DNA from: a virus | Length of the DNA stretch: 35,149 bases | Virus record (IMG/VR): IMGVR_UViG_3300050821_006305 | Coordinates: 1-35,149 of that record | Strand: one strand, 5' to 3' | Shown: piece by piece, positions 1 through 35,149 of the stretch | How positions within the stretch are numbered: the first letter of the stretch is position 1 | How the letters are laid out: each line of letters begins with the position of its first letter | Program-made: the position numbers and the translations under genes | Notes under the pieces: generated by a model | Database searches by the model: none | Told to the model about the DNA's origin: nothing | The model's input: only the letters and a program-made list of their open reading frames with translations

Positions 1-97
1 AACCCTAAACTTTCACACACATTTTTAATATGTTGCACTTTTTCAAGAGGCGATAATCCTCCTAGATCATTATTCGTTATAACCTTTTCAAGCAATG
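1..97. repeat. Terminal direct repeat, left copy (assembly overlap of a circle)
   Basis: Bases 1-97 are identical to bases 35053-35149, the last 97 bases of the window. A minus-strand reading frame passes through the join without interruption. This is what an assembler leaves when it closes a circular or terminally redundant genome. The unique unit is therefore 35,052 bp. A physical 97-bp terminal repeat is possible but less likely. Confidence 0.95.
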
Positions 98-137
98 CTC
101 CATTTAAATTATTATTATCTCTAATCGATAAACTCAT
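1..137 (-). CDS. Single-strand annealing protein (RecT/Erf-like), N-terminal part; continues at 35052
   Basis: This is the 5' part of the gene that continues at 35052-34419 once the circle is closed. The full product has 256 residues. The ATG at 137 is chosen because GGGGAG lies at 151-146, eight bases upstream. It begins one base after the stop of the 139-441 gene, so the two are translationally coupled. Without closing the circle, the second copy seems to start at a TTG at 35147, but that is only the contig edge. The functional reasoning is given in the entry for 34419-35149. Confidence 0.8.
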   Translation of the reverse strand, partial: MSLSIRDNNNLNGALLEKVITNNDLGGLSPLEKVQHIKNVCESLG

Positions 138-138
138 A

Positions 139-441
139 TTAAATACTCCCCAAACTAAATGTTACTTCGCCATTAATAGGATCAATTTTTGCGATTAAAC
201 CAGAGTCATATCTATCCTCTGCTTCAACTATCAAAATACGTTCATCGATAAGCGTCTGGGCGTGATCCAAAATAAGTTGTCGAAGATTTTCTTTATCAAG
301 TTTTATTAATCCGCGAATTAATTCATTTTGTGCATCTATAGATAAATCATGTTTGGTAGATAAATCATATCCAAATTGATTGTCTTTATTTGCATTATCT
401 CGGATGAATTTTTCGATAAAGGATTTAATAGGTTTATTCAT
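139..441 (-). CDS. Small early protein of unknown function, upstream of the annealing protein
   Basis: A 100-residue, mostly helical and acidic-to-neutral protein with no signal peptide, cysteine pair or membrane segment. I do not recognise its family. The C-terminal third (residues about 65-97, with ILIVEAEDRYDSGLI and a following strand-rich stretch) looks like a small beta unit. An AAGGGGG site precedes the ATG at 441. It lies between a 30-codon leader ORF, with which it overlaps, and the annealing-protein gene, with one base between. It therefore belongs to the early recombination operon and may be an accessory to it; that role is inferred from position only. Confidence 0.75.
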   Translation of the reverse strand: MNKPIKSFIEKFIRDNANKDNQFGYDLSTKHDLSIDAQNELIRGLIKLDKENLRQLILDHAQTLIDERILIVEAEDRYDSGLIAKIDPINGEVTFSLGSI

Positions 442-526
442 GATTAGCCCCCTTCCCTGGTTGCACTGAAATAATATTACATTGACGATTTATTGTACGT
501 GTGTTAAAAATTGCATATCTAATCAT
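434..526 (-). CDS. 30-residue leader ORF upstream of the early operon
   Basis: An ATG at 526 has a strong AGGAG (537-533) six bases upstream and opens 30 codons (MIRYAIFNTRTINRQ... ending PGKGANHE). The TAA at 436-434 overlaps the ATG of the next gene at 441. The peptide is basic and unrecognised. The spacing of its ribosome site and the overlapping stop/start suggest real translation, either as a short product or as a coupling or leader peptide for the downstream operon. A chance ORF remains possible at this length. Confidence 0.45.
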   Translation of the reverse strand: MIRYAIFNTRTINRQCNIISVQPGKGANHE

Positions 527-573
527 TTTATTCTCCTAAGTTTATTTGGTTAGCTGTATCATTCCTTTCTTGG

Positions 574-593
574 TGGGATGTTAGCGCATCCCA
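574..593 (-). promoter_or_regulatory. Perfect hairpin upstream of the early leader ORF
   Basis: TGGGATG and CATCCCA form a 7-bp stem around a 6-base loop (TTAGCG). It sits between the ribbon-helix-helix gene and the 30-codon ORF, which are read in the same direction. No T tract follows, so a classic terminator is doubtful. An operator for the upstream ribbon-helix-helix protein or an attenuating RNA hairpin would fit. Confidence 0.4.
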
Positions 594-613
594 TTAAGTG
601 AATTTCCATGTAA

Positions 614-796
614 TCATTCTATCAAGTTATCAACATTAGTCAACTTCTTTTCTCTCTTATTTTTAAACCTAATTAAGCAATCATTGATTATTGAGCTTAC
701 ACTTTTATCGTCGTGTACTGCGGTCATTTTGATATATTTCCATAAATCATAAGGAACCCTTGCAATAACGGCCTTTTCTTTTAATTTTTGTTTCAT
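614..796 (-). CDS. Ribbon-helix-helix (Arc/CopG-like) DNA-binding protein
   Basis: A 60-residue basic protein. The segment VIARVPYDLWKYIKMTA followed by DDKSVSSIINDCLIRF has the form of a ribbon-helix-helix fold: a short beta strand, helix A, an S-V-S turn and helix B. Such proteins bind operators as dimers and often act as phage repressors or antitoxins. I place the start at the ATG at 796, because AAGGA at 810-806 is nine bases away; a TTG at 805 would touch the ribosome site. No toxin-like partner adjoins it. The gene is divergent from 890-1081, so it may control that intergenic region and itself. Confidence 0.65.
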   Translation of the reverse strand: MKQKLKEKAVIARVPYDLWKYIKMTAVHDDKSVSSIINDCLIRFKNKREKKLTNVDNLIE

Positions 797-835
797 TTTA
801 GCCAATCCTTATATAATATGCTTTATAAAATAATA

Positions 836-864
836 TTGTTATCTTTATTACATAATATCATAAT
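836..864 (+). promoter_or_regulatory. Candidate sigma70 promoter for the replication genes
   Basis: TTGTTA at 836-841 and CATAAT at 859-864 are separated by 17 bases, a good -35/-10 pair. It lies in the 93-bp gap between the divergent ribbon-helix-helix gene and the plus-strand gene at 890. AT-rich DNA gives such matches by chance fairly often. Confidence 0.35.
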
Positions 865-889
865 GATTTTAATTAGCAAAGGGAAATAT

Positions 890-1081
890 ATGAAAATTGA
901 ATTTAAGTGGCAGAGAATACACAAAGGAGGAACAAAAGAAATGCAGGATATTACTCTAAGAGCAAAAGTAATAGGTGGATGGATCGTTAAATCTATTTGC
1001 GTAAGACAATTAAAATACAATGAAAAAAGAACTGAAACTTTGATTTTTTTACAAGACGAAAAACACGAATGGGAAGTTTGA
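890..1081 (+). CDS. Small phage protein with a GGW core
   Basis: A 63-residue protein. The ATG at 890 is preceded by AAAGGGA (878-884). An open frame extends further upstream, but that extension is hydrophobic, overlaps the divergent gene and has no ribosome site. Inside the gene a stronger AAAGGAGG precedes a second ATG at 941, which would give a 46-residue form, so dual initiation is possible. The pattern LRAKVIGGWIVKS ... LIFLQDEKHEW resembles a widespread class of tiny phage proteins of unknown role. It lies just upstream of the replication initiator, which suggests an early gene. Confidence 0.6.
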   Translation: MKIEFKWQRIHKGGTKEMQDITLRAKVIGGWIVKSICVRQLKYNEKRTETLIFLQDEKHEWEV

Positions 1082-1114
1082 TAGTAATAAAGTAAACTGA
1101 TATTTTAAGACAAC

Positions 1115-1165
1115 CCGTCTCGATCTAGGCGATCAAGACGGACTTTATTCACGTTCACCCTGAAC
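1115..1165. promoter_or_regulatory. Two inverted repeats in the leader of the replication gene
   Basis: The 147-bp gap 1082-1228 is richer in GC than its surroundings. It holds an imperfect hairpin at 1115-1141 (CCGTCT-C-GATC, loop TAGGC, GATC-A-AGACGG) and a perfect GTTCA-CCC-TGAAC repeat at 1153-1165. The initiator gene follows at 1229. These could be binding sites for the initiator or a repressor, or RNA hairpins in the leader. No T tract marks a terminator. Confidence 0.45.
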
Positions 1166-1228
1166 ATATGCGCACCTCTCATTATACGGTGACTATGGAT
1201 TGGGTCAACCCCCAGATAAGGAAATTTT

Positions 1229-2044
1229 ATGTCAGTCGAAAAAATTTTAACATTCGAAGAAATCCCCTATTTCCAACTTTATACCCATGTAGTCCAAAAT
1301 ATAACCAATCTTGAAGCGGGTTTTGTATGGGTTTATTTAATGTCTAAACCAAAAGATTGGGATGTTATAAAAGAACATTTAAAGAACAAATTTAAAATTG
1401 GTGATGATAAATTGAAGAATATATTTGCATATCTCTCTTCCCATCAACTCATCCAATATATTAAACATAGGGATGATAAAGGAAAGATCATTAAGCATGA
1501 AACTAGAATTTTAAATGGATCAAAATTCCTTACAGATGAACAAGTTAAAGAGTTATCCACAAAAGAATCATCCACAGGTGTGAAAACCCACCCAGTGGCT
1601 AACCACACGTGTGGTTTCAGGGCACTACATATAAAAGAAAATACAAATAAAATAAAAATCAAAAAAGAGAGAGAGAGCTCTCTGCGTACTTCTTATTGTC
1701 CAGGAAGTCATGATTTAATTATTTCTGAAGAAGCGATTAGGATATGTAATGCAAAAAAATTAGACATAGATAAAATAGTTTATTCTTTTATGAGTTATGC
1801 AAACTCTAATGGATGGCTAAGATTAGATTGGAAAGCTGCATTTGTTAAATGGGTAACAGATGAAAGAGAAATAATTGTAAAAACTATTTATCCAGAATTA
1901 CGATCAACTGTAAAGGAATATGGACCTGGTCATCCTACGTGGGAAGCTAATAGAGCGTGGGAATTAAAATATGGTAAAGGAAGAATAGGGGAATCGCATG
2001 GAAGCGAAGGAACCGGAAATAACGCTAGGCGAACCAATATGTGA
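1229..2044 (+). CDS. Replication initiator-like protein (helix-turn-helix; O/DnaT-like architecture)
   Basis: A 271-residue protein with AAGGA seven bases before the ATG. Residues about 10-85 (FEEIPYFQLYTHVVQN ... AGFVWVYLMSKPKDW ... IFAYLSSHQLIQY) match the winged-helix domain common at the N terminus of phage and plasmid replication proteins. A low-complexity linker (about 110-155) follows. The C-terminal part has SFMSYANSNGWLRLDWKAAF with VKWVTDE, like the C-terminal domain of phage O-like and DnaT-like primosome proteins, which recruits a host helicase or its loader. It probably binds the origin and loads the host replisome, because no phage polymerase or helicase is recognisable. The final 47 bases overlap the next gene. 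Confidence 0.7.
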   Translation: MSVEKILTFEEIPYFQLYTHVVQNITNLEAGFVWVYLMSKPKDWDVIKEHLKNKFKIGDDKLKNIFAYLSSHQLIQYIKHRDDKGKIIKHETRILNGSKFLTDEQVKELSTKESSTGVKTHPVANHTCGFRALHIKENTNKIKIKKERESSLRTSYCPGSHDLIISEEAIRICNAKKLDIDKIVYSFMSYANSNGWLRLDWKAAFVKWVTDEREIIVKTIYPELRSTVKEYGPGHPTWEANRAWELKYGKGRIGESHGSEGTGNNARRTNM

Positions 2045-2237
2045 AAAAATTAAACAATTGTATTACAATGACCGACCTTGGATAGAGTGTTACAAAGATG
2101 TAGCTAAAATATTTACAGAGTTAAAAAGAAGAGCTCACTTATTCTACGTTGATAAAAACAGAGTAGAAGTTTTAAAGGAATTGTCAAAATATTGTCATCA
2201 AGATATCAAGGATGTGTTTCACATAGAACAATCATGA
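1998..2237 (+). CDS. Small protein of unknown function in the replication operon
   Basis: A 79-residue, mainly helical protein (ICEKIKQLYYNDRPWIE..., TELKRRAHLFYVDKN...). AGGGGA lies six bases before the ATG at 1998. It starts inside the end of the initiator gene in another frame and ends in an ATGA overlap with the nuclease gene at 2234, so it is translated as part of the same operon. I do not recognise the family. The position suggests a replication accessory. Confidence 0.65.
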   Translation: MEAKEPEITLGEPICEKIKQLYYNDRPWIECYKDVAKIFTELKRRAHLFYVDKNRVEVLKELSKYCHQDIKDVFHIEQS

Positions 2238-2512
2238 GAAAAAGAATCGATGCAAATCAAAACGAAATTGTCGCCACACTTAGAAAAATCGGTTGTAGTG
2301 TTTTTATTACTAGCATGGTTGGTCATGGGTTTCCTGATATTGTATGCGGCCACGGGGGAAAAAATTACCTCTTTGAAATCAAAGATGGAGATAAATCTAA
2401 ATCCTGCCGAAAATTAACTAACTTGGAAAACTTATTCCATCTAAGCTGGCAAGGATCTGCACATATTATAACCTGTACTCAAGATGCAATTGACATCATC
2501 AGCAAATTTTAG
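2234..2512 (+). CDS. VRR-NUC/PDDEXK-like nuclease (Holliday-junction resolvase type)
   Basis: A 92-residue protein starting at the ATG in the ATGA overlap with the previous stop; an upstream open extension has no start signal. The sequence DANQNEIVATLRKIGCSV, then GHGFPDIVCGHGG, then YLFEIKDGDKS gives the metal-binding D of the PD motif and the E-x-K of the PDDEXK core, followed by LTNLENLFHLSW. Small single-domain nucleases of this kind are common in phage replication modules and are thought to cut branched DNA. That would suit resolving recombination intermediates made by the annealing protein. Confidence 0.75.
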   Translation: MRKRIDANQNEIVATLRKIGCSVFITSMVGHGFPDIVCGHGGKNYLFEIKDGDKSKSCRKLTNLENLFHLSWQGSAHIITCTQDAIDIISKF

Positions 2513-2553
2513 CTAAGGTAAAATGACAATTTTCATTTAAGGAATGGAACACG

Positions 2554-2802
2554 ATGGACCACAATGACTTTAAACTGACATTTTGCGACGTTATGCCGAT
2601 TATCTACAAGGCAGCACCTATCCTAGCGGGGTTCATAGGATCGCCGCTTACGGCGCTAATTTTGGGCCTTCTAGGGGCATTAACGGGATGCAATCCAGGT
2701 GATCATGGTTTATTGGCGGAAAAACTTAAGAATGATCCAGATTTATTCACAAAGCTTCAGAGTTTAGATTTGACTCATGGAGAATGGTTTAAAAGTCTTT
2801 AG
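2554..2802 (+). CDS. Holin-like small membrane protein
   Basis: An 82-residue protein. Residues about 16-47 (IIYKAAPILAGFIGSPLTAL and ILGLLGALTG) form one long or two short hydrophobic helices with small residues, followed by a polar tail with KNDPDLFTKLQ and a final HGEWFKSL. The shape resembles phage holins of the GTA/3TM type that end in an amphipathic tail. I infer a holin that permeabilises the inner membrane. An endolysin partner is not next to it. AAGGA sits upstream. The stop overlaps the stop of the convergent gene 2799-2990. Confidence 0.5.
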   Translation: MDHNDFKLTFCDVMPIIYKAAPILAGFIGSPLTALILGLLGALTGCNPGDHGLLAEKLKNDPDLFTKLQSLDLTHGEWFKSL

Positions 2803-2990
2803 AAAATGTGACAAAGTTTACCGATGAGTAAACCTAGGGGATAACTTAATAGCAAAACTATGATTTGCCATTGCCTCGTATCTAATTTTTCTATTTTCTT
2901 GTCGAGTGAGGTTATCCCCCTCTCCATATACTCAAGTTTGGTTAATATGGCGTGATCATATACTTCTAGTTCCTTAGTGGCGGCTACCAT
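2799..2990 (-). CDS. Coiled-coil protein with C-terminal membrane helix (XhlA-like)
   Basis: A 63-residue protein. Residues 8-40 form heptads (ILTKLEYMERGITSLDKKIE...), and residues about 42-62 (QIIVLLLSYPLGLLIGKL) form one transmembrane helix at the C terminus. This is the layout of XhlA/haemolysin-type lysis accessory proteins, though similarity is to the layout only. AAGGA lies seven bases before the ATG. It is the last gene of a minus-strand cassette with 3038-3325 and 3338-3583, facing the holin-like gene. Similar proteins are at 3038-3325 and 11603-11842. Confidence 0.6.
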   Translation of the reverse strand: MVAATKELEVYDHAILTKLEYMERGITSLDKKIEKLDTRQWQIIVLLLSYPLGLLIGKLCHIF

Positions 2991-3037
2991 AAAATCATCC
3001 TTGAGAATTATTATCCCTATTAGAACATAATTTGATC

Positions 3038-3325
3038 TTATTTATGAATAAAATATTGCAAAATAAAGGGATACGTTGTCATAAACGCAACTATTAATGC
3101 ACCTATTTTCCATATTGCCTTGTTTATTACCCTATCGATCTTATTATCAATCTTGACCATTGCTAAATTAAATTCATTTCGTGTCACAAAATTATCCAAG
3201 TCACTATTTTTTGCTAAGAGTGATTGACTAGAAATTAAATTATCTAATTTTTCAGTAATATTTTTATATTCCATTTCTAAGGTAGTCATTCTTCTTTCAA
3301 AATATATGTCATTATTGTGTTGCAT
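3038..3325 (-). CDS. Coiled-coil protein with C-terminal membrane helix (XhlA-like), second copy
   Basis: A 95-residue protein. Residues about 8-65 form a long charged coiled coil (MTTLEMEYKNITEKLDNLIS...). Residues about 70-92 (WKIGALIVAFMTTYPFILQYF) are a single hydrophobic helix near the C terminus. The topology matches 2799-2990 and 11603-11842, although sequence identity is low. AGGAG is nine bases before the ATG. Its place between a signal-peptide protein and another coiled-coil membrane protein, close to the holin-like gene, suggests a lysis or superinfection cassette; this is inference. Confidence 0.6.
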   Translation of the reverse strand: MQHNNDIYFERRMTTLEMEYKNITEKLDNLISSQSLLAKNSDLDNFVTRNEFNLAMVKIDNKIDRVINKAIWKIGALIVAFMTTYPFILQYFIHK

Positions 3326-3337
3326 TTTTATTCACTC

Positions 3338-3583
3338 CTAATTCCATTCATTATTATTTCTTTCATCGTATAAATGATCAAAATGATCTCTAATTAATTC
3401 ATCGGATGCTTGGTTTTGATTTCTTGCATTATCTCGTTTTTTTTGTATTAACATTTCTTGTTGATTTTCTAACATTTTTTTTTGTATTTCATAGTTTTGT
3501 CGCTGCATGTAAGAATCATAAACATTTTCTGAGTAAGAATTTATACTGCATAAGGATAACGCTATAAAAATTATCTTTTTCAT
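3338..3583 (-). CDS. Exported small coiled-coil protein
   Basis: An 81-residue protein. MKKIIFIALSLCSINSYS is a Sec signal peptide with cleavage likely after SYS. The mature part is a Q/K/E/R-rich helix (NYEIQKKMLENQQEMLIQKK) and an acidic tail. There is no proper lipobox, because the cysteine is preceded by L rather than G, A or S. A periplasmic coiled coil next to membrane coiled-coil proteins could be a spanin-like component, but no family match is visible. GGAG lies eight bases before the ATG. A hairpin (3601-3624) precedes the gene. Confidence 0.6.
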   Translation of the reverse strand: MKKIIFIALSLCSINSYSENVYDSYMQRQNYEIQKKMLENQQEMLIQKKRDNARNQNQASDELIRDHFDHLYDERNNNEWN

Positions 3584-3600
3584 TTTATTTACTCCACGTT

Positions 3601-3624
3601 AAAGGTATCGATTTCGCTACCTTT
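3601..3624. promoter_or_regulatory. Perfect hairpin between divergent operons
   Basis: AAAGGTA and TACCTTT form a 7-bp stem. On the plus strand it is followed by GATTTTTATTT, so it could terminate plus-strand transcription from the holin-like gene. On the minus strand it sits in the leader of the 3583 gene, just before its ribosome site. Confidence 0.45.
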
Positions 3625-3651
3625 GATTTTTATTTATTAATATTTTGTACT

Positions 3652-3677
3652 ATGTAATCATATTATAAATATTACAT
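3652..3677. promoter_or_regulatory. Inverted repeat upstream of the small terminase gene
   Basis: ATGTAAT at 3652-3658 and ATTACAT at 3671-3677 form a 7-bp inverted repeat with 12 bases between. It lies in the AT-rich divergent gap between the minus-strand cassette and the packaging genes. Spacing near two helical turns is typical of a dimeric regulator site. No clear -35/-10 pair could be fixed here. Confidence 0.3.
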
Positions 3678-3759
3678 TAATGCAAGTATAGAATATAAAT
3701 ATTGATGATAGGTAATAATTGTATTATTATTGATCTATATATTAATTACGAGTAATGCT

Positions 3760-4218
3760 ATGCCAGGCGGAAGACCCACAGATTATAGCTATGATTTAGG
3801 TGAAGAGATTTGCAGCGCTATAGCTGACAATATGTTAAGTCTTAAGACTTTATGTGCCAAAAATCCTCATTGGCCCGTCCCTAGAACTATTAGACGTTGG
3901 GCGCGTGAAAATCCAGAGTTTAGTCACATGTACGCACAGGCTAAAGAAGATCAAGGAGATTTATTAGCAGAAGATATGCTTGAAATTGCTGATGATTCTA
4001 AAAATGATACAATTATAAAAACTAATAAAGATGGTAGTGAATACGAAGTTGCGAACAATGAATGGATTAACCGTTCAAGATTAAGAGTAGATACTAGAAA
4101 ATGGATAGCATCTAAATTTAAGCCAAGGATGTATGGTGATAAATCTAGTGATGAAGATATAGCAAAAGCTGCATTAGTACTGCTAGATCATTACAGGAAA
4201 GATAATGCTAAAATATGA
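3760..4218 (+). CDS. Terminase small subunit
   Basis: A 152-residue protein from the ATG at 3760 (MPGGRPTDYSYDLGEEIC). An ATG at 3730 would add ten hydrophobic residues without a ribosome site. An N-terminal helix-turn-helix (LKTLCAKNPHWPVPRTIRRW, then ENPEF) is followed by AQAKEDQGDLLAEDMLEIAD and then RLRVDTRKWIASKFKPRMYG. This is the pattern of Sf6-type small terminases, which recognise the packaging site and form a ring that loads the large subunit. The last 14 bases overlap the large terminase gene, the usual coupling. Confidence 0.85.
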   Translation: MPGGRPTDYSYDLGEEICSAIADNMLSLKTLCAKNPHWPVPRTIRRWARENPEFSHMYAQAKEDQGDLLAEDMLEIADDSKNDTIIKTNKDGSEYEVANNEWINRSRLRVDTRKWIASKFKPRMYGDKSSDEDIAKAALVLLDHYRKDNAKI

Positions 4219-5722
4219 TTTTGCAGACGTTAAAGATTTATCTAAATTTGCATTTTTATATTTCAAAATTAGATTAAAATCAGGTCGAACTATTCCGTTT
4301 ACTTTTAATCAAGCCCAATTATATTTACATCAAAGATTAGAATCTCAATTGAAAGAAATGGGTAAAGTAAGAGCTATTATCCTCAAAGGAAGACAGCAAG
4401 GCTGTTCAACTTACATACAAGCTCGTTATTTTCATAAAGTAATAACTGGGCAAGGATTAAAGGCATTCATTTTGACCCACGAGCAAGATGCAACCAAAAA
4501 CCTCTTCGAGATGACCAAATACTATTATGAGAATTTACCGAAGGGATTATGTCCCGAAGCTGAAAGAAGTAGTGCAAAAGAATTAAAGATCAGTCGATAT
4601 GATGGTAGTTATAGTGTTGGAACTGCCGGTAATAAAGGCGTAGGTCGCTCACAGACCGTGCAATTATTTCACGGAAGTGAGGTTGCATTTTGGCAAAATG
4701 CAGAAGAGCATGCAAGAGGCGTGTTGCAAGCCGTCTCGGATGATGATGGAACTGAGATCATACTTGAATCGACCGCTAATGGCATGGGTAATTACTTTCA
4801 TGGTATGTGGCTACAAGCAATGTCTGGGGCTTCTGAATTTCAGGCTATATTCCTTCCTTGGTATTGGCAGCCTGAATATAAAAGATTTGATACAGGATTT
4901 AAGCCAGATGAAGATGAGCAATTATTATTAGATGCTTATGAACATGATGGATTGACACAAGAACATATGGCATGGCGTCGTATGAAGATAATGTCGCTTA
5001 GTAAAGATATTGGTGCAGGTACTGAGCTATTCAAATCCGAATATCCAATGAATGCAGAGGAAGCTTTCAGAAATGCGATAGATAATGTATTTATTACTAG
5101 TAGTTACGTATTAAAGGCGAGAATGAATGAAGTGGAGAGTGAAACTAATCTTATTATTGGCGTTGATCCTGCTATCGCTAATAGCGATCGTACAGCCATT
5201 ATTAGACGTAAAGGTAGATTGGCTTATAATCTTGATGCTTTCCGCAATAGTAACACGATGGAGACGGTAGGAAAGATTCGCCACATAATAGATACCGAGC
5301 GTCCTACTAAGGTATTCATAGATAGCATAGGTATAGGTGCTGGAATTGTCGATCGTTTGCGTGAGATGGGATTTACGCAATGCGTAGGGGTTAATGTCGC
5401 AAGATCTGCAAATCTCAAAGATAAATTTAAGAATTTACGCGCTGAATTATGGTCTGATATGCGCGATTGGTTATGCCAAGAATTACCCGTGCAAATCCCA
5501 GATAGTGATGAGTTGCATGGTGAGCTTTGTTCACTAGGATATAAATATAATAGCAATGGTCAATTACAAATTGAGTCTAAAGATGATTTACGTGCTAGAG
5601 GTATGCCAAGCCCGGATCTTGCAGATGCTTTAGCACTTACGTTTTATAATGGGCAATATGCGAGTGAGAGTGCTTATCAACCAGTGCTAGTTCCGAAGCA
5701 CCATCAAGGTATGTTTTATTAG
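4205..5722 (+). CDS. Terminase large subunit (ATPase-nuclease)
   Basis: A 505-residue packaging motor. The N-terminal ATPase has a Walker A-like LKGRQQGCST at residues 60-69, HGSEVAFW at 156-163 in the Walker B region, and the coupling motif ILESTANG at 186-193. The C-terminal RNase H-like nuclease shows acidic positions D321 (IGVDPAIANSD), D373 (VFIDSIGIGAG) and D471/D474 (SPDLADALALTF). It cuts concatemers or circles and drives DNA through the portal at 7082. All expected catalytic motifs are present, so the protein should be active. Length is normal for the family. Confidence 0.95.
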   Translation: MLKYDFADVKDLSKFAFLYFKIRLKSGRTIPFTFNQAQLYLHQRLESQLKEMGKVRAIILKGRQQGCSTYIQARYFHKVITGQGLKAFILTHEQDATKNLFEMTKYYYENLPKGLCPEAERSSAKELKISRYDGSYSVGTAGNKGVGRSQTVQLFHGSEVAFWQNAEEHARGVLQAVSDDDGTEIILESTANGMGNYFHGMWLQAMSGASEFQAIFLPWYWQPEYKRFDTGFKPDEDEQLLLDAYEHDGLTQEHMAWRRMKIMSLSKDIGAGTELFKSEYPMNAEEAFRNAIDNVFITSSYVLKARMNEVESETNLIIGVDPAIANSDRTAIIRRKGRLAYNLDAFRNSNTMETVGKIRHIIDTERPTKVFIDSIGIGAGIVDRLREMGFTQCVGVNVARSANLKDKFKNLRAELWSDMRDWLCQELPVQIPDSDELHGELCSLGYKYNSNGQLQIESKDDLRARGMPSPDLADALALTFYNGQYASESAYQPVLVPKHHQGMFY

Positions 5723-5730
5723 AGGTAAAT

Positions 5731-6669
5731 ATGAGCGGCTGTTTTCCAGATGTTGAAGTTAAAGATTGGACAATATGTGGTCATTGCAACATGAAAGTGC
5801 CAGTAAATGGCGATCATTTATGTGAAATGATTCAGCAACTTAAATCATCGATAAATTCTGCATTAAGTGCAAACCAGCAGGAATATAAAAACTTATCAGA
5901 GCGGTTAGATGAAAGAGTCCAAAACCTTGAAGATCGCGTTCAGGGCATATCAGTATGTGTCTGTAGACTAGAAAATGAACCAAATTCCATTTCAGGACAG
6001 TTAGAGGGATTAAGTGAGCATATTGAGAAGCTACATGAAATGCAAAATGCGATGCTTACAATGCCTAATGTCGTTTGGCAAAAATATCATAAAACGCCAT
6101 ATAAATGTCCTCTTTGTGATGGAAAAGGAACAAGAAAACTTGAATTTGGTGAACCATCCTGGCCACTTGGAATTACACCTAATTGTAAATCATGTGAAGG
6201 AAAAGGAATTGTTTGTTATCTTGAACACACTGAATATCACGATAAATTAGCAGCAAGAATTGAAAAATTAGAAGGATTATATGAATTTATTCTAGGTCAT
6301 AAATTAGGTGAAAAGAACCTAGCAAATAGGGTTCAAGATTTAGAAACAACATATTATAAATTTAATGAAGATTTAATTAATATTGAAGTGGAAGTTGATA
6401 ATAAAAATAAAAGCGTGGATGAGTTGAAGGAAAGAATCGAAAAACTCGAAGGTATAACGGACTTTAAAAAGTTAGAGGCATGTATTTTTAATGGTGCGCA
6501 AACACATTTATCTATTCTTAAATGCGAGAGTGAAATTAAAAAACTTAGAAATGATGGATTAAAGCCTCATCGATGCCCTCTCTGTGATGGATTGGGTGGA
6601 ACTAAAATAAGCGGTACAATTGATGAAGAATGTCATGCGTGTGAAGGTAAAGGGATTGTATGGGGATAA
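5731..6669 (+). CDS. Coiled-coil protein with two CxxCxGxG zinc modules
   Basis: A 312-residue protein between terminase and portal. It has an N-terminal CGHC pair (residues 16-19), a long coiled coil (about 33-105), a first zinc module (CPLCDGKGTRK ... CKSCEGKGIV, about 124-155), a second coiled coil (about 165-270) and a second zinc module at the C terminus (CPLCDGLGGTK ... CHACEGKGIVWG). Each module has two CxxCxGxG halves, as in the DnaJ cysteine-rich domain, but no J domain is present. The role is unknown; a chaperone-like or virion-assembly part is possible. AGAGGTAA precedes the ATG. A one-module relative lies at 16657-16926. Confidence 0.75.
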   Translation: MSGCFPDVEVKDWTICGHCNMKVPVNGDHLCEMIQQLKSSINSALSANQQEYKNLSERLDERVQNLEDRVQGISVCVCRLENEPNSISGQLEGLSEHIEKLHEMQNAMLTMPNVVWQKYHKTPYKCPLCDGKGTRKLEFGEPSWPLGITPNCKSCEGKGIVCYLEHTEYHDKLAARIEKLEGLYEFILGHKLGEKNLANRVQDLETTYYKFNEDLINIEVEVDNKNKSVDELKERIEKLEGITDFKKLEACIFNGAQTHLSILKCESEIKKLRNDGLKPHRCPLCDGLGGTKISGTIDEECHACEGKGIVWG

Positions 6670-6696
6670 GTTAATCAATAAATAACAAGGACGAAT

Positions 6697-7005
6697 ATGA
6701 ACACTATTGTTACCAGGAATGTAACCTATAAAAATTATATATCAGCATCTGATACAATTCGAAAATATTTAAAACTTAGTATGTGTCCTCCTGCAGATAT
6801 TGAAAATATATACAAAGTATCTTTACTAGAATATCGCTATTACTTAGATAGTATTGGTTATAAAATGTCTTTACCAAAATATCCCTATAATCCAAATGAC
6901 AAATCTACGTGGAAATATTTAGATATAAAAGTGTATGGAGAACGCAGTAAGGGTACTATTGACGGTAGAGGCATTAAGAATGATAAATGGATATATAAAA
7001 AATAA
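6697..7005 (+). CDS. Unknown protein between zinc-module protein and portal
   Basis: A 102-residue basic protein rich in tyrosine and lysine (for example YLDSIGYKMSLPKYPYNPND and STWKYLDIKVYGE). No signal peptide or membrane segment is seen. AAGGA lies upstream of the ATG. The gene is in line with the packaging operon. I do not recognise the family. A palindrome ACACTAGTGT (7045-7054) lies in the 76-bp gap before the portal gene. Confidence 0.65.
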   Translation: MNTIVTRNVTYKNYISASDTIRKYLKLSMCPPADIENIYKVSLLEYRYYLDSIGYKMSLPKYPYNPNDKSTWKYLDIKVYGERSKGTIDGRGIKNDKWIYKK

Positions 7006-7081
7006 TTAATGAGACACTCAATGATTTATTAGAGTAATATTGCTACACTAGTGTTGAATAATAGTCCAAGGATAGGATTGA

Positions 7082-9154
7082 ATGCCACGACTTTCAAGGC
7101 AGACGTGTCAAAATATCAGGGAAGACATCCGCAAATGGGATGATTACTGGCGTTTTAATATTGATCAGTATCATGAAGTAACCCAATTTGTAATGGGTGA
7201 TCAATGGCGGGAGGATGAAGCTCGTGTCTTTGAAACTTACAAGAAAATCCCACTCACTTTTAATAAACTTGCTCCTTTACTCAATCACCTTATTGGCGAA
7301 CAACGACAAAATACCCCAGCCTTACAGGTTAATCCCTCAGAAAACGTACCAGAACGAACGGCGGAAGTAAGAACTGCTCTTGTTAAAGACATATCGCTAA
7401 ATTCTGATGCAAAAATAGTCTATCAGAATGGATTTGAACAAGGTGCTATTGGTGGATTTGGTGCGTGGATCGTATTAAATGATTATGAAAACTCTAAGGA
7501 CTTTAATCAAGAGATAAGAATCAAATCGGTTAAAGATCCAACTCGTTGTTTCTGGGATATATCGGCAGAGGATATATGTAAAGTAGATGGAATGTATTCA
7601 GGCTATAGGACTCGTGTATCAAGGAAGAAATTTAAATCAATGTATGGACGCGATCTTGAGCGCCAAATTGGATCTGAAGGAAATGATGAGACCACACAGG
7701 GATTTTGGGATGATGATCAGATAACTGTAATTGATTATTTCTCCCGTAAATATGACAAGATAAAATTATCCCAGCTTAGTAATGGATTAGTGATTGAAGG
7801 TAAAGATATTGAACGATTAGAAAAAATAGAAATAGATGAGCAAGAACTATTATTGTGGGAAGGTGAACCTGTCACAATCCAACAAGAGAGAACAGCATAT
7901 CGTTATAAAGTAAAACATCAAAAGATTGCAGGGGATTTCATATTAGAAACTACAGATTTCCCAAGTCAATCACTTCCCGTCGTATTTGTCGATCAACATT
8001 CATTTTATGATAAACATGGTAAACAGATTTGTAGACCTCTAGTTAAAGATGCAAGAGATGCTCAGCGTTTAATTAATTTCTTAGGAACACAGGGTGCATA
8101 CTTAATTAAGATCTCTCGTAATGATCAATTCTTAGTATCAAAAGAAAATGTGAGATCGCCTGATACAAGACAGATTTGGACAGATCCCTCGGTTGTTCAA
8201 GGTGGATTAGTATTTGATGAATCACCATCAGGTATTAAACCCGAACAATTAAGACCGCCTGAGATATCTCAAAGTTTAATGCAAATGTATGAACGAGCAG
8301 AACGTGATATTCATACATGTTTAGGGATGTATGATACTCAATTAGGAGAGCAGGGTAATGAGATATCTGGGGCTGCGATTGATGCAAGAACTAAGCGTGG
8401 AAGCTATAACAATTTTGTTACTTTTGATGCACTCAATAGAGCAATAGCATGTACGGGTCAAATCATCGATGAGATGATTCCCAAAGTTTATGACACTGAA
8501 CGTCAAATGATGCTTTATATGCCTGATTCTGGATTACAAAAAGTTAATCTAAATTCCCCACAAGATGATTATGGTGTGCAGGTGGAAAACAATATGACGG
8601 AAGGTAATTATAAAATCCGTCTATTGCCAGGACCAAGTTATGAAGGTCAGAAGATGGAAGGACTTGAAGCTTTACAGATGGTATTAAAGAATGATCCATC
8701 CTTATTCAAACTTGTTGCCGATATGTATGCAGAAAACTTACCACTGGCAAATTCAATTGAGATTCGTAATCGCTTAAAGACAATTGTACCGCCTGAAATA
8801 ATTGAAGCCGGTAAGACGGGCAAACCTATACAACAACCACAACAACCATCACCTGAACAAATGCAAATGCAAATGGCTCAACAACAAATGATGATGCAAG
8901 CTAAACAAAAAGAAGCAGAATTAATGCTTAAACAAAAAGAATTAATGCGTAAAACTCAAGAGATGAATCAAAAATCTGTTGCTGATATGCAAAGATTAGA
9001 AACAGAAAGATTAGAGGCTGCTGCTACTTTGCAAGAACAAGAGATGAGATATCAAGCAGAGATGAATAAAACATCAGCTGATTTAAATATAGCTCATGCA
9101 AATAATTTGATTAAGTTATTAACGCATCATCCTAAACAACCAAAATCAACATAA
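7082..9154 (+). CDS. Portal protein (P22 type)
   Basis: A 690-residue protein; P22 gp1 has 725. The N-terminal part carries WDDYWRFNIDQYHEVTQFVM and PLTFNKLAPLLNHLIGEQRQ (residues about 57-76), the signature of P22-type portals. The centre is the wing/stem region. From about residue 590 the chain becomes Q, M and K rich and helical (QMQMQMAQQQMMMQAKQK), like the C-terminal barrel of P22 portal that projects into the head. The dodecamer is the DNA channel, the docking site for terminase and the base for gp4-like adaptors. Scaffold follows directly. Confidence 0.93.
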   Translation: MPRLSRQTCQNIREDIRKWDDYWRFNIDQYHEVTQFVMGDQWREDEARVFETYKKIPLTFNKLAPLLNHLIGEQRQNTPALQVNPSENVPERTAEVRTALVKDISLNSDAKIVYQNGFEQGAIGGFGAWIVLNDYENSKDFNQEIRIKSVKDPTRCFWDISAEDICKVDGMYSGYRTRVSRKKFKSMYGRDLERQIGSEGNDETTQGFWDDDQITVIDYFSRKYDKIKLSQLSNGLVIEGKDIERLEKIEIDEQELLLWEGEPVTIQQERTAYRYKVKHQKIAGDFILETTDFPSQSLPVVFVDQHSFYDKHGKQICRPLVKDARDAQRLINFLGTQGAYLIKISRNDQFLVSKENVRSPDTRQIWTDPSVVQGGLVFDESPSGIKPEQLRPPEISQSLMQMYERAERDIHTCLGMYDTQLGEQGNEISGAAIDARTKRGSYNNFVTFDALNRAIACTGQIIDEMIPKVYDTERQMMLYMPDSGLQKVNLNSPQDDYGVQVENNMTEGNYKIRLLPGPSYEGQKMEGLEALQMVLKNDPSLFKLVADMYAENLPLANSIEIRNRLKTIVPPEIIEAGKTGKPIQQPQQPSPEQMQMQMAQQQMMMQAKQKEAELMLKQKELMRKTQEMNQKSVADMQRLETERLEAAATLQEQEMRYQAEMNKTSADLNIAHANNLIKLLTHHPKQPKST

Positions 9155-9173
9155 TAATAAGGAAATTTAAAAT

Positions 9174-9995
9174 ATGACATCGGAAGTCAGAACAACAGTA
9201 GATGAAAAAATAATTAATAAAATGTCTGATACAAAGATTGAAGAAGCACCGATTGAAGAAGTAAAAAATGAAGAGATTAAACCTGAAGAAAATAAAGTTT
9301 CGGATGAAGTTGAATATGAAATACCGGCTGATAATTCCGATAAAAAAACTGATACTGAAAAAGATGAATTTGGTAATGAAGTTGTAAAGAAAAAAGTTTA
9401 TACAGAAGATGAAGTAAATGAATTAATGAGACAAAGATTCAATCGTAATAAAAGAGAAGAATCACAGCAACAATCACAATCTCAAGTTCAACCTCAAACA
9501 GAACAAGAAGTAGATGAAAATTGGGAACAGCAATTAGAAGGATTTGTTGAAAATACGGTTAAAAAGTTAACGCTTAAAGAACAGCAGAAAGTACAAGAAA
9601 CACGTGAAAAAGCCATGCAATCTGAGTTTGAAGATAAAATGGTTCGAGGAATGGGAAAATATAAAGATTTTCAAGATGTGGTATCAAAAATGCCTATATC
9701 AGATCCGATGTTATTAGCAACTAGGCAGATGAAAGATCCGGCTGCATTTATTTATGCAGCATCTAAAACACAGGCGAAAGAACTAGAAAGGATTGCTCAA
9801 ATACCAGATCCATACTATCAAGCTGCAGAGATGGGTAGACTTGAAGAACGTATGAGAAAGGTTAGAGCGGGGACAGGGAGTCCTAAGCCTGTATCTCAAG
9901 TTGCAGGAGATGTCGAAAATAAAAGTTACATAAGACCTAGTGTTGATGATTTAATAAGAAAGGATGCTGTTAAAAAGTTTGGAAGAAGATTTTAA
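9174..9995 (+). CDS. Scaffolding protein
   Basis: A 273-residue, highly charged protein; P22 gp8 has 303. The first 70 residues are acidic (EEAPIEEVKNEEIKPEENK). The middle is Q/E/K-rich coiled coil. The last residues are basic (LIRKDAVKKFGRRF), as expected for the coat-binding tail of P22-type scaffolds. Its position right after the portal supports the call. It would guide procapsid assembly and then leave. Unusually, the coat gene does not follow until 17738. Several in-frame ATGs exist near the start; the first has AAGGA ten bases upstream. Confidence 0.8.
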   Translation: MTSEVRTTVDEKIINKMSDTKIEEAPIEEVKNEEIKPEENKVSDEVEYEIPADNSDKKTDTEKDEFGNEVVKKKVYTEDEVNELMRQRFNRNKREESQQQSQSQVQPQTEQEVDENWEQQLEGFVENTVKKLTLKEQQKVQETREKAMQSEFEDKMVRGMGKYKDFQDVVSKMPISDPMLLATRQMKDPAAFIYAASKTQAKELERIAQIPDPYYQAAEMGRLEERMRKVRAGTGSPKPVSQVAGDVENKSYIRPSVDDLIRKDAVKKFGRRF

Positions 9996-10024
9996 TGGGT
10001 TAAATATTTTAAAAGGATTTAATA

Positions 10025-10840
10025 ATGTCTACTCAAGATAATTGCGTTTGCTGTCAAGGTCCAGTCGGTCCTCAAGGTATTCCAGGTGTTCAAGGTCCAC
10101 AAGGAAACCAAGGACCTGCAGGTTCTCAAGGAATTCCAGGTCCAAGAGGTTTGACGGGTTCTCAAGGCGCAACGGGTCCCGCTGGTTTACAAGGCCCACA
10201 AGGTATGCCGGGAAATGATGGATCTCAGGGTGTACCTGGAGTTGATGGAATGAACGGAACTGATGGCGCACAAGGTCCAATTGGTCCAATGGGACCACAA
10301 GGTTTACAAGGTCCTCAAGGACCGAAGGGCGATTGTGTTGCTTGTCCCTGCGATTGTGGAGCGCCAGAATTTGCCGAAGTTTACTCGGTTACGACGCAGA
10401 ATTTAGCAGCATCTCCTGGTCCAAATTTAGCGGGTCAAGTTTGTATATTAGAAAACACCATTTTCTCAACCTCAAATATTGATGTTTCCCAGGCAGCTGT
10501 TAATGGAAAGATTATTATTAATAAAGCTGGCTGGTATGATGTAGCGACGGGAATATCAGGTGCGTTAAATCCTATTCCATCCCCCATTCCTGTGTGGACA
10601 TTATCTTTGTTCAAAAATGGTTTAATTATTCCAGGTTCAACTTTTGCAAATCAAACCATATCTCCTGAACAAAAATCTAATGAAATCGTTGCAGATGTTT
10701 TTGTTCATTTTAATATCGGAGATGTTCTTGAATTAGCCAATACAAGTATAAATCAGGTATTTATGAGTGCACCTACATTTGGAACCAATGCTCAAACAAA
10801 TAGTGCATATCTTAAAATTCAATTATTGAAAGCTGATTAG
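10025..10840 (+). CDS. Collagen-like trimeric protein with C-terminal jelly-roll domain
   Basis: A 271-residue protein. A cysteine cluster (CVCC at residues 7-10) precedes 30 uninterrupted Gly-X-Y triplets (residues 12-101), with many GPQ and GIP triplets. A second cysteine cluster ([11 protein letters not shown]) follows. The last 160 residues are beta-rich, with [19 protein letters not shown] and a C-terminal SAYLKIQLL strand, like C1q/BclA-type trimerising heads. The cysteine clusters could lock the triple helix at both ends. Likely a virion surface fibre or decoration, by position after scaffold. AAGGA sits seven bases before the ATG. Confidence 0.85.
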
Positions 10841-10848
10841 TATTAATC

Positions 10849-10891
10849 ATACTAGGAGGTATTTATAGTATCTCCTAGTATATAAAGGAGA
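10849..10891 (+). promoter_or_regulatory. Two-state leader hairpin (anti-Shine-Dalgarno switch candidate)
   Basis: ATACTAGGAG (10849-10858) pairs perfectly with CTCCTAGTAT (10872-10881), a 10-bp stem. The TCTCCT in the second arm (10871-10876) can instead pair with AGGAGA (10886-10891), which contains the ribosome site of the gene at 10898. The two foldings exclude each other. One would expose and the other hide the ribosome site. No T tract follows, so it is not a plain terminator. Confidence 0.6.
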
Positions 10892-10897
10892 ATTATC

Positions 10898-11047
10898 ATG
10901 CCAGTCGTTGGAGATAACGGACAACCAAAGATGGAGCGTCAGAAACAGGAACAATTAATACGTTTAACTGCTCTTCATGGTGGAGATTTAAAACCAGAAT
11001 TGCGTTTTATGGCTCCTGAAGCTGATATTAAGATTAATATTAAATAA
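10898..11047 (+). CDS. 49-residue protein of unknown function
   Basis: A short ORF encoding MPVVGDNGQPKMERQKQEQL, a helix, and an ending APEADIKINIK. AAAGGAG lies seven bases before the ATG. It follows the collagen-like gene behind a switch-like hairpin and is first in a row of four small plus-strand genes with little or no gap. I do not recognise the family. Confidence 0.7.
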   Translation: MPVVGDNGQPKMERQKQEQLIRLTALHGGDLKPELRFMAPEADIKINIK

Positions 11048-11057
11048 GGATATTATC

Positions 11058-11270
11058 ATGTCAGACAAGGAAGTTTTGCAGATAGGAAATATTATTGAAT
11101 ATCCTCGTAAATCTAATTCACCTAATCAACCAGAGTATGAATCTGATGTTTATAATATTCCTGAGGTTGAAGCACAGAATAAACGTCATATGGGATATAA
11201 TGGTAAACCTGGAAAAATTATTGCGACTACTATTAACTTTTCTGCACGTAAAAATAATAGGAAGGAATAA
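11058..11270 (+). CDS. 70-residue protein of unknown function
   Basis: A small basic protein (MSDKEVLQIGNIIEYPRKSN ... RHMGYNGKPGKIIATTINF). AAGGA precedes the ATG at nine bases. It ends two bases before the next gene at 11273. There is no membrane segment or metal motif. Function unknown; it is part of the small-protein run between the collagen-like gene and the accessory island. Confidence 0.65.
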   Translation: MSDKEVLQIGNIIEYPRKSNSPNQPEYESDVYNIPEVEAQNKRHMGYNGKPGKIIATTINFSARKNNRKE

Positions 11271-11272
11271 TT

Positions 11273-11449
11273 ATGCCATTAGTAAAGGGGGTTAAAGCGC
11301 GTTCAAAAAAAGGATTTTCGGAAAATATTGAACGCGAAATGGAAGCCGGTAAAAAACAGAAGCAAGCAGTTGCTATTGCTTATAGTGAGGCAAGACGATC
11401 TCATAAAAATCATTCATCAGGAAGACATCATTCTAAAGGACGCGGATAA
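11273..11449 (+). CDS. Small basic phage protein (KQAVAIAYSEA family)
   Basis: A 58-residue protein with KKGFSENIEREMEAGKKQKQ followed by AVAIAYSEARR and a basic, His- and Gly-containing tail. The core 'S-x-N-I-x-x-E-M-x-A-G-K-x-x-K-Q-A-V-A-I-A-Y' is a widely distributed motif in small phage proteins, often near head genes; its role is unknown. AAGGA precedes the ATG. The TAA overlaps the next ATG (TAATG at 11447-11451). Confidence 0.75.
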   Translation: MPLVKGVKARSKKGFSENIEREMEAGKKQKQAVAIAYSEARRSHKNHSSGRHHSKGRG

Positions 11450-11601
11450 TGAAAAAGAAAGTATTAGGCAATGTGGATGAGAAACTAAAGAAAATGGATA
11501 AGAAAATGAAACATCATGAGCATGAAGATGATGAAAAATTCATGAAAAAAAAGAAGAAAAAGAAAAATGATAAGAAAGAAAAAATGATATATAGAGTTTA
11601 A
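11449..11601 (+). CDS. Lysine-rich 50-residue protein
   Basis: The ATG overlaps the preceding stop (TAATG). The product has 20 lysines in 50 residues, including seven in a row at 33-39, with a short acidic/histidine patch (HHEHEDDEKF) in the middle. It must bind nucleic acid or another polyanion if it is stable. A DNA-condensing virion peptide is one possibility. The convergent gene 11603-11842 starts its stop two bases away. Confidence 0.6.
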   Translation: MKKKVLGNVDEKLKKMDKKMKHHEHEDDEKFMKKKKKKKNDKKEKMIYRV

Positions 11602-11602
11602 A

Positions 11603-11842
11603 TTATAACCACTTAAATCCATGGGCCATTATAGTAAATAGTCCTACGAATCCGGCCATAGTTGCGCCAAAACCTGCTATTGTCCACATAAATAGTTGCC
11701 ATAAACGATTATCTAATTTATCTATTTTTTGATTAATTTCAGTTAAATTCTTTGAGATAAGTTCAGTAGTTGTTTCTAACTTAATCAATCTAGCTTCAGT
11801 ATTTAATTCATAGAAGTGTTGCTCATTTCGGTGGGTAGTCAT
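11603..11842 (-). CDS. Coiled-coil protein with C-terminal membrane helix (XhlA-like), third copy
   Basis: A 79-residue protein. Residues 14-47 form a coiled coil (ARLIKLETTTELISKNLTEI...), and residues about 49-72 (LFMWTIAGFGATMAGFVGLF) form a single membrane helix. This is the same layout as the genes at 2799-2990 and 3038-3325. It resembles XhlA-type membrane accessory proteins. It is the first gene of the minus-strand island, seen from the left, and lies next to an exported protein, as do the other two. Confidence 0.6.
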   Translation of the reverse strand: MTTHRNEQHFYELNTEARLIKLETTTELISKNLTEINQKIDKLDNRLWQLFMWTIAGFGATMAGFVGLFTIMAHGFKWL

Positions 11843-11900
11843 TATGATCGCCTTATTATTATAATTATAAAAATGATCATAACATAGATTAATACTTATA

Positions 11901-12332
11901 TTAAGCCGGATTAGCGCATTGTGTGCATCCTAATGGCGGATATATAGCTATTGCCATATAATTATAGAGATTTTTATAAGTACATTGCCACTGGTTGGCA
12001 TTAACATGAATCGGGCCCACGGGATCTGAGATAGTAGGAAGCGCTTTGACTAACATGGTCATTGCAACCGTTCTGTTTAAGGCAGGAATACTGCCAAACA
12101 TAAACGTCCATTGATTAATAGTTCCAGCATTTTGTGCTAAAAACCCTCCAATCCAATTACCTCCTGCATCTTGAACCATATAAGGAGATAATCCTACCTG
12201 AATAATAGAATTTCGTGGTGGGCATATAATAGGTAGAGATTGAGTTTGAACTGGGGTTGAGGATTCCACATGAAATGACATGAAGAATATTATTACCGCT
12301 ATTAATGCAATCATCGAAATTTTCCATTTCAT
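11901..12332 (-). CDS. Exported or membrane-anchored protein of unknown function
   Basis: A 143-residue protein. Residues 1-20 (KWKISMIALIAVIIFFMSF) form a signal peptide or signal anchor. The rest is a non-charged, beta-rich domain with four cysteines (ICPPRNS, QWQCTYKN, GCTQCANPA) that could form disulphides in the periplasm or outside. No family is recognised. A weak GGATG site is upstream of the ATG. It is read in the same direction as 11603-11842. Possible roles are lysogenic conversion, exclusion or lysis control. Confidence 0.6.
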   Translation of the reverse strand: MKWKISMIALIAVIIFFMSFHVESSTPVQTQSLPIICPPRNSIIQVGLSPYMVQDAGGNWIGGFLAQNAGTINQWTFMFGSIPALNRTVAMTMLVKALPTISDPVGPIHVNANQWQCTYKNLYNYMAIAIYPPLGCTQCANPA

Positions 12333-12391
12333 GTTTATTCATCCATTGTTATGATTGTTATATTATAACCCATATTCATAAGGAATTTGAA

Positions 12392-12574
12392 ATGGTTAAA
12401 AAATGGATTAGCGGTGCTATAAAACATCCTGGTGCACTTCATAAAACTCTCGGAATCCCAGAAGGTAAAAAAATACCGGAAAAGAAACTAGAAAAAGCCG
12501 AACATAGTAAAAATCCTACTACGAGGAAAAGAGCAGTTTTAGTTAGAACATTAAAAGGATTTCATAGAGGCTGA
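12392..12574 (+). CDS. Small basic phage protein (KWISGAIKHPGAL family)
   Basis: A 60-residue protein from the ATG at 12392, preceded by AAGGA; the longer open frame upstream overlaps the divergent gene and has no start signal. The sequence KKWISGAIKHPGALHKTLG, then KKIPEKKLEKAEHSKNPTTR, then RAVLVRTLKGF is a recurrent motif in small phage proteins near head genes. It looks like two basic helices, perhaps nucleic-acid binding. Function unknown. It is a plus-strand gene inside the mostly minus-strand island. Confidence 0.75.
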   Translation: MVKKWISGAIKHPGALHKTLGIPEGKKIPEKKLEKAEHSKNPTTRKRAVLVRTLKGFHRG

Positions 12575-12628
12575 TTAAATATTTTTACTATAATTTAATC
12601 TCAAATCGTATAATTTAGGAAATTTAAT

Positions 12629-12727
12629 ATGGAATGCATTTTATGCAATGGAAAAAAAATTTATTGTTGCTATGAAGCTTATGGGTATAGATTTTATCAT
12701 GTATGCCCACATTGTATTTTAAAATAA
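12629..12727 (+). CDS. 32-residue zinc-ribbon-like protein
   Basis: A tiny ORF with AGGA nine bases before the ATG. The sequence MECILCNGKKIYCCYEAYGY ends in CPHCILK. CxxC and CPHC pairs about 20 residues apart are the metal knuckles of a minimal zinc ribbon, and further cysteines lie at 13-14. Too short for firm assignment, but the ribosome site and the cysteine pattern argue for a real gene. Confidence 0.55.
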   Translation: MECILCNGKKIYCCYEAYGYRFYHVCPHCILK

Positions 12728-12744
12728 TTTCTTTCATATTTAGA

Positions 12745-12764
12745 CCGGTAATAGTCATTATCGG
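12745..12764. promoter_or_regulatory. Hairpin downstream of the zinc-ribbon ORF
   Basis: CCGGTAA and TTATCGG form a 7-bp stem with one G-U pair and a 6-base loop. It lies 17 bases past the 12629-12727 gene and could weaken plus-strand transcription. The following bases are only moderately T-rich. Confidence 0.35.
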
Positions 12765-12844
12765 CCATTGTATTTATGATAACCAATCATCATCGTGATT
12801 CGATCATTGTTGATTATCTTTTTATCTGAACAAATATTATTATT

Positions 12845-12872
12845 ACACAACCACTATATATAGTGGTTGTGT
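12845..12872. terminator. 28-bp perfect palindrome, probable bidirectional terminator
   Basis: ACACAACCACTATA is followed directly by its own reverse complement, giving a perfect palindrome. It lies between the convergent genes 12629-12727 and 12872-13180 and overlaps the last base of the minus-strand stop codon. The position argues for termination from both sides. T tracts are poor on both flanks, so an operator or cruciform is an alternative. Confidence 0.5.
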
Positions 12873-13180
12873 TAATTCAGGAGTATCTTAATACTGTTAT
12901 TTTTCTTTAAAAAATAGGTACATTCTTTTAAATCAAATTCACCTATCATTTCAAATGGATAATATATGTTCACCTGGTAAGTTTTTTTTATAGAAGGAAA
13001 CCTTCTTATTCTATAACCATTATCTGATTTAACAATTGTGAAAAGATTATGTTTAAAATTAGATTGGAGTACCATTAAATAATCGTTACATTTGCATTTA
13101 AGATTATTTAAAACGCTTCTATCAAACATAATCGTTAATAAACTTTTATCCTTATCGATTATATTTTGCATCGCAATCAT
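12872..13180 (-). CDS. Protein of unknown function in the minus-strand island
   Basis: A 102-residue basic protein, beta-rich in its second half (YRIRRFPSIKKTYQVNIYYP). The ATG at 13180 overlaps the stop of the upstream gene; an ATG at 13171 is an alternative start. It is the last gene of the 14272 to 12872 operon and ends in the palindrome. No family recognised. Confidence 0.65.
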   Translation of the reverse strand: MIAMQNIIDKDKSLLTIMFDRSVLNNLKCKCNDYLMVLQSNFKHNLFTIVKSDNGYRIRRFPSIKKTYQVNIYYPFEMIGEFDLKECTYFLKKNNSIKILLN

Positions 13181-13422
13181 AGCAACTTCTTAATATCCTT
13201 TTTGTTTAGCATTATTCCACTGCCTTCTCCGAAAAATGGAATTGACGGCTGTTGATTAGTCAATATTGCATATTGCATTTCAGATTTTAGACCAGCAACG
13301 ATTGAATCGCTTGCTTTAGAAAGGGTAGATAAGTGTGTAAAGTCAATGTTTCCTTCCTCAAAATCTTGAAAGGCTTTGAGCATTCTATCTCTAAGCATTC
13401 TCATGGTCGTTATGTTTGACAT
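13177..13422 (-). CDS. Small conserved-type phage protein
   Basis: An 81-residue, helical protein (MLRDRMLKAFQDFEEGNIDF, SKASDSIVAGLKSEMQYAIL, then PSIPFFGEG). The arrangement 'LRxxLxxAxxDxExGxID...IVxGLKxExxYAxLTN' is common in small phage proteins found beside zinc-finger regulators. The function is unknown to me. AGGAG lies eight bases before the ATG. It overlaps both neighbours, so the three genes 14272 to 12872 form one operon. Confidence 0.7.
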   Translation of the reverse strand: MSNITTMRMLRDRMLKAFQDFEEGNIDFTHLSTLSKASDSIVAGLKSEMQYAILTNQQPSIPFFGEGSGIMLNKKDIKKLL

Positions 13423-14272
13423 TTACTAATCTCCTATTCTTTTTTAACCTACCAACTTTAATGGAAATTCTCTTTAAATCTATTAATTCAGGGGTTAAGT
13501 TTTTTGCCGAACCAAATCCCTGAGAGCTTAAAACAGTTTTAACATATCCATCTGTTAATTCCTCAATAACCTTGGATTTCCATATCTTTCTCTTTTTACG
13601 GAGATGATCTTTCATTCTAATATTGTATCGTTTGGCTCTTTCCCTAACCTTTTTCTTATTTGCTTCCACATATTTTTTATTTCTAATCTTGATTTTTTCT
13701 GAATGTTTTTGCCTATTTTCTTTTGCCAGTTTTTTATATTTTTCAGGATCACTTTTTCTTCTCGCTGCTGCTTTTTCAGCTAACCATTTTTTATTTTTTT
13801 CTCTATAAATTCTTGCTCTTTCATCTATTTTTGCACGCTCTCTTTCTCTATATTCTTTGTGTTGATTTATTATATTTTGCTTTTGCTCTTCATATCTTTT
13901 TAGAGATTTATTTTTTGCGCACTCTCTACACTGAGATTGTATAACTAGGCCATTTCTAACCTTAAAAAAACATTGTTCTTTGTATAAGGCCCCATGAACT
14001 TTGCATTTTCTAATAATTTCGGTTGTATTTGGATCATAAACCTTCCTTTTTTTATAAACCCTTACTTTTTGAGGATTTAATGATCTTTTTTCCTGTCTGT
14101 AATTTCTTCTATATTCTAAAAGTTTTTCGTGATTTTCTTTTCTATATTTTCTGGCATTTTCATTAGTGCAAATTCTGCATCGAAGGATAAATTTTCCTCT
14201 CTCGACAGTTTGTTTTATATTCTCTATCGAGAGATCTCCATGAGCTTGGCAAAATTTAATTATTTCTGACAT
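13391..14272 (-). CDS. Basic zinc-knuckle protein, probable DNA-binding regulator
   Basis: A 293-residue, very basic protein. It has two CxxC knuckles (RCRICTNENARKYRKEN near residue 32 and QCRECAKNKSLKRYEEQ near 114), each preceded by a CxxHG-like half (FCQAHGD and KCKVHGA), so each may hold one zinc. A long K/R/E helix fills residues 125-230. The C terminus has LTDGYVKTVLSSQGFG and LIDLKRISIKVGRL, a segment often seen at the end of phage zinc proteins annotated as HNH-like. No HNH histidines are visible. Likely nucleic-acid binding. Confidence 0.65.
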   Translation of the reverse strand: MSEIIKFCQAHGDLSIENIKQTVERGKFILRCRICTNENARKYRKENHEKLLEYRRNYRQEKRSLNPQKVRVYKKRKVYDPNTTEIIRKCKVHGALYKEQCFFKVRNGLVIQSQCRECAKNKSLKRYEEQKQNIINQHKEYRERERAKIDERARIYREKNKKWLAEKAAARRKSDPEKYKKLAKENRQKHSEKIKIRNKKYVEANKKKVRERAKRYNIRMKDHLRKKRKIWKSKVIEELTDGYVKTVLSSQGFGSAKNLTPELIDLKRISIKVGRLKKNRRLVNVKHNDHENA

Positions 14273-14312
14273 ATAAGAAACCTATCTTACATCCGATATA
14301 ATCATATTTGTG

Positions 14313-14342
14313 GTCAGATCAAATTCCTAGGAGCCTCCTGAC
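14313..14342. promoter_or_regulatory. Nested inverted repeats in an intergenic gap
   Basis: GTCAG (14313) and CTGAC (14338-14342) enclose AGGAG-C-CTCCT (14329-14339). The 138-bp gap 14273-14410 separates the exported-protein gene from the zinc-knuckle operon. It may be an operator for that operon or an RNA element. It reuses the AGGAG/CTCCT pair seen in other leaders of this genome. Confidence 0.4.
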
Positions 14343-14410
14343 ATCACAGTACAATATTAAAAATTACTTTTGGAATAGGATATTTATAAATTTTCATTTC
14401 ATATTAATTC

Positions 14411-14815
14411 TTAATAAAATACTGACAAAGTATTAGCTGCAGTTACAGAATCAGTAAATTCTCCTAATATTTCAGTGGTAGCCCATATTTGCTTTGATCC
14501 ACCTCTAGGCCAAACGCCTGCAAAATTCATAATATGTTCTTCTATATATTGTTGTTGTGGTACTAAGGTTTTAGTAAATTTTTGCATCTTACATCCTGTC
14601 CATTCAGAACATAATTTATAAACGTATGTATAGGTCATATTTTTGGTGAAATATGGATTAGTAATAGCAACATAATGCCACGATTGAAATGGAATAGATT
14701 GATTCACTCGCCCAGAATTAGGACCAATCTTTACATATGCTCTAACATGATCATTTCCTGCTAATACATTTGTTGCTAATAATGAGGATAGTAATAATGT
14801 GTATCTTAATTTCAT
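14411..14815 (-). CDS. Exported protein of unknown function
   Basis: A 134-residue protein. MKLRYTLLLSSLLATNVLAG is a clear Sec signal peptide with an A-x-A-like site (VLA/G). The mature domain of about 115 residues is beta-rich and has a cysteine pair (LCSEWTGC) likely to be disulphide-bonded. AGAGGA sits six bases before the ATG, and the start overlaps the upstream stop (ATGA). It ends the 17488 to 14411 operon. Export of a small folded protein by a phage suggests action in the periplasm or outside. No family recognised. Confidence 0.65.
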   Translation of the reverse strand: MKLRYTLLLSSLLATNVLAGNDHVRAYVKIGPNSGRVNQSIPFQSWHYVAITNPYFTKNMTYTYVYKLCSEWTGCKMQKFTKTLVPQQQYIEEHIMNFAGVWPRGGSKQIWATTEILGEFTDSVTAANTLSVFY

Positions 14816-15306
14816 TTTAATTCCTCTATTTTTATAAGTTTATTTTCTAATAAATAAATAAGCATTTTAGCCATAGCATTAGCTAAATTAGGATCGTAAA
14901 TGTTACCTGTTAATTTTCTTCTAAGCCATGCATTTTCTCCAATAATGTCTGTTGAATCACATTCATAATTAACAATAAAATTATTATTAATAAAACTATC
15001 TTCATCTACTGAAATAAATTTTGTTATTATTAATCTAAAATTATTGAATGGTTCTTCTTCTTTAGTAATAATATAGTTAGGGAGTAGTTCACCTAATTCA
15101 GCAGCGGTGAATGCAGAATATCCGTCATTAATATTTAAGTTAACGTGAGGACTATATTGCTCATAATATTTGCAAAATATATATTGAAAAGATTCACCGC
15201 CAAATCTATAAAATAAACTTTCTTGCTTTACGCCTAATTCTTTTAGTTTTTTAGAATATTCTAAAGAACAAATTTCATTCGTAAGATTCATTTTTTTTGC
15301 ACCCAT
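14812..15306 (-). CDS. Conserved-type phage protein (AELGELLP ... AKMLIYLLENKLI)
   Basis: A 164-residue protein. SAFTAAELGELLP in the middle and ANAMAKMLIYLLENKLIKIE at the C terminus, with SLEYSKKLKELGVKQESLFY at the start, form a pattern I have seen in many uncharacterised phage proteins. The role is unknown. An in-frame ATG at 15291 (MNLTNEICSLEY) may be the true start; neither start has a strong ribosome site. The gene overlaps the 3' end of its upstream neighbour and the start of the exported-protein gene. Confidence 0.7.
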   Translation of the reverse strand: MGAKKMNLTNEICSLEYSKKLKELGVKQESLFYRFGGESFQYIFCKYYEQYSPHVNLNINDGYSAFTAAELGELLPNYIITKEEEPFNNFRLIITKFISVDEDSFINNNFIVNYECDSTDIIGENAWLRRKLTGNIYDPNLANAMAKMLIYLLENKLIKIEELK

Positions 15307-15619
15307 TCTTAACCCATTCTATTGCCCTTCGATGGCCTTCTTCAGCCTCTTTCCAGGTAGAATATCTATCCTGATAATTTAGCCATTCATATTTTGTTTC
15401 GTCATAGATCATAGTTTCAAATACTACTGGTTTATAGTTTTCAGTATGCCCTGACCATCCAGGATAACCATGATCAATTGGTAAAAATACCGTTGATACA
15501 AATTTATCAAGTACATTCTCTTGTTTAACTACTTTCTTATCGGGATTTTTAAATATTTCTTCTGAGTCTTCCATATTTCCAGGAATAACATTTTTATTAG
15601 CATCTAATTTGTAATACAT
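15275..15619 (-). CDS. Conserved-type phage protein (DKFVSTVFLPIDHG ... RYSTWKEAEEGH)
   Basis: A 114-residue soluble protein. The segments KFVSTVFLPIDHGYP, PVVFETMIYD and DRYSTWKEAEEGHRRAIEWV form a recurrent pattern in tailed phages; I know no function for it. It is followed by 14812-15306, and together with 15626-15922 the three look like a block often inherited as a unit. A weak GGA site precedes the ATG. Confidence 0.75.
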   Translation of the reverse strand: MYYKLDANKNVIPGNMEDSEEIFKNPDKKVVKQENVLDKFVSTVFLPIDHGYPGWSGHTENYKPVVFETMIYDETKYEWLNYQDRYSTWKEAEEGHRRAIEWVKNGCKKNESYE

Positions 15620-15625
15620 ATTTTA

Positions 15626-15922
15626 TTATTCCAGAGGTTCGCTTAGAAATCCTATTGCCATAAATTTGCCCTTTATCTCAAGGTCAGCACTCACTATCTG
15701 CGTGTACCATCCACACCTTTCGTCAAGGTCGCCATAATAAGGTTCTATTTTGATATTGATAATATTCTTACTAAATGGCTCATTATCATTTTTTCTGAGC
15801 GCACCTTCCCACATAACCCAATCCTCATAGATTGCGTCTTTGAGTTGATTTAAGTTTTTAACTATGACGGTTGTTTTAAGAGAATCTTTCAACGACCCCC
15901 GATGCTTTCTAAATAATGGCAT
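15626..15922 (-). CDS. Conserved-type phage protein (LFRKHRGSLKDSLKTTV)
   Basis: A 98-residue protein from the ATG at 15922. A TTG at 15940 would start six codons earlier, but the GGGAGA ribosome site lies between the two. The sequence MPLFRKHRGSLKDSLKTTVI, then NIKIEPYYGDLDERCGWYTQ, then IGFLSEPLE is a recurrent phage pattern of unknown function. The ATG overlaps the stop of the interrupted gene upstream (TAATG), so it was coupled to that gene. Confidence 0.75.
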   Translation of the reverse strand: MPLFRKHRGSLKDSLKTTVIVKNLNQLKDAIYEDWVMWEGALRKNDNEPFSKNIINIKIEPYYGDLDERCGWYTQIVSADLEIKGKFMAIGFLSEPLE

Positions 15923-16092
15923 TAAGTCACTCTCTCCCAAATATGATTAAGCTTATTTTTTTGAGCCTCAGTTAGAGATCCTTTATCGTTAAACTGTTTA
16001 TGTATTTATTCAATAAATCTATAGTCCCAATAGGTAATTTTAGATTTACGATTTAAACAATCATTAATCATCATTTTGATATCGTCATTCAT
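15922..16092 (-). pseudogene. Small phage gene interrupted by one in-frame TAA
   Basis: From the ATG at 16092 the frame reads 28 codons (MNDDIKMMINDCLNRKSK ... YWDYRFIE), then TAA at 16008-16006, then 27 more sense codons in the same frame (IHKQFNDKGSLTEAQKNK ... NHIWERVT) and a final TAA. The start overlaps the upstream stop by eight bases and the final stop overlaps the next ATG, as expected of an intact operon gene. 'FIE*IHKQF ... LTEAQ' resembles a phage motif in which serine usually follows E, so TCA to TAA is a likely single change. Recent nonsense mutation, read-through or a sequencing error are all possible. Confidence 0.65.
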
Positions 16093-16417
16093 TGCGAGAT
16101 ATTCCATATCTTATATTAAATAATATTGAATCTTTTATTCTCTTTTCAATTTCTTCTCTAAAATGACTATCTGTTAAAATTCCTTCTAAAGTTTTAGCAA
16201 TAAATGGATGTTTCATATCTTTAAATTCTTTTTTAATAGTATTCTCAATATCTTTTTTGACCAAATATATAAAATGTTCTTTTATAATTTCATCTATAGA
16301 CTTTTCAAGCATATTAATAATTACACCAGTTGATATTTTATCCGGTGGATTTTTCTCTAATGCTTCAATTCTTTTTTCAAAAGCCATTACTAGTGTTTGA
16401 ACATCAATTCTTGGCAA
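16085..16417 (-). CDS. Helical protein of unknown function, TTG start
   Basis: A 110-residue, helix-rich, charged protein (VMAFEKRIEALEKNPPDK, KEFKDMKHPFIAKTLEGILT). The TTG at 16417 is preferred because AGGATAG lies five bases upstream; the next in-frame ATG (16387) has no ribosome site. It follows 16433-16666 closely and overlaps the interrupted gene. No family recognised. Confidence 0.55.
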   Translation of the reverse strand: MPRIDVQTLVMAFEKRIEALEKNPPDKISTGVIINMLEKSIDEIIKEHFIYLVKKDIENTIKKEFKDMKHPFIAKTLEGILTDSHFREEIEKRIKDSILFNIRYGISRNE

Positions 16418-16432
16418 GATATCTATCCTATA

Positions 16433-16666
16433 TTATTCTTCAACTTTTTTAACTATGTAACGTATTTTATTTCTTCTGCGATATTCAGCATTATTATCAT
16501 TATCAGACTTTAATAATTTAAGACCTTCTTCAGTTATAGTTAATACTTCTTGATATAATTTATCATCATCAGAAATTAAACCATCATTTTTCATTGATTT
16601 TATTTTATATAATAAGTCCTCATGAGATTTTATGAGTTTATTTTTTATTTCACTATCTAATTCCAT
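16433..16666 (-). CDS. Small helical protein of unknown function
   Basis: A 77-residue charged helical protein (LDSEIKNKLIKSHEDLLYKI, EYRRRNKIRYIVKKVEE). The ATG at 16666 lies ten bases inside the end of the zinc-module gene, with GGGA upstream, so it is co-translated. The basic C-terminal end could bind nucleic acid. No family recognised. Confidence 0.6.
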   Translation of the reverse strand: MELDSEIKNKLIKSHEDLLYKIKSMKNDGLISDDDKLYQEVLTITEEGLKLLKSDNDNNAEYRRRNKIRYIVKKVEE

Positions 16667-16926
16667 ATTATTCCCGTCCCTTTACATGAAACACATTCGA
16701 AATTAATATCTCCACCATCCTGAAAATTAGGTTTAATCCTTTTTCCTATTCCGTCACAGGAAGGACATTTAAACGGGTCTTTTCTTAATGATGTAGCACA
16801 TAAATTATTATATGATTTTTTTAATACATTAATTAAAATATCTAATTCATCAATTCTTGTTGATATCTTCCGGTTCTCATCTATTTGTCTAACATGATAT
16901 TCGTAACATTTACATTTGTCTGACAT
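16657..16926 (-). CDS. Coiled-coil protein with one CxxCxGxG zinc module
   Basis: An 89-residue protein: a CKC start (residues 5-7), a coiled coil (about 14-45) and a C-terminal zinc module (CPSCDGIGKR ... CVSCKGTGIIWN). The module matches the two in the 5731-6669 protein, including the GIVW/GIIW ending. It looks like a half-size relative placed on the opposite strand more than 10 kb away. The role is unknown. AAAGGA is six bases before the ATG, which follows the upstream stop directly. Confidence 0.75.
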   Translation of the reverse strand: MSDKCKCYEYHVRQIDENRKISTRIDELDILINVLKKSYNNLCATSLRKDPFKCPSCDGIGKRIKPNFQDGGDINFECVSCKGTGIIWN

Positions 16927-17217
16927 TTAGTGTCCTTTTTTTTGCTTATCAGAAAATTCATATTCAAGAAGGTTAAATGCTGTTTTTTTAATATCTTCTA
17001 AAAGTTCAAATGTTTTATCAGGATGATTCTTACCAATCATTGCATAACAAAAATTAGAAAGAATAAGGGATATACAATATGTTCCTACTTTAAATTTACC
17101 TTGCATTGGCAAATTTCTTAATTGTGTATTAATAGTCACTTGTAATGATTCATATAGAATTTGTGTTTCTTTTACATAATCATCTTTAATTGAATCAGTG
17201 TTTTTTATTTTTTCCAT
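16927..17217 (-). CDS. Small protein of unknown function
   Basis: A 96-residue protein from the ATG at 17217; a TTG seven codons earlier is in frame, but the purine-rich AAGAAGAAG tract suits the ATG. Residues 35-60 (GKFKVGTYCISLILSNFCYA) form a short hydrophobic patch, probably an internal helix and not a membrane anchor. It overlaps the end of its upstream neighbour and directly abuts the zinc-module gene. Confidence 0.55.
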   Translation of the reverse strand: MEKIKNTDSIKDDYVKETQILYESLQVTINTQLRNLPMQGKFKVGTYCISLILSNFCYAMIGKNHPDKTFELLEDIKKTAFNLLEYEFSDKQKKGH

Positions 17218-17488
17218 CCTTTGTCTTCTTCTTTTCAATATTTAATTTAGCTCTAATGTTATCTATATCTTTTTCAAATTTACTAATGATAACTTTAATT
17301 TGATTTGATAATGCTAAAATCAATTTAGTTTGGTTTTGTTCTAAAACTTCGTTATTTCGATCGACAATCTTTTTAAATAATTCATCCATGAGATAGTATC
17401 CTAAGGTTCCTCGTAATAAAGGTGTATCTAATCGTCCATAATAAGAAATATCGTAATTACCTTCATAACAATCCATGTTTAATTCCAT
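17195..17488 (-). CDS. First gene of the minus-strand island operon, unknown function
   Basis: A 97-residue protein with an acidic/aromatic N terminus (MDCYEGNYDISYYGRLDTP), a helical middle and a basic tail (LNIEKKKTKDGKNKKH). The ATG at 17488 has no clear ribosome site. The ATG at 17476 has GGA eight bases upstream and may be used. It is the promoter-proximal gene of the operon running to 14411. No family recognised. Confidence 0.55.
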   Translation of the reverse strand: MELNMDCYEGNYDISYYGRLDTPLLRGTLGYYLMDELFKKIVDRNNEVLEQNQTKLILALSNQIKVIISKFEKDIDNIRAKLNIEKKKTKDGKNKKH

Positions 17489-17568
17489 TATTGACTACAT
17501 TAATAATTATTACAATATTACCAATATTTATTTTATTTATCATCATTTTTTGCTATATGTTCACAATA

Positions 17569-17598
17569 TTGCTTTATATGGTCATCTGATCATATAAT
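17569..17598 (+). promoter_or_regulatory. Probable promoter for the coat gene
   Basis: TTGCTT (17569-17574) and TATAAT (17593-17598) are 18 bases apart. The spacer plus -10 holds an imperfect palindrome (ATATGGTC ... GATCATAT), a possible operator. It lies in the 240-bp divergent gap 17489-17728, about 130 bases upstream of the coat start. Confidence 0.55.
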
Positions 17599-17625
17599 GT
17601 ATTGTTCATAGGCTGAGTAGATTCA

Positions 17626-17727
17626 GGAAGGGCCCCGCCTCCCTCCAAAACGCGAGTATCGTCCTGCCCGCTGGGACAATGTGAAATTTAGTGGCTATTA
17701 AAGCTATTTTTTAATCATTGTCAGGAG
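17626..17727 (+). promoter_or_regulatory. GC-rich structured leader of the coat gene
   Basis: A GC-rich patch in AT-rich DNA. GGAAGGG/CCCTCC (17626-17646) form a stem with one bulged A. GTCC/GGGAC (17661-17677) can form a second stem. GACAATG (17675-17681) pairs perfectly with CATTGTC (17716-17722), which touches the AGGAG ribosome site (17723-17727). The last two foldings share bases, so they exclude each other. This looks like a regulatory 5' leader for the most abundant virion protein. Confidence 0.5.
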
Positions 17728-17737
17728 CATGGATGCT

Positions 17738-19012
17738 ATGTCTACCAATCGTTTTGAAACTACAGCGTATGTATTAGATGAAGTTTTGATCAGATTTATT
17801 AACTACCTCAATTTTGCTAAAGTCGCCAACCGCAACTTTGAAGATGACTTTAAAAACCTAAAATACGCAACTGGCCAGACGATCAACTATCGTTTGGAAG
17901 AACGCTATTTACCTGGACGTGGTGCTACGGCTGTATCGCAAGCACGTGTACAGGTTATAAGACCATTAACTATTTCTACCCAATTCAACACAATGGTTGA
18001 ATTTACGGGTATGCAGTTAACATTTGATCGTGCTAGAGATGAACCTTATCTCGATATGATGTTAAATCCTCGTGCTAAAACTTTAGCAAATGACGTTGAA
18101 AAGTTTATTGCAGAAGAAAATTTCCAGACTCAAGTTTATCAAGCAATTGGTACACCTGGGGTTCCTATTGATTTTTTAACAGTTGCAAATACCGATGCCT
18201 ATATGACTGCACTCGGTATTCCAGATGATGGAAATCGATATTTTGCTAATGATCCTTTTGTATCAGCAGGTCTTTCTGATTCATTAAAAACAGTATTTAA
18301 CATGACTGTTAATAGGGGTGCATTGCTTGATGGGTTTATTGGACATCTATCAGGATTTGATTTCTTTAAAACGAACTTTGTATCAAGACAAATCGCAGGT
18401 CTTGGTCAAGCTGGTGGTTCGCCTCCAACAGGATTTTTATTAGCAGGTACTGTTACTAATGGTCCTATCACTGGTGGAAATATTATCTCTGTAACAGGTC
18501 TTGGACAAGCTCCAGGCGCTATCGTATTTAATGTTGGAGATATCATAGAAGTAGATGAGTCAGCAGGCGTTTTCATGATTAATCCGCTTACTTATCAACC
18601 TATCTCTGGTGTTGCATCTGGTACGGTTAGTCAGAGAGCACAATTTGTTGTAACGGCTACTGTGATTTCTGCAAGTGGCAATACTGCAGATATTCCAGTT
18701 AACCCAACCATAGTTGTGAGTGGAGCAAGACAAAATATCTCTGCAGCTATTCCAAATGGCGCACAAATTTTGTTATCACAGAGCTTTAATCGCTCTATTG
18801 CATTCCATAATCAAGCAATTGTGTTTGCAGCACCTCCGATCAAAGAATTGAAAGGAGGCGTTGAAGCTGTTACCTCTTACTCTGATCTTTATAAGTTAGC
18901 AATCACATACACGCTTGGTTCCGATATTAGAAATTATCTGCAACTTGATCGTATTGATGCTATCGGTGGTGTTTCTATTAATCCGGAGTTTGCGGTTATC
19001 GTTAGATCATAA
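17738..19012 (+). CDS. Major coat protein (P22 gp5 type)
   Basis: A 424-residue protein; P22 gp5 has 430. The ATG at 17738 is preferred, because AGGAG at 17723-17727 is ten bases away; the ATG at 17729 is only one base from it. The N-terminal part (MSTNRFETTAYVLDEVLIRF, then RNFEDDFKNLKYATGQTINY and VEFTGMQLTFDRARDE) matches P22-type HK97-fold coat proteins. The middle (about 225-345) is a beta-rich stretch that may be an inserted domain. It builds the capsid with the scaffold at 9174. Its terminator is at 19023. Confidence 0.9.
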   Translation: MSTNRFETTAYVLDEVLIRFINYLNFAKVANRNFEDDFKNLKYATGQTINYRLEERYLPGRGATAVSQARVQVIRPLTISTQFNTMVEFTGMQLTFDRARDEPYLDMMLNPRAKTLANDVEKFIAEENFQTQVYQAIGTPGVPIDFLTVANTDAYMTALGIPDDGNRYFANDPFVSAGLSDSLKTVFNMTVNRGALLDGFIGHLSGFDFFKTNFVSRQIAGLGQAGGSPPTGFLLAGTVTNGPITGGNIISVTGLGQAPGAIVFNVGDIIEVDESAGVFMINPLTYQPISGVASGTVSQRAQFVVTATVISASGNTADIPVNPTIVVSGARQNISAAIPNGAQILLSQSFNRSIAFHNQAIVFAAPPIKELKGGVEAVTSYSDLYKLAITYTLGSDIRNYLQLDRIDAIGGVSINPEFAVIVRS

Positions 19013-19022
19013 TCGTCATATT

Positions 19023-19054
19023 AAGGCATCTGATGCAACAGATGCCTTTTTTTT
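19023..19054 (+). terminator. Strong intrinsic terminator after the coat gene
   Basis: AAGGCATCTG and CAGATGCCTT form a perfect 10-bp stem with a 6-base loop, followed by six T after the stem. The coat gene stops 10 bases upstream. No obvious promoter lies between this terminator and the next gene at 19079, so partial read-through could set the coat-to-tail expression ratio. Confidence 0.92.
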
Positions 19055-19078
19055 AAAGGATACATGAAAGGAAACAAT

Positions 19079-19306
19079 ATGGATGTTAAAAAACAAGTAA
19101 TGTATTTGGATAGATGGGTTGATCGCGAACATTTTCGTGCTTTTGTTTATAAATCAGGTGGGGACAAGAAATTAGCTCGTTCATATGAAGAATTTGAATT
19201 ATTAATTTCATCTGGCTTATGGTTTGATTCAATCGATAGTATTCCAAAGGAACCGTTAAAGCAGATAAGGAAATCTAAACATGACTCTTGCATCTCAGCC
19301 AGTTAA
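19079..19306 (+). CDS. Small protein between coat and tail-adaptor genes
   Basis: A 75-residue protein (MDVKKQVMYLDRWVDREHFR). The ATG at 19079 has AAAGGA six bases upstream. An ATG at 19064 is in frame, but its ribosome site is only three bases away. The product overlaps the next gene by 26 bases. A role in head completion is suggested only by position. I do not recognise the family. Confidence 0.7.
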   Translation: MDVKKQVMYLDRWVDREHFRAFVYKSGGDKKLARSYEEFELLISSGLWFDSIDSIPKEPLKQIRKSKHDSCISAS

Positions 19307-20012
19307 GGAGTTTATTTCTGATTCCTATCAATTAATTACCGGTAATTCTCCAACTGTTCCTTTATACGGTAACGATACATTTTATGCTCTAAAAAGATTA
19401 AATTTTCTGATTCAATATTATTCTGGTACTGCCATGCTAACAACTATTGCACAGGAAGCAATTATTCCTCTATCAATAGGTCAGCAGAATGTCACATTTG
19501 GATCACCTCTTTTTACTCCATTACCTGATTCAACAGCATTTGGAAGATTATCTAATCTACAAAATGCATGGCTATTATTAGATGGAGTGACTTATCCGTT
19601 AATAGATCAATCTAGAAATGAGTTTCTAGCATCATTTAAATACGACCCACAATTAGGATTGCCTAGATATTGCATTATTTATAATCAAACTAATCTAACT
19701 ACAATGAGATTATATCCTGGTCCATCGCAATTTTTTGAACTTCATGTCTATGGAAAGTTTGAACCGCCACCGCTGACTGAAAATTCAGACATGAGTCAAT
19801 TTCCATTATATTTTACTAGGTTTTTAAATTTTGCCTTAGGTCGAGATCTTGCTGCATTTAAGGGACGTTTGTCTGCATGGACGCAAGAATTACGTGATCT
19901 CTACCTAGAAGCAAAACAAGAGATGGAGGCTAATAGCAGTATTAATCTGGCGATTGAGGCTGATCTTGATTCAAGTTTGAACGGATCATGGCGTGTTAAA
20001 GCAGGTATTTAG
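19281..20012 (+). CDS. Tail accessory/adaptor protein (P22 gp4-like)
   Basis: A 243-residue protein; P22 gp4 has 166. The start PVKEFISDSYQLITGNSPT, then YALKRLNFLIQYYSG, and the helical C terminus (LRDLYLEAKQEMEANSSINL) fit the gp4-type head-completion proteins that ring the portal and extend the tail. The gene is the first of the tail operon, right before the gp10-like gene, the same order as in P22. AAGGA precedes the ATG. Confidence 0.75.
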   Translation: MTLASQPVKEFISDSYQLITGNSPTVPLYGNDTFYALKRLNFLIQYYSGTAMLTTIAQEAIIPLSIGQQNVTFGSPLFTPLPDSTAFGRLSNLQNAWLLLDGVTYPLIDQSRNEFLASFKYDPQLGLPRYCIIYNQTNLTTMRLYPGPSQFFELHVYGKFEPPPLTENSDMSQFPLYFTRFLNFALGRDLAAFKGRLSAWTQELRDLYLEAKQEMEANSSINLAIEADLDSSLNGSWRVKAGI

Positions 20013-20044
20013 TCAATAAATGAACAGTTATATGGATATAACTA

Positions 20045-21853
20045 ATGAAATCGCGCATTCAAGAACTACCGATTATAGGATATTACGATAAGCAGCGATT
20101 TACGCAGTTTAATCCATCTGATTGTGCAAATTGGACACTGCAACCGAGTGAATTAGGTAAAAAAGGATATGCATTATATCCTGCAATGGGAAGACGTCAT
20201 ATAAGTTTTCTTGGTATCAATCAATTAATATTTTCAGCTGAACCTAGATATTTATTTAAGACTAATAACTTTTGGTATGCAGTTGTTGTTAATGCAATAT
20301 ATAGAATTGATAAAAATTATGATGTCATAGAGATAACTGAGGGAAAAGTAACTACATTTAATGGATTAATTCTTGCTGATTTTTTAGTAGCCTCTCAACT
20401 TCAAAATCAACCATCTATTACTTATGTTGGATTCGTTGATGGTCAGCATATTTATATTTATAGAGAAGAAACTAATTCATTTGATATTATTACTGATCCA
20501 AATGCGCCTCCTAATCCTACCTATATAGCAGCGTTTGGAAATAGATTTGTAGTTGCAGGTGGTAATACTTCTCAGTTTAATTTATCAGAAATAAATTTAG
20601 GGGGATCTGCTTTTAATCCTGCTACTGCTTGGACTATTTCTAGTCAGGCTGTATTTGCTCAAGCAAGTAATATCATTAACGGATTTGCAGTATTAAAAAA
20701 TATTCTATACATATTCACACCTTTCACTACAGAGCCTTGGGCTAATAATCCATCACAATTACTATCAGTAGGAGGAACTGTTACGTCTTTCCCATGGCGT
20801 CAAAATTCATCTTACAACTTTGATTTTGGACTATCAGATGTTCAATCATTAGATGTTGGTTTTGGAATGATGAGTTGGGTTGGTGAAAATAGAGCTGGAC
20901 TTAAACAAATTTTAATGTCTGATGGAAGTGCTCCAAAACCAATAGCAACTGATGCAATTGAGGTATTATTTCAAAAATTAACTACAGATGGAACATTAAG
21001 TACATTTTTAACAGGACCATTGAACGGATTTTTATTTAGTTATGAAAATAATATTTTCTATAGATTAACTTCTGGTACATATTCAAATACCGGATTAATC
21101 GATGCTGAAGATTTAGGAAATGCGATTGAATGTAATTTTAATACTAAATCATGGAAACGAGTCGTAGAAAAGAATGGTCAGAGAAATAGAATACAAAAAC
21201 ATATATTTTTTAATAATGTTCATTACGTAACAGTGGTAGGTGATAAAACTATTTATCAAATGTCAGGTCATTTTTATGACAATGAAATTACTAATCCTGC
21301 ATCAACTGATCCTCAAAGTTTAGATGCTTATTTAGTCGAACCATTCAGATATGAATTAGTCACAAAAATAATATTTGAAAAAGAAGATTATTCAGAATTT
21401 GAAACAGAATATGTAGAAATTGATTTTGTTTGGGGATTAGAAACTTTTATAAGATCAACTGGACCATTTGAAAATGCGATATTTGTTATCGATGAATCAC
21501 CTGGGACTGATGGTAATCCACAATTTATTATTGATGAAAATCCAGGACCTGATGGTCAGCCAGTTTATGTATTATCTGAGCAAGGTAATTTTCCAGTAGC
21601 TAGTGATTTAATATATAACAATTGGTTTAAGCCACATATAGAACTATATTGGTCTGATAATGGAGCAGTAAGTTTTCATCCCGCAGACGTATTAGAATTT
21701 TCTCAATTAGGTGTTTATGAATGGAGAATGAGATGGTATCAGTTAGGACCATCCAGAAACCGATCGTATAAATTAATTTGCTATAGTCCATCTCCTATTG
21801 TTGTTTTGGGTGGTGACATGTTGACAAGGAGGATATCAGGTGGCGCTAACTAA
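20045..21853 (+). CDS. Packaged-DNA stabilisation protein (P22 gp10-like)
   Basis: A 602-residue, beta-rich protein; P22 gp10 has 472. The N terminus PIIGYYDKQRFTQFNPSDCA, the AAFGNRFVVAGG strand, the FPWRQNSSYNFDFGL segment and the gene order support the phage-stabilisation family. It would sit below the gp4-like ring and plug the tail channel. Extra length lies near residues 470-520, which hold two short repeated segments (FVIDESPGTDGNPQ and FIIDENPGPDGQP). GTG of the next gene overlaps its end. Confidence 0.75.
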   Translation: MKSRIQELPIIGYYDKQRFTQFNPSDCANWTLQPSELGKKGYALYPAMGRRHISFLGINQLIFSAEPRYLFKTNNFWYAVVVNAIYRIDKNYDVIEITEGKVTTFNGLILADFLVASQLQNQPSITYVGFVDGQHIYIYREETNSFDIITDPNAPPNPTYIAAFGNRFVVAGGNTSQFNLSEINLGGSAFNPATAWTISSQAVFAQASNIINGFAVLKNILYIFTPFTTEPWANNPSQLLSVGGTVTSFPWRQNSSYNFDFGLSDVQSLDVGFGMMSWVGENRAGLKQILMSDGSAPKPIATDAIEVLFQKLTTDGTLSTFLTGPLNGFLFSYENNIFYRLTSGTYSNTGLIDAEDLGNAIECNFNTKSWKRVVEKNGQRNRIQKHIFFNNVHYVTVVGDKTIYQMSGHFYDNEITNPASTDPQSLDAYLVEPFRYELVTKIIFEKEDYSEFETEYVEIDFVWGLETFIRSTGPFENAIFVIDESPGTDGNPQFIIDENPGPDGQPVYVLSEQGNFPVASDLIYNNWFKPHIELYWSDNGAVSFHPADVLEFSQLGVYEWRMRWYQLGPSRNRSYKLICYSPSPIVVLGGDMLTRRISGGAN

Positions 21854-22013
21854 ATTAACAAAAATGGATAGTTGCCCAATTCAAGGAGAGGATTTTACAC
21901 CTGAATTTAAAGTATGGATCACTAATCAAGTTGATATTATTAACTTTGATTTAGAATTATTGGATACACTCCTTGCATCTATTGATGCAAGATTAATAGC
22001 GGGAGGTTTATAA
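21840..22013 (+). CDS. 57-residue protein, GTG start, between gp10- and gp7-like genes
   Basis: The GTG at 21840 has AAGGAGG seven bases upstream and starts inside the last codons of the gp10-like gene. The product (ALTKLTKMDSCPIQGEDFTP ... LLDTLLASIDARLIAGGL) is acidic and helical at its end. In P22 the tail needle gp26 (233 residues) follows gp10, but this is far too short and lacks heptad repeats. It could be a small tail component. The TAA lies one base before the next ATG. Confidence 0.7.
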   Translation: MALTKLTKMDSCPIQGEDFTPEFKVWITNQVDIINFDLELLDTLLASIDARLIAGGL

Positions 22014-22014
22014 A

Positions 22015-22644
22015 ATGGCTGGTATTGGAGATATGTTATCAAGCTTTTTTAGTCCAGAAGAAGGATATGAAGAAGCAGAACAAATACTAAGACAATTTTG
22101 GAATGAAGCCAAAAAAACTCAGCAGCCATTCATTAATCAAGGTCAAGAACAATATGGGAATTTAATGGGAGCCGAAAACGCACTTCTTGATCCGCAATCA
22201 TTATTAGCTAAATGGATGGGAGGGTATGAAGCATCTCCTTATGCTAAAAGATCTATGGAAAATGCTCGCGCTGGAGGTTTAGATGCAGCTAGTTCTATGG
22301 GGTTACTTGGCAGCAATGCTGCTATTAATAATATCCAACAATCATCCTCCGACATTATGAATAAAGATAGATCTGAATATCTTCAAGATCTTATGTATAA
22401 ATATTTATCTGGAATTGGTATTGGAGAAAATATTTACGGAACTGGTGCTAATATGGCTGCCAATCTCGGAAATTTATCTCAAGGTTTTGGACAAAATATC
22501 GCAGGCGCTAGATATGGTGCTAAAAATGCACCTGGTAATTTATTAGGAAATCTTCTTAGCATGGCAGCTAATGCTGCAGCTAAAGGAGGGGCATTTGGTG
22601 CAGGTGGCGCTTTTGGCGGTGGTGCAGGAAGTATTGCAGCATAA
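22015..22644 (+). CDS. Small ejection protein (P22 gp7-like position)
   Basis: A 209-residue protein; P22 gp7 has 229. The first half is helical (GYEEAEQILRQFWNEAKKTQ), the middle has GGLDAASSMGLLGSNAAINN, and the last 60 residues are rich in Gly and Ala (AAAKGGAFGAGGAFGGGAG). The composition and place before two long internal-type proteins fit a DNA-ejection protein that leaves the capsid to form part of the trans-envelope channel. GGGAGG precedes the ATG. Confidence 0.65.
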   Translation: MAGIGDMLSSFFSPEEGYEEAEQILRQFWNEAKKTQQPFINQGQEQYGNLMGAENALLDPQSLLAKWMGGYEASPYAKRSMENARAGGLDAASSMGLLGSNAAINNIQQSSSDIMNKDRSEYLQDLMYKYLSGIGIGENIYGTGANMAANLGNLSQGFGQNIAGARYGAKNAPGNLLGNLLSMAANAAAKGGAFGAGGAFGGGAGSIAA

Positions 22645-22656
22645 GGAAATATAGAT

Positions 22657-23670
22657 ATGTTTAGAATACCTATACCGAAAACAGGCGGTGAAGTTTTAAA
22701 TGAAGGCATTAGAAACCTGATGGAACGCCTGATGAGAGAAAAACAGATTGAAAATGAAGCGCAATATAGAAATGCGACATTATCATTACAACAGCAAGAA
22801 TTACCTTCTCAAATTGAATTAAGAAAAGCTCAAGCAAATAAATTAAATCAGCAATCAGATTTGCCATTTGGCGGTAGAATGATGCCTGGTGCTGCTGGAA
22901 AGGCCTTAGCACTATTTATGGTAAAACGAAAATATGGTGAAAATAGTCCAGAATATAAAGAAGCTAAAGAATTGTACGATTTGGATAAAAGACGTTCGGA
23001 ACAAACTATAAATTATCAAGAATCATTAATGAATTCACAAGGTAAACGATATGCAACACCTTTAGGTAAAAGAGCTCAGGAAGAACAACAAATAGCCGAG
23101 GGTGTAATGCCTGGTACAGGAAATAATGGTAACCCAGGTTTATCACTTACACCTCAACAACGAGATAAACTTAAAGGTCAATATGATTTAAAAGATCTTA
23201 AAGATACGACTGATAGCGGTGTTAGACAAAGAATTTTATATTCAAAAAATATGGAAAAAACACTTAATAATCTAAATGTAGATGATTTAACTTCATATTC
23301 AGGAATAAAAGGTTCAGCCGAATTACTTAAAGATGAGGCATTCTCTCAAACAGGAAATATTCCTCCTAGATATTTAAAATATAAACAATCCTTAACGGCA
23401 GCCGATACATTAGCAAAACAAGTTAGACAATTTTATGGAGATTCTATTACGCCAGGTGTGCAGGAAGGATTAAAACAATTAACAAATCCAACAACATGGA
23501 GAGAGCATCCAAAAGTTGCAAAAGAAAGATTTAATGCTTTTAAGAAAATTCTTTTAACTGAAGCTAAAACATTTACTGATGCTGCACATAGTGCAAATAT
23601 TTACAAAGAAGAACCTATTACAAATTCTATTAAGGAAGAAAATAATGATCCTTTTGGAATTAGATCATGA
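22657..23670 (+). CDS. Ejection/internal virion protein (P22 gp20-like position)
   Basis: A 337-residue, Q/K-rich helical protein. The N terminus (MFRIPIPKTGGEVLNEGIRN) and a middle with TPLGKRAQEEQQIAEG are followed by a helical domain with LTAADTLAKQVRQFYGDSIT. It resembles mid-size ejection proteins in composition and gene order only. An ATGA overlap at 23667 couples it to the next gene. Confidence 0.6.
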   Translation: MFRIPIPKTGGEVLNEGIRNLMERLMREKQIENEAQYRNATLSLQQQELPSQIELRKAQANKLNQQSDLPFGGRMMPGAAGKALALFMVKRKYGENSPEYKEAKELYDLDKRRSEQTINYQESLMNSQGKRYATPLGKRAQEEQQIAEGVMPGTGNNGNPGLSLTPQQRDKLKGQYDLKDLKDTTDSGVRQRILYSKNMEKTLNNLNVDDLTSYSGIKGSAELLKDEAFSQTGNIPPRYLKYKQSLTAADTLAKQVRQFYGDSITPGVQEGLKQLTNPTTWREHPKVAKERFNAFKKILLTEAKTFTDAAHSANIYKEEPITNSIKEENNDPFGIRS

Positions 23671-25697
23671 TTACTATTAAAGAAATAAGAGAAAAATATC
23701 CACAATATAATGATTTATCTGATGAGCAATTAGTTAATGGATTACATTCTAAATTTTATAATGATATTACAAAAGAAGATTACTATAAAAAAATAGGATT
23801 CAATCCTAATGAAACAAATAAATCTAATCAACTTAATAAACCTGAAAGTGAATTATCCAAAATTCCTGGTTATGCTATGAATGCTGCTTTTGATTTTCCA
23901 TCAACTATTATATCTCTTTTATCTCAAATACCTGAAACTGCTAAAAATATAGCAACTCATCCTATTAATTCTTTTAGAGATGTATTAGGAGGTGTCGCTA
24001 GAGGATCACAGAATGTTGCAGCATCTGGACTTGAAGCGGGAGAATATCTAACTAGAAAAATTGCTGAATCATTGCCGGGGGCTGGAAAAGTTCCCTATTG
24101 GAATGCTCGTGAATTTATGGGATTAGAAGGGCCTGATAAAATTGATTTAGGTAAAATGATAGAAAGTAAAAATCCTGATCCGCTTATTTCAGGGATTGGT
24201 CAATATGGATTAGGTAGTGCATCTGGCGGTTCTAAATTATTGCCTATGATTCTAGCTAACTTTTTAACTGGTGGAATTCAATCACCTAATAGAGAAAATA
24301 GAATAGAAAATGCTGTTAGAAGTGGTGTTAGTGCTGCAATTCCAGGTTCAGCAGTAAAAGGAATAGCATCTTTATCTCCTTCAAATTTAATTACTAAATT
24401 AGTTGGATCACCATTATCTAAAGAAGAATTACTTAGAAATTTAGAAGTTACAAAAGGTACTGAAACAGGATTAGGTGATGTTATAGAGTCACCAAGATTA
24501 AAAGGATTACAAGAGAATATATTATCCAAAGTACCATTCAGTGGGGTTCAAAAATCACTTCATCAAACGTCTAATGAGATATTAAATAGAGGAAACAATA
24601 TTGTTAATAATTATCTAGGGGAAACAAATCCACTTGAAGTCAGTGAGAAATTAGGTAAAAGTTTAATAAATGGAAAAAAAACTCAGGAATCTATTAAGAA
24701 TATATTATATGAGGTACCTGATAAAATTGCAGATGAGTCTGGTTTTAAAATGGAATTACCAAATTTTACGAGAGATGCAAAAAAACATATATCTGCATTA
24801 GAAAATACTAATATTATAAAATTAATGCCTGATATGAGAGGTCTTTTAGCAAAACTTAATTTAATTAAATCTCCAAATGTAGAAGAAATATCTCCTATAG
24901 TTTCAAAAGAAGGTATTCCATTTAAAAATGAAAAACCTATTTCTCTAAAAGAAGCAAATATTCTATCGGGACAACTAAGAGAAGTTGCAAATAGTTTAGG
25001 AAAATCTACTGATATTGGGGAAAGATATGCATCTAAAGTAATCGGTGGTCTTTCAAAAACTTTAAAAAAAGATATTAAATCAGAAATTAAGAAATCAGGA
25101 AATAAAGAATTAATATCCTCTTTTGATAAAGCAGAAGAAAATTATAAGAAAAATTATTCTTCTTTCTTAGACAAAGATATCAATAAATTTACTATGAATG
25201 GACCTAATGCAAAATCATCTGATGATCTTATAAGTTCATTTTTAAAGACTAGTAATACTGCAGATAAGGCAAGTCAATTAGATAAATTACTTAAAGTTAT
25301 ACCAGAAAAAGATCATAATCTAATTAAATATGCATATTTCTCTAGAGCACTTCAAGGACCAGAAGATATGCAATATGTTAATCCTAATAAACTTTCTACT
25401 TTATGGAATAAACTGGGAGATAAACAAAAACAATTACTGATACCAGATAAAAATGAAAGAAGATCATTAGATAATTATGCACTTCTTGTTAAAAAGAATC
25501 CAAAAGCAGTTAATTTAATGTTTAATCCTGCTACAGGTCACGCAAATTTAGATATAATAACTGCATTAATGTTATCTCATCCATTATCTGGAATTAAGGA
25601 AATAGCTGGATCTAGATTATTAGGTAAAGGATTAACTAATGAAAAATTTAGAGAAAAAGTAGTTAAGAAGATTATTAAGGAAAAGGAAAAGAAATAA
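23667..25697 (+). CDS. Large ejection/internal virion protein (P22 gp16-like position)
   Basis: A 676-residue protein; P22 gp16 has 609. The N terminus has ITIKEIREKYPQYNDLSDEQ followed by a Y/F/K-rich helix, a motif often found at the start of phage internal virion proteins. The middle is Gly/Ser/Ala-rich with amphipathic helices (residues about 70-230), which could insert into membranes. The rest is long, charged and helical. No lysozyme or transglycosylase motif is visible. It likely enters the host with the DNA. The stop overlaps the next start (TAATG). Confidence 0.65.
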   Translation: MITIKEIREKYPQYNDLSDEQLVNGLHSKFYNDITKEDYYKKIGFNPNETNKSNQLNKPESELSKIPGYAMNAAFDFPSTIISLLSQIPETAKNIATHPINSFRDVLGGVARGSQNVAASGLEAGEYLTRKIAESLPGAGKVPYWNAREFMGLEGPDKIDLGKMIESKNPDPLISGIGQYGLGSASGGSKLLPMILANFLTGGIQSPNRENRIENAVRSGVSAAIPGSAVKGIASLSPSNLITKLVGSPLSKEELLRNLEVTKGTETGLGDVIESPRLKGLQENILSKVPFSGVQKSLHQTSNEILNRGNNIVNNYLGETNPLEVSEKLGKSLINGKKTQESIKNILYEVPDKIADESGFKMELPNFTRDAKKHISALENTNIIKLMPDMRGLLAKLNLIKSPNVEEISPIVSKEGIPFKNEKPISLKEANILSGQLREVANSLGKSTDIGERYASKVIGGLSKTLKKDIKSEIKKSGNKELISSFDKAEENYKKNYSSFLDKDINKFTMNGPNAKSSDDLISSFLKTSNTADKASQLDKLLKVIPEKDHNLIKYAYFSRALQGPEDMQYVNPNKLSTLWNKLGDKQKQLLIPDKNERRSLDNYALLVKKNPKAVNLMFNPATGHANLDIITALMLSHPLSGIKEIAGSRLLGKGLTNEKFREKVVKKIIKEKEKK

Positions 25698-27802
25698 TGG
25701 CCACAGGCATACGTGCTGCAAATCCGATTTGGTTTTTTAATGATTTGGTTGGACAACCATTAAATGATCAATTCTACATAAGTTTTTTGACTAATACTTT
25801 TCCGTATCTTCCGCAGCCTGTTTTTCAGGATGTTAACTTAACAGTACCTTGGAGTAATCCTCTAGAGTTTGGTCCAAACGGTGGACTTCCTGATAATATG
25901 TATTGGGATCCTAGTCTTGTATGGCGATTAGAAATTCGCCAAGGACCTACGCAATCCGATCCTTTAATCTATGAGATTAATAATTTTATGCCTGGTCAGG
26001 GTGGAAACATTATTCCATCGAGTACAGGATTGCTAACTCAAGAAAATCAAATTACCAATCCTCAATTTGCTCAAGTTAATTTTACTGGTAATTATGTAAT
26101 TACGACTGCTGGTACATATAATGTTGCTCCTGGTTGGAATTTAATTTTAACCGGAGCAGGTTCTACTACTCTCACCCAATTGATATTAGCTGGAACAACG
26201 ATTGTCGATCCTAATAATAATTCTATTCCATATGCATTAAAGATAAATAATTCAGGTTGGACGACTGCGATATTACAACAAACATTTAATCATAATGGTG
26301 CATTATGGGCAGGAGGTTTAGTTGGTAATGGTGGTGCGGTTGGGGGATTATTAGTTGGTAGATCTGATATCGCCAATCAAACTATTACTATGCAATATGC
26401 ACCTAGTTTGAATCCTCCTATTCCTTCAACTATTTTAACAGCTGCTTTAACGACTGGAAATTTTGCTATATTTTCTGGAGTTCTTAATATTCCAGCATCG
26501 GCAAATAGTCAGACTAGTGATGTTGCTTACACAAACATTAATATTAATTTACCTCCTAGTGGAACAGTAGAATTATCTGATATTCAAGTTACTGGGCAAA
26601 ATACACCTTTTACCTCAAATCAATTACCAACATTACAAGAAGAAACGATCGAGCGCGGAATTGATCATGAATTTCATGTATATAACCCGCAATTAAGATA
26701 TAAACCAATTCCCAGTCTTTTAGTCGGATGGGATTTCCCTTTAAATCCAGCTCAATTTGGTGCAACTGTTGGACCTATCGCATCTGGTGCAAATAGTTCA
26801 TTTTATGCGTGGGATCAAACAATCATATTCCAAACTGTTACAAATGGCGTGACAGTAACTAAAGGAGATGGTGGAGAATTATTCCTAACAGCTTCAGCAA
26901 CTACTCAGATGGCTATTATTCAATATCTAGCAGTTCCTCAAGCAACATCGGTATTAAATGATGCAATTGCAGCACATATCGCAGCTATTGTTACTGGCGT
27001 TCCATTGGGTGCTACGATATCACTTTGGTATACCAAAGACGTTTCTTTACCATCGACAGTTGTTTCTCATCAATCATTAGTTGCTACATTAGATGCAAAT
27101 GGTACTCCTTTAACATTTCATGGTAATTGGTTACCTGTTCCGAGATTACCGAACCAACCAGCTTCTTTTACGATTGATGTTATTAATACCACCAATTTTA
27201 ATGATTATGATTTTAATGGATGGAATTTGAATGGAATTGCAGATGTTAATTTAGCAACTTATTTTGCAATCGTTATTGGTACAGCATCTGTTACTTCAGG
27301 TAATACATTAAGAATTGGTTCGGTGGGTCTTTGTCATGGGATGATAGCAACAAGACCAGGGGCACAAACAGCAGATGAAGTTCTTAGAGAATGCCAATAT
27401 TATTATGAACAAAGTTATCTAAATGGATCACCACCATCGGCTACTTTTGTAGGTTCCACCATAGTTCCCGTATCACTAACTGAGGGTTCTCCTTCTGATA
27501 CATTATCAACAAGAAGTTTTACATTAACTTATAAGGAAGTGAAAATACGTTTTATCGTACCTACCTTTTACTCACCAGCAACCGGTTCCATAAATCATAT
27601 CGTTGCAGCTATTAATACGGCTGGAACAGGAGAAGCTACTGTTGATGTTCCTATTTCTAATTGGACTGCAATTAGTAATACTCCATCATCTTATTCTTTA
27701 CAAGCAACAACTGGAGGAAGTGTAATAGGTGCTCTAACGAGCATTAATAATGAAGGATTAAACATATTCCAGTACATTGCAGATGCAAGACTCGGTATAT
27801 AA
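25697..27802 (+). CDS. Tail fibre/receptor-binding protein with virion-adaptor N terminus
   Basis: A 701-residue, beta-rich protein. The N-terminal 110 residues (NDQFYISFLTNTFPYLPQPV, FGPNGGLPDNMYWDPSLVW, LEIRQG) match the virion-attachment domain common to podovirus tail fibres and spikes. Beta-sandwich-like domains follow. Near residues 555-585 is RECQYYYEQSYLNG, a motif frequent in phage fibres. No enzymatic spike motif is obvious. It probably binds the host surface and the tail, like P22 gp9 in position. Confidence 0.75.
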   Translation: MATGIRAANPIWFFNDLVGQPLNDQFYISFLTNTFPYLPQPVFQDVNLTVPWSNPLEFGPNGGLPDNMYWDPSLVWRLEIRQGPTQSDPLIYEINNFMPGQGGNIIPSSTGLLTQENQITNPQFAQVNFTGNYVITTAGTYNVAPGWNLILTGAGSTTLTQLILAGTTIVDPNNNSIPYALKINNSGWTTAILQQTFNHNGALWAGGLVGNGGAVGGLLVGRSDIANQTITMQYAPSLNPPIPSTILTAALTTGNFAIFSGVLNIPASANSQTSDVAYTNININLPPSGTVELSDIQVTGQNTPFTSNQLPTLQEETIERGIDHEFHVYNPQLRYKPIPSLLVGWDFPLNPAQFGATVGPIASGANSSFYAWDQTIIFQTVTNGVTVTKGDGGELFLTASATTQMAIIQYLAVPQATSVLNDAIAAHIAAIVTGVPLGATISLWYTKDVSLPSTVVSHQSLVATLDANGTPLTFHGNWLPVPRLPNQPASFTIDVINTTNFNDYDFNGWNLNGIADVNLATYFAIVIGTASVTSGNTLRIGSVGLCHGMIATRPGAQTADEVLRECQYYYEQSYLNGSPPSATFVGSTIVPVSLTEGSPSDTLSTRSFTLTYKEVKIRFIVPTFYSPATGSINHIVAAINTAGTGEATVDVPISNWTAISNTPSSYSLQATTGGSVIGALTSINNEGLNIFQYIADARLGI

Positions 27803-27822
27803 CATCATTAAGGGAATTTAAA

Positions 27823-28155
27823 ATGACCGCATATAATAGTTCATTTGAAGGAGCAACACCATTTTCTGATACTGGTTCTAAATTTAATTTAGCCGCGAAC
27901 ACTGGTCTTTCTTTTACGGTTCCTGGGGATATTTCTGTTAGATACAGAGCAAAATTTTCCTATACTGCTAATGCAAATGTATGGGTTTCATATAATGGAA
28001 CCGCAGTGTCTCCTATAGCTGGTACGCAATCTGCTACTTACAACCAAGAATTTCGTCCGGATATAAAGTTTGTAAAAGGAGGAGATGTATTGAACTTAAT
28101 TTCATCTGATGCAACCGGTGCGCAAGTAGGAGTATCATTATTACAAATACCATAA
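27823..28155 (+). CDS. Small beta-rich virion protein
   Basis: A 110-residue protein of Ser/Thr/Asn/Ala-rich strands (FSDTGSKFNLAANTGLSFTV, GDISVRYRAKFSYTANANVW). It resembles a single jelly-roll or carbohydrate-binding domain and lies between two fibre genes, so a fibre-tip or decoration role is likely. AGGGAA precedes the ATG. No specific family recognised. Confidence 0.65.
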   Translation: MTAYNSSFEGATPFSDTGSKFNLAANTGLSFTVPGDISVRYRAKFSYTANANVWVSYNGTAVSPIAGTQSATYNQEFRPDIKFVKGGDVLNLISSDATGAQVGVSLLQIP

Positions 28156-28172
28156 TGGAATAATAAGTGATC

Positions 28173-28189
28173 TGATCCAGGGAGGATCA
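28173..28189 (+). promoter_or_regulatory. Hairpin presenting the fibre gene's ribosome site
   Basis: TGATCC and GGATCA form a perfect 6-bp stem with loop AGGGA. The loop and the first bases of the right arm make up the AGGGAGG ribosome site of the gene starting with GTG at 28192. The structure could limit initiation on this long, repetitive gene. Confidence 0.45.
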
Positions 28190-28191
28190 TC

Positions 28192-31100
28192 GTGGTTAAT
28201 ACCATAAAATTTTCACAATTTACTGAGGCAAATATAAATGATACAACGACTGAAACTGTTGGTCTTGCATCTGGTTTAAATATAAAAACACCCAAAATAA
28301 TCTCATGGACCACCGCCTCTCGTCCTACGCCTCCTCCAGCGTGGGTCATTGGGGCTAATAGTGATTTAGGACAATATGAATATTGGGATCCAAATTCATC
28401 CACTTGGGTTCAATTAGCATCTGATGTTGACTTAACATCTACATTCATTCTTGAAACTCCAGATCTTACATTACCGAATAGTTTTGCCTTATCAACCTTA
28501 TCTACAGGAATTTTAAAATCTACTACTGGAACTGGTGTTCCATCTATTAGTGCACCATTAACATCGATCGATAGTTTAACCACCAGTGCTAATGAGATGC
28601 TCTATACCACAGCATCAAATGTTTATGCCACAACTTCATTAACCGCGTTTTCACGAGGGTTGCTAGCATTATCCAATCAAAGCGCTTGGGTTAGCGCATT
28701 GAATGTTCCTAGCATTCCTGTAAGCGTTAATCAAGGTGGAACTGGTGATACTTCCTTTACTGCATTTTCATTAATAGCCGGAGGAACAACATCAACGGGT
28801 TCTCTACAGAGTATTGCAAGTGTGGGTATTTCTGGACAGGTTTTAACATCTGGTGGACCTGGATTATTGCCAACATGGCAAACTTCATCTGGAAGTGGAA
28901 CGATTAATCCTGGACTTATTAATGAAGTTGCTTATTACCCTGCTAATGGTAATGCAGTGAGTGGACTTGCAACATCTAATAATTCTGTATTGATTACAAG
29001 CAATTCTGGGGTTCCATCTATTAGTTCTACATTACCAAGTGCGGTTCAATTAAATATTACGAATCTGGGAACTATCACAACTGGAGTTTGGAATGGATCA
29101 TTAATTACTCTTTCCTTTGGTGGCACAAATGCAAATTTAATCGCATCTAATGGTGGTATTGTTTGGTCGAATGCATCTCAAATGCAGATTTTATCTGGAA
29201 CATCAACCGCGGGACAGGTTTTAGTATCGGGTGCAAATTCATCACCGTCTTGGTCTACAGCTACATTTCCTGTAACCGTTGGAACAGCTGGTACTATTAT
29301 TAGATCTAATGGTACTAATTGGGTAGCATCAATTGCAGAATTTTCAAACACCTATTCAACTAATAATCTTCTCTACTCTAATGGTGCTAATAATGTCGTA
29401 GGACTTTCAACCGCTGCAAACGGAGTATTAGTCACAGATGGTTCTGGCGTTCCATCAATTTCAAGCACCTTACCATCAGCGGTTCAATTAAATATTACTT
29501 CAGTTGGGACGGTCACAACCGGTGTTTGGCAAGGAAGTGCGGTAACCGTTGCATTTGGTGGAACTGGTGATGTTTCTTTCACACCATATTCACTAGTTAC
29601 GGGAGGCACTACTTCAACTGGTAATCTTCAAAATGTTTCAGGAGTTGGAACGTTAGGCCAAGTATTGACATCGCAAGGAGCGGGTGCGCTTCCTCAATGG
29701 ACGACAGTTTCAGGAACCGGAACGATTAATACAGGAACTATTAATGATCTTGCGTTTTATGCAGCCAATGGAACCACATTAAGCCCGATAGCTACTGCTG
29801 CGAATGGTACATTAGTTACTTCAGCTGGAGGCGTTCCATCAATTTCCAGTACGTTACCATCAGCTGTACAAGCAAATATTACATCTCTTGGAACAATAGC
29901 ATCTGGGGTATGGAATGGCACTGCAATAGATGTTCCTCATGGTGGTAGCGGAGATTCTTCATTTACCGCATATTCAGTTATTTGTGGTGGCACAACATCT
30001 ACTGGAAACTTCCAAAATGTTTCAGGTGTCGGATTGGTCGGTCAAGTACTGACATCTGCAGGTGCTGGAGCATTACCAACATGGAATAATGCACCTGGAA
30101 CTGGAACAATCAATTCAGGAGGGATCAATCAATTAGCTTATTATGCAGCAGCAGGGACCACATTAAGTGGATTAGCAACTGCCAATGATGGATTACTTGT
30201 CACAGGAAATACTGGTATACCTTCAGTCCTTGCAGGTCCTGGAACGGCTGGTAATATATTGCAATCAAATTCAGCTTCGGCTCCTTCATTTTCAACTGCT
30301 ACTTATCCATCTATTGCAACATCGACCGGAACGATATTAAGAGCAAATGGCACTAATTGGGTAGCATCTACTGCTACATTTGCTGATACTTATGCAGGTA
30401 ATGATCTTTTATATGCAAATGGTTCCAATACTGTAGTTGGATTAGTAAGTGCTAATAATGGAACATTAGTTACAGGGACAACAGGTACACCATCGATATT
30501 AGCAGGTCCAGGAACCACAGGAAATATTTTACAAAGTAATGCAGCAGCTGCTCCTTCATTTTCAACAGCTACTTATCCGTCAACTAGTGGTACAAGTGGT
30601 ACAATATTAAGATCAAATGGTACTAACTTCGTTAATTCAACATCAACTTTCGCAGATACTTATTCAATTAACACAATTTTATACAATGCATCAGCAAATA
30701 CCGTTAGTGGTCTTGCAACGGCTGCAAGCGCTGTATTAGTGACATCTGCTGGCGGGGTACCGAGTTTATCAACTACATTGCCTTCAGGTTTAACCATACC
30801 TGGATTTGCAGCAAGTGGTGCTAATAGTGATATAACATCTTTAACTGGATTAACTGGAAACATTGGTCATCCAGTTGCGATCATTAGTAGTGCTGGATTA
30901 AATTTGCTTTCATTTAATTATACCGCTAGCGCTGTAAATTATTTAACTGCATTTAATAATGTAACTGGATCTTCTCCCATATTACAAGGCATAGGATCAG
31001 ATACAAATGTCATTTTGAGCTTAAGAGGCCAAGGAACAGGTGGTGTTCAGGTACAAGGAACAGGTACCAATAATAGTGCTCCCGCTGGTTATGTTGGGGA

Positions 31101-31476
31101 ATTTATATCAAGCGTTATAGCATCTGGATCTCCTGTTACTATGACTAATGCAACAGCAACAAATGTTACTTCCATTTCATTAACAGCGGGTGATTGGGAT
31201 GTGTGGGGTAATATGAGCTGGGTTTCTACAGGTACTGGACCATCTGCTATTGCATGTTGGGTAAGTTCAACTTCGGCTACTGTTCCAGATTTGTCGTTAT
31301 ATACTGGTTTATTTTTTGCCGCTACTACCGTTATCAGTGCTGCTACTGGCGTTAACGCAGCAAAATTACGATTCAGTCTTTCATCAACTACCACGATATA
31401 TTTAACTGGTTATACGGCAAATGTAAGTGGTACCTCTACAGTGTGCGGTGGAATATATGCTAGGCGTAGACGATAA
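28192..31476 (+). CDS. Long repetitive tail fibre protein
   Basis: A 1094-residue protein, GTG start with GGGAGG upstream. The N terminus (VNTIKFSQFTEANINDTTTE) is a common fibre start. Residues about 180-870 consist of imperfect repeats: GGTGDTSFTAFSLIAGGTT-type units (three), STLPSAVQLNITSLGT-type units (three) and GTILRSNGTNWVAS-type units. The last 130 residues are a separate beta domain with SLTAGDWDVWGNMSWV, like jelly-roll fibre tips. The repeats favour change in length by recombination. It probably forms a long trimeric side fibre that binds a second receptor. Confidence 0.8.
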   Translation: MVNTIKFSQFTEANINDTTTETVGLASGLNIKTPKIISWTTASRPTPPPAWVIGANSDLGQYEYWDPNSSTWVQLASDVDLTSTFILETPDLTLPNSFALSTLSTGILKSTTGTGVPSISAPLTSIDSLTTSANEMLYTTASNVYATTSLTAFSRGLLALSNQSAWVSALNVPSIPVSVNQGGTGDTSFTAFSLIAGGTTSTGSLQSIASVGISGQVLTSGGPGLLPTWQTSSGSGTINPGLINEVAYYPANGNAVSGLATSNNSVLITSNSGVPSISSTLPSAVQLNITNLGTITTGVWNGSLITLSFGGTNANLIASNGGIVWSNASQMQILSGTSTAGQVLVSGANSSPSWSTATFPVTVGTAGTIIRSNGTNWVASIAEFSNTYSTNNLLYSNGANNVVGLSTAANGVLVTDGSGVPSISSTLPSAVQLNITSVGTVTTGVWQGSAVTVAFGGTGDVSFTPYSLVTGGTTSTGNLQNVSGVGTLGQVLTSQGAGALPQWTTVSGTGTINTGTINDLAFYAANGTTLSPIATAANGTLVTSAGGVPSISSTLPSAVQANITSLGTIASGVWNGTAIDVPHGGSGDSSFTAYSVICGGTTSTGNFQNVSGVGLVGQVLTSAGAGALPTWNNAPGTGTINSGGINQLAYYAAAGTTLSGLATANDGLLVTGNTGIPSVLAGPGTAGNILQSNSASAPSFSTATYPSIATSTGTILRANGTNWVASTATFADTYAGNDLLYANGSNTVVGLVSANNGTLVTGTTGTPSILAGPGTTGNILQSNAAAAPSFSTATYPSTSGTSGTILRSNGTNFVNSTSTFADTYSINTILYNASANTVSGLATAASAVLVTSAGGVPSLSTTLPSGLTIPGFAASGANSDITSLTGLTGNIGHPVAIISSAGLNLLSFNYTASAVNYLTAFNNVTGSSPILQGIGSDTNVILSLRGQGTGGVQVQGTGTNNSAPAGYVGEFISSVIASGSPVTMTNATATNVTSISLTAGDWDVWGNMSWVSTGTGPSAIACWVSSTSATVPDLSLYTGLFFAATTVISAATGVNAAKLRFSLSSTTTIYLTGYTANVSGTSTVCGGIYARRRR

Positions 31477-31546
31477 TTTAAGTTAAAATTTAACACTATT
31501 AAATAATTTATTTTTATATAAATTTAATCGATAAGGAAATCGTATA

Positions 31547-31699
31547 ATGAAAAAAGAACATTCTGTTCATAAAAATAAAGCAGAACATCATCATAAAAAA
31601 GCGATGGAACATATGAAAATGTCCCATCACCATCATAAAAAACATCATGAAACTGTTAAGCATGAAAAAAAAGAACATCATGCTAAACACAAGAAATAA
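31547..31699 (+). CDS. Histidine/lysine-rich 50-residue protein
   Basis: AAGGA lies ten bases before the ATG. The 50 residues include 16 histidines and 15 lysines (for example MKMSHHHHKKHHETVKHEKK). It resembles metal-binding or pH-responsive peptides; DNA binding is also possible. It follows the long fibre gene and ends directly against the stop of the convergent gene 31700-31975. No family recognised. Confidence 0.65.
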   Translation: MKKEHSVHKNKAEHHHKKAMEHMKMSHHHHKKHHETVKHEKKEHHAKHKK

Positions 31700-31975
31700 T
31701 TAATAGATAGTTTTAATTTCTTCTGCGGGATTTTTTTCATTTGAACTTTGATTTTGGATATTATTTATTTCCAAATCAGAAGTTTTATTTTTTTCTTGCA
31801 TTTGTAAATGCTCTATTCCCTTTTGAACCCAAAAAATTCCTTCATCAAGATTTTTAAAACAATAATCTTTGAATTTTTGATGAATTGGGGTTCGTAATAA
31901 GAAATTAATTAGATTGCTATATTGAACATTTAATTCGGATAGTAGATTTGTTTTAACTGTTGCTAATTCGTCCAT
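31700..31975 (-). CDS. Small protein of unknown function, possibly Acb2-like
   Basis: A 91-residue protein: an N-terminal helix (ELATVKTNLLSELNVQYSNL), then KFKDYCFKNLDEGIFWVQKG continuing to IEHL, and a disordered polar tail. The 'helix, then L-x-x-G-x-x-x-x-x-x-I' layout recalls small phage proteins of the Acb2 (anti-CBASS, cyclic-nucleotide sponge) type, which also sit near virion genes; the likeness is weak. AAGGAG is eight bases upstream of the ATG but is buried in a 13-bp hairpin (31975-32009). Confidence 0.65.
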   Translation of the reverse strand: MDELATVKTNLLSELNVQYSNLINFLLRTPIHQKFKDYCFKNLDEGIFWVQKGIEHLQMQEKNKTSDLEINNIQNQSSNEKNPAEEIKTIY

Positions 31976-32009
31976 TATTATTTCTCCTTAAAATGAGGAG
32001 AAATAATAA
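31975..32009 (-). promoter_or_regulatory. 13-bp hairpin hiding a ribosome-binding site
   Basis: TTATTATTTCTCC at 31975-31987 is the exact reverse complement of 31997-32009, with a 9-base loop. On the minus-strand mRNA the downstream arm contains GGAG of the ribosome site and reaches the A of the start codon of the 31975 gene. The start site is thus fully base-paired in the resting fold. A thermometer or helper-activated switch would fit. Confidence 0.65.
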
Positions 32010-32012
32010 AAT

Positions 32013-32039
32013 AAATCCGCCCTCATTGAAAGCGGATTT
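32013..32039 (-). terminator. Intrinsic terminator of the small decoration gene
   Basis: AAATCCGC and GCGGATTT form an 8-bp stem around an 11-base loop. On the minus strand it is followed by ATTTTATTATTT. It lies 11 bases past the stop of 32051-32296. The next gene (31975) needs read-through or its own promoter. Confidence 0.7.
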
Positions 32040-32050
32040 ATAAGATAAAT

Positions 32051-32296
32051 TTACTTACCTTTTTTATGCATGTTTCCGTAAGCATAATTTTCAGAAGCAC
32101 CTTCTGGTCCTAACTGAGAATTTTTACGTTCTCTACCCATTTGTACAGGCCATGGTTTAGTATTCGCTAAATCCGCCATGTCATGATAGCCTTGGGCATT
32201 ATTCATTTGTTCAGTGTTTCTTTTTTGTTCACTTGGCATGCAATACGCTTCATGTTCCACACTGTCATATGCACCATATCCATACTTTTCTGCCAT
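32051..32296 (-). CDS. Small protein of unknown function, next to decoration gene
   Basis: An 81-residue polar protein, rich in Tyr, Gly, Asn and Met (MAEKYGYGAYDSVEHEAYCM ... ASENYAYGNMHKKGK), probably disordered. AAAGGAG lies upstream of the ATG. It follows the 385-residue protein by 12 bases in the same direction and ends at the terminator, so the two form one transcript. Its composition suggests a minor virion or chaperone-like partner. Confidence 0.65.
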   Translation of the reverse strand: MAEKYGYGAYDSVEHEAYCMPSEQKRNTEQMNNAQGYHDMADLANTKPWPVQMGRERKNSQLGPEGASENYAYGNMHKKGK

Positions 32297-32308
32297 GATA
32301 AAACTCCT

Positions 32309-33466
32309 TTATTTCATTATGATATAACCCAAAGTAGAAGCACCTGGATCACCTGAACTTAATACAACAAAGCTTCCGTTACCTGGGGTTACTTTTTCAA
32401 TACTCACAGGATTTGCTGATGTGTTCCAATTAGCAACGACTGTGCTTGTGGTCGTACAGAAAGCATCTGTTACTGTTTGACTAGCAGAACCACCTGCAAC
32501 TGCTGCAGCTGTAACAGATTTCATTTTACCTTGCGTTGGATTGGTAACAACAAAACCAGTTGATGCACCTACATCAGGGATAGTAAGAACACTACTTTGA
32601 GCAAGAGCGCCATTTGATAAAGTTAAATTGAAAGCACCACCTGCATTAGCTGCGGCTAGAATTAATGTTCCATTAGCAGCGCTTGCTGGGAATATAGTCA
32701 AGGATGATGCATGACCTGACGATCCTAGGGTCAATGTACCTAATGTCATTGCCACATTACCTGTAGAGATCGTTTGAGTACCTGCAGAATCTGTTAGTAA
32801 AAATTTAGAGGTAGCAACACCAGGATCTGGAGTGCTTATAACTGATGATTGACCCATTACAGAATTACTAATGGTTGTATTAAAAGGACCGCCTGCATTG
32901 ATAGCAGCAACTATTAGACTACCGTTTGCAGCGGTTGCAGGAAATGAGGCCAAAGTACCTGCGGTTCCTGATAATCCAGCTTGAATATTACCGCCATTTA
33001 TTGCGGTGGCTGCATCATCATCTATAGTTCCTAAGGTGTCAGTAAAAACAGCAATATGATTAACTGTTACTGCCGACCCTGCCATCACAACTTTTGTTTT
33101 GGTAGGATCAGATGGTGAATATCCAGCATCAAAAAGTTGTCCGGCTGTTCCACTAAATACCGTAAAATCCCCTGATACTACGGGTAATGTTACGCCTCCT
33201 GCACCTGCTGTTGAATAAAGGATTAAGCTATGAGTAGTTGAATTTACGGTATATAAAACATCGGTATTATCGGCATCAGAATAGACTAATACCATATCAC
33301 CTGGTTGCCATACCCATAAGCCGTTGTTTGCAAGTTCTATACTTGCGATGGTTGCTGCAAGATTTAGCCAACCAGTTGCTGAGATGGTTGCTTGTGAGTC
33401 TGTCACTTCCATGTTCACGATTTGCGGCGTATTGTTAAAATTACGCTGAATAGATGTTACTGTCAT
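32309..33466 (-). CDS. Virion decoration/fibre-like protein with internal repeats
   Basis: A 385-residue protein of Ala, Gly, Ser, Thr and Val-rich strands. It has two clear repeats: GTLASFPATAANGSLIVAAI with NAGGPFNTTISN and SSVISTPDPG (about 175-225), and SLTIFPASAANGTLILAAA with NAGGAFNLTLSN and SSVLTIPDVG (about 255-305). The repeat type is common in phage decoration and fibre proteins. AAGGAG precedes the ATG. It is read against the other virion genes and has its own promoter region, so it may be an added surface module. Confidence 0.75.
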   Translation of the reverse strand: MTVTSIQRNFNNTPQIVNMEVTDSQATISATGWLNLAATIASIELANNGLWVWQPGDMVLVYSDADNTDVLYTVNSTTHSLILYSTAGAGGVTLPVVSGDFTVFSGTAGQLFDAGYSPSDPTKTKVVMAGSAVTVNHIAVFTDTLGTIDDDAATAINGGNIQAGLSGTAGTLASFPATAANGSLIVAAINAGGPFNTTISNSVMGQSSVISTPDPGVATSKFLLTDSAGTQTISTGNVAMTLGTLTLGSSGHASSLTIFPASAANGTLILAAANAGGAFNLTLSNGALAQSSVLTIPDVGASTGFVVTNPTQGKMKSVTAAAVAGGSASQTVTDAFCTTTSTVVANWNTSANPVSIEKVTPGNGSFVVLSSGDPGASTLGYIIMK

Positions 33467-33507
33467 GCCGATCTCCTTATCGATAAGTTTTCTTCCTAGG
33501 TGACGAT

Positions 33508-33513
33508 ATTATA
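33508..33513 (-). promoter_or_regulatory. -10 element for the decoration-gene transcript
   Basis: The minus strand reads TATAAT here, 42 bases before the ATG at 33466. No good TTGACA-like element is found 16-18 bases upstream, so the promoter is only partly supported. Confidence 0.3.
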
Positions 33514-33727
33514 CGACAAAATTAATACAAATTAACTAATTTCATTTATTCAAGATTTTCTTATGATTGCACATATTAATAATAAGTTTATATCTTTTTT
33601 GTTATAATTATAGTGCGTAATTTTATGTATAAATAATATTTATTCAATATAACTAATATCTTAAGTAAATAACTTTCTGTATATATTTTGGTGATAGTCT
33701 TGTATAGAAAAAATTAAAAAAAATTTA

Positions 33728-33767
33728 TTAACAGTTTGTTAATTGATATTAACAGGGATATTAACAG
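33728..33767 (+). repeat. Three TTAACAG direct repeats (iteron-like)
   Basis: Exact copies of TTAACAG start at 33728, 33749 and 33761, spaced 21 and 12 bases apart, or about two and one helical turns. They lie between an A/T-only stretch and the DnaA box. They may be binding sites for the initiator encoded at 1229. Confidence 0.6.
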
Positions 33768-33771
33768 AAAT

Positions 33772-33780
33772 TGTGGATAA
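33772..33780 (-). promoter_or_regulatory. Perfect DnaA box
   Basis: TGTGGATAA is the exact reverse complement of the consensus DnaA box TTATCCACA. It sits five bases after the last TTAACAG repeat. A nine-base match is expected by chance now and then, but its place in this array raises confidence. Confidence 0.65.
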
Positions 33781-33787
33781 AATTGGT

Positions 33788-33870
33788 GGCAATAGTCCAG
33801 ATTGTCTGGACGGATCAAAGGTTAAGGAATAGTAAACCTTTCTACACGCGTATAGTAGAACGCTATTGCC
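33788..33870. other. Cloverleaf-forming element (outer stem closing three hairpins)
   Basis: GGCAATA (33788-33794) pairs with TATTGCC (33864-33870), closing the element. Inside are GTCCAGA/TCTGGAC (33795-33811, 3-base loop), AAAGGTT/AACCTTT (33817-33841, 11-base loop) and CTAC/GTAG (33842-33858, containing ACGCGT). All stems are perfect. A tRNA is excluded, because there is no T-loop sequence and the first arm has a 3-base loop. It may be an origin cruciform, a structured RNA or a recombination site. Confidence 0.7.
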
Positions 33871-33888
33871 AAGATATTTTTATATCTT
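33871..33888. terminator. Weak hairpin at the end of the recombination operon
   Basis: AAGATAT and ATATCTT form a 7-bp AT-only stem with a TTTT loop, overlapping the stop codon of the Gp157-like gene. Stability is low and no T tract follows on the minus strand, so it is at best a weak terminator. Confidence 0.3.
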
Positions 33889-34422
33889 TGAAACTAATAT
33901 TTCAAGCTTATCTTTTTGTGAGACATAAGCCCCTGGTATTTGATTACCTGTCCTCAATACTTCTTCCTTTATTTTATTTTTATCAGGTTTTACTTCAACT
34001 TTTACGATCTCTTTAAAACTCAGAAACTCATGTGGTATTAATTCATCGTTAATAATATCGGTTGAGTAGGGATTTTTCTTAATCCTAATTGTAAAGTATG
34101 GACATTTAATTTCTCTTATTCCTTGTTTTTTCATATTGAATTCAAGATAATTTTGATACTTTTTAACTTCCTTATCATAAGATCTTTTTCTTTGTTCTAT
34201 TTCATTGGTTAAATAATCCAATTCTCTTTTTTCAGATTCCAATTTTTTAATCCATTGTGTAATCGATATACATTTCTTTTCAATTGTTGGATCAAGCTCA
34301 TCAAGTTTCGCTTGGATGATTTCATTAACTTCTCCAGTCTCATGATCATACAATTCATTTAATAATTTTTGATGTTCATTTGTTAGCTGCCATAGAGATA
34401 AATCTTTTGATTGAGTAATCAT
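33880..34422 (-). CDS. Siphovirus Gp157-like protein
   Basis: A 180-residue protein. Residues 30-100 form a charged coiled coil. The C-terminal part has MKKQGIREIKCPYFTIRIKK, then NPYSTDIINDELIPHEFL and DKNKIKEEVLRTGNQIPGAY, the signature of the Gp157 family. Members occur beside phage annealing or ssDNA-binding proteins and are thought to help DNA recombination or resistance; the biochemical role is not settled. It starts in an ATGA overlap with the annealing-protein gene (34419-34422). Confidence 0.85.
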   Translation of the reverse strand: MITQSKDLSLWQLTNEHQKLLNELYDHETGEVNEIIQAKLDELDPTIEKKCISITQWIKKLESEKRELDYLTNEIEQRKRSYDKEVKKYQNYLEFNMKKQGIREIKCPYFTIRIKKNPYSTDIINDELIPHEFLSFKEIVKVEVKPDKNKIKEEVLRTGNQIPGAYVSQKDKLEILVSKI

Positions 34423-35149
34423 GATTTCACCTCACCGGTTTCAACGTTCACTGAATCTAATTCATCTTGAAATTGTTTAACTTCTAATTCATTTTTTCTT
34501 TTGTCTTTCGCATCAATTACACCTTTTAATCTAGATGAATCTCTTTTTTCTGCCCAAAACTTATATTCCTTTCTAAAATATAATTCTAATTCTTCTAAAT
34601 TTTCAGATTTCATAATTACATCAATGCCAGATTTAAAATCCATCTCATCTATTCCGTCATCGTTTAATATTTTTTTATCTTGAATATTTGAATGAATATC
34701 TATTTTTTTAGCTCCGTTCATAGTTTCAATTTCTGATTCATCGGTAAATCCTAATCCACAAATTGAAAGTGTTGCACGTCTTTTTGCCTTAGTTTCTGCT
34801 TTCATCATCGCATTACAAAGTGCATCTCCCTTAAGTCCAGATATGGTAATTGCACCTATTGATGAATCTTCTCTACCATCTTGAGTTTTAGCATCAACGA
34901 TCACAATATAAATTCCCTCGGTTACTTTGGTATCGCGAATTTTAATGGATATATGATTATTTTTTCTCAATTGCTCCGTTGCATCTTTGGTGAAATATGC
35001 AATTTCTTTTCCTTGAAATTTAATCAATTGAATTGGTTTGGTTAGTGGATTTAACCCTAAACTTTCACACACATTTTTAATATGTTGCACTTTTTCAAGA
35101 GGCGATAATCCTCCTAGATCATTATTCGTTATAACCTTTTCAAGCAATG
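34419..35149 (-). CDS. Single-strand annealing protein (RecT/Erf-like), C-terminal part; continues at 137
   Basis: This is the 3' part of the gene whose start is at 137 once the circle is closed; the full product has 256 residues. In full-length numbering, GLNPLTKPIQLIKFQGKEIA (45-64) is followed by FTKDATEQLRK, GREDSSIGAITISGLKGDAL and MMKAETKAKRRATLSICGLG (128-147). This pattern belongs to phage recombination proteins grouped with RecT/Erf, which anneal complementary single strands. The C-terminal 90 residues are a charged, probably flexible tail. The pairing with a Gp157-like gene supports the call. The exact family is uncertain. Confidence 0.65.
   Translation of the reverse strand, partial: LLEKVITNNDLGGLSPLEKVQHIKNVCESLGLNPLTKPIQLIKFQGKEIAYFTKDATEQLRKNNHISIKIRDTKVTEGIYIVIVDAKTQDGREDSSIGAITISGLKGDALCNAMMKAETKAKRRATLSICGLGFTDESEIETMNGAKKIDIHSNIQDKKILNDDGIDEMDFKSGIDVIMKSENLEELELYFRKEYKFWAEKRDSSRLKGVIDAKDKRKNELEVKQFQDELDSVNVETGEVKS
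35053..35149. repeat. Terminal direct repeat, right copy
   Basis: Identical to bases 1-97. Trimming either copy gives the 35,052-bp circle and restores the annealing-protein gene. Confidence 0.95.

Follow-up and report, generated by a model that had tools for sequence, protein, structure and literature searches.

Bacterial RNase P measures the 12-bp stack of the acceptor and T stems of its substrates and pairs with their RCCA sequence, and a U at position -1 and the G1:C72 pair act near the site of the cut (PMC11143913). The substrates listed for the enzyme include the phage M3 RNA, the precursor of the C4 antisense RNA of P1/P7 and the T4 gene 32 mRNA (PMC11143913). The tRNA-like 3' ends of plant viruses are RNase P substrates as well (PMC12710915, PMC11143913), and a non-tRNA pseudoknot was turned into one by the addition of RCCA (PMC12710915).

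The element described here, a cloverleaf located behind a gam gene in a phage contig, resembles M3 RNA, the C4 precursor and T4 gene 32 mRNA in being phage-encoded and non-decoding and in containing a helix with the features that RNase P reads (PMC11143913). Unlike these RNAs, it lies behind gam, takes the form of a full cloverleaf and has an encoded CCA; it is known from its sequence and, for M3 and C4, the comparison is one of descriptions. C4 is an antisense RNA, whereas the element has no antisense complementarity beyond chance: its longest exact match to any other part of the phage has 11 nt, and shuffled elements give 9–16 nt, most often 11. An antisense role was accordingly rejected, and the counter-transcript regulator suggested in an earlier note on this DNA is unsupported. 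With the tRNA-like termini of turnip yellow mosaic virus and similar plant RNA viruses, the element would share the character of a tRNA mimic that ends in CCA at the 3' end of an RNA (PMC12710915, PMC11143913); the acceptor stems of those viruses, however, are pseudoknots, whereas the element is an ordinary cloverleaf in the interior of a double-stranded DNA phage genome. The best-supported reading, as yet unproven, is that the recT-gam message ends in the element as a 3' tRNA mimic, which would make it a variant of kinds already known, the RNase P substrates of phages and the tRNA-like RNAs.

A perfect cloverleaf behind gam

The window (the whole stretch of 35,149 nucleotides that was analysed) is a podovirus-like contig of 35 kb, with genes for the small and large terminase, portal, major head protein, head closure, DNA ejection and tail fibre; the relatives of the portal protein, at 27–29% identity, belong to Vibrio, Shewanella and enterobacterial phages. 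Downstream of the portal gene, a collagen-repeat tail protein is encoded at 10025–10840 (PF01391, E 1e-15), and a small cysteine-rich protein at 16657–16926 shows a weak match, below curated cut-offs, to the DnaJ zinc-binding domain and anti-TRAP. The minus strand carries a recT-like gene (34419–35147), which is cut or nearly cut at the window end, and, overlapping it by 4 nt, a gam/Gp157-like (Mu-Gam-like) gene (33880–34422; PF05565, PHROG 253). The recT-like gene has no Pfam match and its name is inferred from the linkage to gam, which is also seen for its homologues in other phages (L013–L018). The gam stop codon is followed, after 9 nt, by the element, so that the recT-like gene, gam and the element all share the minus strand as coding strand. 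The next gene in the same direction (32309–33466, minus strand; 385 aa), which has no family match and whose product looks structural in type, starts 322 nt beyond the element. The position of the element is the junction of early and probably late minus-strand genes, in a gap of 413 nt that is the longest in the ORF map of the window and has a GC content of 25%, compared with 43% for the element.

The earlier note had described four perfect stems within the 83 nt from 33788 to 33870, and this description is borne out: the stems, of 7, 7, 7 and 4 bp, contain zero mismatches and zero G-T pairs, every pair being Watson-Crick, and the outer stem reaches 8 bp once T33787–A33871 is counted. On the plus strand, the inner stems occupy 33795–33811 (7 bp, 3-nt loop), 33817–33841 (7 bp, 11-nt loop) and 33848–33863 (4 bp, 8-nt loop). 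Both strands were folded against shuffled controls, the check that the same note had proposed, and none of 200 shuffles was as good on either strand. The RNA folding energy is -25.6 kcal/mol for the plus strand (z -3.6) and -27.0 kcal/mol for the minus strand (z -4.8, or -5.1 with flanks); with DNA parameters, the z values are -4.1 and -5.5, respectively. Some other stretches of the window have an equal or lower raw folding energy, and the element therefore stands out by its architecture and not by its energy. When the sequences were searched strictly for three perfect stems of 7, 7 and 4 bp inside a perfect 7-bp stem, all within 90 nt, the window gave a single hit, whereas 160 dinucleotide-shuffled windows gave none and neither did the other loci, approximately 647 kb in all, in agreement with the previous estimate that such an arrangement is very unlikely by chance. 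The element is real and non-random.

Likeness to tRNA on the minus strand

Read on the minus strand, the stems, the fold and a descriptor match define a tRNA-like element of 87 nt (33784–33870), in which the cloverleaf is followed by an encoded ACCA. The 5' strand of the acceptor stem, GGCAATA (33864–33870), begins with G+1 at 33870 and is preceded by U-1 at 33871. A D-like arm of 4 bp with an 8-nt loop (33848–33863) is placed directly on the acceptor, without positions 8-9; its alternative pairing, TTCTAC with GTAGAA, has a probability below 0.1. An anticodon-like arm of 7 bp with the 11-nt loop TACTATTCCTT (33817–33841), a variable region of 5 nt, GATCC (33812–33816), and a 17-nt T-arm, GTCCA-GACAATC-TGGAC (33795–33811), which pairs as 7 bp with a 3-nt loop, lead to the 3' strand of the acceptor, TATTGCC (33788–33794), and to A73-C74-C75-A76 (33784–33787). 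The latter is an instance of RCCA, which is found at 0.0065–0.007 of positions (0.0065 per strand). The T-arm abuts the 3' acceptor strand gaplessly, and A-CCA comes next; the plus strand has none of these features. TATTGCC-ACCA, as the 3' end of a minus-strand acceptor, had been overlooked in the earlier note. Predicted pair probabilities are high for the element alone as well as inside the gam transcript, in which the acceptor, T and anticodon-like stems have values of 0.76–1.0.

A descriptor that was derived from tRNA, without being fitted to the element, and that consists of a 7-bp acceptor, a gapless 17-nt T-arm with 5 bp and RCCA has one match in the window and 24 matches in 3741 shuffles of the window, that is, about 0.006 per genome, a figure that leaves aside the two further perfect arms. 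There were zero matches in 619 kb of other loci. Since the descriptor was chosen after the element had been seen and the window was picked by a scan, the rate is a guide and not a formal p-value.

The likeness to canonical class I tRNA (RF00005) extends to the acceptor, with its 7 bp (GGCAATA/TATTGCC), position 73 and CCA (ACCA at 33784–33787), to the gapless 17-nt T-arm and to the 5-nt variable region. In contrast to canonical tRNA, the anticodon-like stem has 7 bp and an 11-nt loop instead of 5 bp and 7 nt, the D-like loop TCTACTAT lacks G18-G19, and the linker positions 8-9 are missing. The T-arm is canonical in its length and gapless placement but not in its loop, which reads GACAATC instead of TTCRANY, without T54-T55, and which is narrowed to 3 nt by the extra pairing. 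The RF00005 covariance model leaves the element unmatched even at E<=10, ARAGORN in bacterial mode gives no call for it, and Rfam yields zero matches at gathering score, the matches at E<=10 being at chance level. Only the permissive mitochondrial mode of ARAGORN calls exactly 33784–33870, among nine calls in the window, which is weak evidence; with lowered thresholds the program calls everywhere and is uninformative. By these comparisons the element is not a functional, decoding tRNA. The label "not a tRNA" in the earlier note holds in this respect, with both ARAGORN in bacterial mode and RF00005 silent, but it does not do justice to the minus strand, which has tRNA geometry and an encoded CCA.

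The gam loci of other phages

No homologue of the element was found by exact seed and gapped pattern in IMG/VR viral contigs or by blastn among phage and plasmid records, and a scan of genome contigs gave a single weak, unusable locus. A 32-nt match in a Providencia plasmid (E 0.4) was rejected, there being no rep family or iterons, and a match in a Staphylococcus phage (E 0.3) was taken as chance. The nearest gam-bearing relative, G012 (IMGVR_UViG_3300050821_005588), has identities to the window of about 46% for rep, about 51% for the recT-like protein and 27% for Gam over full length. Right behind its gam stop codon lies a structure that differs from the element but is equally significant (z -6.2). 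It consists of a 7-bp hairpin within a long stem, also has U-1 and G1:C72, and ends on the 3' side in AUC-ACCA-AU, compared with GCC-ACCA-AU in the window. Given how seldom RCCA occurs, its presence at both helix ends is suggestive, short of proof.

In the loci L061, L070 and L063, the gap behind gam is also at least 90 nt; the first two contain a strong fold and the third a classical terminator, in each case without ACCA at the helix end. Among the inspected gam loci with an adjacent next gene, neither a strong fold nor a terminator was seen. Every gap of 90 nt or more thus contains a fold or a terminator, which makes structure at the gam 3' end common among the loci inspected; of these loci, this window alone shows the tRNA form. 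L061 has, directly behind gam (3498–3611), a very long near-perfect inverted repeat of over 30 bp, the arms of which hold AAAGGAGGTG / CACCTCCTTT, that is, Shine-Dalgarno / anti-Shine-Dalgarno sequence.

Several tRNA-like sequences were encountered in these phages. A stretch of G012 (L015:5989–6070, TGGCC...GGCCACCA) was rejected as a homologue of the element, its fold being no better than shuffled; this tRNA-like remnant has a T-arm of canonical appearance, GGGTTCGATTCCC, within a 16-nt imperfect inverted repeat, and is flanked by 13-nt direct repeats, AGGCCACCATTTA. The tRNAs in L009 and L016 are in distant phages and are unlinked to the element. L016, from another phage in which a recT-like gene is present, contains at 7293–7384 an odd 92-nt tRNA-like gene with the acceptor GGACCGG/CCGGTCC and the T-loop TTCGAGT and without a clear anticodon.

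Candidate functions

The features that RNase P reads can be located in the element: the approximately 12 stacked acceptor/T pairs are provided by 7 + 5 (up to 7) pairs, and the end of the helix has G33870:C33788, U at 33871 and ACCA at 33787–33784. On account of the fold excess, the tRNA geometry, the ACCA and the position right behind gam on the same strand, our best reading, with a probability of roughly 0.4, is that the recT-gam early mRNA has the element, folded as a tRNA mimic, for its 3' end. A role as a sense-strand RNA structure of some kind is probable, and a part for RNase P in its function is a tentative proposal that falls somewhat short of even odds. Among the functions offered in the earlier note, a non-coding RNA fits best on the sequence evidence. 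The element would be co-transcribed with gam, and host RNase P would read the 12-bp acceptor/T stack and the RCCA and cleave between 33871 and 33870. Such cleavage would set and protect the 3' end of the gam mRNA and split off the early message from the minus-strand genes that follow, possibly with the release of an RNA of 83–87 nt; decoding by the element would not be expected. The predicted cleavage could be weakened by pairing of U-1 with A73 (probability 0.73), and the T- and D-loops are without the bases that fold the tRNA elbow, which RNase P contacts too; the lack of ACCA at the helix end in L061, L070 and L063 also counts against this reading. If the tRNA-mimic reading is true, a double-stranded DNA phage uses a built-in tRNA mimic so that host RNase P finishes the message of its early recombination genes, somewhat in parallel to the tRNA-like 3' ends of plant RNA viruses, and RNAs of this kind in phage genomes escape the standard tRNA finders; the descriptor (acceptor, gapless T-arm, RCCA) offers a simple means to seek more of them.

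The gam loci are also compatible with a plainer role in the recT-gam operon, that of a structured 3' UTR or termination element, which would block 3' decay or end transcription with Rho or another factor, the likeness to tRNA being coincidental. Such an element would account for the strong fold (window, G012, L061, L070) or terminator (L063) in the longer gaps and for the lack of such a fold where the next gene is adjacent, and it would be well placed at the boundary between the early and the probably late minus-strand genes. However, an intrinsic terminator (GC-rich hairpin with a U-tract) was not found in 33400–34450, which contains neither a U-tract nor any terminator-like site, and the gapless 17-nt T-arm and the ACCA are left unexplained; we consider this account somewhat unlikely. 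Slightly less probable, and unlikely in our view, is the lack of any present function, the element being either a tRNA gene that the phage acquired and that has since decayed or a rare product of chance that emerged from the scanning of many windows. The failure to find a homologue in the collections searched (viral contigs, phages, plasmids) and the missing tRNA consensus bases are in line with this, and the G012 remnant with GGGTTCGATTCCC indicates that such debris occurs in these phages. Yet a decaying tRNA should lose pairs, and every stem is perfect; the fold occurs in 0 of 160 shuffles and the geometry is rare. A remnant of attP is unlikely as well, since a tyrosine integrase (PF00589) was not detected in the window and six relatives and was found in all controls, a result on which an attachment site was rejected. 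An operator was likewise dismissed, the 7-3-7 palindrome having no second copy in a search that allowed 3 mismatches and the other stems showing no clear excess, and for the resolution site of the earlier note there is no positive evidence.

A role at the DNA level, as part of a replication origin or as a single-strand initiation site whose cloverleaf is extruded as the AT-rich flank opens, is suggested by the surroundings of the element. The flank includes the 300-nt segment with the highest AT content in the window (33481–33780, 80.3%). It also contains three ATTAACAG direct repeats on the plus strand (33727–33767) and a consensus DnaA box, TTATCCACA, on the minus strand (33772–33780), 3 nt from the ACCA. 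No other 8-mer of the window forms a triplet within 60 nt, and 4 of 3000 shuffles attain the level of these repeats. Both strands fold under DNA parameters, and the exclusively Watson-Crick pairing suits DNA, so that RNA is not favoured over a DNA function on this count. Against an origin at the element, two or more TTATCCACA boxes occur in 10 of 100 shuffles, GC skew tracks gene direction with no switch specific to the site, and the corresponding gap in G012 has neither a ATTAACAG-like cluster nor a consensus box. Equally, the flank may carry regulator sites that serve the genes downstream.

A further argument against an origin at the element comes from the rep gene (1229–2044), which holds DnaA-box-like and CCAC inverted repeats and an A-rich stretch at 1553–1665. 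Within it, 1553–1616 carries TTATCCACA, TCATCCACA and CCAC-type inverted repeats, followed by the A-rich stretch; the repeats are, in order, TTATCCACA, TCATCCACA, CCACAGGTGTG, CCACCCAGTGG and CCACACGTGTGG. The DNA is conserved in the G012 counterpart (L024, about 11138–11195), in which most synonymous positions are kept despite a protein identity of 46%. We take this arrangement to be that of a lambda-type origin, with the origin inside the initiator gene, and regard 1553–1665 as an origin-like candidate of that type, and as a better candidate than the surroundings of the element. The likeness consists of repeats and an A/T-rich stretch, and a DnaA-box-like motif is present near the element as well; the arrangement, however, sits in rep and not at the element. 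The origin cruciform considered in the earlier note is therefore possible but weakened, as the origin-like sequence inside rep is conserved in G012 and the flank of the element is not so conserved, and we judge an origin function quite unlikely.

The least probable of the functions considered, and a highly improbable one, is a stable small RNA, a tRNA mimic that would be cut from the recT-gam message by host RNase P and whose loop would pair with phage messages, or which would serve as a decoy for host tRNA enzymes. The enlarged loop UACUAUUCCUU contains UUCCUU, which is complementary to AAGGAA ribosome-binding sites. The complement of the 11-nt loop (33824–33834) is AAGGAATAGTA. When up to 2 mismatches are allowed, the window contains 36 copies of it, where 19.6 would be expected; several of these copies sit just upstream of start codons, and the excess probably reflects no more than ribosome-binding sites.
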